A stretch of DNA of 38,928 bases from the NCBI GenBank assembly GCA_021774625.1, contig JAJFIV010000022.1:1-38928 (forward strand). Reading direction: 5' to 3'. The DNA is from Alphaproteobacteria bacterium. Its GTDB lineage: Bacteria; Pseudomonadota; Alphaproteobacteria; Sphingomonadales; JAKSBY01. Of the stretch, positions 1-38,928 are shown piece by piece. A model generated the notes under the pieces. It saw only the letters and a list, made by a program, of their open reading frames with translations. It made no database searches and was not told the origin of the DNA. The position numbers and the translations under genes were made by a program. Position 1 is the first letter of the stretch. Every line of letters begins with the position of its first letter.

Positions 1-38
1 TTGTCACTAACGTCAAGTCCGGCGTATAATCGCTCCAT
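1..38 (-). CDS. IS110-family transposase, N-terminal fragment (runs off left edge)
   Basis: Reading leftward from an ATG at 36-38, the translation is MERLYAGLDVSD. This matches the usual opening of IS110-family transposases, where the Asp of the GLDVS segment is the first acidic residue of the RuvC-like DEDD catalytic site. A good ribosome site (AGGAGA) lies about 7 bases upstream. Only 12 codons are visible, so the family call rests on this short motif. The rest of the gene lies outside the window. Confidence 0.6.
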   Translation of the reverse strand, partial: MERLYAGLDVSD

Positions 39-113
39 GGGTCATTCTCCTATGCTTGGGGCAAGCTTGCAAAACACAAACCTGACCCCGTTTTATCATA
101 TGGAGAATGATCC
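39..113 (-). promoter_or_regulatory. Hairpin sequestering the transposase ribosome site
   Basis: On the minus strand an upstream TCATTCTCCATATG (about 98-111) is complementary to CATAGGAGAATGA just before the transposase start (42-54), with two one-base bulges at most. Folding would bury the AGGAGA ribosome site in a stem. Inside the loop GGGG and CCCC can also pair. This is seen directly in the sequence; a role in limiting transposase translation is inferred. Confidence 0.45.
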
Positions 114-163
114 TAATGCAATTACGCTATGTCCCCGGAACCTCCGGCTGGAGGATTAGGTAA

Positions 164-622
164 TTACGATGTCCGCACACACTGATTGCGACCTATTTTT
201 TTACTGTCCTTAAAATCTGCCCCTAAATTATGCTCTCCAATCAATTTCGCGGGCAAACATGCATACTTTTTTAGGTAATCCCAACCAATTGCATCGTACC
301 CTTCCTGCTCATTGGGAACCAGAAGAACAACGATTTCACCTTTATTGAATAAATTCTCTTTATGTGAAGCAATTAAATCAACTGTAATCTTTTTCCTTTT
401 TTCGTGGCCTGAAATAACATCTAATATTTTAAGTTTAGTCCGGTAAACAACACCCATATATACATGTCCATCCTTCTTTTTCTCCGGCAGATCCCCCTCC
501 AGCATCACATATTTTGAGCTCAAAGCTCTGGCAACAATAAGCAAACTGCTACTGTCATCATCGGATAACGCACTACCCGATGAAACAAATATAATTGTGA
601 TCAATAGAAATGCTGTTTTCAT
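164..622 (-). CDS. Small secreted protein of unknown function
   Basis: The protein has 152 residues and opens with a clear signal peptide (MKTAFLLITIIFVSSGSALS), followed by about 130 residues that would be periplasmic. The start at 622 is preferred over the in-frame ATG at 640 because GAGAAGG lies 8 bases before it. The mature part has beta-rich stretches such as YMGVVYRTKLKILDVISG and EIVVLLVPNEQEGYDAIGWD and two cysteines near the C-terminus. I recognise no family. The gene is markedly more AT-rich than the GC-rich genes from 1225 onward and lies next to an insertion-element end, which fits recent transfer. The stop codon lies only a few bases from the presumed element boundary. Confidence 0.6.
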   Translation of the reverse strand: MKTAFLLITIIFVSSGSALSDDDSSSLLIVARALSSKYVMLEGDLPEKKKDGHVYMGVVYRTKLKILDVISGHEKRKKITVDLIASHKENLFNKGEIVVLLVPNEQEGYDAIGWDYLKKYACLPAKLIGEHNLGADFKDSKKIGRNQCVRTS

Positions 623-788
623 TGTCGATACCTTCTCCATTTTCTAGGAACGCCTCCTTTACCAATGGTTCTTTGCACAAACGTACCATTTTGTCGGCCC
701 ACTTCCCAAATATCTCAAGTATCTGGGGACGGTATATAGTTAATTGCCCAAAGTTTTCTTCAAACTCACCTGTTACAAACTCCCAACC
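573..788 (-). pseudogene. Possible 5'-truncated gene remnant, unrecognised
   Basis: This minus-strand frame is open for 71 codons from just after a stop at 789-791. It has no plausible start codon at its head but reads as protein-like sequence, for example EFEENFGQLTIYRPQILEIF and KWADKMVRLCKEPLVKEAFL. It overlaps the first part of the secreted-protein gene in another frame. It could be the tail of a gene cut off upstream, or a chance open frame. No family is recognised. Confidence 0.22.
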
Positions 789-1224
789 TTAATTTTACAT
801 CTATTCCCCGAGCGGCAATGCAACCATCAGGCACACGCGGAACGGGGACACGGTCCGTTCGGCCTGTGATGATTTGTCATGGCGCACCCTTTGGGACTGC
901 GCGGCAGCGCCGCCGGCCCCGCCCCCCGCCTGACGCGGCCCCATTCAAGGGGCCATGGCGCCCTTCCCGCATCCCGGCGCGCTCCTTTTCCGGCTGGCGT
1001 TGCGTTTCTTGCAAATTTCTATTTTAGAATATTCTAACAGATATATTTCTTATCGTTGAAAAACCTGTTTCTTTTTGTTTATGTTTCCGGAACGCAGACG
1101 GGAAAATAAAATACCGGGGTTTTGTAGTTTTTGCAGGCTGTTGAATTGGAGCCGCCGGCCGGATGCCCTTTGACAGCGGATCGCCGGTGGCTCATAGTAG
1201 GGAAAACAAATCAGGGTTTTATCG
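789..1224. other. Intergenic region, no convincing gene
   Basis: The stretch changes from AT-rich to very GC-rich (about 890-1000). It holds a perfect GGCCCC-ATTCAA-GGGGCC hairpin at 937-954 without a following T run, and the palindrome at 1024-1037. The open frame at 818-1027 (plus) is Arg/Pro-rich with no ribosome site and looks non-coding. Confidence 0.6.
1024..1037. repeat. Dispersed palindrome, copy 1 (TTAGAATATTCTAA)
   Basis: A perfect 14-base palindrome. The core AGAATATTCT recurs at 8917-8926, 17187-17196 and 17375-17384, always between genes. The half sites TTAGAA/TTCTAA resemble those of the alphaproteobacterial Irr iron box, but here they are separated by two bases rather than three. 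Confidence 0.6.
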
Positions 1225-1587
1225 ATGCGCATTCCTTTTCTTATTCTTATTGCGTCCTTGGCTGTTGCCGGCTGCACCAATGGCCTGCTGACCACGAAGG
1301 ACGCCGAAATCATCAAGCGGGTGGAGGCGGAATATCCGCAATATGCAGCCCGCGACGGCATCGAAGGCCGGGTGGTGATCGAGTTTACCATCGGCAAGGA
1401 TGGCATCCCGAAAGATGTTATCATTGTCGAGGCAACGCCGGAGGGCGTGTTTGAGGCCTCAGCCATCGCCGCCGTCAATCAGTGGCGGTATAAGCCGGCG
1501 CTGGAACTGGGCCGTCCGGCGGAAAGTCCGGAAGCCGAAGCGGTGTTTAATTTCCGCCTCAATCAAAGGTTTGAGCGTAAAAATTAG
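1225..1587 (+). CDS. Lipoprotein with a TonB C-terminal domain
   Basis: The protein has 120 residues. It starts with a lipoprotein signal (MRIPFLILIASLAVAGC, lipobox AVAGC at about residues 13-17), followed almost directly by a TonB C-terminal domain (about residues 34-115). That domain shows the typical elements AEYPQYAARDGIEGRVVIEF, the DGIPKDVIIVEATP turn and AVNQWRYKPAL. Full TonB proteins have an N-terminal membrane helix and a proline-rich spacer across the periplasm. Both are missing here, so this is unlikely to energise receptors as ordinary TonB does. It is more likely a periplasmic, membrane-tethered domain of unknown role. No exbB/exbD genes are nearby. The next gene follows about 90 bases downstream on the same strand. 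Confidence 0.8.
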   Translation: MRIPFLILIASLAVAGCTNGLLTTKDAEIIKRVEAEYPQYAARDGIEGRVVIEFTIGKDGIPKDVIIVEATPEGVFEASAIAAVNQWRYKPALELGRPAESPEAEAVFNFRLNQRFERKN

Positions 1588-1675
1588 CTCCTATTGACAT
1601 TTTATTTCCGAACGCCGATCATTGCTTTTGTGGGTGGGCTCCCCGGATTCTGACCCTTGTTACGAGAGAGAAAAA

Positions 1676-2038
1676 ATGACCCTTCGCGCCCGCCGGCTAT
1701 TCAAAACCGTTTTTTCAGTTATTTTCCTGCTGCTGTCCGGCTCTCAGTTCGCCGCGGCGCAAACCAATTACAGCGCTGCAAAAATTGAGGCGTTTGCGCA
1801 GTGCGTCGCCGCCGTATCGGACCTTGGCGACCAGTGGATGGCGCGGGTGCAGGCGGCGGGCTCGCCGGAAGAAGCAACTGCCCTTGAACAACAGGCGATA
1901 ACGGAAGTCGCCGCGCGCGTCGAGGCCGTACCCGGCATCACGTTTGAAGAATATAAGGCGATCAATGCGGCGGCGCAAAACGACCAGGTGCTGTTTGATC
2001 GCATCCAGCAGGCGCTCAGCCGCCTTCAGAAAAATTAA
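1676..2038 (+). CDS. DUF4168-like secreted protein
   Basis: The protein has 120 residues when started at the ATG at 1676, which follows CGAGAGAG at a good distance. The in-frame start at 1622 would put 18 unlikely residues before the signal peptide. The N-terminus has a basic patch and hydrophobic core ending in AAAQT. The mature protein is helical, with the DUF4168 pattern of a KIEAFAQCVAAVSDL helix, a middle helix, then PGITFEEYKAINAAAQND and a final helix. DUF4168 proteins are small periplasmic helical proteins of unknown function. It lies 13 bases before the FKBP isomerase gene and is probably cotranscribed with it. Confidence 0.7.
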   Translation: MTLRARRLFKTVFSVIFLLLSGSQFAAAQTNYSAAKIEAFAQCVAAVSDLGDQWMARVQAAGSPEEATALEQQAITEVAARVEAVPGITFEEYKAINAAAQNDQVLFDRIQQALSRLQKN

Positions 2039-2051
2039 TCAGGAGAAAAAG

Positions 2052-2486
2052 ATGACACAAGCCAAGGCCGGTCAGACGGTCAAAGTTCATTACACCGGCA
2101 CGCTTAAAGACGGGTCGGAGTTTGATTCCTCCAAGGGCCGTGACCCTCTGGAGTTCACCCTCGGCGCGGGTCAGGTGATTGCCGGCTTCGACGATGCGGT
2201 GACCGGGATGAAAATCGGCGACAGCAAAACCGTGAATATTCCGTCTGATGAGGCTTACGGCCCTCATGAGTCCGAACTGCTGCATTCCGTCGGCCGCGAT
2301 CAGATCCCGGAAGAAATCGACCTTTTTGTCGGCGCGCGGCTGCAGGCCAGCGGCCCGCAGGGTCCGGTCAATCTGGTGGTTGCCGAAGTCGCCGACGATA
2401 CGGTGACCCTCGACGCCAACCATCCGCTGGCCGGTCAGGACCTGACGTTTGATCTGGAACTGGTGGACGTTTCCGGCGACGCTTGA
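2052..2486 (+). CDS. FKBP-type peptidyl-prolyl isomerase, SlyD-like
   Basis: The protein has 144 residues and catalyses cis-trans isomerisation of Xaa-Pro bonds. AGGAG sits 6 bases before the ATG at 2052, which excludes the longer open frame starting at 1944 inside the previous gene. The FKBP core (about residues 5-70) contains VKVHYTGTLKDGSEFDSS and the GFDDAVTGMKIGD segment. An inserted-in-flap (IF) chaperone-type region follows (about 70-125), ending in the SlyD signature NHPLAGQDLTFDLEL. There is no signal peptide, so the protein is cytoplasmic. The His/Cys-rich metal-binding tail of E. coli SlyD is missing, as is common in shorter members of the family. Confidence 0.9.
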   Translation: MTQAKAGQTVKVHYTGTLKDGSEFDSSKGRDPLEFTLGAGQVIAGFDDAVTGMKIGDSKTVNIPSDEAYGPHESELLHSVGRDQIPEEIDLFVGARLQASGPQGPVNLVVAEVADDTVTLDANHPLAGQDLTFDLELVDVSGDA

Positions 2487-2519
2487 CGGGAATGAAAGAC
2501 AGGGCCATTAATATGAGCC

Positions 2520-2999
2520 ATGTCATTGAAAAAAAACGCTATTGATCCTCGCGATGTGCCCGTCAGAACCGGCTCCACTTATCCGCCGGAATTTGCCGGG
2601 GACGTGGCCGGGCGCAAAAAGCGGGCGCTCGGCGACGCGGCGGGCCTGACGCAATATGGCGTCAATCTGGTGGAACTGCCGGCCGGGGCCATGTCGTCCC
2701 AGCGGCACTGGCATTCCCATGAAGATGAATTCATCTATGTCGTTGAGGGCGAACTGGTCCTGGTCACGGATGAAGGCGAACAGCGACTTACGGCAGGCAT
2801 GGCGGCAGGCTTCCCGGCGGGATCCGGGAACGGCCACCACACGATCAACCGTTCAGACCGACCGGCGAAATATCTGGAAGTGGGCACCCGCCATCCGGAT
2901 GATTCCGTTGTCTATCCCGACATTGATCTGCATCTTCCCAACACCCAAAGCAAAAAATTCACCCGCAAGAATGGCAAGCCATACCTAAATGGAAAATGA
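2520..2999 (+). CDS. Cupin-domain protein
   Basis: The protein has 159 residues with a single cupin barrel. The first conserved motif, HWHSHEDEFIYVVEGELVLV (about residues 62-81), carries the His, His and Glu metal ligands; the second, GNGHHTINRSD (about 104-114), supplies the last His. The N-terminus has YPPEFAGDVAGRKKRALGDA, a pattern seen in a group of small cupins without assigned substrate. No DNA-binding domain is present. The ATG at 2520 is used; the ATG seven bases earlier is in another frame. It follows the isomerase gene by about 30 bases and may share its transcript. The substrate cannot be judged. Confidence 0.8.
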   Translation: MSLKKNAIDPRDVPVRTGSTYPPEFAGDVAGRKKRALGDAAGLTQYGVNLVELPAGAMSSQRHWHSHEDEFIYVVEGELVLVTDEGEQRLTAGMAAGFPAGSGNGHHTINRSDRPAKYLEVGTRHPDDSVVYPDIDLHLPNTQSKKFTRKNGKPYLNGK

Positions 3000-3000
3000 T

Positions 3001-3017
3001 TGCCGCGAGGCATTTTT
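3001..3017 (+). terminator. Weak rho-independent terminator after the cupin gene
   Basis: A short TGCC-GCGA-GGCA hairpin is followed at once by five T residues. The stem is only four pairs, so this is a weak candidate, though its position two bases after the cupin stop codon fits. Confidence 0.3.
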
Positions 3018-3093
3018 CTCATCCGATTGAATGATTGCTATTTCTGACTGTTCCTTGCTATTATAGACCACCAAGCAGATTGGGGGATTCAAG

Positions 3094-4947
3094 GTGCAGC
3101 CCTTTACAGCCTGTTCACTGTCGCTAGTTTTGCTGTGTGTGGTAATGTTAGACCTCTCTGCTCAGGCGCAATCGAAATCTGACAAGCCTCTGCTCGCGCC
3201 CGGGATAATCAGTACGGATGCCGTGGAGTTCGGTGCGGTCTTTAGCCCGGACAATAAGGAAGTTTTCTTTACCCGCGGAAGCGGCGACTGGGGCAGTTCG
3301 GAACAAAATTATCACATATATGTAGCCCGCGGCACCGGAAACGGCACCTGGACATCGCCAAAAAGGCTGTTCGATGGTTCATATCAGACGGGCGATCCCT
3401 TTCTTTCTCCGGACGGCTCCAGACTGTTTTTTACATCTGACCGCCCTTACCCGGGCAAACCCGGGCAGGGGGACGATATATGGGTCATGGATCGTGTTGA
3501 TGGCGAGTGGCAGGATCCTTATCCTCTGATTAATCTTGCCACGGAAACTCTGGAAAACAGCCCGGTTTTGGCAGCTGATGGCTCGCTCTATTTTTCCTCC
3601 ATGCGCAGCGGGGGGTATGGGCAGGGGGATTTCTGGCGAGCCGAGCCGGACGGTCACGGCGGATTCCGTACCCCGGAAAATCTGGGAGCCGGCATTAACG
3701 ACAAAAGCGGCGAGTGGACTCTTATGCTCGGCCCGAACGATGCCTATATGATATTCGAAGCCTCCGGCCGGCCGGGGGCTCTGTCCAATAGCGGCGATCT
3801 GTATATCACCTATCGGAAAGGGAATGAATGGACTCCGGCCACGGCGCTTGTTGCCCTGAACACCCAGGGCAGTGATCTCATGCCTCGGCTGAGCCCTGAC
3901 GGCAAGCATCTCTATTACACCAGCACATTCGTTCTGAATGGCAGACAGTCTGACATTGTCAGTGTCAACATCGCATCTGTCGTCAGGTCCGGCGCCTCCC
4001 CGGGACCCAGACTGGGTGTTGTGAGCCGTTCGGGACATGAACTGGTGACGGTCGACCCTTCGGAGATGATAGTAGCAGAACGTTTTCCGACGGGAAAAGG
4101 TCCTCATGAGGCCGCTTATTTAAGAGAAAGGAACTATGTTTTTCTGCCGGATTACGGCGTCTTTCCGCGGCCTCATAACGAGCCGGTCACCGGCGGCACC
4201 CCACCGTTTCAGTTCGCGGATACGAACACACTCACCCGCATTCATCTGCCCAGCGGCGATATAGAAAAAATCAAAATCTGTGAACGCAGTCATGGGATAA
4301 CATCAAGCGGCATCGCCGATCGTCTTTGGGTGAGCTGCCAAAATATCGAGCAGGTATGGGAAATCAATCCGGATACAGACTCCATTGAAAAACAATGGGA
4401 TCTGGGCGTTAAAGGAAATCACACCCTGACCGTTACTGAAGATGGCCGGTATGTTGTGGCGGCCAACATAGAGGATGGCTCCATTTCCATTATTGACCGC
4501 CAGCAGGGAGAGGTGACAACCATTGAAACAGGCAAAGGTGCGGAAGGCCTTGATCTGTCTGCAAATGAGAAAGAAATCTGGGTTGGCAACGCCCAGGCCA
4601 GTACGGTCTCGGTCATTGACTTTCAATCCCGGTCGATTATCGTGACGTTTCCCAGCGAGGGCAATTTCCCGGTCAAAGTTGCGATCACGCCGGACAATAG
4701 CGAGGTCTGGGTCGTTAATACCTTTTCACGATCCGTTGCCATTTTTGACCGCGCCTCCCGGCAACTAAAGGACAATCTGACATTTGACACCGCGCCGCTT
4801 GGAATTTTGATAACACCCGATGGGGATACTGTGTTTTTGAGCTTTCCCCGCTTCAATCAGGTGCGCCGGTTCGAGCGGACTTCACGCACGGAGACCGGAC
4901 GTGTGGATGGGATCATCGAAGCGGATGGCATGACATGGATTGATTGA
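3094..4947 (+). CDS. Exported double beta-propeller protein (PD40 plus YVTN repeats)
   Basis: The protein has 617 residues and starts at a GTG preceded by TGGGGGA. A signal peptide ends near LSAQAQS (residue 27). Residues about 30-300 hold WD40-like PD40/TolB-type repeats such as GAVFSPDNKEVFFTRGSGDW, DPFLSPDGSRLFFTSDRP and MPRLSPDGKHLYYTSTF. Residues about 310-617 form a second propeller of YVTN type, with RYVVAANIEDGSISIIDRQ, EIWVGNAQASTVSVID and EVWVVNTFSRSVAIFDR. Such propellers usually bind proteins or ligands, and some act as lactonase-like enzymes; no catalytic residues can be assigned here. The protein should lie in the periplasm or outside the cell. Joining the two propeller classes in one chain is unusual. 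It stands alone on its strand, with a pirin remnant just downstream. Confidence 0.75.
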   Translation: MQPFTACSLSLVLLCVVMLDLSAQAQSKSDKPLLAPGIISTDAVEFGAVFSPDNKEVFFTRGSGDWGSSEQNYHIYVARGTGNGTWTSPKRLFDGSYQTGDPFLSPDGSRLFFTSDRPYPGKPGQGDDIWVMDRVDGEWQDPYPLINLATETLENSPVLAADGSLYFSSMRSGGYGQGDFWRAEPDGHGGFRTPENLGAGINDKSGEWTLMLGPNDAYMIFEASGRPGALSNSGDLYITYRKGNEWTPATALVALNTQGSDLMPRLSPDGKHLYYTSTFVLNGRQSDIVSVNIASVVRSGASPGPRLGVVSRSGHELVTVDPSEMIVAERFPTGKGPHEAAYLRERNYVFLPDYGVFPRPHNEPVTGGTPPFQFADTNTLTRIHLPSGDIEKIKICERSHGITSSGIADRLWVSCQNIEQVWEINPDTDSIEKQWDLGVKGNHTLTVTEDGRYVVAANIEDGSISIIDRQQGEVTTIETGKGAEGLDLSANEKEIWVGNAQASTVSVIDFQSRSIIVTFPSEGNFPVKVAITPDNSEVWVVNTFSRSVAIFDRASRQLKDNLTFDTAPLGILITPDGDTVFLSFPRFNQVRRFERTSRTETGRVDGIIEADGMTWID

Positions 4948-5038
4948 TCAGCTGTTCGATATCAATCTGCACGGATATAGTGATCAGGTGATCAAGGCTG
5001 GTGTTCCCTGGTATAACGAGAGCAGGGCGACGGAAACC

Positions 5039-5214
5039 TTAAAGAAAATCCGTTCCATCGACGGGCGGACGCTCTGAGAACTGGACCCGTTTTTGCTGCT
5101 GGATGAGTTTAAATCCGATAAACCGGGCCAAGCCGGCTTTCCGCCGCATCCTCATCGCGGGTTTCAGACGGTCACCTATATGCTGGCGGCGTGGCGGCAT
5201 CAGGACAATGCCAG
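5039..5214 (+). pseudogene. Pirin gene remnant
   Basis: In one frame, 5081-5214 reads LDPFLLLDEFKSD, then FPPHPHRGFQTVTYMLA and RHQDNA. This is the conserved core of pirins (iron-binding bicupin proteins), including the HPHRG iron-ligand segment. An in-frame TGA stands at 5075-5077. Before it, LKKIRSIDGRT (5039-5074) resembles a pirin N-terminus, so about 40 internal codons seem lost. There is also an apparent one-codon loss where AGG(V/M)RHQD is usual. The frame stops being pirin at 5214, exactly where the repeat end begins. More than three quarters of the gene is missing, so it cannot make a working pirin. Confidence 0.7.
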
Positions 5215-5247
5215 TCAAATGGGTCAATCTAGTCAGAAAAGACTCTA
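5215..5247 (+). repeat. Solitary MITE-like element end
   Basis: This 33-base stretch differs from 25016-25048 at only two positions. At the latter site it is one of the two inverted ends of a 162-bp element. No partner end is visible upstream. It joins the cut pirin reading frame on its left and supplies the stop codon of the minus-strand regulator on its right. Confidence 0.65.
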
Positions 5248-5901
5248 ACCGGTATACATCCACAACACCAGCGCGTCCTCTTTGCTGACGGAATAGCAGG
5301 CGTGCTGCATGCCGCTGTCAATATACACGCTGTCGCCCTCCTGCATATGGACGGGTTCATAAAGTTCCGTATGAAAAAAGACAGCGCCCTCCAAAACAAA
5401 CATGAACTCCTCACCGTCATGGCTGGACAATTCATCGAAATCTTCCAGCGAGCGCGCTTTGACCCGGGTCAGGACGGGCACGATCTTCTTATGAACCAGA
5501 TCGGAAGCCAGCAACTGGTTCGCATACACTTGGGTCTCTATAGAGCGGCCGGTACCAGCCAGCGTAAGACTGCGCCGTCCGGAGGCCTGCAAACCGGTAT
5601 TATTGGCGAAGAATTCGATAACAGAGACATCAAAGCCTGTGGCGAGCTTCTGAACGACATCGAAAGTCGGCGACATCCGGTCATTTTCGATTTTGGATAA
5701 AGTGGAAGCCGCCACACCCGTGTGCTGGCCTGCCTCGCCTAGCGTCCAGCGCCGTTCCTGCCTTAATTTTTTCAGCCGTTCCCCAAGACGATGCGGGACT
5801 TTGCGGTTTTGCACCACCCCGTTTGGTCCTGTTGGTCCTGTTGGTCCTTTATGGGGAATTCCCAGGTTAGTGACACATTTGGTCGCATCCGTAGTTATCA
5901 T
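5245..5901 (-). CDS. XRE-family regulator with cupin sensor domain
   Basis: The protein has 218 residues. A helix-turn-helix of the XRE/Cro type spans about residues 37-92 (RLGERLKKLRQERRWTLGEA, then HTGVAASTLSKIENDRMSP). A cupin domain spans about 140-215, with the HDGEEFMFVLEGAVFF and YIDSGMQHACYS motifs. Such proteins usually repress nearby metabolic genes and release DNA on binding a small ligand. The N-terminal 30 residues hold a collagen-like GPTGPTGPNG stretch from a 9-bp tandem repeat. A GTG further in (near codon 29) could be the true start, because the ATG at 5901 has a poorly spaced ribosome site. The stop codon comes from the adjoining repeat, so the C-terminus may have been altered. 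The target genes are not evident. Confidence 0.8.
   Translation of the reverse strand: MITTDATKCVTNLGIPHKGPTGPTGPNGVVQNRKVPHRLGERLKKLRQERRWTLGEAGQHTGVAASTLSKIENDRMSPTFDVVQKLATGFDVSVIEFFANNTGLQASGRRSLTLAGTGRSIETQVYANQLLASDLVHKKIVPVLTRVKARSLEDFDELSSHDGEEFMFVLEGAVFFHTELYEPVHMQEGDSVYIDSGMQHACYSVSKEDALVLWMYTG
5823..5848 (+). repeat. 9-bp tandem repeat (three copies of TTGGTCCTG)
   Basis: Almost three perfect copies of TTGGTCCTG. On the minus strand they encode the Gly-Pro-Thr triplets at the head of the XRE-cupin regulator, if translation starts at 5901. Slippage could change the copy number in units of three residues without a frameshift. Confidence 0.7.
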
Positions 5902-6164
5902 ATCCTCGCACCCTATAACTCATGGACTATCGCTGTTTTTTCTGCCCTTGTAGCCGGGCAATGTTTTTCTCGATACCGTATATCATAAATATATTACTTT
6001 TTAAACGCAAATATTAAATTGTAGCATATACGATTATTATGACTATTTTTTTCTGTTAGTATTTAGTCATAATGACTTGTTTATTATTCAAATTAACGAA
6101 ACATGGGTATCCGTAAGGAACGCATCCTTTTGACCAAGAGTTAAAAGATAAGGCTTCCCCTCCT

Positions 6165-7250
6165 TCAGTCAAGGGGACCCGGTTCTAAAAGGCCCGGTAT
6201 CTGTTCCCTGGAAACGGCCTCCTGGAAAAGATCAGCAAGACGATCTGTTTCGGCCAGAACTTTGCGCCAGTAAATGACGCGCTCGCCGTTGGAAAAATGT
6301 TTGAAATCATCGCGGCTGGGAATTTTACCGTAAGGCAGGGAGGCGGCGAACTCCGGGGACGGCGCCAGCATCAGAACCCGGGCATAATTTTCCGGCCGGG
6401 GCCTGCGTTTTTTAAAGGATTTATCGAACCATCCAGGGACAACCCGGTCTGAAAAATGCGGATAGAGAACCAGGCCCTGTTCTTTTTCATTTCCCAAAAA
6501 CGGAATATCGAAGTGATAATCGATAATGCCGCCATCCCGATAGGTTCCGCCCGGCGCGCCGGGAATATTGGAAATCCCGCTCATAAATATGGGGATGGCT
6601 CCCGAGGCCATCACAGCCTCTTTGAAATTTCCCTCTGTCAGCTCGATATGCCGGATCGGAAAATCCCTCAGGTTATGAAAGGGCGCCTGCTCCCGCCGGT
6701 CGTAAAAAAGCGCCCGATGATGAAAAAGCCGCCCCGCCCGGCGGCTGAAACCGTTGGCGATTGCCGCCCCTATAAAGGCCGGAAGCTGCAATGCCCGGTG
6801 TTCCGAAGCGCCAAACCCGCGGGAGCGCACCGCCATAATATTGGTCCGGATATAGGGATGGGAAAGGATTTCCGCCGGGCCCTGATCGCCAAGAGCATGA
6901 TCCAGCACCCGGCGGGAATCGGCGCTTACCTTTACCGGACTGTCGCCTTTTTCATAGCGGTATTGGAGATAGGCGTCCTCGAACCGTTCGAAGGCCGCCA
7001 GAGGATTGGCCATGGCATAACAGGCCAGCCGCCACGATCCGATGGAAGACCCGAGCGTATGAAGAGACTCTCTCCGCTGCATATCCAGAAACCAGGTCCG
7101 GACAATGGCGCGATCAAGCCGGCTCAGGATCAGCCATTTCGGACCGCCCGAAGCACCGGCCATGACGCGAAACTGCTTCGGGTCAATCCCGTTTTTACGG
7201 ATTTCCGCAAAGGCCGCCCGCCCGGCAATAAATCGCAGCTCCTGTTTCAT
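6165..7250 (-). CDS. Patatin-like phospholipase
   Basis: The protein has 361 residues from the ATG at 7250. Longer versions would run into the divergent gene at 7296 and add an atypical leader. Patatin-like lipases use a Ser-Asp dyad. The nucleophile motif is GSSIGSW (GxSxG, about residue 67), close to the GASGGPKW oxyanion-type glycine motif (about 33-40). The catalytic Asp lies in DGGIIDYHFD (about 230). There is no signal peptide, so the protein is likely cytosolic or peripheral to the membrane. The family hydrolyses acyl esters; the lipid substrate is unknown. It is transcribed divergently from the CDF exporter over a 45-base gap, and the two may share control. Confidence 0.82.
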   Translation of the reverse strand: MKQELRFIAGRAAFAEIRKNGIDPKQFRVMAGASGGPKWLILSRLDRAIVRTWFLDMQRRESLHTLGSSIGSWRLACYAMANPLAAFERFEDAYLQYRYEKGDSPVKVSADSRRVLDHALGDQGPAEILSHPYIRTNIMAVRSRGFGASEHRALQLPAFIGAAIANGFSRRAGRLFHHRALFYDRREQAPFHNLRDFPIRHIELTEGNFKEAVMASGAIPIFMSGISNIPGAPGGTYRDGGIIDYHFDIPFLGNEKEQGLVLYPHFSDRVVPGWFDKSFKKRRPRPENYARVLMLAPSPEFAASLPYGKIPSRDDFKHFSNGERVIYWRKVLAETDRLADLFQEAVSREQIPGLLEPGPLD

Positions 7251-7295
7251 ATTGCTTTCTAGTAATCGAAAAAAAAATCGAATACAAACATCTCC

Positions 7296-8210
7296 ATGCA
7301 TGACCACCCTTCCCATAGTGATCCGAAAAGCCATGAAAGGCGCACGCTGCTGGCGGCGCTTCTCACCGGCGGCTTTATGCTGGCGGAAGTCGCCGGCGGG
7401 CTGATTGCCGGTTCATTGGCTTTGCTCGCCGATGCCGGCCATATGCTGGGCGATTCAGCGTCGCTGGCGCTCGCCTGGTTCGCCTTTCGCATGGCGCGGC
7501 GCGGGGCGGATATGAAGCGCTCATACGGCTATCACCGGTTCCAGGTGCTGGCCGCTTTCGTCAACGGCCTGACAATGTTTTTCATTGCTTTCTGGATCAT
7601 CGTCGAAGCGGCCGGCCGCCTTTCCAGCCCCGGGGAGATCCTGGCCAAACCGATGCTGATCATAGCCGCGACCGGCCTTTTGGTGAATATTGTGGCTTTT
7701 TCACTTCTCCATTCGGGGGCCAAACACAATATGAACATGCGGGGCGCCCTGCTGCATGTGATGGGCGATCTGCTGGGTTCCGCGGCCGCCATCACGGCCG
7801 CGCTGGTCATTCTTGCGACGGGCTGGATGCCCATTGACCCGCTGCTTTCGGTTTTTGTCGCCGGCCTGATCGGCTGGACCGCCTGGCCGCTGGTGAAGCA
7901 ATCCGGCCACATCCTGCTGGAAGGAACCCCCGAGCATGTGGATCCTGCCGAAGTCCGCAACGCCCTTGAAGCGGCCATTCCCGATGTCGCAGATGTTCAC
8001 CATGTCCATATCTGGTCGCTGACCAGCAATCGCGCCGTTCTCACGCTGCATGCGATTTTAAAAGATGGCGCTGATCAGGGAACGGCCCTTGCGGCGATCC
8101 ATACCACTCTGGCGGAAAAATTCGCCATTTCGCACGCCACCGTGCAAATCGAGCAGGGCGTCTGCCTTGACCATGCCCACCCCCATCCCAACGAGAGCAC
8201 CGTCACGTGA
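7296..8210 (+). CDS. CDF-family metal cation exporter (CzcD/ZitB-like)
   Basis: The protein has 304 residues with six predicted membrane helices between about residues 17 and 200. The transport-site residues are in LLADAGHMLGDSASL (helix II, HxxxD) and LLHVMGDLLGSAAA (helix V, HxxxD), which indicates zinc or a similar divalent ion. The C-terminal cytosolic domain (about 205-295) has the ferredoxin-like pattern DVADVHHVHIWSLTSNRAVL. The N- and C-termini are His-rich (MHDHPSHSD and DHAHPHPNE). The protein exchanges metal for protons across the inner membrane. Its TGA overlaps the GTG of the carbonic anhydrase by four bases, so translation is probably coupled and one transcript carries both. This links metal handling to a zinc enzyme. 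Confidence 0.92.
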   Translation: MHDHPSHSDPKSHERRTLLAALLTGGFMLAEVAGGLIAGSLALLADAGHMLGDSASLALAWFAFRMARRGADMKRSYGYHRFQVLAAFVNGLTMFFIAFWIIVEAAGRLSSPGEILAKPMLIIAATGLLVNIVAFSLLHSGAKHNMNMRGALLHVMGDLLGSAAAITAALVILATGWMPIDPLLSVFVAGLIGWTAWPLVKQSGHILLEGTPEHVDPAEVRNALEAAIPDVADVHHVHIWSLTSNRAVLTLHAILKDGADQGTALAAIHTTLAEKFAISHATVQIEQGVCLDHAHPHPNESTVT

Positions 8211-8845
8211 AGACCATCCGCGATATCGTCAGGGGCTACCGCGCATTTCAGGAAAAATCCGGCGCCGAAGCCCGTCAGCATTTTGAAACACTGGCCCGGG
8301 AAGGCCAGGCGCCAAAATTCATGATCATCGGCTGCTGCGATTCCCGGGTTGAACCCGCCGCTATTTTCGGGGCCAAGCCCGGCGACATGTTTGTTCTTAG
8401 AAATGTCGCCAATCTTGTGCCGCCGCCGGAGAATGAAGGCAAATATCACGGCACCAGCGCCGCTCTGGAATTTGCCGTGTCCGGTCTTGAAGTCAAGCAT
8501 ATCATTGTGCTGGGACACGCCCAGTGCGGCGGCATTCAGGCCTGTCTGCAGGAACGCACCCACGGCCACGCACCCTTCAGTTATATTTCCAACTGGATGT
8601 CGATCCTGAATGATGTGGTCGACAAAGTCCTGGAAAACCATAAAGGCGAGCCCGCCGAAGCCCTGCAGACCCGTCTCGAGAAGGAGGCTATCCTGGCCTC
8701 ACTGGAAAATCTTAGAAACTTTCCCTTTATCGCGGAACGGCTGCAAACCAAAAGCCTGCAAATCCACGGCGCCTATTTCGATATAGCCGAAGCCAAACTT
8801 TACGGCCTTGATCAGGAAAATGGCGAATTCAGGCTGATCGAATAA
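8207..8845 (+). CDS. Beta-class carbonic anhydrase
   Basis: The protein has 212 residues and interconverts CO2 and bicarbonate in the cytoplasm. The zinc ligands are all present: Cys43 in CCDSR with the Asp45-Arg47 dyad, and His104 and Cys107 in GHAQCGG. The segment MFVLRNVANLVPP (about 61-73) is typical of the plant-like subgroup. The start is a GTG overlapping the stop of the exporter gene (GTGA). Bicarbonate made here feeds carbamoyl-phosphate synthesis among other pathways, though carAB lies far away in this window. Confidence 0.93.
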   Translation: MKTIRDIVRGYRAFQEKSGAEARQHFETLAREGQAPKFMIIGCCDSRVEPAAIFGAKPGDMFVLRNVANLVPPPENEGKYHGTSAALEFAVSGLEVKHIIVLGHAQCGGIQACLQERTHGHAPFSYISNWMSILNDVVDKVLENHKGEPAEALQTRLEKEAILASLENLRNFPFIAERLQTKSLQIHGAYFDIAEAKLYGLDQENGEFRLIE

Positions 8846-8915
8846 CCCATGCAGCCCCCTTTATCGGCCCGCCCAGGCCCCCTTGCATCACTATCGATAA
8901 ATATTATCCATAGTA

Positions 8916-8927
8916 TAGAATATTCTA
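8916..8927. repeat. Dispersed palindrome, copy 2 (TAGAATATTCTA)
   Basis: A perfect 12-base palindrome lying between the convergent ends of the carbonic anhydrase and TonB-receptor genes. A promoter role is therefore unlikely for this copy. Confidence 0.6.
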
Positions 8928-8975
8928 ATAGAGAAATTAGGCGGTTAAGATCGGGACCTGTGCAGTTCCGCTTCA

Positions 8976-11252
8976 CTAGAAGGAAACACTCAGGCCGCCG
9001 GTGACGGCAAAGGGTTTGCCGGGACGGGGGCCATAGGGCAGCCTGGCGGCGATATATTCTTTATCGAAAAGATTTTCTATGGTCAGCAACAGCTTGACAT
9101 CCTCAAACAGGAAATAATGCGCGGCAAGATCGAAGATTGCCCGGGCATCGATTTTCTGGAGCTGCGGGATGGGACCCTGACCGGCGAAATTCCGGGTGGC
9201 GTTCACATAATTCATGGAAAGCACAATGCCCCCCTTGTTGTACTCCACCCCGACCGATGTATAAAGCTGATGTTCGGGAATATAGGGCAGTTCGTCACCT
9301 GCCGTCACGTCGCCGAAAAAACCGTCGGAAAAGCTGCTCTTAAACTCGGCGTCGGTATAGGTATAGACAACCTTGACCGGGGCACGGAAACCGTTGCCAA
9401 GGTCGAATTCGCTGCCGGCCGTAAATTCAAGACCGACCACATCCACTTTTCCGCCATTGAACTGATCGCCAATATCCCCGGTGGAACAGCCCCGGGATGC
9501 CGTGCAGGTCCCGACCAGATTGGAATAATCATTATAAAACCCGATGGCTTCCACAAAAAGCGCTTCGTCCTGAAAACGGAACCCGGCCTCGAAATTTACG
9601 CTTTCCTCTTCCTGCGCATCCTGATCGCTGGGACCGGGAGGAGAAAAGCCCTTATGAACCCCGGCAATCAGCTGCAACTGTTCCGTGGCATCGAATGTGA
9701 CGCCAATACCGGGAATAAAGACACTGAGATTATTATTGCGCCGGCCGGTTGGGCCGTCCTCACGGTCCGGATCGGCGGTGGAAAAATCGGTCCGCACCAG
9801 CTTGATCTCCTCAAATCGCACGCCGGGGGTGACGGTCCAGCGTCCGGCCTTAATTTCATCCTGCACAAAGAATGAGAAGGAACGACCGGTGGCCACCCGG
9901 TTTGCCTGACTGCCGACGGGATCGACCGATGTTGGTACCAGCACGCCATTCTCCATCTTGAAATTTTCGCGGTTTTGCAGCCGGTCTTCTTCGTCCTTGT
10001 GATAGCGTCCGCTGATTTCCACTGCATGGGAGACCGCCCCGGTATCAAAACGCAGCCCGACAACGGACTGAACGCCGGCACTGTAATATTCCCGGGCATT
10101 ATGGCGAAGCTGCAGGGCGTCATCAATGCTGTCCGCCTCGCCCCGCAGAATCGCCAGCGCAGCCACATTCAGCGGATCGTCCGGGTCTGCGAAAATAACG
10201 CTGGGGCTGATCCGGCCGCGGCCATCACCCAGATCAAGATCATCCAGTTTGAACCAGTCCCGTTCAAAATTATTGTAATAACCCACCGTGGTAACCTGAA
10301 TCCGGTCGTTCACCTCAATATAATGGGTGCCCTGAATCTGGTAATGTTCGGAATTGAACTCATCGCGCGCGGATGCCGCATAGCGCCGGTTGGGATTTAC
10401 GGCAAAATCCTCGTCGGTGATGCCGAGATAGGTTTCATTGGAAAGCTGGTCATAATAGGCCCCCTTGATCTCGAAGGACTGATAGATTTCAGCGCTGTCC
10501 GGCGTATGAAAGCGGATTTTCGCCACATAATCCTCGATATCGAAGCCGGTGTCGCCGCCATCGGGCAGGTCCTTGAAACCGTTATTGTCGGCCCGGAAAA
10601 TTTCGACCAGGCCATCAACATATTCGCCTGACCCGCCGCCATAAGCGTGAATTTCCTTAAGGCCGAAACTGCCGACCCTGGCCAGAATGCGGCCGCTCAG
10701 CTCTTCCGGTATCGGTGTGGAGACCAGATTGATCGCGCCGCCCGTGGTGCGGGGGCCGAATTTGATGGCGCTGGATCCCTTGCGGACTTCGACGGCGGAA
10801 AGCCGCGCCGCAGTCGGGAAATAATAGGCCGCCGGCGCCGCATAGGGGGCGGGAGCGATCAGAATGCCATCTTCCAGCAGGGTGATCTGGGATGACCGGT
10901 CGGTGCCGGTCCCCCGTAAACCGATATTGGGCCTGAGACCAAAGCCATCCTCCTCCTGAATATTAACCCCGGGCGCCTGGCGCAGAATCCGGTTGATATC
11001 GTCATATTCAAATGTTTCAATCTCTTCCTTGCCGATATAGGTGGCGGAGCCGGCCAATTTACGGGCCTTGTCCCGGCTGCCGATCACGCTGATATAATCA
11101 ATTGGGTCCGAGGCGGCGGCGATCATAACGCGCTTGCCCGCATCGAAATCCGCGCCGTTGTTTTGCGCGGCAACCTCGCCTGTGCCCGGCAGCAAAGCCG
11201 CAAAAGCAACGCTACAAAGAAAAAATGCGCGTATCTTCTTGTTTTTGGTCAT
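8976..11252 (-). CDS. TonB-dependent outer-membrane receptor, FecA-like
   Basis: The protein has 758 residues. A signal peptide ends at about residue 29 (GTGEVAAQ). A short stretch DPIDYISVIGS may be the TonB box. The plug (about 60-180) has QAPGVNIQEEDGFGLRPNIG, then LRGTGTDRSSQITLLEDGIL and the strand EVRKGSSAIKFGPRTTGGAI. The 22-strand barrel follows and ends in GGLSVSF with the usual terminal Phe. The closest named relatives by pattern are ferric citrate and other siderophore receptors; the ligand is not determinable. No inner-membrane transporter or sigma/anti-sigma pair is adjacent. A Fur-like site lies just upstream, in keeping with iron control. Confidence 0.88.
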   Translation of the reverse strand: MTKNKKIRAFFLCSVAFAALLPGTGEVAAQNNGADFDAGKRVMIAAASDPIDYISVIGSRDKARKLAGSATYIGKEEIETFEYDDINRILRQAPGVNIQEEDGFGLRPNIGLRGTGTDRSSQITLLEDGILIAPAPYAAPAAYYFPTAARLSAVEVRKGSSAIKFGPRTTGGAINLVSTPIPEELSGRILARVGSFGLKEIHAYGGGSGEYVDGLVEIFRADNNGFKDLPDGGDTGFDIEDYVAKIRFHTPDSAEIYQSFEIKGAYYDQLSNETYLGITDEDFAVNPNRRYAASARDEFNSEHYQIQGTHYIEVNDRIQVTTVGYYNNFERDWFKLDDLDLGDGRGRISPSVIFADPDDPLNVAALAILRGEADSIDDALQLRHNAREYYSAGVQSVVGLRFDTGAVSHAVEISGRYHKDEEDRLQNRENFKMENGVLVPTSVDPVGSQANRVATGRSFSFFVQDEIKAGRWTVTPGVRFEEIKLVRTDFSTADPDREDGPTGRRNNNLSVFIPGIGVTFDATEQLQLIAGVHKGFSPPGPSDQDAQEEESVNFEAGFRFQDEALFVEAIGFYNDYSNLVGTCTASRGCSTGDIGDQFNGGKVDVVGLEFTAGSEFDLGNGFRAPVKVVYTYTDAEFKSSFSDGFFGDVTAGDELPYIPEHQLYTSVGVEYNKGGIVLSMNYVNATRNFAGQGPIPQLQKIDARAIFDLAAHYFLFEDVKLLLTIENLFDKEYIAARLPYGPRPGKPFAVTGGLSVSF

Positions 11253-11277
11253 ATTTCCGTTTATCCCACCATCTGCT

Positions 11278-11296
11278 AAGATTGAAAATCATTCTT
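11278..11296 (-). promoter_or_regulatory. Candidate Fur box before the TonB receptor
   Basis: AAGATTGAAAATCATTCTT agrees with the classical 19-base Fur box at about 13 positions, including the whole AATCATT half. It ends 26 bases before the receptor start codon, a normal place for an iron repressor. A second, weaker stretch ending TCATTCTTA lies near 11340-11357. Other alphaproteobacterial iron regulators (Irr, RirA) use different sites. Confidence 0.45.
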
Positions 11297-11469
11297 AATT
11301 GCGGAATTAGCAGAAGCGGTGGACAGCGGCAAGCGAAAATTGCGACTCATTCTTAAAAACATGAAGCCTGCGTCACTTTGCCCGGATAAGACTGTGGCAG
11401 CACGCGCTGTTTCCTGAATACGAAGGGCTCCCGGTGTTTAGGTGTTCAGGGCCAGGACGCGGCAATATA

Positions 11470-12177
11470 TTATTTCTGGAAGCGGATGGTCACGCGGCGG
11501 TTCTGGCGGCCTTTATTTTCGATTTTTGCCACATAGACGGCGCCGATTTCGCCGGTTGATTTGAGATGGGTGCCGCCGCAGGGTTGCAGATCAACCCCTG
11601 CGATATCAAGCAGCCTTACCTTTCCATAGCCAACAGGCGGGGCAACGGACATCGTGCGCACCAGGTCCGGCGTGGCGGCCAGTTCCTCATCACTGATCCA
11701 GCGGGTGCGGACCGGATGATCCCCCGCCACAATCGCCGTCAGTTTTTCCGTCAGTTCGTCTTTGGTGAAGGTGACTTCGGGCAGGTTGAAATCAAGACGG
11801 CTTTTTTCCGCACCGACCTGCCCGCCGGTGACTTCCGCCTCGATCAGCGAACAAAGCACATGCAAACAGGTATGCATGCGCATATGGTTGTAGCGCCGGT
11901 CCCAGTCGATTTCCGCCGTGACCTTATCCCCCGGCGCCGGCAGGTCGCTCCCCGCCGCCGGAATATGGATCACATCATCGAGATCACGGCCCTTCCGCGC
12001 CTCGGCAATTCTGATTTCCCGGCCATCGGCAAGGCGCAACGCACCGCTATCCCCCGGCTGCCCGCCGCCGGTTGGATAGAACACCGTCTGATCAAGGCGG
12101 ATCACGTCATCCTCAACGGAGGTCACCACCGCCTCGCAGGATTTCACATAAGCATTATCCCGAAAAAGCATTTTCAT
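11470..12177 (-). CDS. AlaX-type alanyl-tRNA editing protein
   Basis: The protein has 235 residues. It is the free-standing editing domain related to alanyl-tRNA synthetase, which hydrolyses mischarged Ser- or Gly-tRNA(Ala). The zinc site is complete: His102 and His106 in MHTCLHVL (HxxxH), and Cys200 and His204 in CGGTH. The N-terminal FYPTGGGQPGDSG motif (about 33-45) marks the AlaX-M type with the glycine-rich motif. AGGAGG nine bases before the ATG at 12177 supports this start over the Met two codons later. It lies 52 bases downstream of the sugar-dehydrogenase gene on the same strand and could be cotranscribed, though no functional link is evident. Confidence 0.92.
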   Translation of the reverse strand: MKMLFRDNAYVKSCEAVVTSVEDDVIRLDQTVFYPTGGGQPGDSGALRLADGREIRIAEARKGRDLDDVIHIPAAGSDLPAPGDKVTAEIDWDRRYNHMRMHTCLHVLCSLIEAEVTGGQVGAEKSRLDFNLPEVTFTKDELTEKLTAIVAGDHPVRTRWISDEELAATPDLVRTMSVAPPVGYGKVRLLDIAGVDLQPCGGTHLKSTGEIGAVYVAKIENKGRQNRRVTIRFQK

Positions 12178-12228
12178 CTAAGAAATCCTCCTTATGGGGA
12201 CGATCAATGCCATCTTCCCTGTTCGCAC

Positions 12229-14346
12229 CTAAAAATGGCCGTGAACGCCGGACTCTTCCTCTTCCAGGGCGCGGATATATTTGACCAGAAGATCAACCTC
12301 CTCTTCCGATAAGACGCCATCCCAGGGCGGCATCATGAAATTGAGGCCCATTTCCTCTCCCCCTTTCAGAATCACATCCTGCAGGAAGGCATCCGAGCGT
12401 GATTCCTGGTAGGCGGCGGACGTGAAATCCGGCATCGGACCCTCGAGTTCCAGGTCCGGCACATCGGGGCCATCGCCCTTGCCGCCCGGACCATGGCAGC
12501 GCCCGCAATTGGCGGTAAAAATTTCCCGGGTCTCGGCGCTGGAAATCAGGGCTTCATCGGCCCGTTTCCGGTTTTTTTCCGCCCGGGCCTCATCGCTGCC
12601 GCTTTCCACCAGCCGCACCACCCGCCCGGTTGCCGCCTGAGACCGGCCCAATTCAGTGACGAGAATTTCACCGTCCGGCAATTCAACCACAGAAGTTACG
12701 CCGCGCTGGGCAAACTGCTCGCCTTTTGCGATCAGGTCAACGGTATCGACTTCACGGCCGTCCGCCGGCATGGAGAAAATCTTGGCGCTGTAATTGTCGG
12801 CGAAAATATAGCGGCCTTTCAGTGCCGGGAACCGGTCGCCGCGATAGGCAATGCCGCCAATCACCGCGCGGTCAAAGGCAGTATGCTGATAGGTATAAAG
12901 CGGGCCATATTCTGTTCCCGGCTCGGTTTCGGGGCGGCTGCGGCCGCCGGCTTCCCGGCCTTCAAAATACGGGAACTGGTAGTGGCCGCCCTTCCTGATC
13001 AGATTAACCTCCTCCCAAACCGTGGACCCCACTTCACCCGCCCACAGATTGCCGTTCATTGGATCGAAGGAAATCCGGAAGGGGTTGCGAAGGCCCAGCG
13101 CCCAATATTCCTCCAGCACAGCCGGTTCGCCGATAAACGGATTATCGTTGGGGATAAAATAATTGCGCGTCGTACCGTTTTGCGGCCCGGTCCGGATGGG
13201 ATGGCTGATGTCACCCCCCTCTTGGTCCACATCGATGCGCAGTATGCCGCCCCTGAGGGTGGCGTTATAGGCGGACAGCCCCGGCATTCGAATGCCTTCA
13301 CCCAATGCCACATACAAAAAGCCGTCCGGCCCGAACTCCAGCGAGCCGCCATTATGAAAACCGTCAGGATTGCGGTTTAGAATGATCAGCGGCTGTTCAC
13401 TGGCCGAAATCGCCGCAAGGGAGCCCGCGCGAAGGTCAAACCGGGAAATGCGGTTGACCTGCTTATTGTCCCTGACATCGGTGTAATAAACATAAACATA
13501 ACCGCGATTTTCCGATTGCGGATTGCCATAATCCGGATGCAGGGCAAAGCCAAGCGTGCCGTTTTCCGTCTCCACGGAACCGACCTTGTCGCGGATATCC
13601 AGCAGCACAACCGGGTCCGTTCCGCCCGGATAAGGCACCGCCAGAAGACGGCCATGGCGCTCCAGAACATAAAGACGGCCCGGATCGCCCTCCGGCAATC
13701 TCACCAATAGCGGCTGCAAAAAAGTCAGATCACCGAAGGCATTGACCAGACTGTAATCATAGTCCTGTCCTGCATCGTCAAAGGCAATCCGGATCTGGGT
13801 GATGACATTGGCGACATCCCGGCTTTTGATAAAGGCCGCCGCCAGAATGCCCGGCGTCAAAGCGAACAATATGATCAGAATACCGGCAACCGAACCGAGG
13901 CGCCCCACCAGTGATTTGCCGAAGGCGCCGAACGCGCCGCCGGCCCGCCTCATGGCTGCGGCGAGATGAATGACAATAAACAGCAGACCGCTGAACAGCC
14001 CTATGGAGAGGATCAGATTGGGGTCAAAGGGCACATTGGCCGTGATGAAGATGGCCAAAAGCGAAAGTGTGTAAGCGGCGATCAGGGCAAAAAATTCATC
14101 AACGGACCGTTTGGCGCCGGAAGGCCGCCAGGCCCCCCGCCGCCAGGACATCAGTAGGAAAACTAGCCCATGAATGACAATAAAATACCAGGTCATTTTC
14201 ATCAGATCGTGCGCGGAATAATCGGCGGACGGCAGCGACACGATGAAACGCGGAATGATATTGATCCGCCCGTTGATGACATGCGCCAGACCAATGGCGG
14301 CAATGACGATCAACAGTTCGAACAACAAAATGGCCAGTCGCCGCAT
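12229..14346 (-). CDS. Membrane-anchored PQQ-type sugar dehydrogenase fused to cytochrome c
   Basis: The protein has 705 residues. The start at 14346 is chosen because AAAGGA lies 6 bases before it; the upstream in-frame ATG (14394) adds a charged leader. Residues about 1-175 contain five hydrophobic helices. Residues about 195-560 form a glucose/sorbosone-dehydrogenase propeller, with GRLYVLERHGRLLAVPYPGG, then FHNGGSLEFGPDGFLYVALG and EEYWALGLRNPFRISFDP. The C-terminal cytochrome c domain has the heme site CGRCH (residues 614-618) and a Met ligand in FMMPPWDG. The enzyme probably oxidises a sugar or alcohol in the periplasm and passes electrons through its own heme to the respiratory chain. 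Substrate and cofactor (PQQ) are inferred from the fold. The five-helix front end is unusual. Confidence 0.82.
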   Translation of the reverse strand: MRRLAILLFELLIVIAAIGLAHVINGRINIIPRFIVSLPSADYSAHDLMKMTWYFIVIHGLVFLLMSWRRGAWRPSGAKRSVDEFFALIAAYTLSLLAIFITANVPFDPNLILSIGLFSGLLFIVIHLAAAMRRAGGAFGAFGKSLVGRLGSVAGILIILFALTPGILAAAFIKSRDVANVITQIRIAFDDAGQDYDYSLVNAFGDLTFLQPLLVRLPEGDPGRLYVLERHGRLLAVPYPGGTDPVVLLDIRDKVGSVETENGTLGFALHPDYGNPQSENRGYVYVYYTDVRDNKQVNRISRFDLRAGSLAAISASEQPLIILNRNPDGFHNGGSLEFGPDGFLYVALGEGIRMPGLSAYNATLRGGILRIDVDQEGGDISHPIRTGPQNGTTRNYFIPNDNPFIGEPAVLEEYWALGLRNPFRISFDPMNGNLWAGEVGSTVWEEVNLIRKGGHYQFPYFEGREAGGRSRPETEPGTEYGPLYTYQHTAFDRAVIGGIAYRGDRFPALKGRYIFADNYSAKIFSMPADGREVDTVDLIAKGEQFAQRGVTSVVELPDGEILVTELGRSQAATGRVVRLVESGSDEARAEKNRKRADEALISSAETREIFTANCGRCHGPGGKGDGPDVPDLELEGPMPDFTSAAYQESRSDAFLQDVILKGGEEMGLNFMMPPWDGVLSEEEVDLLVKYIRALEEEESGVHGHF

Positions 14347-14458
14347 ACTATATCCTTTGCCCTGCTTTTTTTCTGCGGATGGCGACCCTAACATGCGGAT
14401 ATCAGGGTGACAATCCGGTTAACCCATCGCTGCATTGACTTCAAAAAAGGGTCGTGTA

Positions 14459-16390
14459 ATGTCGCGTCAGCCCGACAGCACCAAACGGAATTTCCCGATG
14501 CGATATTCGATATCTGCCGCGTTTCTGGCTGCACTGGCGGTCGCTGTCACGCCTGACCAAAGCCGCGCCCAGCCAGCAGCGGACGTGATCGAAGTCACCG
14601 GCACCATTATCCCGAGTTCAAATGCAGCCGGCAGCCAGCCCGGCGCCAGCCTTTCGCAGCAGGAAATCGAGCTCACGGCCGCCTCGACGGTTACGGACCT
14701 GCTCAGGATCGTCCCGGGGCTGCATATCACGCAGCAGGGCGGCGAAGGCGGGCTGACTTTTATTTCCATTCGCGGCGGCGACCCGAATTTCACGGTCATT
14801 CTGATTGATGGCGTTAAAGTCAATGATCCGACCAACAGCCGCGGGGGCGCTTTTGATCTGTCCGCTCTTGATCCTGCCATCATTGAACGGATCGATATCT
14901 TTTACGGCAGTTATTCCCCCGTGCTGGGATCCGATGCGTTGAGCGGCCTGATCAGCTTCACAACCAAACGGGCGGGCGATAATCTGAAAACAAACGTCAC
15001 CGCCGAAGGCGGATCCGATGATGCCTGGGCGGCGTCCGGTCATATATCAGGCCGGCTGGGAGAAGCCGCCGAGGCCGCGCTTTCCGCCTCCATCCGCGAC
15101 GGCGGCGATGCGGTGGCGGGCGATTCCCTCCGCCGGAAACAGCTGAATGCCCGCCTGCGTTCCCCTCAGGGCGCGCCCATTGACTGGTCTTTTTCCTTTC
15201 TGTTTGCCGACGGTTCCGCCACCGCCTTTCCCGAAGACAGCGGCGGCGACCGGCTGGCGGTGATCCGTCAACCCGATGAGCGGGAATTTGAACAGATGAA
15301 CATCGGTGGCACCGCGGGGTGGCAGGCCTCCTCTGTCTGGAATGTCAAACTCGCATCCTCCTGGGCCCGGCATGAGGAAAACACGGACAGCCCCGGAATC
15401 GCCCCGGGCGTTTTTCAGCCGGTCCCGGCGACCCTGTCCGACAGTATTTTCGAACGGTTTGATCTGTCCCTCACCAACACAGCGCGTGTGACCAGCCGTC
15501 TGGATGTCGGGTTTGGCGGCAGCTATGCGCACGAAAAGGGGCGGACCGACAGCATCATCGATTTCGGCTTTCCAATCCCGGCCCCCTTTGCGCTTGAGCG
15601 GGATATCTGGTCCGCCTTCGGGGAAGTTTCCTGGACGATTACCGCCAATCTCGGCCTGACCGCCGGCGTCCGCCATGACGATGCCGGCGCCATTGATGCC
15701 ACCACCACCCGTTTTGCCGCCGATTATCAAATGCCGGAGACCGGCACGGCCTTTTTCTTCCAGTTCGGCGAGGGTTTCAAACTGCCGAGCTTTTTTGCCC
15801 TCGGTCAGCCTTTTGTCGGCAATCCCATGCTCCGGTCCGAACGCAGCACCAATTATGATTTTACTGTGGAACAGGCCTTTCTCGAAGAAAAGCTGCGCTT
15901 AACCGGGTCTATCTTCCGTAACAAATTTCGCAATCTGGTTGATTTTGATCCCGGGCTGTTTCTGCTGGTCAACCGGTCCCGGGTCATCGCCCGGGGTGGC
16001 GAGTTTCAAGCCGATGTCACCCTGACGCCGCAGATCACTGTGAACGGCGAAATCAGCTATACCGACACGGATACGGATGAAGCCGGCGTCAATCTCCGCC
16101 GGCGGCCCAAATGGCGCGGCGGCGGTCGCGTGGCCTACAGCCCCACCAAGACGCTCCGCGCCTCCTTCATCGGCCTTCTGGTCGGCCGGTTCAAGGACAG
16201 TTCCATCCCCACCGGCAATGTTCGGATGCCGGGTTATGAGCGGTTCGATATCAGCGCCGAATGGTCGCCGCTGGCCCATATCACGATCCGTGCCGCCCTC
16301 ACCAATATTTTCAATGCGGGATTCGAGGAAACCGTGGGCTTTTCCAGTCCCGGGCGGCAGGCGCGGCTGATCCTGACCGCGCGCTATTGA
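14459..16390 (+). CDS. TonB-dependent receptor, BtuB-like
   Basis: The protein has 643 residues from the ATG at 14459, which has AAGGG about seven bases before it; an in-frame TTG at 14435 is less likely. The signal peptide (about residues 15-38, ending SRAQ) is followed by DVIEVTGT, a likely TonB box. The plug holds VTDLLRIVPGLHITQQGGEG, then FTVILIDGVKVNDPTNSRGG and ERIDIFYGSYSPVLGSDALS, a pattern typical of BtuB/vitamin-B12-like and related receptors. The barrel ends in RQARLILTARY with a terminal aromatic residue. No cobalamin riboswitch is seen in the short upstream gap, so B12 is not supported as the ligand. It is divergent from the sugar-dehydrogenase gene. Confidence 0.85.
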   Translation: MSRQPDSTKRNFPMRYSISAAFLAALAVAVTPDQSRAQPAADVIEVTGTIIPSSNAAGSQPGASLSQQEIELTAASTVTDLLRIVPGLHITQQGGEGGLTFISIRGGDPNFTVILIDGVKVNDPTNSRGGAFDLSALDPAIIERIDIFYGSYSPVLGSDALSGLISFTTKRAGDNLKTNVTAEGGSDDAWAASGHISGRLGEAAEAALSASIRDGGDAVAGDSLRRKQLNARLRSPQGAPIDWSFSFLFADGSATAFPEDSGGDRLAVIRQPDEREFEQMNIGGTAGWQASSVWNVKLASSWARHEENTDSPGIAPGVFQPVPATLSDSIFERFDLSLTNTARVTSRLDVGFGGSYAHEKGRTDSIIDFGFPIPAPFALERDIWSAFGEVSWTITANLGLTAGVRHDDAGAIDATTTRFAADYQMPETGTAFFFQFGEGFKLPSFFALGQPFVGNPMLRSERSTNYDFTVEQAFLEEKLRLTGSIFRNKFRNLVDFDPGLFLLVNRSRVIARGGEFQADVTLTPQITVNGEISYTDTDTDEAGVNLRRRPKWRGGGRVAYSPTKTLRASFIGLLVGRFKDSSIPTGNVRMPGYERFDISAEWSPLAHITIRAALTNIFNAGFEETVGFSSPGRQARLILTARY

Positions 16391-16511
16391 GAACCGATTG
16401 ACACGGACCGGAACAGCCACCATATGCTGCAAGCCGGCTATGTGAAATTTGCGCTGGACCTTACGGGCGGAGCGAGGGATAATGGCGGACAAGAATTCAA
16501 GGGGCTGTTTG

Positions 16512-16748
16512 ATGCCGATGAACGCCACAGATATTGAAGACCTGATCCGCGAAGGCCTGCCCGGGGCCGAGGTGGATATCCGCGACCTTCGCGGCGACGG
16601 CGACCATTACGCCGCCCATGTGATTTACAGCGGTTTCAAGGGCCTGCCCCGGGTGAAACAGCACCAGATGGTGTATGAGGCCCTGAAAGGCCGGATGGGC
16701 GGCGAACTGCACGCACTCGCCCTGCAAACCTCCGTGCCACAGGAATAG
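16512..16748 (+). CDS. BolA-family protein
   Basis: The protein has 78 residues from the ATG at 16512, preceded by AAGGGG. Longer frames from 16449 lack a ribosome site. It has the BolA alpha/beta fold pattern: a DIEDLIREGLPGAEVDI helix and strand, the DGDHYAAHVIYSGFKG core, and VKQHQMVYEALKG carrying the conserved His. BolA proteins bind [2Fe-2S] clusters together with monothiol glutaredoxins and act in iron sensing or cluster delivery. The glutaredoxin follows immediately, which strongly supports this pairing. This short form is closer to BolA2/IbaG types than to classical E. coli BolA. Confidence 0.9.
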   Translation: MPMNATDIEDLIREGLPGAEVDIRDLRGDGDHYAAHVIYSGFKGLPRVKQHQMVYEALKGRMGGELHALALQTSVPQE

Positions 16749-16765
16749 TGAACAACAGGAATATC

Positions 16766-17101
16766 ATGATGACCAATACTCCCGCCCACGACCGGATCGA
16801 TGGCTATGTCAACGGGGACGATGTCGTCCTGTTCATGAAGGGCAACCCGACCTTTCCGCAATGCGGCTTTTCCGCCGCCGTGGTTGAGGTTCTGTCCCAC
16901 ATGCAGGTCCCGTTCCAATCCTATGACGTGCTGCCGGACGCCGAACTCCGCGAAGGCATCAAGGCCTATTCCCAATGGCCGACGATCCCCCAGCTTTATG
17001 TGAAAGGTGAATTTATCGGCGGCTGCGACATTGTCCGCGAAATGTTCGCCGCCGGCGAACTCAGAAGCCTGCTGGAAGAAAAGGGCGTCAAGGCTGCGTA
17101 G
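16766..17101 (+). CDS. grxD: Monothiol glutaredoxin (Grx4/GrxD type)
   Basis: The protein has 111 residues. The CGFS active site (Cys33) of the single-domain monothiol class is clear, along with FMKGNPTFPQ before it, the WPTIPQLYVKGEFIGGCDI cis-Pro and GSH-binding stretch, and a typical C-terminal helix. It ligates a bridging [2Fe-2S] cluster as a homodimer or with BolA and carries clusters to target proteins. AGGA five bases before the ATG at 16766 supports that start; a GTG at 16748 overlaps the BolA stop but lacks a ribosome site, and the ATG at 16769 is also possible. It forms a two-gene unit with BolA. Confidence 0.93.
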   Translation: MMTNTPAHDRIDGYVNGDDVVLFMKGNPTFPQCGFSAAVVEVLSHMQVPFQSYDVLPDAELREGIKAYSQWPTIPQLYVKGEFIGGCDIVREMFAAGELRSLLEEKGVKAA

Positions 17102-17145
17102 AGTACGCCTTCCCGTCACAAATCACTCCCGCTCTTACACGCCGT

Positions 17146-17161
17146 CCCCCGCGCTCGGGGG
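17146..17161 (+). terminator. Possible terminator hairpin after grxD
   Basis: CCCCCG-CGCT-CGGGGG forms a perfect six-pair hairpin 45 bases after the grxD stop codon. There is no T run, only an AT-rich stretch, so its strength is uncertain. Confidence 0.35.
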
Positions 17162-17175
17162 TATCGAATTATATT

Positions 17176-17196
17176 AATTCTAATATAGAATATTCT
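17176..17196 (+). repeat. 21-base AT-rich repeat, copy A (dispersed palindrome copy 3)
   Basis: The 21 bases are identical to 17364-17384 and include the palindrome AGAATATTCT (17187-17196). The similarity continues loosely for about 20 bases on the right (CTATTATA in both). Confidence 0.65.
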
Positions 17197-17363
17197 CTAT
17201 TATAAATCAAAATGGAAACCAGGAGGCGGCCGGAAGGATGAGATGCAGGCAATGGAATTGAAACCTTAGCACTATCTTCTCTCCTGCCTCCTCTGCCTCT
17301 CCTTCTTCTCCTGCCTTCCCTGCCCGATACTGCGCATTTCTCCCCTTTATTCATTTAATATAT

Positions 17364-17386
17364 AATTCTAATATAGAATATTCTAT
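17364..17386 (+). repeat. 21-base AT-rich repeat, copy B (dispersed palindrome copy 4)
   Basis: Exact repeat of 17176-17196. Here the palindrome extends to 14 bases, ATAGAATATTCTAT (17373-17386), with extra TAGAAT/ATTCTA half sites on both sides. Confidence 0.65.
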
Positions 17387-17680
17387 TATAGAATGAAACT
17401 GGCCGGGGAATGTCGTTGATGTTATAGGGGTGTTCCTTGCATTGCTCTTCGGGCCATCCGCCACTGGCTCCGAGTGCGTTTTCAAGTCTTGAAATGCTCA
17501 GTATTTTCCTCAGCCCTGCATATTCAGAAATTAATGGCGAGGCGCGGATGAGCGAAATAAACGGGGTATGGCGTCGTAACGAGAGACTCGCCTGTTGGCC
17601 TTTTCGCAAAAACGTGACTTGTATAACAAAGCGGCGCTTAATAGATGCACAGAAGGGCGATAGCGAATTTAGGATAGTTT

Positions 17681-18625
17681 ATGCTGATCAGAATACGGAA
17701 AAGCCACGAGCTGCGGGATGCGGATGTCACCCCGGAAACCCTTTACAAAAGCCGGCGCGAGGTTCTCAAAACCATGGGCCTGGCAACGGCGGGAGCTATC
17801 GGCGGCTCCGTGATTGCCGGTGAGGCCTTTGCCGCCAGATTATCCTACAAGGAGCGCGCCATCACGGCGGATGAACCGTCAACCTCCCATGACGCCATCA
17901 CCGGCTATAATAATTTTTACGAATTCGGCACCGATAAAAGCGATCCGGCGCGCTATGCCGGCGCGATGAAAACCAGCCCGTGGTCGGTCCGGGTGGAGGG
18001 TGAGTGCGCCCGGCCCGGCGCCTATACGCTGGAAGATATTCTGAAGCCCCATGCCCTGGAGGAACGCATCTACCGGCTGCGCTGCGTCGAAGCCTGGTCC
18101 ATGGTCATTCCCTGGGTCGGATTTCCCCTGGGGGATTTGCTGAAACGGTTCGAACCCGCCAATAACGCCAAATATATCCAGTTCGAAACCCTGGCGGACC
18201 GGGAACGGATGCGGGGGCTTAGTTTTCCGGTGCTCGACTGGCCTTATGTGGAGGGCCTTCGCATGGATGAAGCCATGCACCCCCTCGCCATTCTAGCGGT
18301 CGGTCTTTACGGCGAAGACCTGCCGAACCAGAATGGCGCCCCCCTCAGGCTGGTCGTCCCCTGGAAATATGGCTATAAATCCATCAAATCCATTGTCGCC
18401 ATCCGTTTTGTTGAAAAGGAACCGGCCACATCCTGGAATGTGTCGGCGCCCCGCGAATACGGGTTTTATTCCAACGTCAATCCTGAAGTTGATCATCCCC
18501 GCTGGAGTCAGGCAACGGAACGCCGCATCGGCGAGTTTCGCCGCCGCCCGACCCTGATGTTCAACGGCTATGGCGATGAAGTTTCCCATCTATACGCCAA
18601 TATGGACCTGAGGAAATTTTACTAG
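17681..18625 (+). CDS. msrP: MsrP, molybdopterin catalytic subunit of methionine sulfoxide reductase
   Basis: The protein has 314 residues. A twin-arginine signal ([12 protein letters not shown], about residues 24-35) marks export of the folded, cofactor-loaded protein to the periplasm. The molybdenum ligand is Cys135 in [15 protein letters not shown]. The sulfite-oxidase-like fold continues with the [20 protein letters not shown] segment (about 224-243). MsrP reduces methionine sulfoxide in periplasmic proteins, with electrons from the quinone pool via MsrQ. The msrQ gene follows after 32 bases. Length and motifs are normal. The start at 17681 gives about 23 residues before the twin arginines, as in many homologues. 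Confidence 0.95.
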
Positions 18626-18657
18626 AATAAGCGCCGGCTTGTTTTATTGTCCCATCC

Positions 18658-19308
18658 ATGAAAATTTCCGTCCCCATTATCCGGCGCTATCTGAAGCCTG
18701 CGGTCTTTCTGGCCCTGAGCTGGCCGCTTGCCTGGCTCGTCTGGCAATGGGGACAGTTTATTCACGGCCAGCCCAACGGCCTCGGTTTCAATCCACAGGA
18801 ATTCACCAACCGCTATACCGGCGACTGGGCGCTGCGCTATATTCTTGGCGGCCTTGCCATCACGCCGCTGGCCAGACTGACCCACACCCCGACCCTGGTC
18901 CATTTTCGCCGCATGGCGGGACTGTTTGCCTTCGCTTACGCCTCCGTCCACCTGACATCCTATATTGCCCTTGACCAGATTTTTAACTGGACGGAAATCT
19001 GGAACGATATTCTCAAACGGACCTTCATCACCCTCGGTATGACGGCTTTCACCCTCCTGATCCCCCTGGCGGTCACTTCGACCAACAAGATGGTAAAACG
19101 GGTTGGCGCAAAACGCTGGCTATGGATTCACAGAATGATCTACCCCATCAGTATTCTGGTCCTGATTCATTTTATTATGATGCGCAAAGGCACCCAGCTT
19201 GAGCCGCTGGTTTACGGGGCCATACTGACGGTGCTCTTAAGTTACCGGCTGGCCGTATATTTCAAGAAAAAAGCCGGGTTCCGAAGAACCCGGCATAAGT
19301 CGACATAG
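18658..19308 (+). CDS. msrQ: MsrQ, heme-binding membrane subunit partnering MsrP
   Basis: The protein has 216 residues with about six hydrophobic helices and a ferric-reductase-like core. The conserved histidines that hold b-type heme lie in FAYASVHLTSY (about 98-108), in KRWLWIHRMIYPISILVLIH and nearby. It takes electrons from quinols and hands them across the membrane to MsrP. The final residues FRRTRHKST are coded by the hairpin that, on the other strand, forms a strong terminator. The gene end and the minus-strand transcript therefore overlap tail to tail. Confidence 0.93.
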   Translation: MKISVPIIRRYLKPAVFLALSWPLAWLVWQWGQFIHGQPNGLGFNPQEFTNRYTGDWALRYILGGLAITPLARLTHTPTLVHFRRMAGLFAFAYASVHLTSYIALDQIFNWTEIWNDILKRTFITLGMTAFTLLIPLAVTSTNKMVKRVGAKRWLWIHRMIYPISILVLIHFIMMRKGTQLEPLVYGAILTVLLSYRLAVYFKKKAGFRRTRHKST

Positions 19309-19431
19309 GGAGGTTTCATGCGTTTCAGACAGTCCTGAAACCAACATGGAGTCCGAAACTGGGAGGATCGGACTCAAGCCGGCGCTACTCGGGGGAGGAG
19401 GATTGCGCCAGCGTGATGCTCTCAAGCATCA
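19266..19431 (-). ncRNA. Putative small RNA with anti-Shine-Dalgarno loops (cuckoo/ar14-like)
   Basis: Read on the minus strand, the region folds as five consecutive hairpins. (1) 7 pairs with a TGAG loop (19414-19431). (2) 8 pairs with one G-U (19405-19412 with 19378-19385); the 19-base loop contains CCTCCTCCCCC. (3) 8 perfect pairs GAGTCCGA/TCGGACTC (19349-19375) with loop TCCTCCCAGTT. (4) 7 pairs GTTTCAG/CTGAAAC (19322-19341). (5) The terminator. Two loops showing CUCCUCCC-type sequence followed by a terminator is the pattern of the cuckoo/ar14/CcsR-type RNAs known from alphaproteobacteria. Their loops are complementary to Shine-Dalgarno sequences and regulate translation. A promoter-like sequence stands at the right distance. 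It could instead be the 3' UTR of the LysR gene. Family membership is inferred. Confidence 0.65.
19267..19294 (-). terminator. Strong rho-independent terminator with UUCG loop
   Basis: On the minus strand GCCGGGTTC-TTCG-GAACCCGGC forms nine perfect pairs capped by the stable UUCG tetraloop and followed directly by six T residues. It ends the putative small RNA (or the LysR transcript) and lies within the last codons of msrQ on the other strand. Confidence 0.88.
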
Positions 19432-19436
19432 TGTGT

Positions 19437-19465
19437 TATTTAGGAACTGGCCAAAGGCTTAACAA
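19437..19465 (-). promoter_or_regulatory. Candidate promoter of the small RNA
   Basis: On the minus strand TTGTTA (19460-19465) and TAAATA (19437-19442) are separated by exactly 17 bases. The expected start, about seven bases on, falls at the base of the first hairpin. The -10 box is a weak match, so confidence is limited. Confidence 0.35.
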
Positions 19466-19530
19466 CCCCCGATCACTCATAGGAGATATGCATAAAACGC
19501 ATGGCTCCACAAATTTGCCATAATAATTAA

Positions 19531-20424
19531 TCAGAACAGGTCCGCCGCCCGGGTCACCTGATTAACCAGATAATCGCGGAATTCACCCACCCGTTTCGAG
19601 CCCCGTAATTCACGCGGGTAGACGAAATAGGTTTTGAACTGCGGCACATCCACATCGGTCAGAACCCGCACCAGATCGGATTCTTTGCCGATAATATAGT
19701 CCGGCAGAACCGCAAGGCCCATCCCGGCATCAACCGCCTTAAAAACAGCAAACAGATTATTGACCTGAAAGGAAGGGCGGCGGGGAGGACCTCTGCGCCC
19801 CGCTGACAGGATCCAGTTGATATCCTTGATCGACATCGGCACTGTTGGTCCATAGGTAATGATATCATGGGGATCAAGATCGGAAAGCGTTGCCGGGGTG
19901 CCGCGCTTGTTCAGATATTGCGGCGATCCGTAGATATGGTAATTGACCGTCACCAGCGGTTTTTGGATATAATCGGCCTGATCAGGCGGGTGAAACCAGA
20001 TGGCGACATCCGCCTCGCGGGTCGCAAGATCGATGTCAGCATCCGACAGCACAAGCTGCAGATCGATTTCAGGGAAATTCCTGACGAAATTTTTGACCCG
20101 GGGCGTCAGCCAGTAGGATCCGAAACTGACGGTGGTTGTGACCCGCAACAATCCGCTTGGCCGCTCCTTTGATTCCAGAAGTTCGCGCTCGACCGCTTCA
20201 ACTTTATCGATAACCTCGCGGCTTGTCTCGAACAGCTGCTCACCCTCATTGGTCAGCACCAGCCCGCGGGCATGGCGGTTAAACAGACTGACATTCAGGC
20301 TTTCCTCCAGCCCGCGGATCTGACGGCTGACAGCCGACTGGCTGACCGCAAGCCGTTTGGCGGCAAGGGTAAAGCTGCCCGCTTCGGCAACCGTATGAAA
20401 AATGCGAAGCTTGTCCCAATCCAT
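19531..20424 (-). CDS. LysR-family transcriptional regulator
   Basis: The protein has 297 residues. The N-terminal winged helix-turn-helix (about residues 3-62) reads KLRIFHTVAEAGSFTLAAKR, then LAVSQSAVSRQIRGLEESLN. A linker helix and a periplasmic-binding-like effector domain (about 90-295) follow. LysR proteins bind a small molecule or sense oxidation and usually control a divergent or nearby gene. There is no divergent neighbour; the gene sits 28 bases downstream of thioredoxin reductase on the same strand, so it is probably the last gene of that unit. The effector is unknown. Confidence 0.9.
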   Translation of the reverse strand: MDWDKLRIFHTVAEAGSFTLAAKRLAVSQSAVSRQIRGLEESLNVSLFNRHARGLVLTNEGEQLFETSREVIDKVEAVERELLESKERPSGLLRVTTTVSFGSYWLTPRVKNFVRNFPEIDLQLVLSDADIDLATREADVAIWFHPPDQADYIQKPLVTVNYHIYGSPQYLNKRGTPATLSDLDPHDIITYGPTVPMSIKDINWILSAGRRGPPRRPSFQVNNLFAVFKAVDAGMGLAVLPDYIIGKESDLVRVLTDVDVPQFKTYFVYPRELRGSKRVGEFRDYLVNQVTRAADLF

Positions 20425-20452
20425 CCTGTGGCTTTCATCCGGCGCGACGGAA

Positions 20453-21418
20453 TTATTCGGCGGCGTCGGCCCGCGCTTCCTCCTCGGCCAGAAATTTTTC
20501 CGCCTCCAGGGCCGCCATGCAGCCCATCCCGGCAGCCGTCACTGCCTGGCGGTAAATTTTATCCTTCACATCCCCGGCGGCATAGACCCCCGGAATATCC
20601 GTCGCCGTGGAATCCGGCGCCGTTATAATATAGCCTTCCGGGTCCATCCTGATCTTGCCCTTGAAAAGCCCGGTCGCCGGACTGTGCCCAATGGCGATAA
20701 AGACACCATGAACAGGGATATCCTGTGTCGTGCCTGTCTTGACATTCTTGACGCGGACGGCGGTCACACCCTTGGGTTCCTCATCGCCGAGAATTTCATC
20801 CAGCACATGGTCCCAAAGCACAGTGATCTTCTTGTTTTTGAACAGCCGGTCCTGAAGAATTTTTTCCGCCCGCAGTGAATCCCGGCGGTGGATCAGGGTT
20901 ACTTTGCTGGCGAAATTGGTCAGGAACAGCGCTTCCTCCACCGCCGTATTGCCGCCGCCGATGACCGCCACTTCCTTTTCCCGGTAGAAAAATCCGTCGC
21001 AGGTGGCGCAGGCGGAAACGCCAAAACCCTGAAATTTCTCCTCCGACGGCAGGCCCAGCCAACGCGCCTGGGCGCCGGTACTGATCACCACCGTATCCCC
21101 GGTATAGGTCCGGCCCGATTCACCAACCGCCCGGAAGGGCCGGGTTGAAAAATCCACTTTTGCGATATGGTCGTTGACGATTTCCGTGCCCACATGCTCG
21201 GCCTGAGCCTTCATCTGCTCCATCAGCCACGGACCCTGGATGGTTTCCGCAAAGCCGGGATAATTTTCCACATCCGTGGTGATAGTGAGCTGACCGCCGG
21301 GCTGCATCCCTTCGACCACCAGAGGATTGAGCGCGGCGCGCGCTGCATAAACAGCCGCCGTATAGCCGGCCGGCCCCGATCCGATGATCAGCACATTGCT
21401 GTGAAGGGTTTCAGACAT
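20453..21418 (-). CDS. trxB: Thioredoxin-disulfide reductase
   Basis: The protein has 321 residues and is a cytoplasmic flavoenzyme that reduces thioredoxin with NADPH. The FAD-binding GSGPAGYTAA lies near residues 13-22, the redox pair is CATC at residues 137-140, and the NADPH site VIGGGNTAVEEA follows at about 152. A C-terminal FAD motif GVYAAGDVKD completes the family pattern. The peroxiredoxin gene lies 78 bases upstream on the same strand, a natural pairing because thioredoxin recycles such peroxiredoxins. Confidence 0.96.
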   Translation of the reverse strand: MSETLHSNVLIIGSGPAGYTAAVYAARAALNPLVVEGMQPGGQLTITTDVENYPGFAETIQGPWLMEQMKAQAEHVGTEIVNDHIAKVDFSTRPFRAVGESGRTYTGDTVVISTGAQARWLGLPSEEKFQGFGVSACATCDGFFYREKEVAVIGGGNTAVEEALFLTNFASKVTLIHRRDSLRAEKILQDRLFKNKKITVLWDHVLDEILGDEEPKGVTAVRVKNVKTGTTQDIPVHGVFIAIGHSPATGLFKGKIRMDPEGYIITAPDSTATDIPGVYAAGDVKDKIYRQAVTAAGMGCMAALEAEKFLAEEEARADAAE

Positions 21419-21496
21419 AGATTTTCTCCAGGTTACACAGGTTACTCAAAACCGGGCGGGAGTAAAAACATCCCATGACCGGCCCTTTAATTATGT

Positions 21497-22099
21497 TTAA
21501 AGATCCTCGGCATTTTCCGCCAGATAGCTGGCAACGCCCTCGGCCGTCGGCTTCATGCCACTTTTGCCCTTCTGCCAACCGGCCGGGCAAACCTCGCCAT
21601 GTTCTTCATGAAACTGCAGCGCCTCGATCATGCGGATGGCTTCATCCACATTGCGGCCCAGAGGCAGGTCATTGACAACCTGATGGCGGACGACGCCATT
21701 GGTATCGATCAGAAACGTACCGCGCAGCGCCACCGAATCATCAATAAGCACGTCATAATCCCGGGCGATGGATTTGGTGATATCCGCCACAAGTGGAAAA
21801 TCAACCTCACCCAAACCGCCTTTTTCAACCGGCGTATTGCGCCAGGCAAAATGGGAAAACTGACTGTCGACACTGACTGCAACCACCTGGGTGTTCAATT
21901 CCTTGAACCGGTCGATCCGGTTATGGAAGGCAATAATTTCCGACGGGCAGACAAAGGTGAAATCCAGCGGGTAGAAAAACACCAGGCCGAATTTTCCGCT
22001 GATCGCCTCGGAAAGTTTAAAATCCTCAACAATGGAATTATCGGGCAGCACAGCGGCCGCAGTGAAATCGGGGGCGGGTTTGCCAACAAGAACGCTCAT
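21497..22099 (-). CDS. Typical 2-Cys peroxiredoxin (AhpC/Prx1 type)
   Basis: The protein has 200 residues. It reduces hydrogen peroxide and organic peroxides in the cytoplasm. The peroxidatic Cys51 lies in FYPLDFTFVCPSEIIAFH and the resolving Cys171 in GEVCPAGWQKG, the arrangement of decameric Prx1-like enzymes. The C-terminal tail (ASYLAENAEDL) is present. Reduction by thioredoxin is likely because trxB follows in the same direction. AGGAGA precedes the start. Confidence 0.95.
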   Translation of the reverse strand: MSVLVGKPAPDFTAAAVLPDNSIVEDFKLSEAISGKFGLVFFYPLDFTFVCPSEIIAFHNRIDRFKELNTQVVAVSVDSQFSHFAWRNTPVEKGGLGEVDFPLVADITKSIARDYDVLIDDSVALRGTFLIDTNGVVRHQVVNDLPLGRNVDEAIRMIEALQFHEEHGEVCPAGWQKGKSGMKPTAEGVASYLAENAEDL

Positions 22100-22195
22100 T
22101 GTGTTTCTCCTTGCATTATCAGGGCGGGTTTGCAGTAACAGATAACATGTTCAGGGCCCGAAACAAGGCCCCGAGAACAGGATTTTAGACATTTA

Positions 22196-22537
22196 TCAGG
22201 GATGAGGGCCGGCGCCGCCGTAAGTTTTTGCCAGATAGGCGGTAATCTCCCCGGGATCGGTGATAAAGGAATAACCGCCAAACTTTTCGGCATTGGCCGT
22301 CGCCCTTGCGGGATCGCCGAATATCAGGGCCGGCATCCCCTGGTTATTTTCTCCCAGCATTTCCAAAATCTCCTGTCTGGGCCTGGGAAAGGCGCAGCGT
22401 CTTACAAGGATCCGGTCTTCCCAATGCGGATTGGCCAGCAGCGCCCCTTCCATCAGGGCGCAATCTGCGCAGAACCACATTTCACCAGGCCTGTCTTCGA
22501 ACGGAGCGGTCAATAGGAACAATTGGTCTTTCGCCAT
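22196..22537 (-). CDS. DUF3088-family protein
   Basis: The protein has 113 residues. The pattern LFLLTAPFEDRPGEMWFCAD, then CALMEGALLANP, RCAFPRPRQEILEMLGENNQ and MPALIFGD, fits the DUF3088 family. This is a small, probably thioredoxin-like-fold family with a CxxC-type pair near the front (Cys23 and Cys26 in FCADC) and no known function. It lies between a sensor-like gene (17 bases upstream) and the peroxiredoxin on the same strand, so a redox role is plausible but inferred. Confidence 0.75.
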   Translation of the reverse strand: MAKDQLFLLTAPFEDRPGEMWFCADCALMEGALLANPHWEDRILVRRCAFPRPRQEILEMLGENNQGMPALIFGDPARATANAEKFGGYSFITDPGEITAYLAKTYGGAGPHP

Positions 22538-22553
22538 TTTTCGGGGATGCCTG

Positions 22554-24035
22554 CTATAGGGTGGGGAGTTCCAGAATCAATCGGCCCTTATTGCGGCCTT
22601 TGCGAACAAAGCCAAGGTCACCGCCCTGGCTGCGGATGATATTCCGCCAGTTCTTATAGGCCACGATGGCGTCGGATTTTTCAGAGGACTGTTTGCGGTC
22701 TTCTAAAGAATCCAGTGCGTTCACGATATCCGGAGAGACCTCAGCCCCCTGGTCCGACCGGATGGGAAGGCTGATCTGCGGCCGGTCCTCCACCGTGAAG
22801 ATTTTAACCTTGCCCCCGGCCTCTCCGGCGCCTGCGGATTGCCGTGAAAGACCCAGCAGGAATGTCAGACACCCGGTTAAAATCGCCGGGGCGATCACTG
22901 TGTATGCCTCCGCAGACGCTTTTTTCAGCTTATAAGCTTCCTCTGTCAGATGCCGCCTGGCATCCTTCTTCAATATTTTTTTTACAATCTTTGCGAGAGC
23001 GTGACCGCTGGCCGGCGCGGCAATTTCTGCCGGAACTTCCTCATTATGCTCCCCAGCAGCCGGCTGGGAGGCAGCCGGCACATCCGAATGCAAGGGCATT
23101 GGCGGCAAGGCACGGCCATGATAACCAAGAAAACGCCCTGTTTTCAGGTCAAAATCTGCGCGGGCTCGAAGACACCAGTCCCGCACCCTGCCATAGGCAT
23201 CCTCAATCCGGACGGGGATATCCCGCATGGGCCGCCGGTGCCGGAAAGTCTCCCGAAAGAGATCATGGCCCAAGGGAGACTCATCCCCTTCCACAAGAGC
23301 CAGAAAATCAAGACCCAAAAGCGCAGGCGCTTTACGTGCAAAGGCTTTTTCCGCACCCTCTGAAAGGAAAGTTATCAGCCCTTCCCGGTCGACGGCCCAG
23401 TCCCAGCCGCCTTGATGATTTTTCAACGCCGTTTGCCGCGCGAAGCCGGCCGCGGCCTGTTCCTTTCTGATTTCCGGTAAGGCTTTCATTGATTCTTTTT
23501 TCCCTCTCTGGTCCTGATTTAAATGTTCGGTGGAAGGCATCGAAATACCATGCGAATCGGTCTCCTTGTCAGCCAGCCCAACGCCGGCCAATGACAGCCA
23601 GACATCATGTTCCAGACAATCCCGTTCGGCAATGAGCCAGTGGTGCCGCCTCCCGGTTTTTTGAATGATGCGCAGCAATTGCCGAGTCGGAAAGGATATG
23701 TCCTTCAGGACACCGGCGGCAACCGTCAGATCATCACAGGCAAGCACTTCCGCAAAATCCATGGGCGGCTTCGGCATGGCGGTCAGGCTGCGGGCCACGG
23801 AAAGCCGCTCCGCAAGATCAACCTCAGGCGATAAAGTTTCCAGAAACTCGCAAAGCGAAGCCCGTGCGGCCTGATCTTTCGGCGCATGGCCCGACAGAAA
23901 AAGATCGGCCAGATGACGGTAAAGCTGATTCCTGCTGTCCCTGCTGCCATCGCGGGCAAGCACAAGCAGATCCTTGATTCTCTCATCCAAACGCGATGAC
24001 ATTGATACGCTCAGCCCTATAGCGGGTTCGGCCAT
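22554..24035 (-). CDS. DUF2336-like/PAS protein with degenerate kinase-like C-terminus
   Basis: The protein has 493 residues (482 if started at the Met of MSSRLDERIKD, 24002). Residues about 12-160 are helical and resemble alphaproteobacterial DUF2336 regions (RNQLYRHLADLFLSGHAPKD, SPEVDLAERLSVARSLTAMP). Residues about 210-320 look like a PAS domain (WDWAVDREGLITFLSEGAEK, AFARKAPALLGLDFLALVEG). After a Pro/Ala-rich linker the last 130 residues recall a histidine kinase, with a helix pair then KIFTVEDRPQISLPI and NIIRSQGGDLGFVRKG. However, the ATP-binding N- and G-boxes and a clear phospho-His are missing. It may be a non-catalytic sensor or scaffold. It heads the minus-strand redox run, whose genes are 17 to 96 bases apart. 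Confidence 0.65.
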   Translation of the reverse strand: MAEPAIGLSVSMSSRLDERIKDLLVLARDGSRDSRNQLYRHLADLFLSGHAPKDQAARASLCEFLETLSPEVDLAERLSVARSLTAMPKPPMDFAEVLACDDLTVAAGVLKDISFPTRQLLRIIQKTGRRHHWLIAERDCLEHDVWLSLAGVGLADKETDSHGISMPSTEHLNQDQRGKKESMKALPEIRKEQAAAGFARQTALKNHQGGWDWAVDREGLITFLSEGAEKAFARKAPALLGLDFLALVEGDESPLGHDLFRETFRHRRPMRDIPVRIEDAYGRVRDWCLRARADFDLKTGRFLGYHGRALPPMPLHSDVPAASQPAAGEHNEEVPAEIAAPASGHALAKIVKKILKKDARRHLTEEAYKLKKASAEAYTVIAPAILTGCLTFLLGLSRQSAGAGEAGGKVKIFTVEDRPQISLPIRSDQGAEVSPDIVNALDSLEDRKQSSEKSDAIVAYKNWRNIIRSQGGDLGFVRKGRNKGRLILELPTL

Positions 24036-24282
24036 ATCCCTGGCATAACCCTACAGTGTAAGTTCGCTTAAGTTTGACACTCAAGCGGACATCCCTTGCC
24101 TGAAAAATCACACCTGGAGTTTAGTAGTTTTTTATGGCCGGGCAAACCGGCTTCTGCATGTTAGCATGAAATGAAGAAAAAGGAACGCTTGAGTTTTATC
24201 GAAATACAATGTCCCGGGCCGGGCATTTTATTTCCCTAATGCCAACATATATTATATACAGGTTTAAATACAGGAGCAAATT

Positions 24283-24762
24283 ATGGCACGTGTAAAACTG
24301 GACGCAGTCGACATGAAAATTCTGTCGCGGCTGCAGAGCGACGGGCGAATCACCAACGTTGATCTGGCAAAGGAAGCCGGAATTACCGCCCCGCCCTGTT
24401 TGCGCCGGATGAGGGCCCTGGAAAAATCCGGCTATATCAAGGGATATCATGCCGAACTGGATCATAAGCTCCTGGGATTTGGCATTACGGTCTTTGCGCT
24501 GGTCCGCCTTCACAATCAGTCGGAAAAAGAATTGGAGGCGTTTGAAAACTATATCGCGACCCTGCCCGAGGTGCGGGAATGTTACATGCTGAACGGGGAA
24601 ATTGACTTTATCCTGAAAGTGGTTGCAAAAGATCTGGATTCTTTCCAGAAATTCCTTACCACCGAACTGACGCCAACCCCCAACGTGGCCAGCATCAAAA
24701 CCTCGCTGACCATCCGCAACGCCAAAAAACTGCCCGGTGTGCCGCTGGGCAAGGGCAAATAA
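24283..24762 (+). CDS. Lrp/AsnC-family transcriptional regulator
   Basis: The protein has 159 residues. An N-terminal helix-turn-helix (about residues 4-60) contains DAVDMKILSRLQSDGRITNV and APPCLRRMRALEKSGYIKGY. The C-terminal RAM ligand-binding domain (about 70-145) contains LPEVRECYMLNGEIDFILKV. These regulators form octamers that respond to amino acids. AGGAG precedes the ATG. The preceding gene is divergent over about 250 bases, and no obvious target gene adjoins. Confidence 0.93.
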   Translation: MARVKLDAVDMKILSRLQSDGRITNVDLAKEAGITAPPCLRRMRALEKSGYIKGYHAELDHKLLGFGITVFALVRLHNQSEKELEAFENYIATLPEVRECYMLNGEIDFILKVVAKDLDSFQKFLTTELTPTPNVASIKTSLTIRNAKKLPGVPLGKGK

Positions 24763-24814
24763 CCGGCACTTTATTCTGGCTTATATAGAGCCTTTTCCCT
24801 CTGACCAACCTCCA

Positions 24815-24886
24815 CCGTTCGCACTGAGTAGCCCAAAGGGCGTATCGAAGTGCGGAGATTGCCTCCATCCTTCGATACGCCATGGC
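24815..24886. repeat. REP-like inverted pair, second arm split by an insertion
   Basis: Arm 1 (24815-24850) starts CCGTTCGCACTGAGTAGCCC and ends GGGCGTATCGAAG. Arm 2 starts as CTTCGATACGCC at 24870-24881. GGCGTATCGAAG and CTTCGATACGCC are a perfect 12-base inverted pair. The rest of arm 2, CACTCAGGATGAACGG, is found only after 25054, beyond the 162-bp element. The words CTTCGATACGCC and ACTCAGGATGAACGG belong together in a widely scattered proteobacterial repeat. Confidence 0.7.
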
Positions 24887-25048
24887 TAGAGTCTTTTCGG
24901 AATAGATTGACGCAATTTGATGGCTGGAGAGGGCTGTTCGGTCAGGCGCGGCCTTTGCCCGATGCGCCGCATCGGTTTCGGAAAGACGCCTTGCCACAGT
25001 CCAAAATCATCCCGGTCAAATGGGTCAACCTAATCAGAAAAGACTCTA
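24887..25048. mobile_element. 162-bp MITE-like element with about 33-bp inverted ends
   Basis: The left end (24887-24920, beginning TAGAGTCTTTTC) and right end (25016-25048, ending GAAAAGACTCTA) match at roughly 28 of 33 positions as inverted repeats. The interior of about 95 bases is non-coding. The ends begin and finish with TA, as expected for insertion at a TA with duplication (the IS630/Tc1 habit), and the element splits a REP arm. A second copy of the right end lies at 5215-5247. No transposase is present, so movement would need one supplied from elsewhere. Confidence 0.65.
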
Positions 25049-25073
25049 AGCTGTGGCACTCAGGATGAACGGG
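25049..25073. repeat. Displaced outer part of the split REP arm
   Basis: CACTCAGGATGAACGG (within 25057-25073) is the expected outer half of the REP arm that begins at 24870. Removing 24887-25048 plus one duplicated TA rejoins the arm. Confidence 0.55.
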
Positions 25074-25112
25074 AGCGCTTCCGTCAAAAGGTGGAAGGCT
25101 TTAGACCGGGCT

Positions 25113-25586
25113 CTATTTATACTGGACTTTCTCGACTTCGTAATATTTTTCGCCGGACGGCGTAATGACTTCCACCTCTTCACCGGCGGATTTGCCGATC
25201 AGAGCCCGGCCCAGGGGCGATGTATAGGAAATGCGGCCGTTTTTGGCGTCCGCCTCAAAAGCACCGACAATCTGATAGACGATTTTTTTATCCTCTTCAT
25301 CCACCAGGGTCACGGTGGCGCCAAACTTGATGCTGTCGCCGGACATGGCCGAGGGGTCTATTACATCCGCCCGGCCCAGCCGGTCTTCCAGCTCCATAAC
25401 CCGGGCTTCGATAAAGCCCTGCTGTTCCTTGGCGGCATGATATTCGGCATTTTCCGAAAGATCGCCATGTTCGCGCGCCACTTCAATCGCCTTGATCACC
25501 GACGGCCGGTCGATGGTCTTCAGCTGCAGAAGCTCTTCGCGAGCCGCTTCATACCCTGTGATCAGCATTGGTACCCGTTCCTGCAT
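25113..25586 (-). CDS. greA: Transcript cleavage factor GreA
   Basis: The protein has 157 residues. It rescues backtracked RNA polymerase by stimulating transcript cleavage. The N-terminal coiled coil (about 1-75) carries the acidic tip in [20 protein letters not shown] with the catalytic Asp and Glu. The C-terminal FKBP-like domain has the signature [20 protein letters not shown]. The length is normal. It lies about 105 bases downstream of carB on the same strand, an order common in alphaproteobacteria. Confidence 0.96.
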
Positions 25587-25692
25587 TGCCTTCTGGCTCC
25601 CACTTATTCGGGCTAAAATGTCAAAAAAACACCTGGCGCCGAGTGATATCAGCGCATACAGGCGTTCGGTTTTCCCGTAATTTCCTTATTTC

Positions 25693-28956
<3,264 letters not shown>

Positions 28957-28983
28957 GGGTTATGGTATTCCTTGAGGATTCCA

Positions 28984-29075
28984 CCCTCACCCCGACCCTC
29001 TCCCTCGGAGGGAGAGGGAGACTAGTACTGTGCTTCTTCCCTCTCCCATGGGGGGAGAGGGTTAGGGTGAGGGGG
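28984..29075. repeat. REP-like palindromic pair, left of DUF559
   Basis: Two arms in inverted order: 28984-29020 (CCCTCACCCCGACCCTCTCC, then CTCGGAGGGAGAGGGAG) and 29039-29075 (CCCTCTCCCATGGGGGGAGA, then GGGTTAGGGTGAGGG). Each arm is itself nearly palindromic, and a large double hairpin can form. It could stall or end transcription between carA and carB. Confidence 0.8.
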
Positions 29076-29095
29076 TATTTATAGTAAGGTAAGAT

Positions 29096-29443
29096 ATGAT
29101 TCATACTGCTCAATACCAACGCAGCCGCACCCTGCGTCAAAATCAGACCGAAGCGGAAAAGAAGCTCTGGTTCGCACTGCGCGACCGCAGACTGGCGGGT
29201 TATAAATTTACGCGGCAGATTCCTATCGGCTCCTACATCGCCGATTTTGTCTGCCGTGCGCACAAGCTTGTGATTGAAGCCGATGGCGGTCAGCATTCGG
29301 ATAATCCAGATGATGCAGAACGCACCCAAGCCATTGAACAGGCCGGTTATCATGTTCTTCGCTTTTGGAACAATGAAGTCCTGCAAAATCTGGATGGTGT
29401 TTTGGAGAACATTCTTCTTACCTTGAAGGAACTTGAAAGATAG
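29096..29443 (+). CDS. DUF559 (PD-D/ExK, Vsr-like) endonuclease-domain protein
   Basis: The protein has 115 residues. After a basic start (QRSRTLRQNQTEAEKKLWFA, then LRDRRLAGYKFTRQ) comes the nuclease core GSYIADFVCRAHKLVIEADG followed by GQH. Asp50, Glu61 and Asp63 are the likely metal ligands, and QH at 66-67 is typical of DUF559. The C-terminal helix follows RFWNNEVLQNLDGVLENIL. The fold is shared with the Vsr mismatch endonuclease. No in vivo role is established for the family; members are often found beside palindromic repeats, as here. It lies opposite to the car genes and has its own short leader. Confidence 0.88.
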   Translation: MIHTAQYQRSRTLRQNQTEAEKKLWFALRDRRLAGYKFTRQIPIGSYIADFVCRAHKLVIEADGGQHSDNPDDAERTQAIEQAGYHVLRFWNNEVLQNLDGVLENILLTLKELER

Positions 29444-29446
29444 GCT

Positions 29447-29532
29447 CCTCACCCCGACCCTCTCCCTCGGAGGGAGAGGGAGAACAGGAACGAAATGCCC
29501 TCTCCTTTCGAGGGAGAGGGTCGGGGTGAGGG
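29447..29532. repeat. REP-like palindromic pair, right of DUF559
   Basis: Arms 29447-29482 (CCTCACCCCGACCCTCTCCC, then TCGGAGGGAGAGGGAG) and 29498-29532 (CCCTCTCCTTTCGAGGGAGA, then GGGTCGGGGTGAGGG) are inverted to each other. The first arm is identical to the first arm of the left pair. The pair starts four bases after the DUF559 stop codon. Confidence 0.8.
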
Positions 29533-29550
29533 TGAATCCAATCCTGCCCA

Positions 29551-30723
29551 TCAAACCTTCCCCACCATCACTTTGAACCGGTCGAACAGATAATGGCTGT
29601 CTTCCGGGCCGGGGGAGGCTTCGGGGTGATACTGGACGGCGAAGACCGGTTTGCGTTTGGCTTTGAAGCCGCAGATGGTGCCGTCGAACAGGGAGCGGTG
29701 GGTGACTTTGAGGCCGACGGGAAAATCCCCGTCATCGACGGTGAAGCCGTGATTCATCGAGGTGATTTCCACCTTGCCGGTTTCCAGATCCTTCACCGGA
29801 TGGTTGGCGCCGCGATGGCCTTGATGCATTTTGGAGGTCCTGGCCCCAAGCGCCAATGACAGAAGCTGATGACCGAGACAGATGCCGAAAATGGGCGTGC
29901 CGGTCCTGATCAGGTCTTTCAGCACGGGAATGGCGTACTCCCCGGTCGCCGCCGGATCGCCGGGACCGTTGGAAAGAAACACGCCATCCGGTTTGTACCG
30001 CAGGATCATTTCCGCATCGGCCAGACACGGCACCACCGTGACTTTTGCGCCGATACTGGAAAGACAGCGCAGGATATTTTGTTTGATGCCGTAATCAACG
30101 GCGACCACATGAAAGTCCGGTTTTTTCTGGACGCCATAGCCTACGCCAAGTTCCCAATGGGTCCGGTCCCACTGATAGGTCTGGGTGCAGGAGACTTCCT
30201 TCGCCAGATCCATGCCCTGAAGGCCGGGCCAGTTTTTCGCCCTGGCCCTTAGCGCACCGAGATTGAACCTGCCGTTCTTTTTATGAGCAATCACCCCGTT
30301 GGGCGCACCCTTTTCGCGGATCAAACGGGTCAGCCGCCGCGTATCGACCCCGGAAATGCCGATCAGGCCATTGGACCGCGCCCAATCGGATAAAGGTGTG
30401 TCAGAACGGAAATTCGCCGGCGCGGTCACGCCTTCGCGCAAAATAAAACCCCGCGCCGCCGGGGTTGTTGTCTCGATATCGTCCGCATTCGTTCCCACAT
30501 TGCCGATATGCGGAAAGGTGAAGGTAATGATCTGCCCGGCATAGGACGGGTCGGTGAGAATTTCCTGATAGCCGGTCATGGCCGTATTGAAACAGACTTC
30601 GCCCACGGCGTCGCCCGTGGCGCCGAGCCCTTCGCCCCAGAAAACCGTCCCGTCAGCCAGCACCAATACCGCCGTCGCTTCCCTCTGGTTTAGCGGCGGC
30701 GCACTTGTGGCTTGTGACGGCAT
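29551..30723 (-). CDS. carA: Carbamoyl-phosphate synthase, small (glutaminase) subunit
   Basis: The protein has 390 residues. It releases ammonia from glutamine for CarB. The N-terminal domain (about 15-150) has AVLVLADGTVFWGEGLGATG and VCFNTAMTGYQEILTDPSYA. The class I glutamine amidotransferase domain (about 205-385) has the nucleophile Cys in FGICLGHQLLSLALGA and the His-Glu pair in FAVQYHPEASPGPEDS. It is first in the carA-carB-greA direction. A well-formed promoter lies about 100 bases upstream. Confidence 0.97.
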   Translation of the reverse strand: MPSQATSAPPLNQREATAVLVLADGTVFWGEGLGATGDAVGEVCFNTAMTGYQEILTDPSYAGQIITFTFPHIGNVGTNADDIETTTPAARGFILREGVTAPANFRSDTPLSDWARSNGLIGISGVDTRRLTRLIREKGAPNGVIAHKKNGRFNLGALRARAKNWPGLQGMDLAKEVSCTQTYQWDRTHWELGVGYGVQKKPDFHVVAVDYGIKQNILRCLSSIGAKVTVVPCLADAEMILRYKPDGVFLSNGPGDPAATGEYAIPVLKDLIRTGTPIFGICLGHQLLSLALGARTSKMHQGHRGANHPVKDLETGKVEITSMNHGFTVDDGDFPVGLKVTHRSLFDGTICGFKAKRKPVFAVQYHPEASPGPEDSHYLFDRFKVMVGKV

Positions 30724-30823
30724 TGGGTTCCGGTTCCTGGATCAAAATTTTCTGGTCTTTTTCAGCCAAAGGATTCGCCTGATGCCGCGAATTTTCAGCC
30801 TGCCCCGTGACCAAATTGCCGGG

Positions 30824-30852
30824 ACAATAAGCAAAAGCCCATTCCCCGTCAA
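30824..30852 (-). promoter_or_regulatory. Promoter of carA
   Basis: On the minus strand TTGACG (30847-30852), 17 bases, then TATTGT (30824-30829), a good match to sigma-70 consensus. It predicts a leader of about 95 bases. I see no clear attenuator in it. Confidence 0.6.
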
Positions 30853-30910
30853 GGAATCTCACAATAAAAAATATTATTTATTTTCAATGAGTTAAAATGA
30901 AATATGACGT

Positions 30911-30939
30911 TTGCGTAAATTTTTTATTTCCGTTATGAT
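30911..30939 (+). promoter_or_regulatory. Promoter of the GatB/YqeY-dnaG-rpoD cluster
   Basis: TTGCGT (30911-30916), 17 bases, then TATGAT (30934-30939), which matches the -10 consensus at five of six positions. It lies about 40 bases before the GatB/YqeY start and is divergent from the carA promoter. Confidence 0.55.
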
Positions 30940-30978
30940 GGCCGCTTCCGATTCTTTTAGGTAAGGGGCCGGCGCCTC

Positions 30979-31434
30979 ATGTTGCGTGATCAGTTAAAAG
31001 AGACATTAAAAGATGCCATGCGGGCAAAAAATGCGCGCAAGGTCGCTACCATCCGCCTTATCCTTGCTGCCGTCAAAGACCGTGATATCGCGATCCGCAC
31101 GGAAAAAGGCGATGAAGAGGATGATGATATTGTGCTGCTGAACATCCTTGGCAAGATGATCAAACAGCGCCGCGAAAGCATTAAGGCCTATGAAGAGGGC
31201 GGACGCTGTGAGTTGGCGGAGCGCGAGCGGGAGGAAATTGCCGTAATTGAGGAATTTCTGCCGAAACAGCTGTCCGAAGAAGAAATCAGCACAGTTTCCA
31301 AAAGTGCGATTGCGGAACTTGAGGCAACGGGGCTTAAGGATATCGGCCGGGTTATGGGCGTGTTGAAAGCCCGGTATGCGGGCCAGATGGATTTCGCCAA
31401 GGCATCGGCTGAGGTCAAGGCGATTCTTTCCTGA
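30979..31434 (+). CDS. GatB/YqeY-domain protein
   Basis: The protein has 151 residues, related to the C-terminal tRNA-binding region of the GatB amidotransferase subunit. It has the typical opening RDQLKETLKDAMRAKNARKV, the conserved MIKQRRESIKAYEEGGRCEL (about 53-72), and the C-terminal helical QSEE-type domain from EFLPKQLSEEEI. Its role as a stand-alone protein is uncertain, perhaps tRNA-related. It comes 65 bases before dnaG, an arrangement common in bacteria. Confidence 0.92.
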   Translation: MLRDQLKETLKDAMRAKNARKVATIRLILAAVKDRDIAIRTEKGDEEDDDIVLLNILGKMIKQRRESIKAYEEGGRCELAEREREEIAVIEEFLPKQLSEEEISTVSKSAIAELEATGLKDIGRVMGVLKARYAGQMDFAKASAEVKAILS

Positions 31435-31499
31435 TTGGATCGGATATCCCGAAACCCTGAAATCCTTGTTATTTTCCGCTCTGGACGGCAAAAAGACAT

Positions 31500-33404
31500 A
31501 TGCGGTTTTCGAACGATTTTCTGGATGAGCTGCGCATGCGCCTGCCGCTGGCCGATGTTATCGGCCGGAAAGTGAAGCTTGTGCGCAAGGGGCGCGAACT
31601 CAGTGGTCTCTGTCCCTTCCACAATGAAAAAACACCATCCTTCACCGTGGCGGAGGACAAGGGCTTTTATCATTGTTTCGGCTGCGGCGCCCATGGCGAT
31701 GTGATCAAGTTCGTGATGAATACCGAGGGGCTGGTTTTTCCGGAAGCGGTCGAGCGGCTTGCCCATCAGGCCGGCCTGCAGCTGCCGGACTTCAGCCCGG
31801 AAGATCAGGAAAAGGCGGAAACCCGCAAAAATCTCTATGAGGTGATGGCAACGGCGGCCGGCTGGTTCCAAAGCCAGCTTAAGACCAGCAGCGGGGAAGC
31901 GGCCCGCGCCTATGCGGAAGGACGCGGTCTTGACCATCAGATCCTTGAAGATTTTGGCATAGGCTTTGCGCCCGCCAGCCGCACGGCGCTGAAGGAAGCG
32001 CTAAGCGCCCGTAAAATCACTGAAAGCCAGATGTGTGACGCCGGGCTGCTGATCAAACCGGAGGACGGCAGCCCGTCCTATGACCGCTTCCGCAACCGCA
32101 TCATGTTCCCCATTCTGGACAGCCATGGCCGGGTGATTGCCTTTGGCGGCCGGGCCATGGACTCCTCGCCCGCCAAATATCTTAATTCCCCGGAAACGCC
32201 GTTGTTCCACAAGGGCCGGGTCCTGTATCATTATCTCGGCGCCCGCAAGGCCGCGTTCGATTCCGGGCAGGTGATCGCGGTTGAAGGCTATATGGACGTC
32301 ATTGCGCTGGTTATGGCCGGCATTCGTGAAGCCGTGGCCCCGCTTGGCACCGCGCTGACCGAACAACAGATTGCCCTTTTATGGCGCCTGGCGCCGGAAC
32401 CCATTCTCTGCTTTGATGGCGATAAGGCCGGGGTCAAGGCCGCGCACCGGGCCATTGAGCGCGTATTGCCGGACCTCCGCCCAGGCTTTTCCCTGCGCTT
32501 TGCCCTGCTGCCGGACGGCCATGATCCCGATAGCCTGATCGCGGAAGGAGGCCGCGACGCTTTTGACGCTGTGCTGGCATCCGCCAAAAGTCTTTCGGAA
32601 ATGCTGTGGCTCAGCCTGACCGAAAGCGCCGATATCTCAACCCCGGAACGCCGCGCCGGACTTGAGAAAAAAATATTCGATACATTAAGGCCGGTGAAAG
32701 ACGCCAAGGTGCTGTCTTTTTACCAGTCGGAATTCGGCAGACGGCTGAAAGAGCTGTTCCGCGGTTCCCCCCGTAAAGCCGCCGGCCGTTTCAACCGGGA
32801 CAAAAACCAGTTTGGCCGCGACAAAGGCCGTCCCCTGCCTTCACGCCCCAGACCCAGCGGTCTTTTAAAGACGCGGCTTGGCCGCGCAAAAGGCAGTGCC
32901 CCGGTGGTTCAGCATATTGAAGAAATTCTGATTCTCACGATCCTGAACCATCCGGACCTGCTGAACCGTCATTTTGAAGACTTTTCCGTAATTGGTTTCT
33001 CGTCCGCAGAACTTGACAAAGTGCGATCTGCAATCATAGGAACATTTTCCGGGAAAGAAGGGCTTGACCGGGAGACCCTGAAGACCCATTTGATAACAAA
33101 TGGTTTCGGGGCATTTTATGACCGGCTGATGGCGCAGGATACCTACCGGATCGTTTGGTCCGCATGGCCCGATGCCGATATTACGGATGCTGAAAGCGGC
33201 TGGATACACACACTGAACAGGCTTCACCATATTCAGTCGCTTGAACGGGAAAGGAAAAAAGCCGAAGACGCCCTGGCTGAAGACTTCACGGACGAAGGTC
33301 TCAGCCGGCTGAAAGCTATTCAACAAGCCATTCAAGCCGCTGCCGGGAACGAAGCGGACGTTGATGGCTATGGCCTGTCTTCGGAACACAGGCAGTTATA
33401 TTAA
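31500..33404 (+). CDS. dnaG: DNA primase DnaG
   Basis: The protein has 634 residues. It synthesises RNA primers for replication. The N-terminal zinc ribbon has Cys38, His41, Cys59 and Cys62 (LCPFHNEKTPSFT, FYHCFGCGAHGD). The RNA-polymerase core follows (about 110-430), with the metal-binding TOPRIM motifs VEGYMDVIAL and CFDGDKAGVKAA. The C-terminal helicase-binding domain (about 440-625) is divergent, as usual. Between them a basic stretch (RKAAGRFNRDKNQFGRDKGR) forms the linker. It stands directly before rpoD. Confidence 0.97.
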   Translation: MRFSNDFLDELRMRLPLADVIGRKVKLVRKGRELSGLCPFHNEKTPSFTVAEDKGFYHCFGCGAHGDVIKFVMNTEGLVFPEAVERLAHQAGLQLPDFSPEDQEKAETRKNLYEVMATAAGWFQSQLKTSSGEAARAYAEGRGLDHQILEDFGIGFAPASRTALKEALSARKITESQMCDAGLLIKPEDGSPSYDRFRNRIMFPILDSHGRVIAFGGRAMDSSPAKYLNSPETPLFHKGRVLYHYLGARKAAFDSGQVIAVEGYMDVIALVMAGIREAVAPLGTALTEQQIALLWRLAPEPILCFDGDKAGVKAAHRAIERVLPDLRPGFSLRFALLPDGHDPDSLIAEGGRDAFDAVLASAKSLSEMLWLSLTESADISTPERRAGLEKKIFDTLRPVKDAKVLSFYQSEFGRRLKELFRGSPRKAAGRFNRDKNQFGRDKGRPLPSRPRPSGLLKTRLGRAKGSAPVVQHIEEILILTILNHPDLLNRHFEDFSVIGFSSAELDKVRSAIIGTFSGKEGLDRETLKTHLITNGFGAFYDRLMAQDTYRIVWSAWPDADITDAESGWIHTLNRLHHIQSLERERKKAEDALAEDFTDEGLSRLKAIQQAIQAAAGNEADVDGYGLSSEHRQLY

Positions 33405-33480
33405 CCGGCGGCTGTTAAGTCTGCCGAAATGTATTTATCAGAAGTTCGTAGCATGCGGACTTTCTTTGCGAGGGTAGTCC

Positions 33481-35532
33481 ATGGTGACGAAAACGTCTTC
33501 AGTGAAAGAAACAGCGGAAACCGAAGAAGAAGGCGATACGCCTCTGATCGGGTCTGCCGAAAAAGCGGTCAAGAAAATGGTCGCCCGGGCCAGAGAGCGC
33601 GGCTATATCTCATATGACGAGTTAAATGCCGCCCTGCCCCAGGATGAAATGTCTTCGGAAAAGATTGAAGATATCATGACCATGCTGTCCGAAATGGGCA
33701 TCAATGTGACCGATGCCGACGACCCGGAAGAGGGGGCGGCACCCTCAGAGGATAAAAATAAGAAAGACACCGACAAGGAAGAAACCAAGGAAGAGTTCAA
33801 GGTCACACAAAAGGCCAATGAAATCGACCGGACCGACGATCCCGTGCGGATGTATCTCAGGGAAATGGGGACGGTCGAGTTGTTATCGCGGGAAGGCGAG
33901 ATTGCCATCGCCAAACGGATCGAGGCCGGGCGCGACACCATGATCGAGGGGCTGTGTGAAAGCCCGCTGACCTTCCAGGCGATCATCGAATGGGCGGAAC
34001 AGCTTAATTTCGGGGAAATCCTGCTGCGCGACATTATCGATCTTGAGGCCACCGTCGGCAAGGATCCGGTTCAGAACAACAATAACGCCGGCAATGACGA
34101 TGAAGAGGAGGAAGCCGCCACGGACAAGGGTACGGAAGTAGCCGGCGATACAGAACCTGCTGCTGAGGCTGCCCCTGCGGAAGAGGGCAGCGAAACATCT
34201 GAAGACGGCAATGAAGCGGACAAAGCCCGGACAGAAGAAGACGAGGATGACGACGATGAAGTCAATCTGTCCCTCGCCGCGATGGAAGAGCTGCTGAAGC
34301 CGCAGGCCCTTGACCAGTTTACCCTGCTGACCTCAACCTACAAGAAATTCGCCAAACTTCAGGAAGCGCGGCTGAAGGCCGTTGCCGCCAATGGCGCCCT
34401 GTCCAATGCGCAGGAGAAAAAATATAAGGCGCTCAAAAAAGAGCTGACGGCGCTGGTCGCCAGCATGCATTTCAACAATAACCGCATCGAACAGCTGGTC
34501 GATCAGTTATACGGGCTGAACAAGCGGCTGCTGTCGCTTGGCGGGCGCCTTTTAAGACTTGCGGAAAGCCACAAGGTGCCACGCAAGGCCTTCCTCTACG
34601 AATATATGGGCAATGAGGTTGAAACCCACTGGCTGGAACGGGTCGGAAAACTCCCGGGCAAGGGCTGGAAAGACTTTGTCCGGGCGGAAGCCGCGGTTGT
34701 TGAAAATATCCGCGATCAGGTGGCGGACGTCAGCAACAGTGTCGGCCTGCAGGTCGGTGAATTCCGCCGCATCGTCCACACGGTGCAGAAGGGTGAAAAG
34801 GAAGCCCGCATCGCCAAGAAGGAAATGGTGGAAGCCAATTTGCGGCTGGTGATCTCCATCGCGAAGAAATACACCAATCGCGGCCTGCAATTCCTCGATC
34901 TCATTCAGGAAGGCAATATCGGCCTGATGAAGGCGGTTGATAAATTTGAGTATCGCCGGGGCTATAAATTCTCGACTTACGCCACCTGGTGGATCCGGCA
35001 GGCCATCACCCGTTCCATCGCCGATCAGGCCCGCACCATCCGCATTCCGGTGCATATGATCGAGACCATCAACAAGCTGGTCCGCACCTCGCGCCAGATG
35101 TTGCACGAAATCGGCCGCGAAGCGACGCCGGAGGAACTGGCGGAACGGCTCTCGATGCCGCTCGAAAAAGTCCGCAAGGTGATGAAGATCGCCAAGGAGC
35201 CGATCAGTCTGGAAACGCCCATCGGCGATGAAGAGGACAGCCATCTGGGCGATTTCATCGAGGACAAGAACGCCATTATCCCGGTCGATGCGGCTATTCA
35301 CTCAAACCTGCGGGAAACCACCACCCGCGTGCTGGCGTCACTGACGGCGCGCGAGGAACGGGTGCTCCGCATGCGCTTCGGCATCGGCATGAACACCGAT
35401 CACACGCTGGAGGAAGTCGGCCAGCAATTCTCGGTCACCCGCGAACGCATCCGTCAGATCGAGGCCAAGGCGCTCCGCAAGTTGAAACATCCGAGCCGGT
35501 CAAGGAAGCTCCGGAGTTTTCTGGATACCTGA
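33481..35532 (+). CDS. rpoD: Primary sigma factor RpoD (sigma-70)
   Basis: The protein has 683 residues. It is the housekeeping sigma subunit of RNA polymerase. Region 1.1 lies in the first 85 residues, region 1.2 in [20 protein letters not shown], and region 2 in [20 protein letters not shown] followed by [20 protein letters not shown]. Regions 3 and 4 follow, with the helix-turn-helix [20 protein letters not shown] near the end. Between regions 1.2 and 2 the non-conserved segment carries a long acidic tract (about residues 200-262: Asp/Glu runs mixed with Ala, Gly, Thr). GAGGG precedes the ATG. Confidence 0.98.
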
Positions 35533-35565
35533 TCCCGGCCCAGCCCCTTTTTGCTCCATTGCCGC

Positions 35566-35644
35566 CTTCGACAGGCTCAGGGCGAACGGTAAAGGGTAAC
35601 TTTAACAAAAAGAAAACACAGCCGTTCGGGCTGAGCCTGTCGAA
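35566..35644. repeat. REP-like inverted pair after rpoD
   Basis: CTTCGACAGGCTCAGGGCGA (from 35566, ending ACGG at 35589) and CCGTTCGGGCTGAGCCTGTC (35622-35644, ending GAA) are inverted copies separated by 32 bases. This word is a common intergenic repeat in proteobacteria. It sits between the convergent ends of rpoD and the HPt gene and may protect or end transcripts. Confidence 0.8.
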
Positions 35645-35687
35645 ACCCGGATGACCAACGCAATCTCAGCAGACCAACCACGAAACC

Positions 35688-35742
35688 CCGCCAAGATGGG
35701 AATTGGCGGAGATGATCCGGAAAGCGGTTTTTGCCGCCAATT
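35688..35742. terminator. Three-part CCGCCAA/TTGGCGG/CCGCCAA structure
   Basis: CCGCCAA (35688-35694), AATTGGCGG (35701-35709) and CCGCCAATT (35734-35742) allow two mutually exclusive hairpins. The second is nine perfect pairs and is followed by AGGGTTTTT on the plus strand, so it may act as the terminator of the rpoD transcript. Confidence 0.4.
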
Positions 35743-35771
35743 AGGGTTTTTCGGCAGTTTTGATATCTCCA

Positions 35772-36185
35772 TCATTCGCCGGGCTCAATATCGTATTTGA
35801 CCAGCACGGCAGCGAGTTCACGCACCAGCACCCGTCCTTTCGGATGTTCACCTTTGAGCCGCTCCGCATAAATCAGGTCGATGGTGTCAAGGTGAACACG
35901 CAGGGCATCCTGTCCCTTCGAAGTCTGGTCAAGGGAGCGGATGACGTGACCCAGAAAGTTGGCGGCAACCGAAATCAGCGGCCAGCCGAGCGTTCCGGCC
36001 GCCCCCTTGATCCGGTACGCCAAGGCCGCAGCGGCCTGATAGTGTTCTTCCTCCGCAAATTTCCGCAGGCGCATAAGGTCCTCGCCTAGTTGCTCCTCAT
36101 AGCCACCCTGCAATTCCTCCAGGGCTTCTTCGGCCCGGCCGACGAGCCGCTTCATTTCATATTCAATGATACAGGAATCAACCAT
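35772..36185 (-). CDS. HPt-like protein lacking the phospho-histidine
   Basis: The protein has 137 residues from the ATG at 36185, which overlaps the end of the receiver gene by eight bases; longer frames run far into that gene. The centre reads ALAYRIKGAAGTLGWPLISV (about 54-73), which matches the HPt pattern A-H-x-L-K-G-A-A-x-x-L-G except that Tyr57 stands where the phosphorylated His should be. The flanking helices fit a four-helix HPt bundle. It therefore probably cannot relay phosphate in the normal way and may bind the partner receiver or sequester it. Translation is likely coupled to the upstream gene. Confidence 0.6.
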   Translation of the reverse strand: MVDSCIIEYEMKRLVGRAEEALEELQGGYEEQLGEDLMRLRKFAEEEHYQAAAALAYRIKGAAGTLGWPLISVAANFLGHVIRSLDQTSKGQDALRVHLDTIDLIYAERLKGEHPKGRVLVRELAAVLVKYDIEPGE

Positions 36186-36726
36186 CTGCGCGCTCCCCTG
36201 TCCTTTCGTCGACAATGGCGTCAATCTGATCCTGATGTAGGCCGAACTTGCCCCGCCGCTCCTCACCTGAATAGGGAATGCTGCGGCGGCGGCGGTCAGG
36301 CCCCACATAATTTTCCGTTTCCACAAACTCACGTTTCTTAAACAGGGCAGAATCCAGCTTTGCCATCACCTGATGCGGCGACATCGGTTTTGCGACAATT
36401 TCGGTGACGCCGTTATCCCGTGCGGCAACAATTTTGCGGATATCCGTGTGGCCGGTGCAAAGAATAATCGGCAGTGAGCGATCAGGGCTTTCCTGGCCGC
36501 AGCGGATAAATCTGGCAAAGCTCAGTTCTTTTTTGTCCATGCTCAGCCAATCAAGGAGCAGGCAGTCCGGCTTGGCATGCTTGATGTCCTGCAGAGCCTG
36601 TTCCGCCGTGTGGGTTATAATTATTTTTTCAAAATCAAATGAAATGAGAATCGCTTCGAGCAGTTTTGCCATAAAGGCGTCTTCATCCAGAATCACGGCG
36701 GAATATGACTGAAAAAGCGGCGGCAT
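36178..36726 (-). CDS. Single-domain response regulator with basic tail
   Basis: The protein has 182 residues. A receiver domain spans about residues 8-125: acidic pocket Asp14/Asp16 (VILDEDAF), phosphoacceptor Asp59 (LLLDW), switch Thr91 (LCTGHTD) and Lys113 (VAKPMSP). The tail has NYVGPDRRRRSIPYSGEERR, a basic motif repeatedly seen behind receivers in alphaproteobacteria, and no DNA-binding domain. It probably acts by protein contact. The overlapping HPt-like gene is the obvious partner. The kinase is not in the window. Confidence 0.85.
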   Translation of the reverse strand: MPPLFQSYSAVILDEDAFMAKLLEAILISFDFEKIIITHTAEQALQDIKHAKPDCLLLDWLSMDKKELSFARFIRCGQESPDRSLPIILCTGHTDIRKIVAARDNGVTEIVAKPMSPHQVMAKLDSALFKKREFVETENYVGPDRRRRSIPYSGEERRGKFGLHQDQIDAIVDERTGERADG

Positions 36727-36869
36727 AGCAAATCTCGAACAATATCCAGGCGAAAGCTTTATCTTGCATGCAACTTTAGCCGCAAAGAACGATAAGAAAG
36801 TTAACGCGGTAAAATTTTACAGACTACACTGCTGTATCGTTGCGGAAAAACCGCCCGGCACGGTTCCCG

Positions 36870-37667
36870 TCACTTCATTATTTTCTCGACCGCGCGCCCT
36901 GCCATTACTTTTATCAGATGCGCCCGATATTCTGCCGAGGCATGGAGGTCGGTATTGAATTCATCGGGAGTAATTTTGACGGTTTTGACAGAATCGGGCG
37001 CCAGGCTTCCGCCAAACGCTTCTTCCATTTCCGTTATCCGAAAGACGCAGGAGCCCGCGCCTGTCACCGCTACACGCACCCCCTCGTCCATATCGGCGAC
37101 AAACACGCCAACGATGGCATAGCGTGAAACCGGATTGGGAAATTTCGCATAGGCCGCCCGCTTCGGAATGGGAAAACGGACAGCCGTGATAATCTCGCCT
37201 TCGTCCAGCGCCGTTTCAAACATCCCGGTGAAAAAATCATCCGCCGCGATCTCCCGCCGGTCCGTGACAATCACGGCCTTAAGGCCAAGAACCCCCGCCG
37301 GATAGTCGGCCGCGGGGTCATTATTGGCGATGGAACCGCCAAGGGTGCCGCGGTTGCGCACCTGCGGATTACCAATTCCTCCCGCCAAATCCGCCAAAGC
37401 AGGAATTTTCGCCCTGATTTCCGGAGAAGCGGCAACATCGGCATGGCGGGTCATTGCACCAATGATCACACAATCTTCTTTCGTGTCGATACCCTGCAAA
37501 TCGGGAATAGCGGCAAGATCCACCAGATCGCTGGGTGATGCCAGCCGTAATTTCAACGCCGGGATCAGGGTCATGCCGCCCGCGATATAAACGCCGTCGT
37601 CGGCCTTCTCATAATGCCGCGCGGCATCCTGTATGTTTTTTGCTTTATGATAATCGAACCGGTACAT
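36870..37667 (-). CDS. FAD-binding medium subunit of a molybdenum hydroxylase (CoxM/XdhB-like)
   Basis: The protein has 265 residues. The FAD-binding PCMH-type domain has YIAGGMTLIPALKLRLASPS (about 27-46) and GNPQVRNRGTLGGSIANNDP (about 98-117), the two flavin motifs of this family. A C-terminal CO-dehydrogenase-flavoprotein domain follows. The subunit passes electrons from the [2Fe-2S] subunit to the acceptor. It starts two bases after the small-subunit gene. The large, molybdopterin-binding subunit normally completes the set, but no such gene lies on either side. Confidence 0.9.
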   Translation of the reverse strand: MYRFDYHKAKNIQDAARHYEKADDGVYIAGGMTLIPALKLRLASPSDLVDLAAIPDLQGIDTKEDCVIIGAMTRHADVAASPEIRAKIPALADLAGGIGNPQVRNRGTLGGSIANNDPAADYPAGVLGLKAVIVTDRREIAADDFFTGMFETALDEGEIITAVRFPIPKRAAYAKFPNPVSRYAIVGVFVADMDEGVRVAVTGAGSCVFRITEMEEAFGGSLAPDSVKTVKITPDEFNTDLHASAEYRAHLIKVMAGRAVEKIMK

Positions 37668-37669
37668 AA

Positions 37670-38140
37670 TTATTCCGCCATTTCCCTTGCGCCCGCCTCG
37701 ATGGCCGCCACGATATTATGATAGCCGGTACAGCGGCAGAAATTGCCTTCCAGTTCCTTGCGGATGACCGGTTTGTCCGGGACGCCGTGACGGGCGACGA
37801 TGCCGAGAGCCGCCATCACCATCCCCGGGGTGCAAAAGCCGCACTGCAGGCCATGATATTCTTGAAAGGCCCTTTGCATGGGATGAAGCCGGTCGCCATC
37901 CGCCAGGCCTTCAATGGTCACAATCTCCGCAGCGTCCGCCTGAACGGCGAGAACAGCGCAGGCCTTAACCGGCGCACCATCCATATGGATGGTGCAGGCG
38001 CCGCACTGGGCGGTGTCGCAGCCGATATGGGTCCCGGTCAGCCCCAGATCTTCCCTGAGAAAGTCGGCAAGCAGCCGGTCCGGTTGAACCGAGGCGGTTG
38101 TCTTTTTACCGTTCACAGTCATTGCAATGTCGATGGGCAT
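37670..38140 (-). CDS. [2Fe-2S] small subunit of a molybdenum hydroxylase (CoxS/XdhC-like)
   Basis: The protein has 156 residues from the ATG at 38140, preceded by AGGAAAGG; the in-frame ATG at 38173 is less likely. The plant-type cluster is held by Cys41, Cys46, Cys49 and Cys61 (GCDTAQCGACTIHMDG). The second cluster domain has HGLQCGFCTPGMVMAA and GNFCRCTGYHNIVAAIE. The protein transfers electrons from the molybdenum centre to the flavin subunit. It is first of the two-gene unit; a tandem 18-base repeat lies just upstream. Confidence 0.93.
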   Translation of the reverse strand: MPIDIAMTVNGKKTTASVQPDRLLADFLREDLGLTGTHIGCDTAQCGACTIHMDGAPVKACAVLAVQADAAEIVTIEGLADGDRLHPMQRAFQEYHGLQCGFCTPGMVMAALGIVARHGVPDKPVIRKELEGNFCRCTGYHNIVAAIEAGAREMAE

Positions 38141-38175
38141 ACCGAGCCTTTCCTGTTTTGCGCCGTTCCTCATTT

Positions 38176-38214
38176 ATAAAAAGCGATACCTGCTTCATAA
38201 AAAGCGATACCTGC
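38176..38214. repeat. Tandem 18-base repeat upstream of the small subunit
   Basis: ATAAAAAGCGATACCTGC occurs at 38176-38193 and again at 38197-38214, a period of 21 bases or two helical turns. It lies 36-74 bases before the hydroxylase start codon, where a regulator or promoter would be expected. Seen directly; an operator role is inferred. Confidence 0.55.
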
Positions 38215-38499
38215 GAAAAATATCCGCAGGATCAATACAGGAGTTTAGGCTCTGTGCATAATCTATCAAGCCCCAGATTGCCAAAAAATAACATCTCGTT
38301 GAAGTCAGGACCCCAAGAATCAAAGCGTTGCCGGTGCTCAGGGCTGGAAGTCATCGGTAAAGATACGCCGGCTAATTTCCTCGATAAACTATACCATTGG
38401 TTGCAATTTGTGAATTTAATATACTAATAATACTCTATATTCCCCTAAATACTGTAAAAGCGCAACCTTGTGAACCAGGAATAGAATAAATAAGCTTTT
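38215..38499. other. AT-rich gene-free stretch
   Basis: About 285 bases with no credible gene. One plus-strand frame ends in readable but unrecognised sequence (LEVIGKDTPANFLDKLYHW) without a start or ribosome site. Confidence 0.45.
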
Positions 38500-38530
38500 T
38501 TGACAATAGTTTTGCTTATTCACTTTTAAT
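38500..38530 (+). promoter_or_regulatory. Candidate promoter of the right-edge gene
   Basis: A perfect TTGACA (38500-38505) is followed after 19 bases by TTTAAT (38525-38530). The spacing is long. The leader of about 100 bases contains a CCCCA/TGGGG hairpin near 38553-38569. Confidence 0.35.
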
Positions 38531-38640
38531 TAAATTTTTCCCTCTACTTATCTCCCCATGTCCATTGGGGGACGTGACTTTGAACAGATTGTTCATATGT
38601 TCGTAGGACACATTGGCAAAACAATGTGCAGGTAAGTAAT

Positions 38641-38928
38641 ATGATGAATTCAGGCAGGCATCCAATGGCAAACACGCCCGGTGCCGGAAAATCAGACAAC
38701 AGACAAATCAAGCGGCCACAAGGAAATTTTTTAAAACTAGCGGTCCGGACAACGATCCTGTCAGGGTTTCTGCTGGGTGCAGCTTCGGCCCAATCGCAGG
38801 AAGTTACGGGGTCGCGGGTTGATGATTTGGAGCGCCGTCTGGAGGAGGCTTTATCTCTGATCGGGGCGCTGCAGGGGGAGATTGCGGGATTGAAGGTCGA
38901 CCGCTCTTCCGGTTCGGCCGGCGCTGGC
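38641..38928 (+). CDS. Exported coiled-coil protein, N-terminal fragment (runs off right edge)
   Basis: 96 codons are visible. After a basic, polar leader of about 32 residues comes a hydrophobic stretch (KLAVRTTILSGFLLGAASAQ, about 34-53) that looks like a signal peptide ending ASAQS. A short heptad-like helix follows (DLERRLEEALSLIGALQGEI), then a Ser/Gly/Ala-rich stretch. A coiled coil right after the signal peptide occurs in several porins and surface proteins, so an outer-membrane protein is possible. The family cannot be fixed from this piece. The long leader suggests that an internal Met (residue 9) might be the start. Confidence 0.6.
   Translation, partial: MMNSGRHPMANTPGAGKSDNRQIKRPQGNFLKLAVRTTILSGFLLGAASAQSQEVTGSRVDDLERRLEEALSLIGALQGEIAGLKVDRSSGSAGAG

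Follow-up and report, generated by a model that had tools for sequence, protein, structure and literature searches.

A probable LsrB-controlled anti-Shine-Dalgarno small RNA, positional counterpart of AbcR, downstream of trxB-lysR in an alphaproteobacterium

Introduction

Work on the LsrB/VtlR-AbcR circuit in rhizobia, Agrobacterium and Brucella has treated it as a regulator of host interaction and metabolism; its AbcR RNAs repress ABC-transporter mRNAs. The anti-Shine-Dalgarno (aSD) loops of AbcR act on ribosome-binding sites (PMC8844928, PMC5461406). The gene order trxB-lsrB/vtlR is well conserved in the class (PMC7486931). For LsrB/VtlR, the consensus GCAT-N3-TG-N3-T has been demonstrated or put forward in Brucella, Agrobacterium and Sinorhizobium (PMC7486931, PMC8844928), and at the S. 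meliloti promoter PabcR1 the published LsrB box lies at -61 to -49 (PMC8844928).

Several other alphaproteobacterial RNAs carry CCUCC-type sites. The cuckoo/ar14 (RF02344)/CcsR1-4 RNAs are built as successive hairpins whose loops carry CCUCC and whose stems vary. In alpha-R8 (MmgR/SisA-D, RF00519), an unpaired core containing CCUCCCU precedes the terminator; the SisA core reportedly exerts repression through base-pairing upstream of the start codon. The alpha-R8 core, UUUCCUCCCU, acts on ribosome-binding sites in Caulobacter, the FGase neighbourhood is the usual place of these genes, and the Caulobacter siblings have no common upstream motif (PMC12559287). SorX (RF02784) and SorY (RF02651) of Rhodobacter sphaeroides end in CCUCCCU..ACUU and a terminator, and SorX is processed by RNase E from the end of an ompR-type mRNA (PMC9438474). 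The literature that we surveyed, largely papers available without subscription, contained no description of LsrB-linked sRNAs outside Rhizobiales; such a regulator-RNA pair appears to be known so far only from rhizobia and their kin. Here we describe a locus with features of several of these systems.

Results

A row of hairpins with three anti-Shine-Dalgarno sites

In the window, by which we mean the whole 38,928-nucleotide stretch analysed, the minus strand from 19431 to 19266 forms five consecutive hairpins, the last of which is a terminator (Table 1). Both sequence and folding bear out the initial annotation of this row, with its nine-pair UUCG terminator and six T. The minimum free energy (MFE) is -69.9 kcal/mol, compared with -45.6 ± 3.8 kcal/mol in 200 dinucleotide shuffles (z = -6.4; no shuffle was as low). 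The terminator sits within the final codons of msrQ (18658-19308, plus strand), as had been noted. Very probably, this is a real sRNA gene and a separate gene of its own.

Table 1 Features of the predicted sRNA locus and its surroundings
Feature	Coordinates	Strand	Basis
Predicted sRNA, ~166 nt	19266-19431	-	Fold z -6.4; relatives alike in length (median 162 nt) and architecture
Hairpin 1, 5' end, GATGCT-TGAG-AGCATC	19415-19430	-	Fold; relatives with matching 5' hairpin GATGTTG..AACATC
Hairpin 2, loop CCUCCUCCCCC (19401-19391)	19378-19413	-	Fold; counterpart in relatives
Hairpin 3, loop AUCCUCCCAG (19368-19359), contains TCCTCCC/UCCUCCC	19349-19375	-	Fold; counterpart in relatives
Hairpin 4, GUUUCAG-GACUGU-CUGAAAC	19322-19341	-	Fold; GUUUCAU..AUGAAAC in relatives
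Linker seed CCUCCCU, unpaired, between hairpin 4 and terminator	19307-19313	-	Fold; invariant in 53 relatives
Intrinsic terminator, 9 pairs (hairpin 19294-19273), UUCG loop, six T (19272-19267)	19267-19294	-	Terminator call; pairs changed on both sides in 7/8
Palindrome ATGCGTTTTATGCAT	19488-19502	-	Single ATGCN7GCAT copy in window
Putative LsrB/VtlR box GCATATCTCCTAT	19491-19479	-	One mismatch to GCAT-N3-TG-N3-T
Possible -35, TTGTTA, weak	19460-19465	-	Read from sequence; 16-17 nt before -10
Possible -10, CTAAAT	19438-19443	-	48 nt after GCAT of box
LysR-type regulator, LsrB/VtlR-like	19531-20424	-	PDB 9HH1 match; Pfam PF00126, PF03466
trxB, thioredoxin reductase	20453-21418	-	TIGR01292, 421.6 bits, above cut-off
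msrQ, tail to tail with RNA, neighbour not conserved	18658-19308	+	NF003831, 141 bits, above cut-off

CCUCC sites occur at three places in the RNA, namely the loop of hairpin 2, that of hairpin 3 and the linker preceding the terminator. Both loop sites had been annotated as open. The sites are indeed present, the first within the letters CCTCCTCCCCC (19401-19391), but in the MFE structure weak inner pairing of 2-3 bp leaves both loops only partly open, and the unpaired probability in loop 2 is ~0.2 for three bases. The linker site, which the annotation had missed, is the best exposed of all, with an unpaired probability of 0.97 or more. It is also the only block invariant across 53 relatives, which were chosen partly by that motif. 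Across the window RNA and its relatives (62 RNAs), CUCC occurs 3.3 times per RNA compared with 1.05 in shuffles, and fully unpaired CUCC ~1.7 times compared with 0.3. Sequence supports the prediction of an aSD sRNA of ~165 nt that would bind the ribosome-binding sites of mRNAs. Searching for ribosome-binding sites of strong complementarity by the target pattern GGGGAGGA-N3-10-ATG returned five sites and no clear target set; three had frames of at least 40 amino acids, one of them, judged by eye, encoding an outer-membrane efflux-type protein.

The architecture is conserved and the stems covary

A BLAST search of 149 genomes of the order, with the RNA as sole query, recovered a common block, GACGCATGAAACCTCCCTAT..GACTT plus the terminator, in several families. 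This search made no use of the LysR gene and independently located the RNA, in other families of the order too, at the slot downstream of LysR. Four matches (L007, L008, L022 and L024) had the terminator alone in common and were dismissed. Whole RNAs of the order share one order of parts: a 5' hairpin GATGTTG..AACATC, then one or two with CUCC in the loop, a GUUUCAU..AUGAAAC hairpin, the CCUCCCU linker and the terminator. RNAs of this type, when cut 61 nt from the GCAT of the upstream box, have a median length of 162 nt. The counterpart of hairpin 2 has a CUCC or CU-rich loop and a partly compensated stem, that of hairpin 3 a CCUCCCC loop and compensated stem pairs; the UCUCCC loop of hairpin 4, frequent in relatives, is lost in the window RNA.

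Within two groups of close relatives, double-sided changes preserve pairing at 9 and 6 pairs, respectively, with the CCUCC loops unchanged. The pairs concerned belong to hairpins 2 and 3; the first group adds pairs of the terminator. We also built a covariance model, R1, of the 3' module (terminator and 3' hairpin) from 53 sequences. Pairing was kept through changes on both sides in 13 of its 14 pairs, with a covariation score of 0.370 compared with 0.167 when shuffled and 0.12 or less when slid. The stems and CUCC loops, which the initial annotation expected relatives to keep if the RNA is real, are thus retained together with architecture and length.

The RNA often follows an LsrB-like regulator gene across the class

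The RNA lies directly downstream of trxB-lsrB/vtlR, the AbcR position, 100 nt past the stop codon of the LysR gene. R1 matched 56 of 149 genomes of the order (E <= 0.1) and 131 of 289 genomes of the class (E <= 0.001). Among the 51 order matches of at least 40 bits, 41 follow LysR on its own strand, for the most part at 180-250 nt, and 10 lie elsewhere. Among the 141 class matches listed (at least 42 bits), at least 95 lie within 6.5 kb downstream of LysR and at least 81 within 600 nt. These shares are biased upward because about two-thirds of the R1 training sequences were found through LysR (the order-level ones by RNA sequence alone). At LysR-homologue loci across the class, a similar RNA follows the gene in Kiloniella, Sneathiella, Minwuia, Kordiimonas, Oceanibacterium and others. 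That many alphaproteobacteria have an RNA of this type behind this regulator gene suggests that regulator and RNA form an old pair.

No R1 match lay within 2.5 kb of the gene in 35 of the 78 LysR-bearing genomes of the order. Ten of these loci were inspected by eye: six (L145, L146, L148, L149, L150 and L158) have CCUCC/aSD hairpin arrays, several of them behind a palindrome of the kind described below, and the other four have no aSD hairpin array near LysR. In L149 and L150 the arrays are closely followed by a tRNA gene and are without the CCUCCCU module; that of L150 scores 37.5 bits to ar14. Behind LysR in L146, at about 450-500, pyrimidines run on for an unusual length (CTCCTCCTCCCCTCCCTCCCCTCCCCCC) in what looks like a hairpin loop. 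Sneathiella and a related metagenome-assembled genome (L035, L050 and L072) have two or three tandem RNA copies behind LysR, the first two with boxes of their own.

Among solved structures, LsrB of A. tumefaciens (PDB 9HH1) is the closest to the window LysR protein, at 305 bits compared with 121 for the next LysR. Its sequence contains no cysteine, and 70 of 108 LysR homologues have none either. Only two alignment columns hold five or more cysteines; they correspond to V140 and V268 of the window protein and, judging from their positions, are presumably the conserved C144 and C273 of LsrB. The redox switch described for LsrB (PMC11975290) therefore cannot work in the same way here. A link to thiol stress, raised in the initial annotation, is doubtful by way of this regulator: the nearby trxB and peroxiredoxin genes hint at redox, whereas the absent cysteines speak against a direct thiol sensor. 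The peroxiredoxin gene, of AhpC/TSA type, lies upstream of trxB in the same direction (21497-22099, minus strand).

Comparison with AbcR

AbcR1/AbcR2 (alpha-r15; Sinorhizobium, Agrobacterium, Brucella) and the window RNA have in common the slot behind trxB-lsrB, aSD loops, a box (putative, in the window) of LsrB type at a matching distance from the -10, and a stand-alone terminator. They differ in size and build, ~165 nt and five hairpins compared with 114-120 nt in AbcR, and by eye their bodies have no evident sequence similarity. The AbcR linker is UUCCCCUC (aSD2); the linker of the window RNA has CCUCCCU and contains no aSD2/M2 motif (UUCCCCUC or GUUCCC). The AbcR linker motif CUGUUCCCCU turns up in the slot behind LysR at hyphomicrobial loci (Kaistia, Roseibium, Pseudovibrio, Methylopila and others), in most cases after CCUCC or CUCCC, and some of these loci have a strict LsrB box upstream. 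At one of them, L060, the only one in which the distance was counted, a CATATA -10 lies 49 nt after GCAT (by eye). AbcR and RNAs of the window type thus share this slot and, in part at least, their type of promoter.

Comparison with other anti-Shine-Dalgarno RNA families

The window RNA could also be an ordinary member of cuckoo/ar14/CcsR or of alpha-R8 (mmgR/SisA), with no category of its own needed. Its hairpin loops with CCUCCUCCC are those of cuckoo RNAs, and its CCUCCCU linker and terminator are like those of alpha-R8, SorX and SorY. No Rfam family scored above gathering in the window, however; the sub-threshold scores were 22.7 of 111 for SorY, 20.3 of 58.8 for ar14 and 19.8 of 41 for suhB/mmgR, and SorX (gathering 46.6) was not among the window matches at E up to 1. 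The initial annotation had matched the layout to cuckoo/ar14/CcsR, an assignment that these scores do not sustain. The 3' module and promoter differ from those of that group, and no DUF1127 gene was found among the neighbours (msrQ, lysR and trxB), with small ORFs covered in part.

The 10-nt core of alpha-R8 is not in the window RNA, which has GAAACCUCCCU at this point with the CCUCCCU part in common, and an extra array of hairpins lies 5' of it. Moreover, the genome has an alpha-R8/mmgR RNA of its own beside an FGase gene, above gathering at 46.6 bits (G000:C32:170100-170180). Most of the window group have an upstream box in common, in contrast to the Caulobacter alpha-R8 siblings (PMC12559287). 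With every such model below gathering, we regard ordinary membership as doubtful. The tests made assign the window RNA to none of AbcR, alpha-R8 and SorX, though by analogy it probably works as they do, through a CCUCC seed.

Two further candidates lie elsewhere in this genome. The second R1 match (L142, G000:C32:106944-107012) was rejected as a different, SorX/BjrC1505-like RNA; it is of CCUCCCU type, scores 36-38 bits, below gathering, and lies between MscS-like and Hsp20-like ORFs (named by eye). Near a contig end, G000:C17:18076-18162 (L143) has a CCTCCTCCTC stretch and is a possible aSD RNA, with 30 bits to SorY, below gathering.

A putative LsrB/VtlR box at a fixed distance from the -10

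Between LysR and the RNA lies a palindrome whose right half overlaps the LsrB/VtlR consensus. About 1.3 such palindromes are expected by chance per window, so that one is not rare in 39 kb; its position, not its mere presence, is what counts. Upstream of these RNAs ATGC-N6/7-GCAT occurs in 64 of 76, compared with 4.4% of background windows, frequently in the form AGCTATGCN7GCATRGCTGC. Of these 76 RNAs, 36 have the strict box and 67 either the box or the palindrome; in these counts the window's own row matched hairpin 1, and the true window box was placed separately. From GCAT to a CTATAT-like -10 the distance is 47-49 nt in 39 of the 48 relatives with a clear -10, a peak somewhat sharpened by a search that broke ties towards 49. 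This is the spacing of S. meliloti PabcR1. In the window, GCAT at 19491 and a CTAAAT -10 at 19443, 48 nt on, predict a start near 19431, the 5' end given in the initial annotation. The AbcR box position (-61 to -49) fits; the sequence has no match to the strict consensus and is one mismatch off.

The RNA might instead derive from a 3'UTR, released by RNase E from trxB-lysR read-through without a promoter of its own. Just 100 nt separate it from the LysR stop codon, and a generic promoter scan called no promoter, the possible -35 included. SorX is made in this way (PMC9438474), and its Rfam model, which gives the best sub-threshold match in many relatives, mostly stays below threshold there; the third tandem copy in L035 (Sneathiella) exceeds the SorX gathering score. 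Against such an origin stand the putative promoter that sets the window RNA apart from SorX, the palindromic box at a fixed distance from the -10 between LysR and RNA, and the tandem copies, mostly with their own boxes. Several copies detached from LysR keep the box as well (L154-L157, L167, L181 and L184), while some of the detached copies inspected are without one. A 3'UTR origin is, in our judgement, unlikely.

msrQ is not a constant neighbour

The initial annotation had linked the RNA to msrQ. Another reading would make it a cis element, serving as the lysR terminator and as an antisense RNA that trims or silences the msrQ end: at its 3' end, 40-odd nt run antisense to msrQ codons, and the terminator would also stop lysR read-through. 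But the neighbour on this side changes among relatives (names by eye), with msrQ in only a few close ones (L003, L004 and L006), proC in L005 and L012, and a HAD-type gene in L010, L014, L015 and L020, while RNA and LysR stay together; in L009 the RNA adjoins proC on a contig other than that of the LysR match. The variation leaves the msrQ link unsupported. The constant and telling neighbour is the upstream LysR gene, and since the overlap also fits tight tail-to-tail packing, a cis element seems very improbable. Chance hairpins in a gap between two genes, with no functional RNA, are very unlikely in view of the fold (z = -6.4), the covariation, and the synteny and sequence block conserved across the class.

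Discussion

The window RNA is probably an LsrB-controlled anti-Shine-Dalgarno sRNA that corresponds to AbcR in position and resembles cuckoo RNAs in its hairpins and alpha-R8/SorX in its 3' end. We consider it likely that it is a stand-alone gene downstream of trxB-lysR, activated by the LysR protein and aided by Hfq, whose RNA blocks translation at ribosome-binding sites. The LsrB/VtlR-type protein would bind the putative palindromic box (19502-19479), which probably serves as its site, and so switch on transcription from about 19431. The resulting RNA would offer its CCUCC sites in two hairpin loops and the unpaired linker. Together with Hfq, it would then base-pair with ribosome-binding sites rich in purines and keep a set of mRNAs from being translated, a mode of action for which rhizobial AbcR1/2 may serve as the model. 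The several sites of the RNA may differ in the targets they serve, like aSD1 and aSD2 of AbcR. Structure, conservation, synteny and box position come directly from computation, as does the presence of hfq, which this genome encodes; from work on AbcR, alpha-R8 and SorX we infer activation by LysR, Hfq binding and repression of translation.

An LsrB-type LysR and a multi-site aSD RNA may form an ancestral alphaproteobacterial pair, of which rhizobial LsrB-AbcR would be one derived branch and whose ancestral signal would not be thiol oxidation, since most of these LysR proteins, that of the window included, are without cysteine. We hold the case for this proposal as a whole to be evenly balanced. 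The lack of cysteine in most sampled LsrB homologues would limit the redox-sensor model to part of the family. The window RNA joins features of families that have been held separate, the loops of cuckoo and the linker of alpha-R8/SorX, and so bears on the kinship of aSD RNAs. If the pair is class-wide, its basic role would be older than host association, and many alphaproteobacteria without a studied sRNA would gain a testable regulator, promoter box and RNA.
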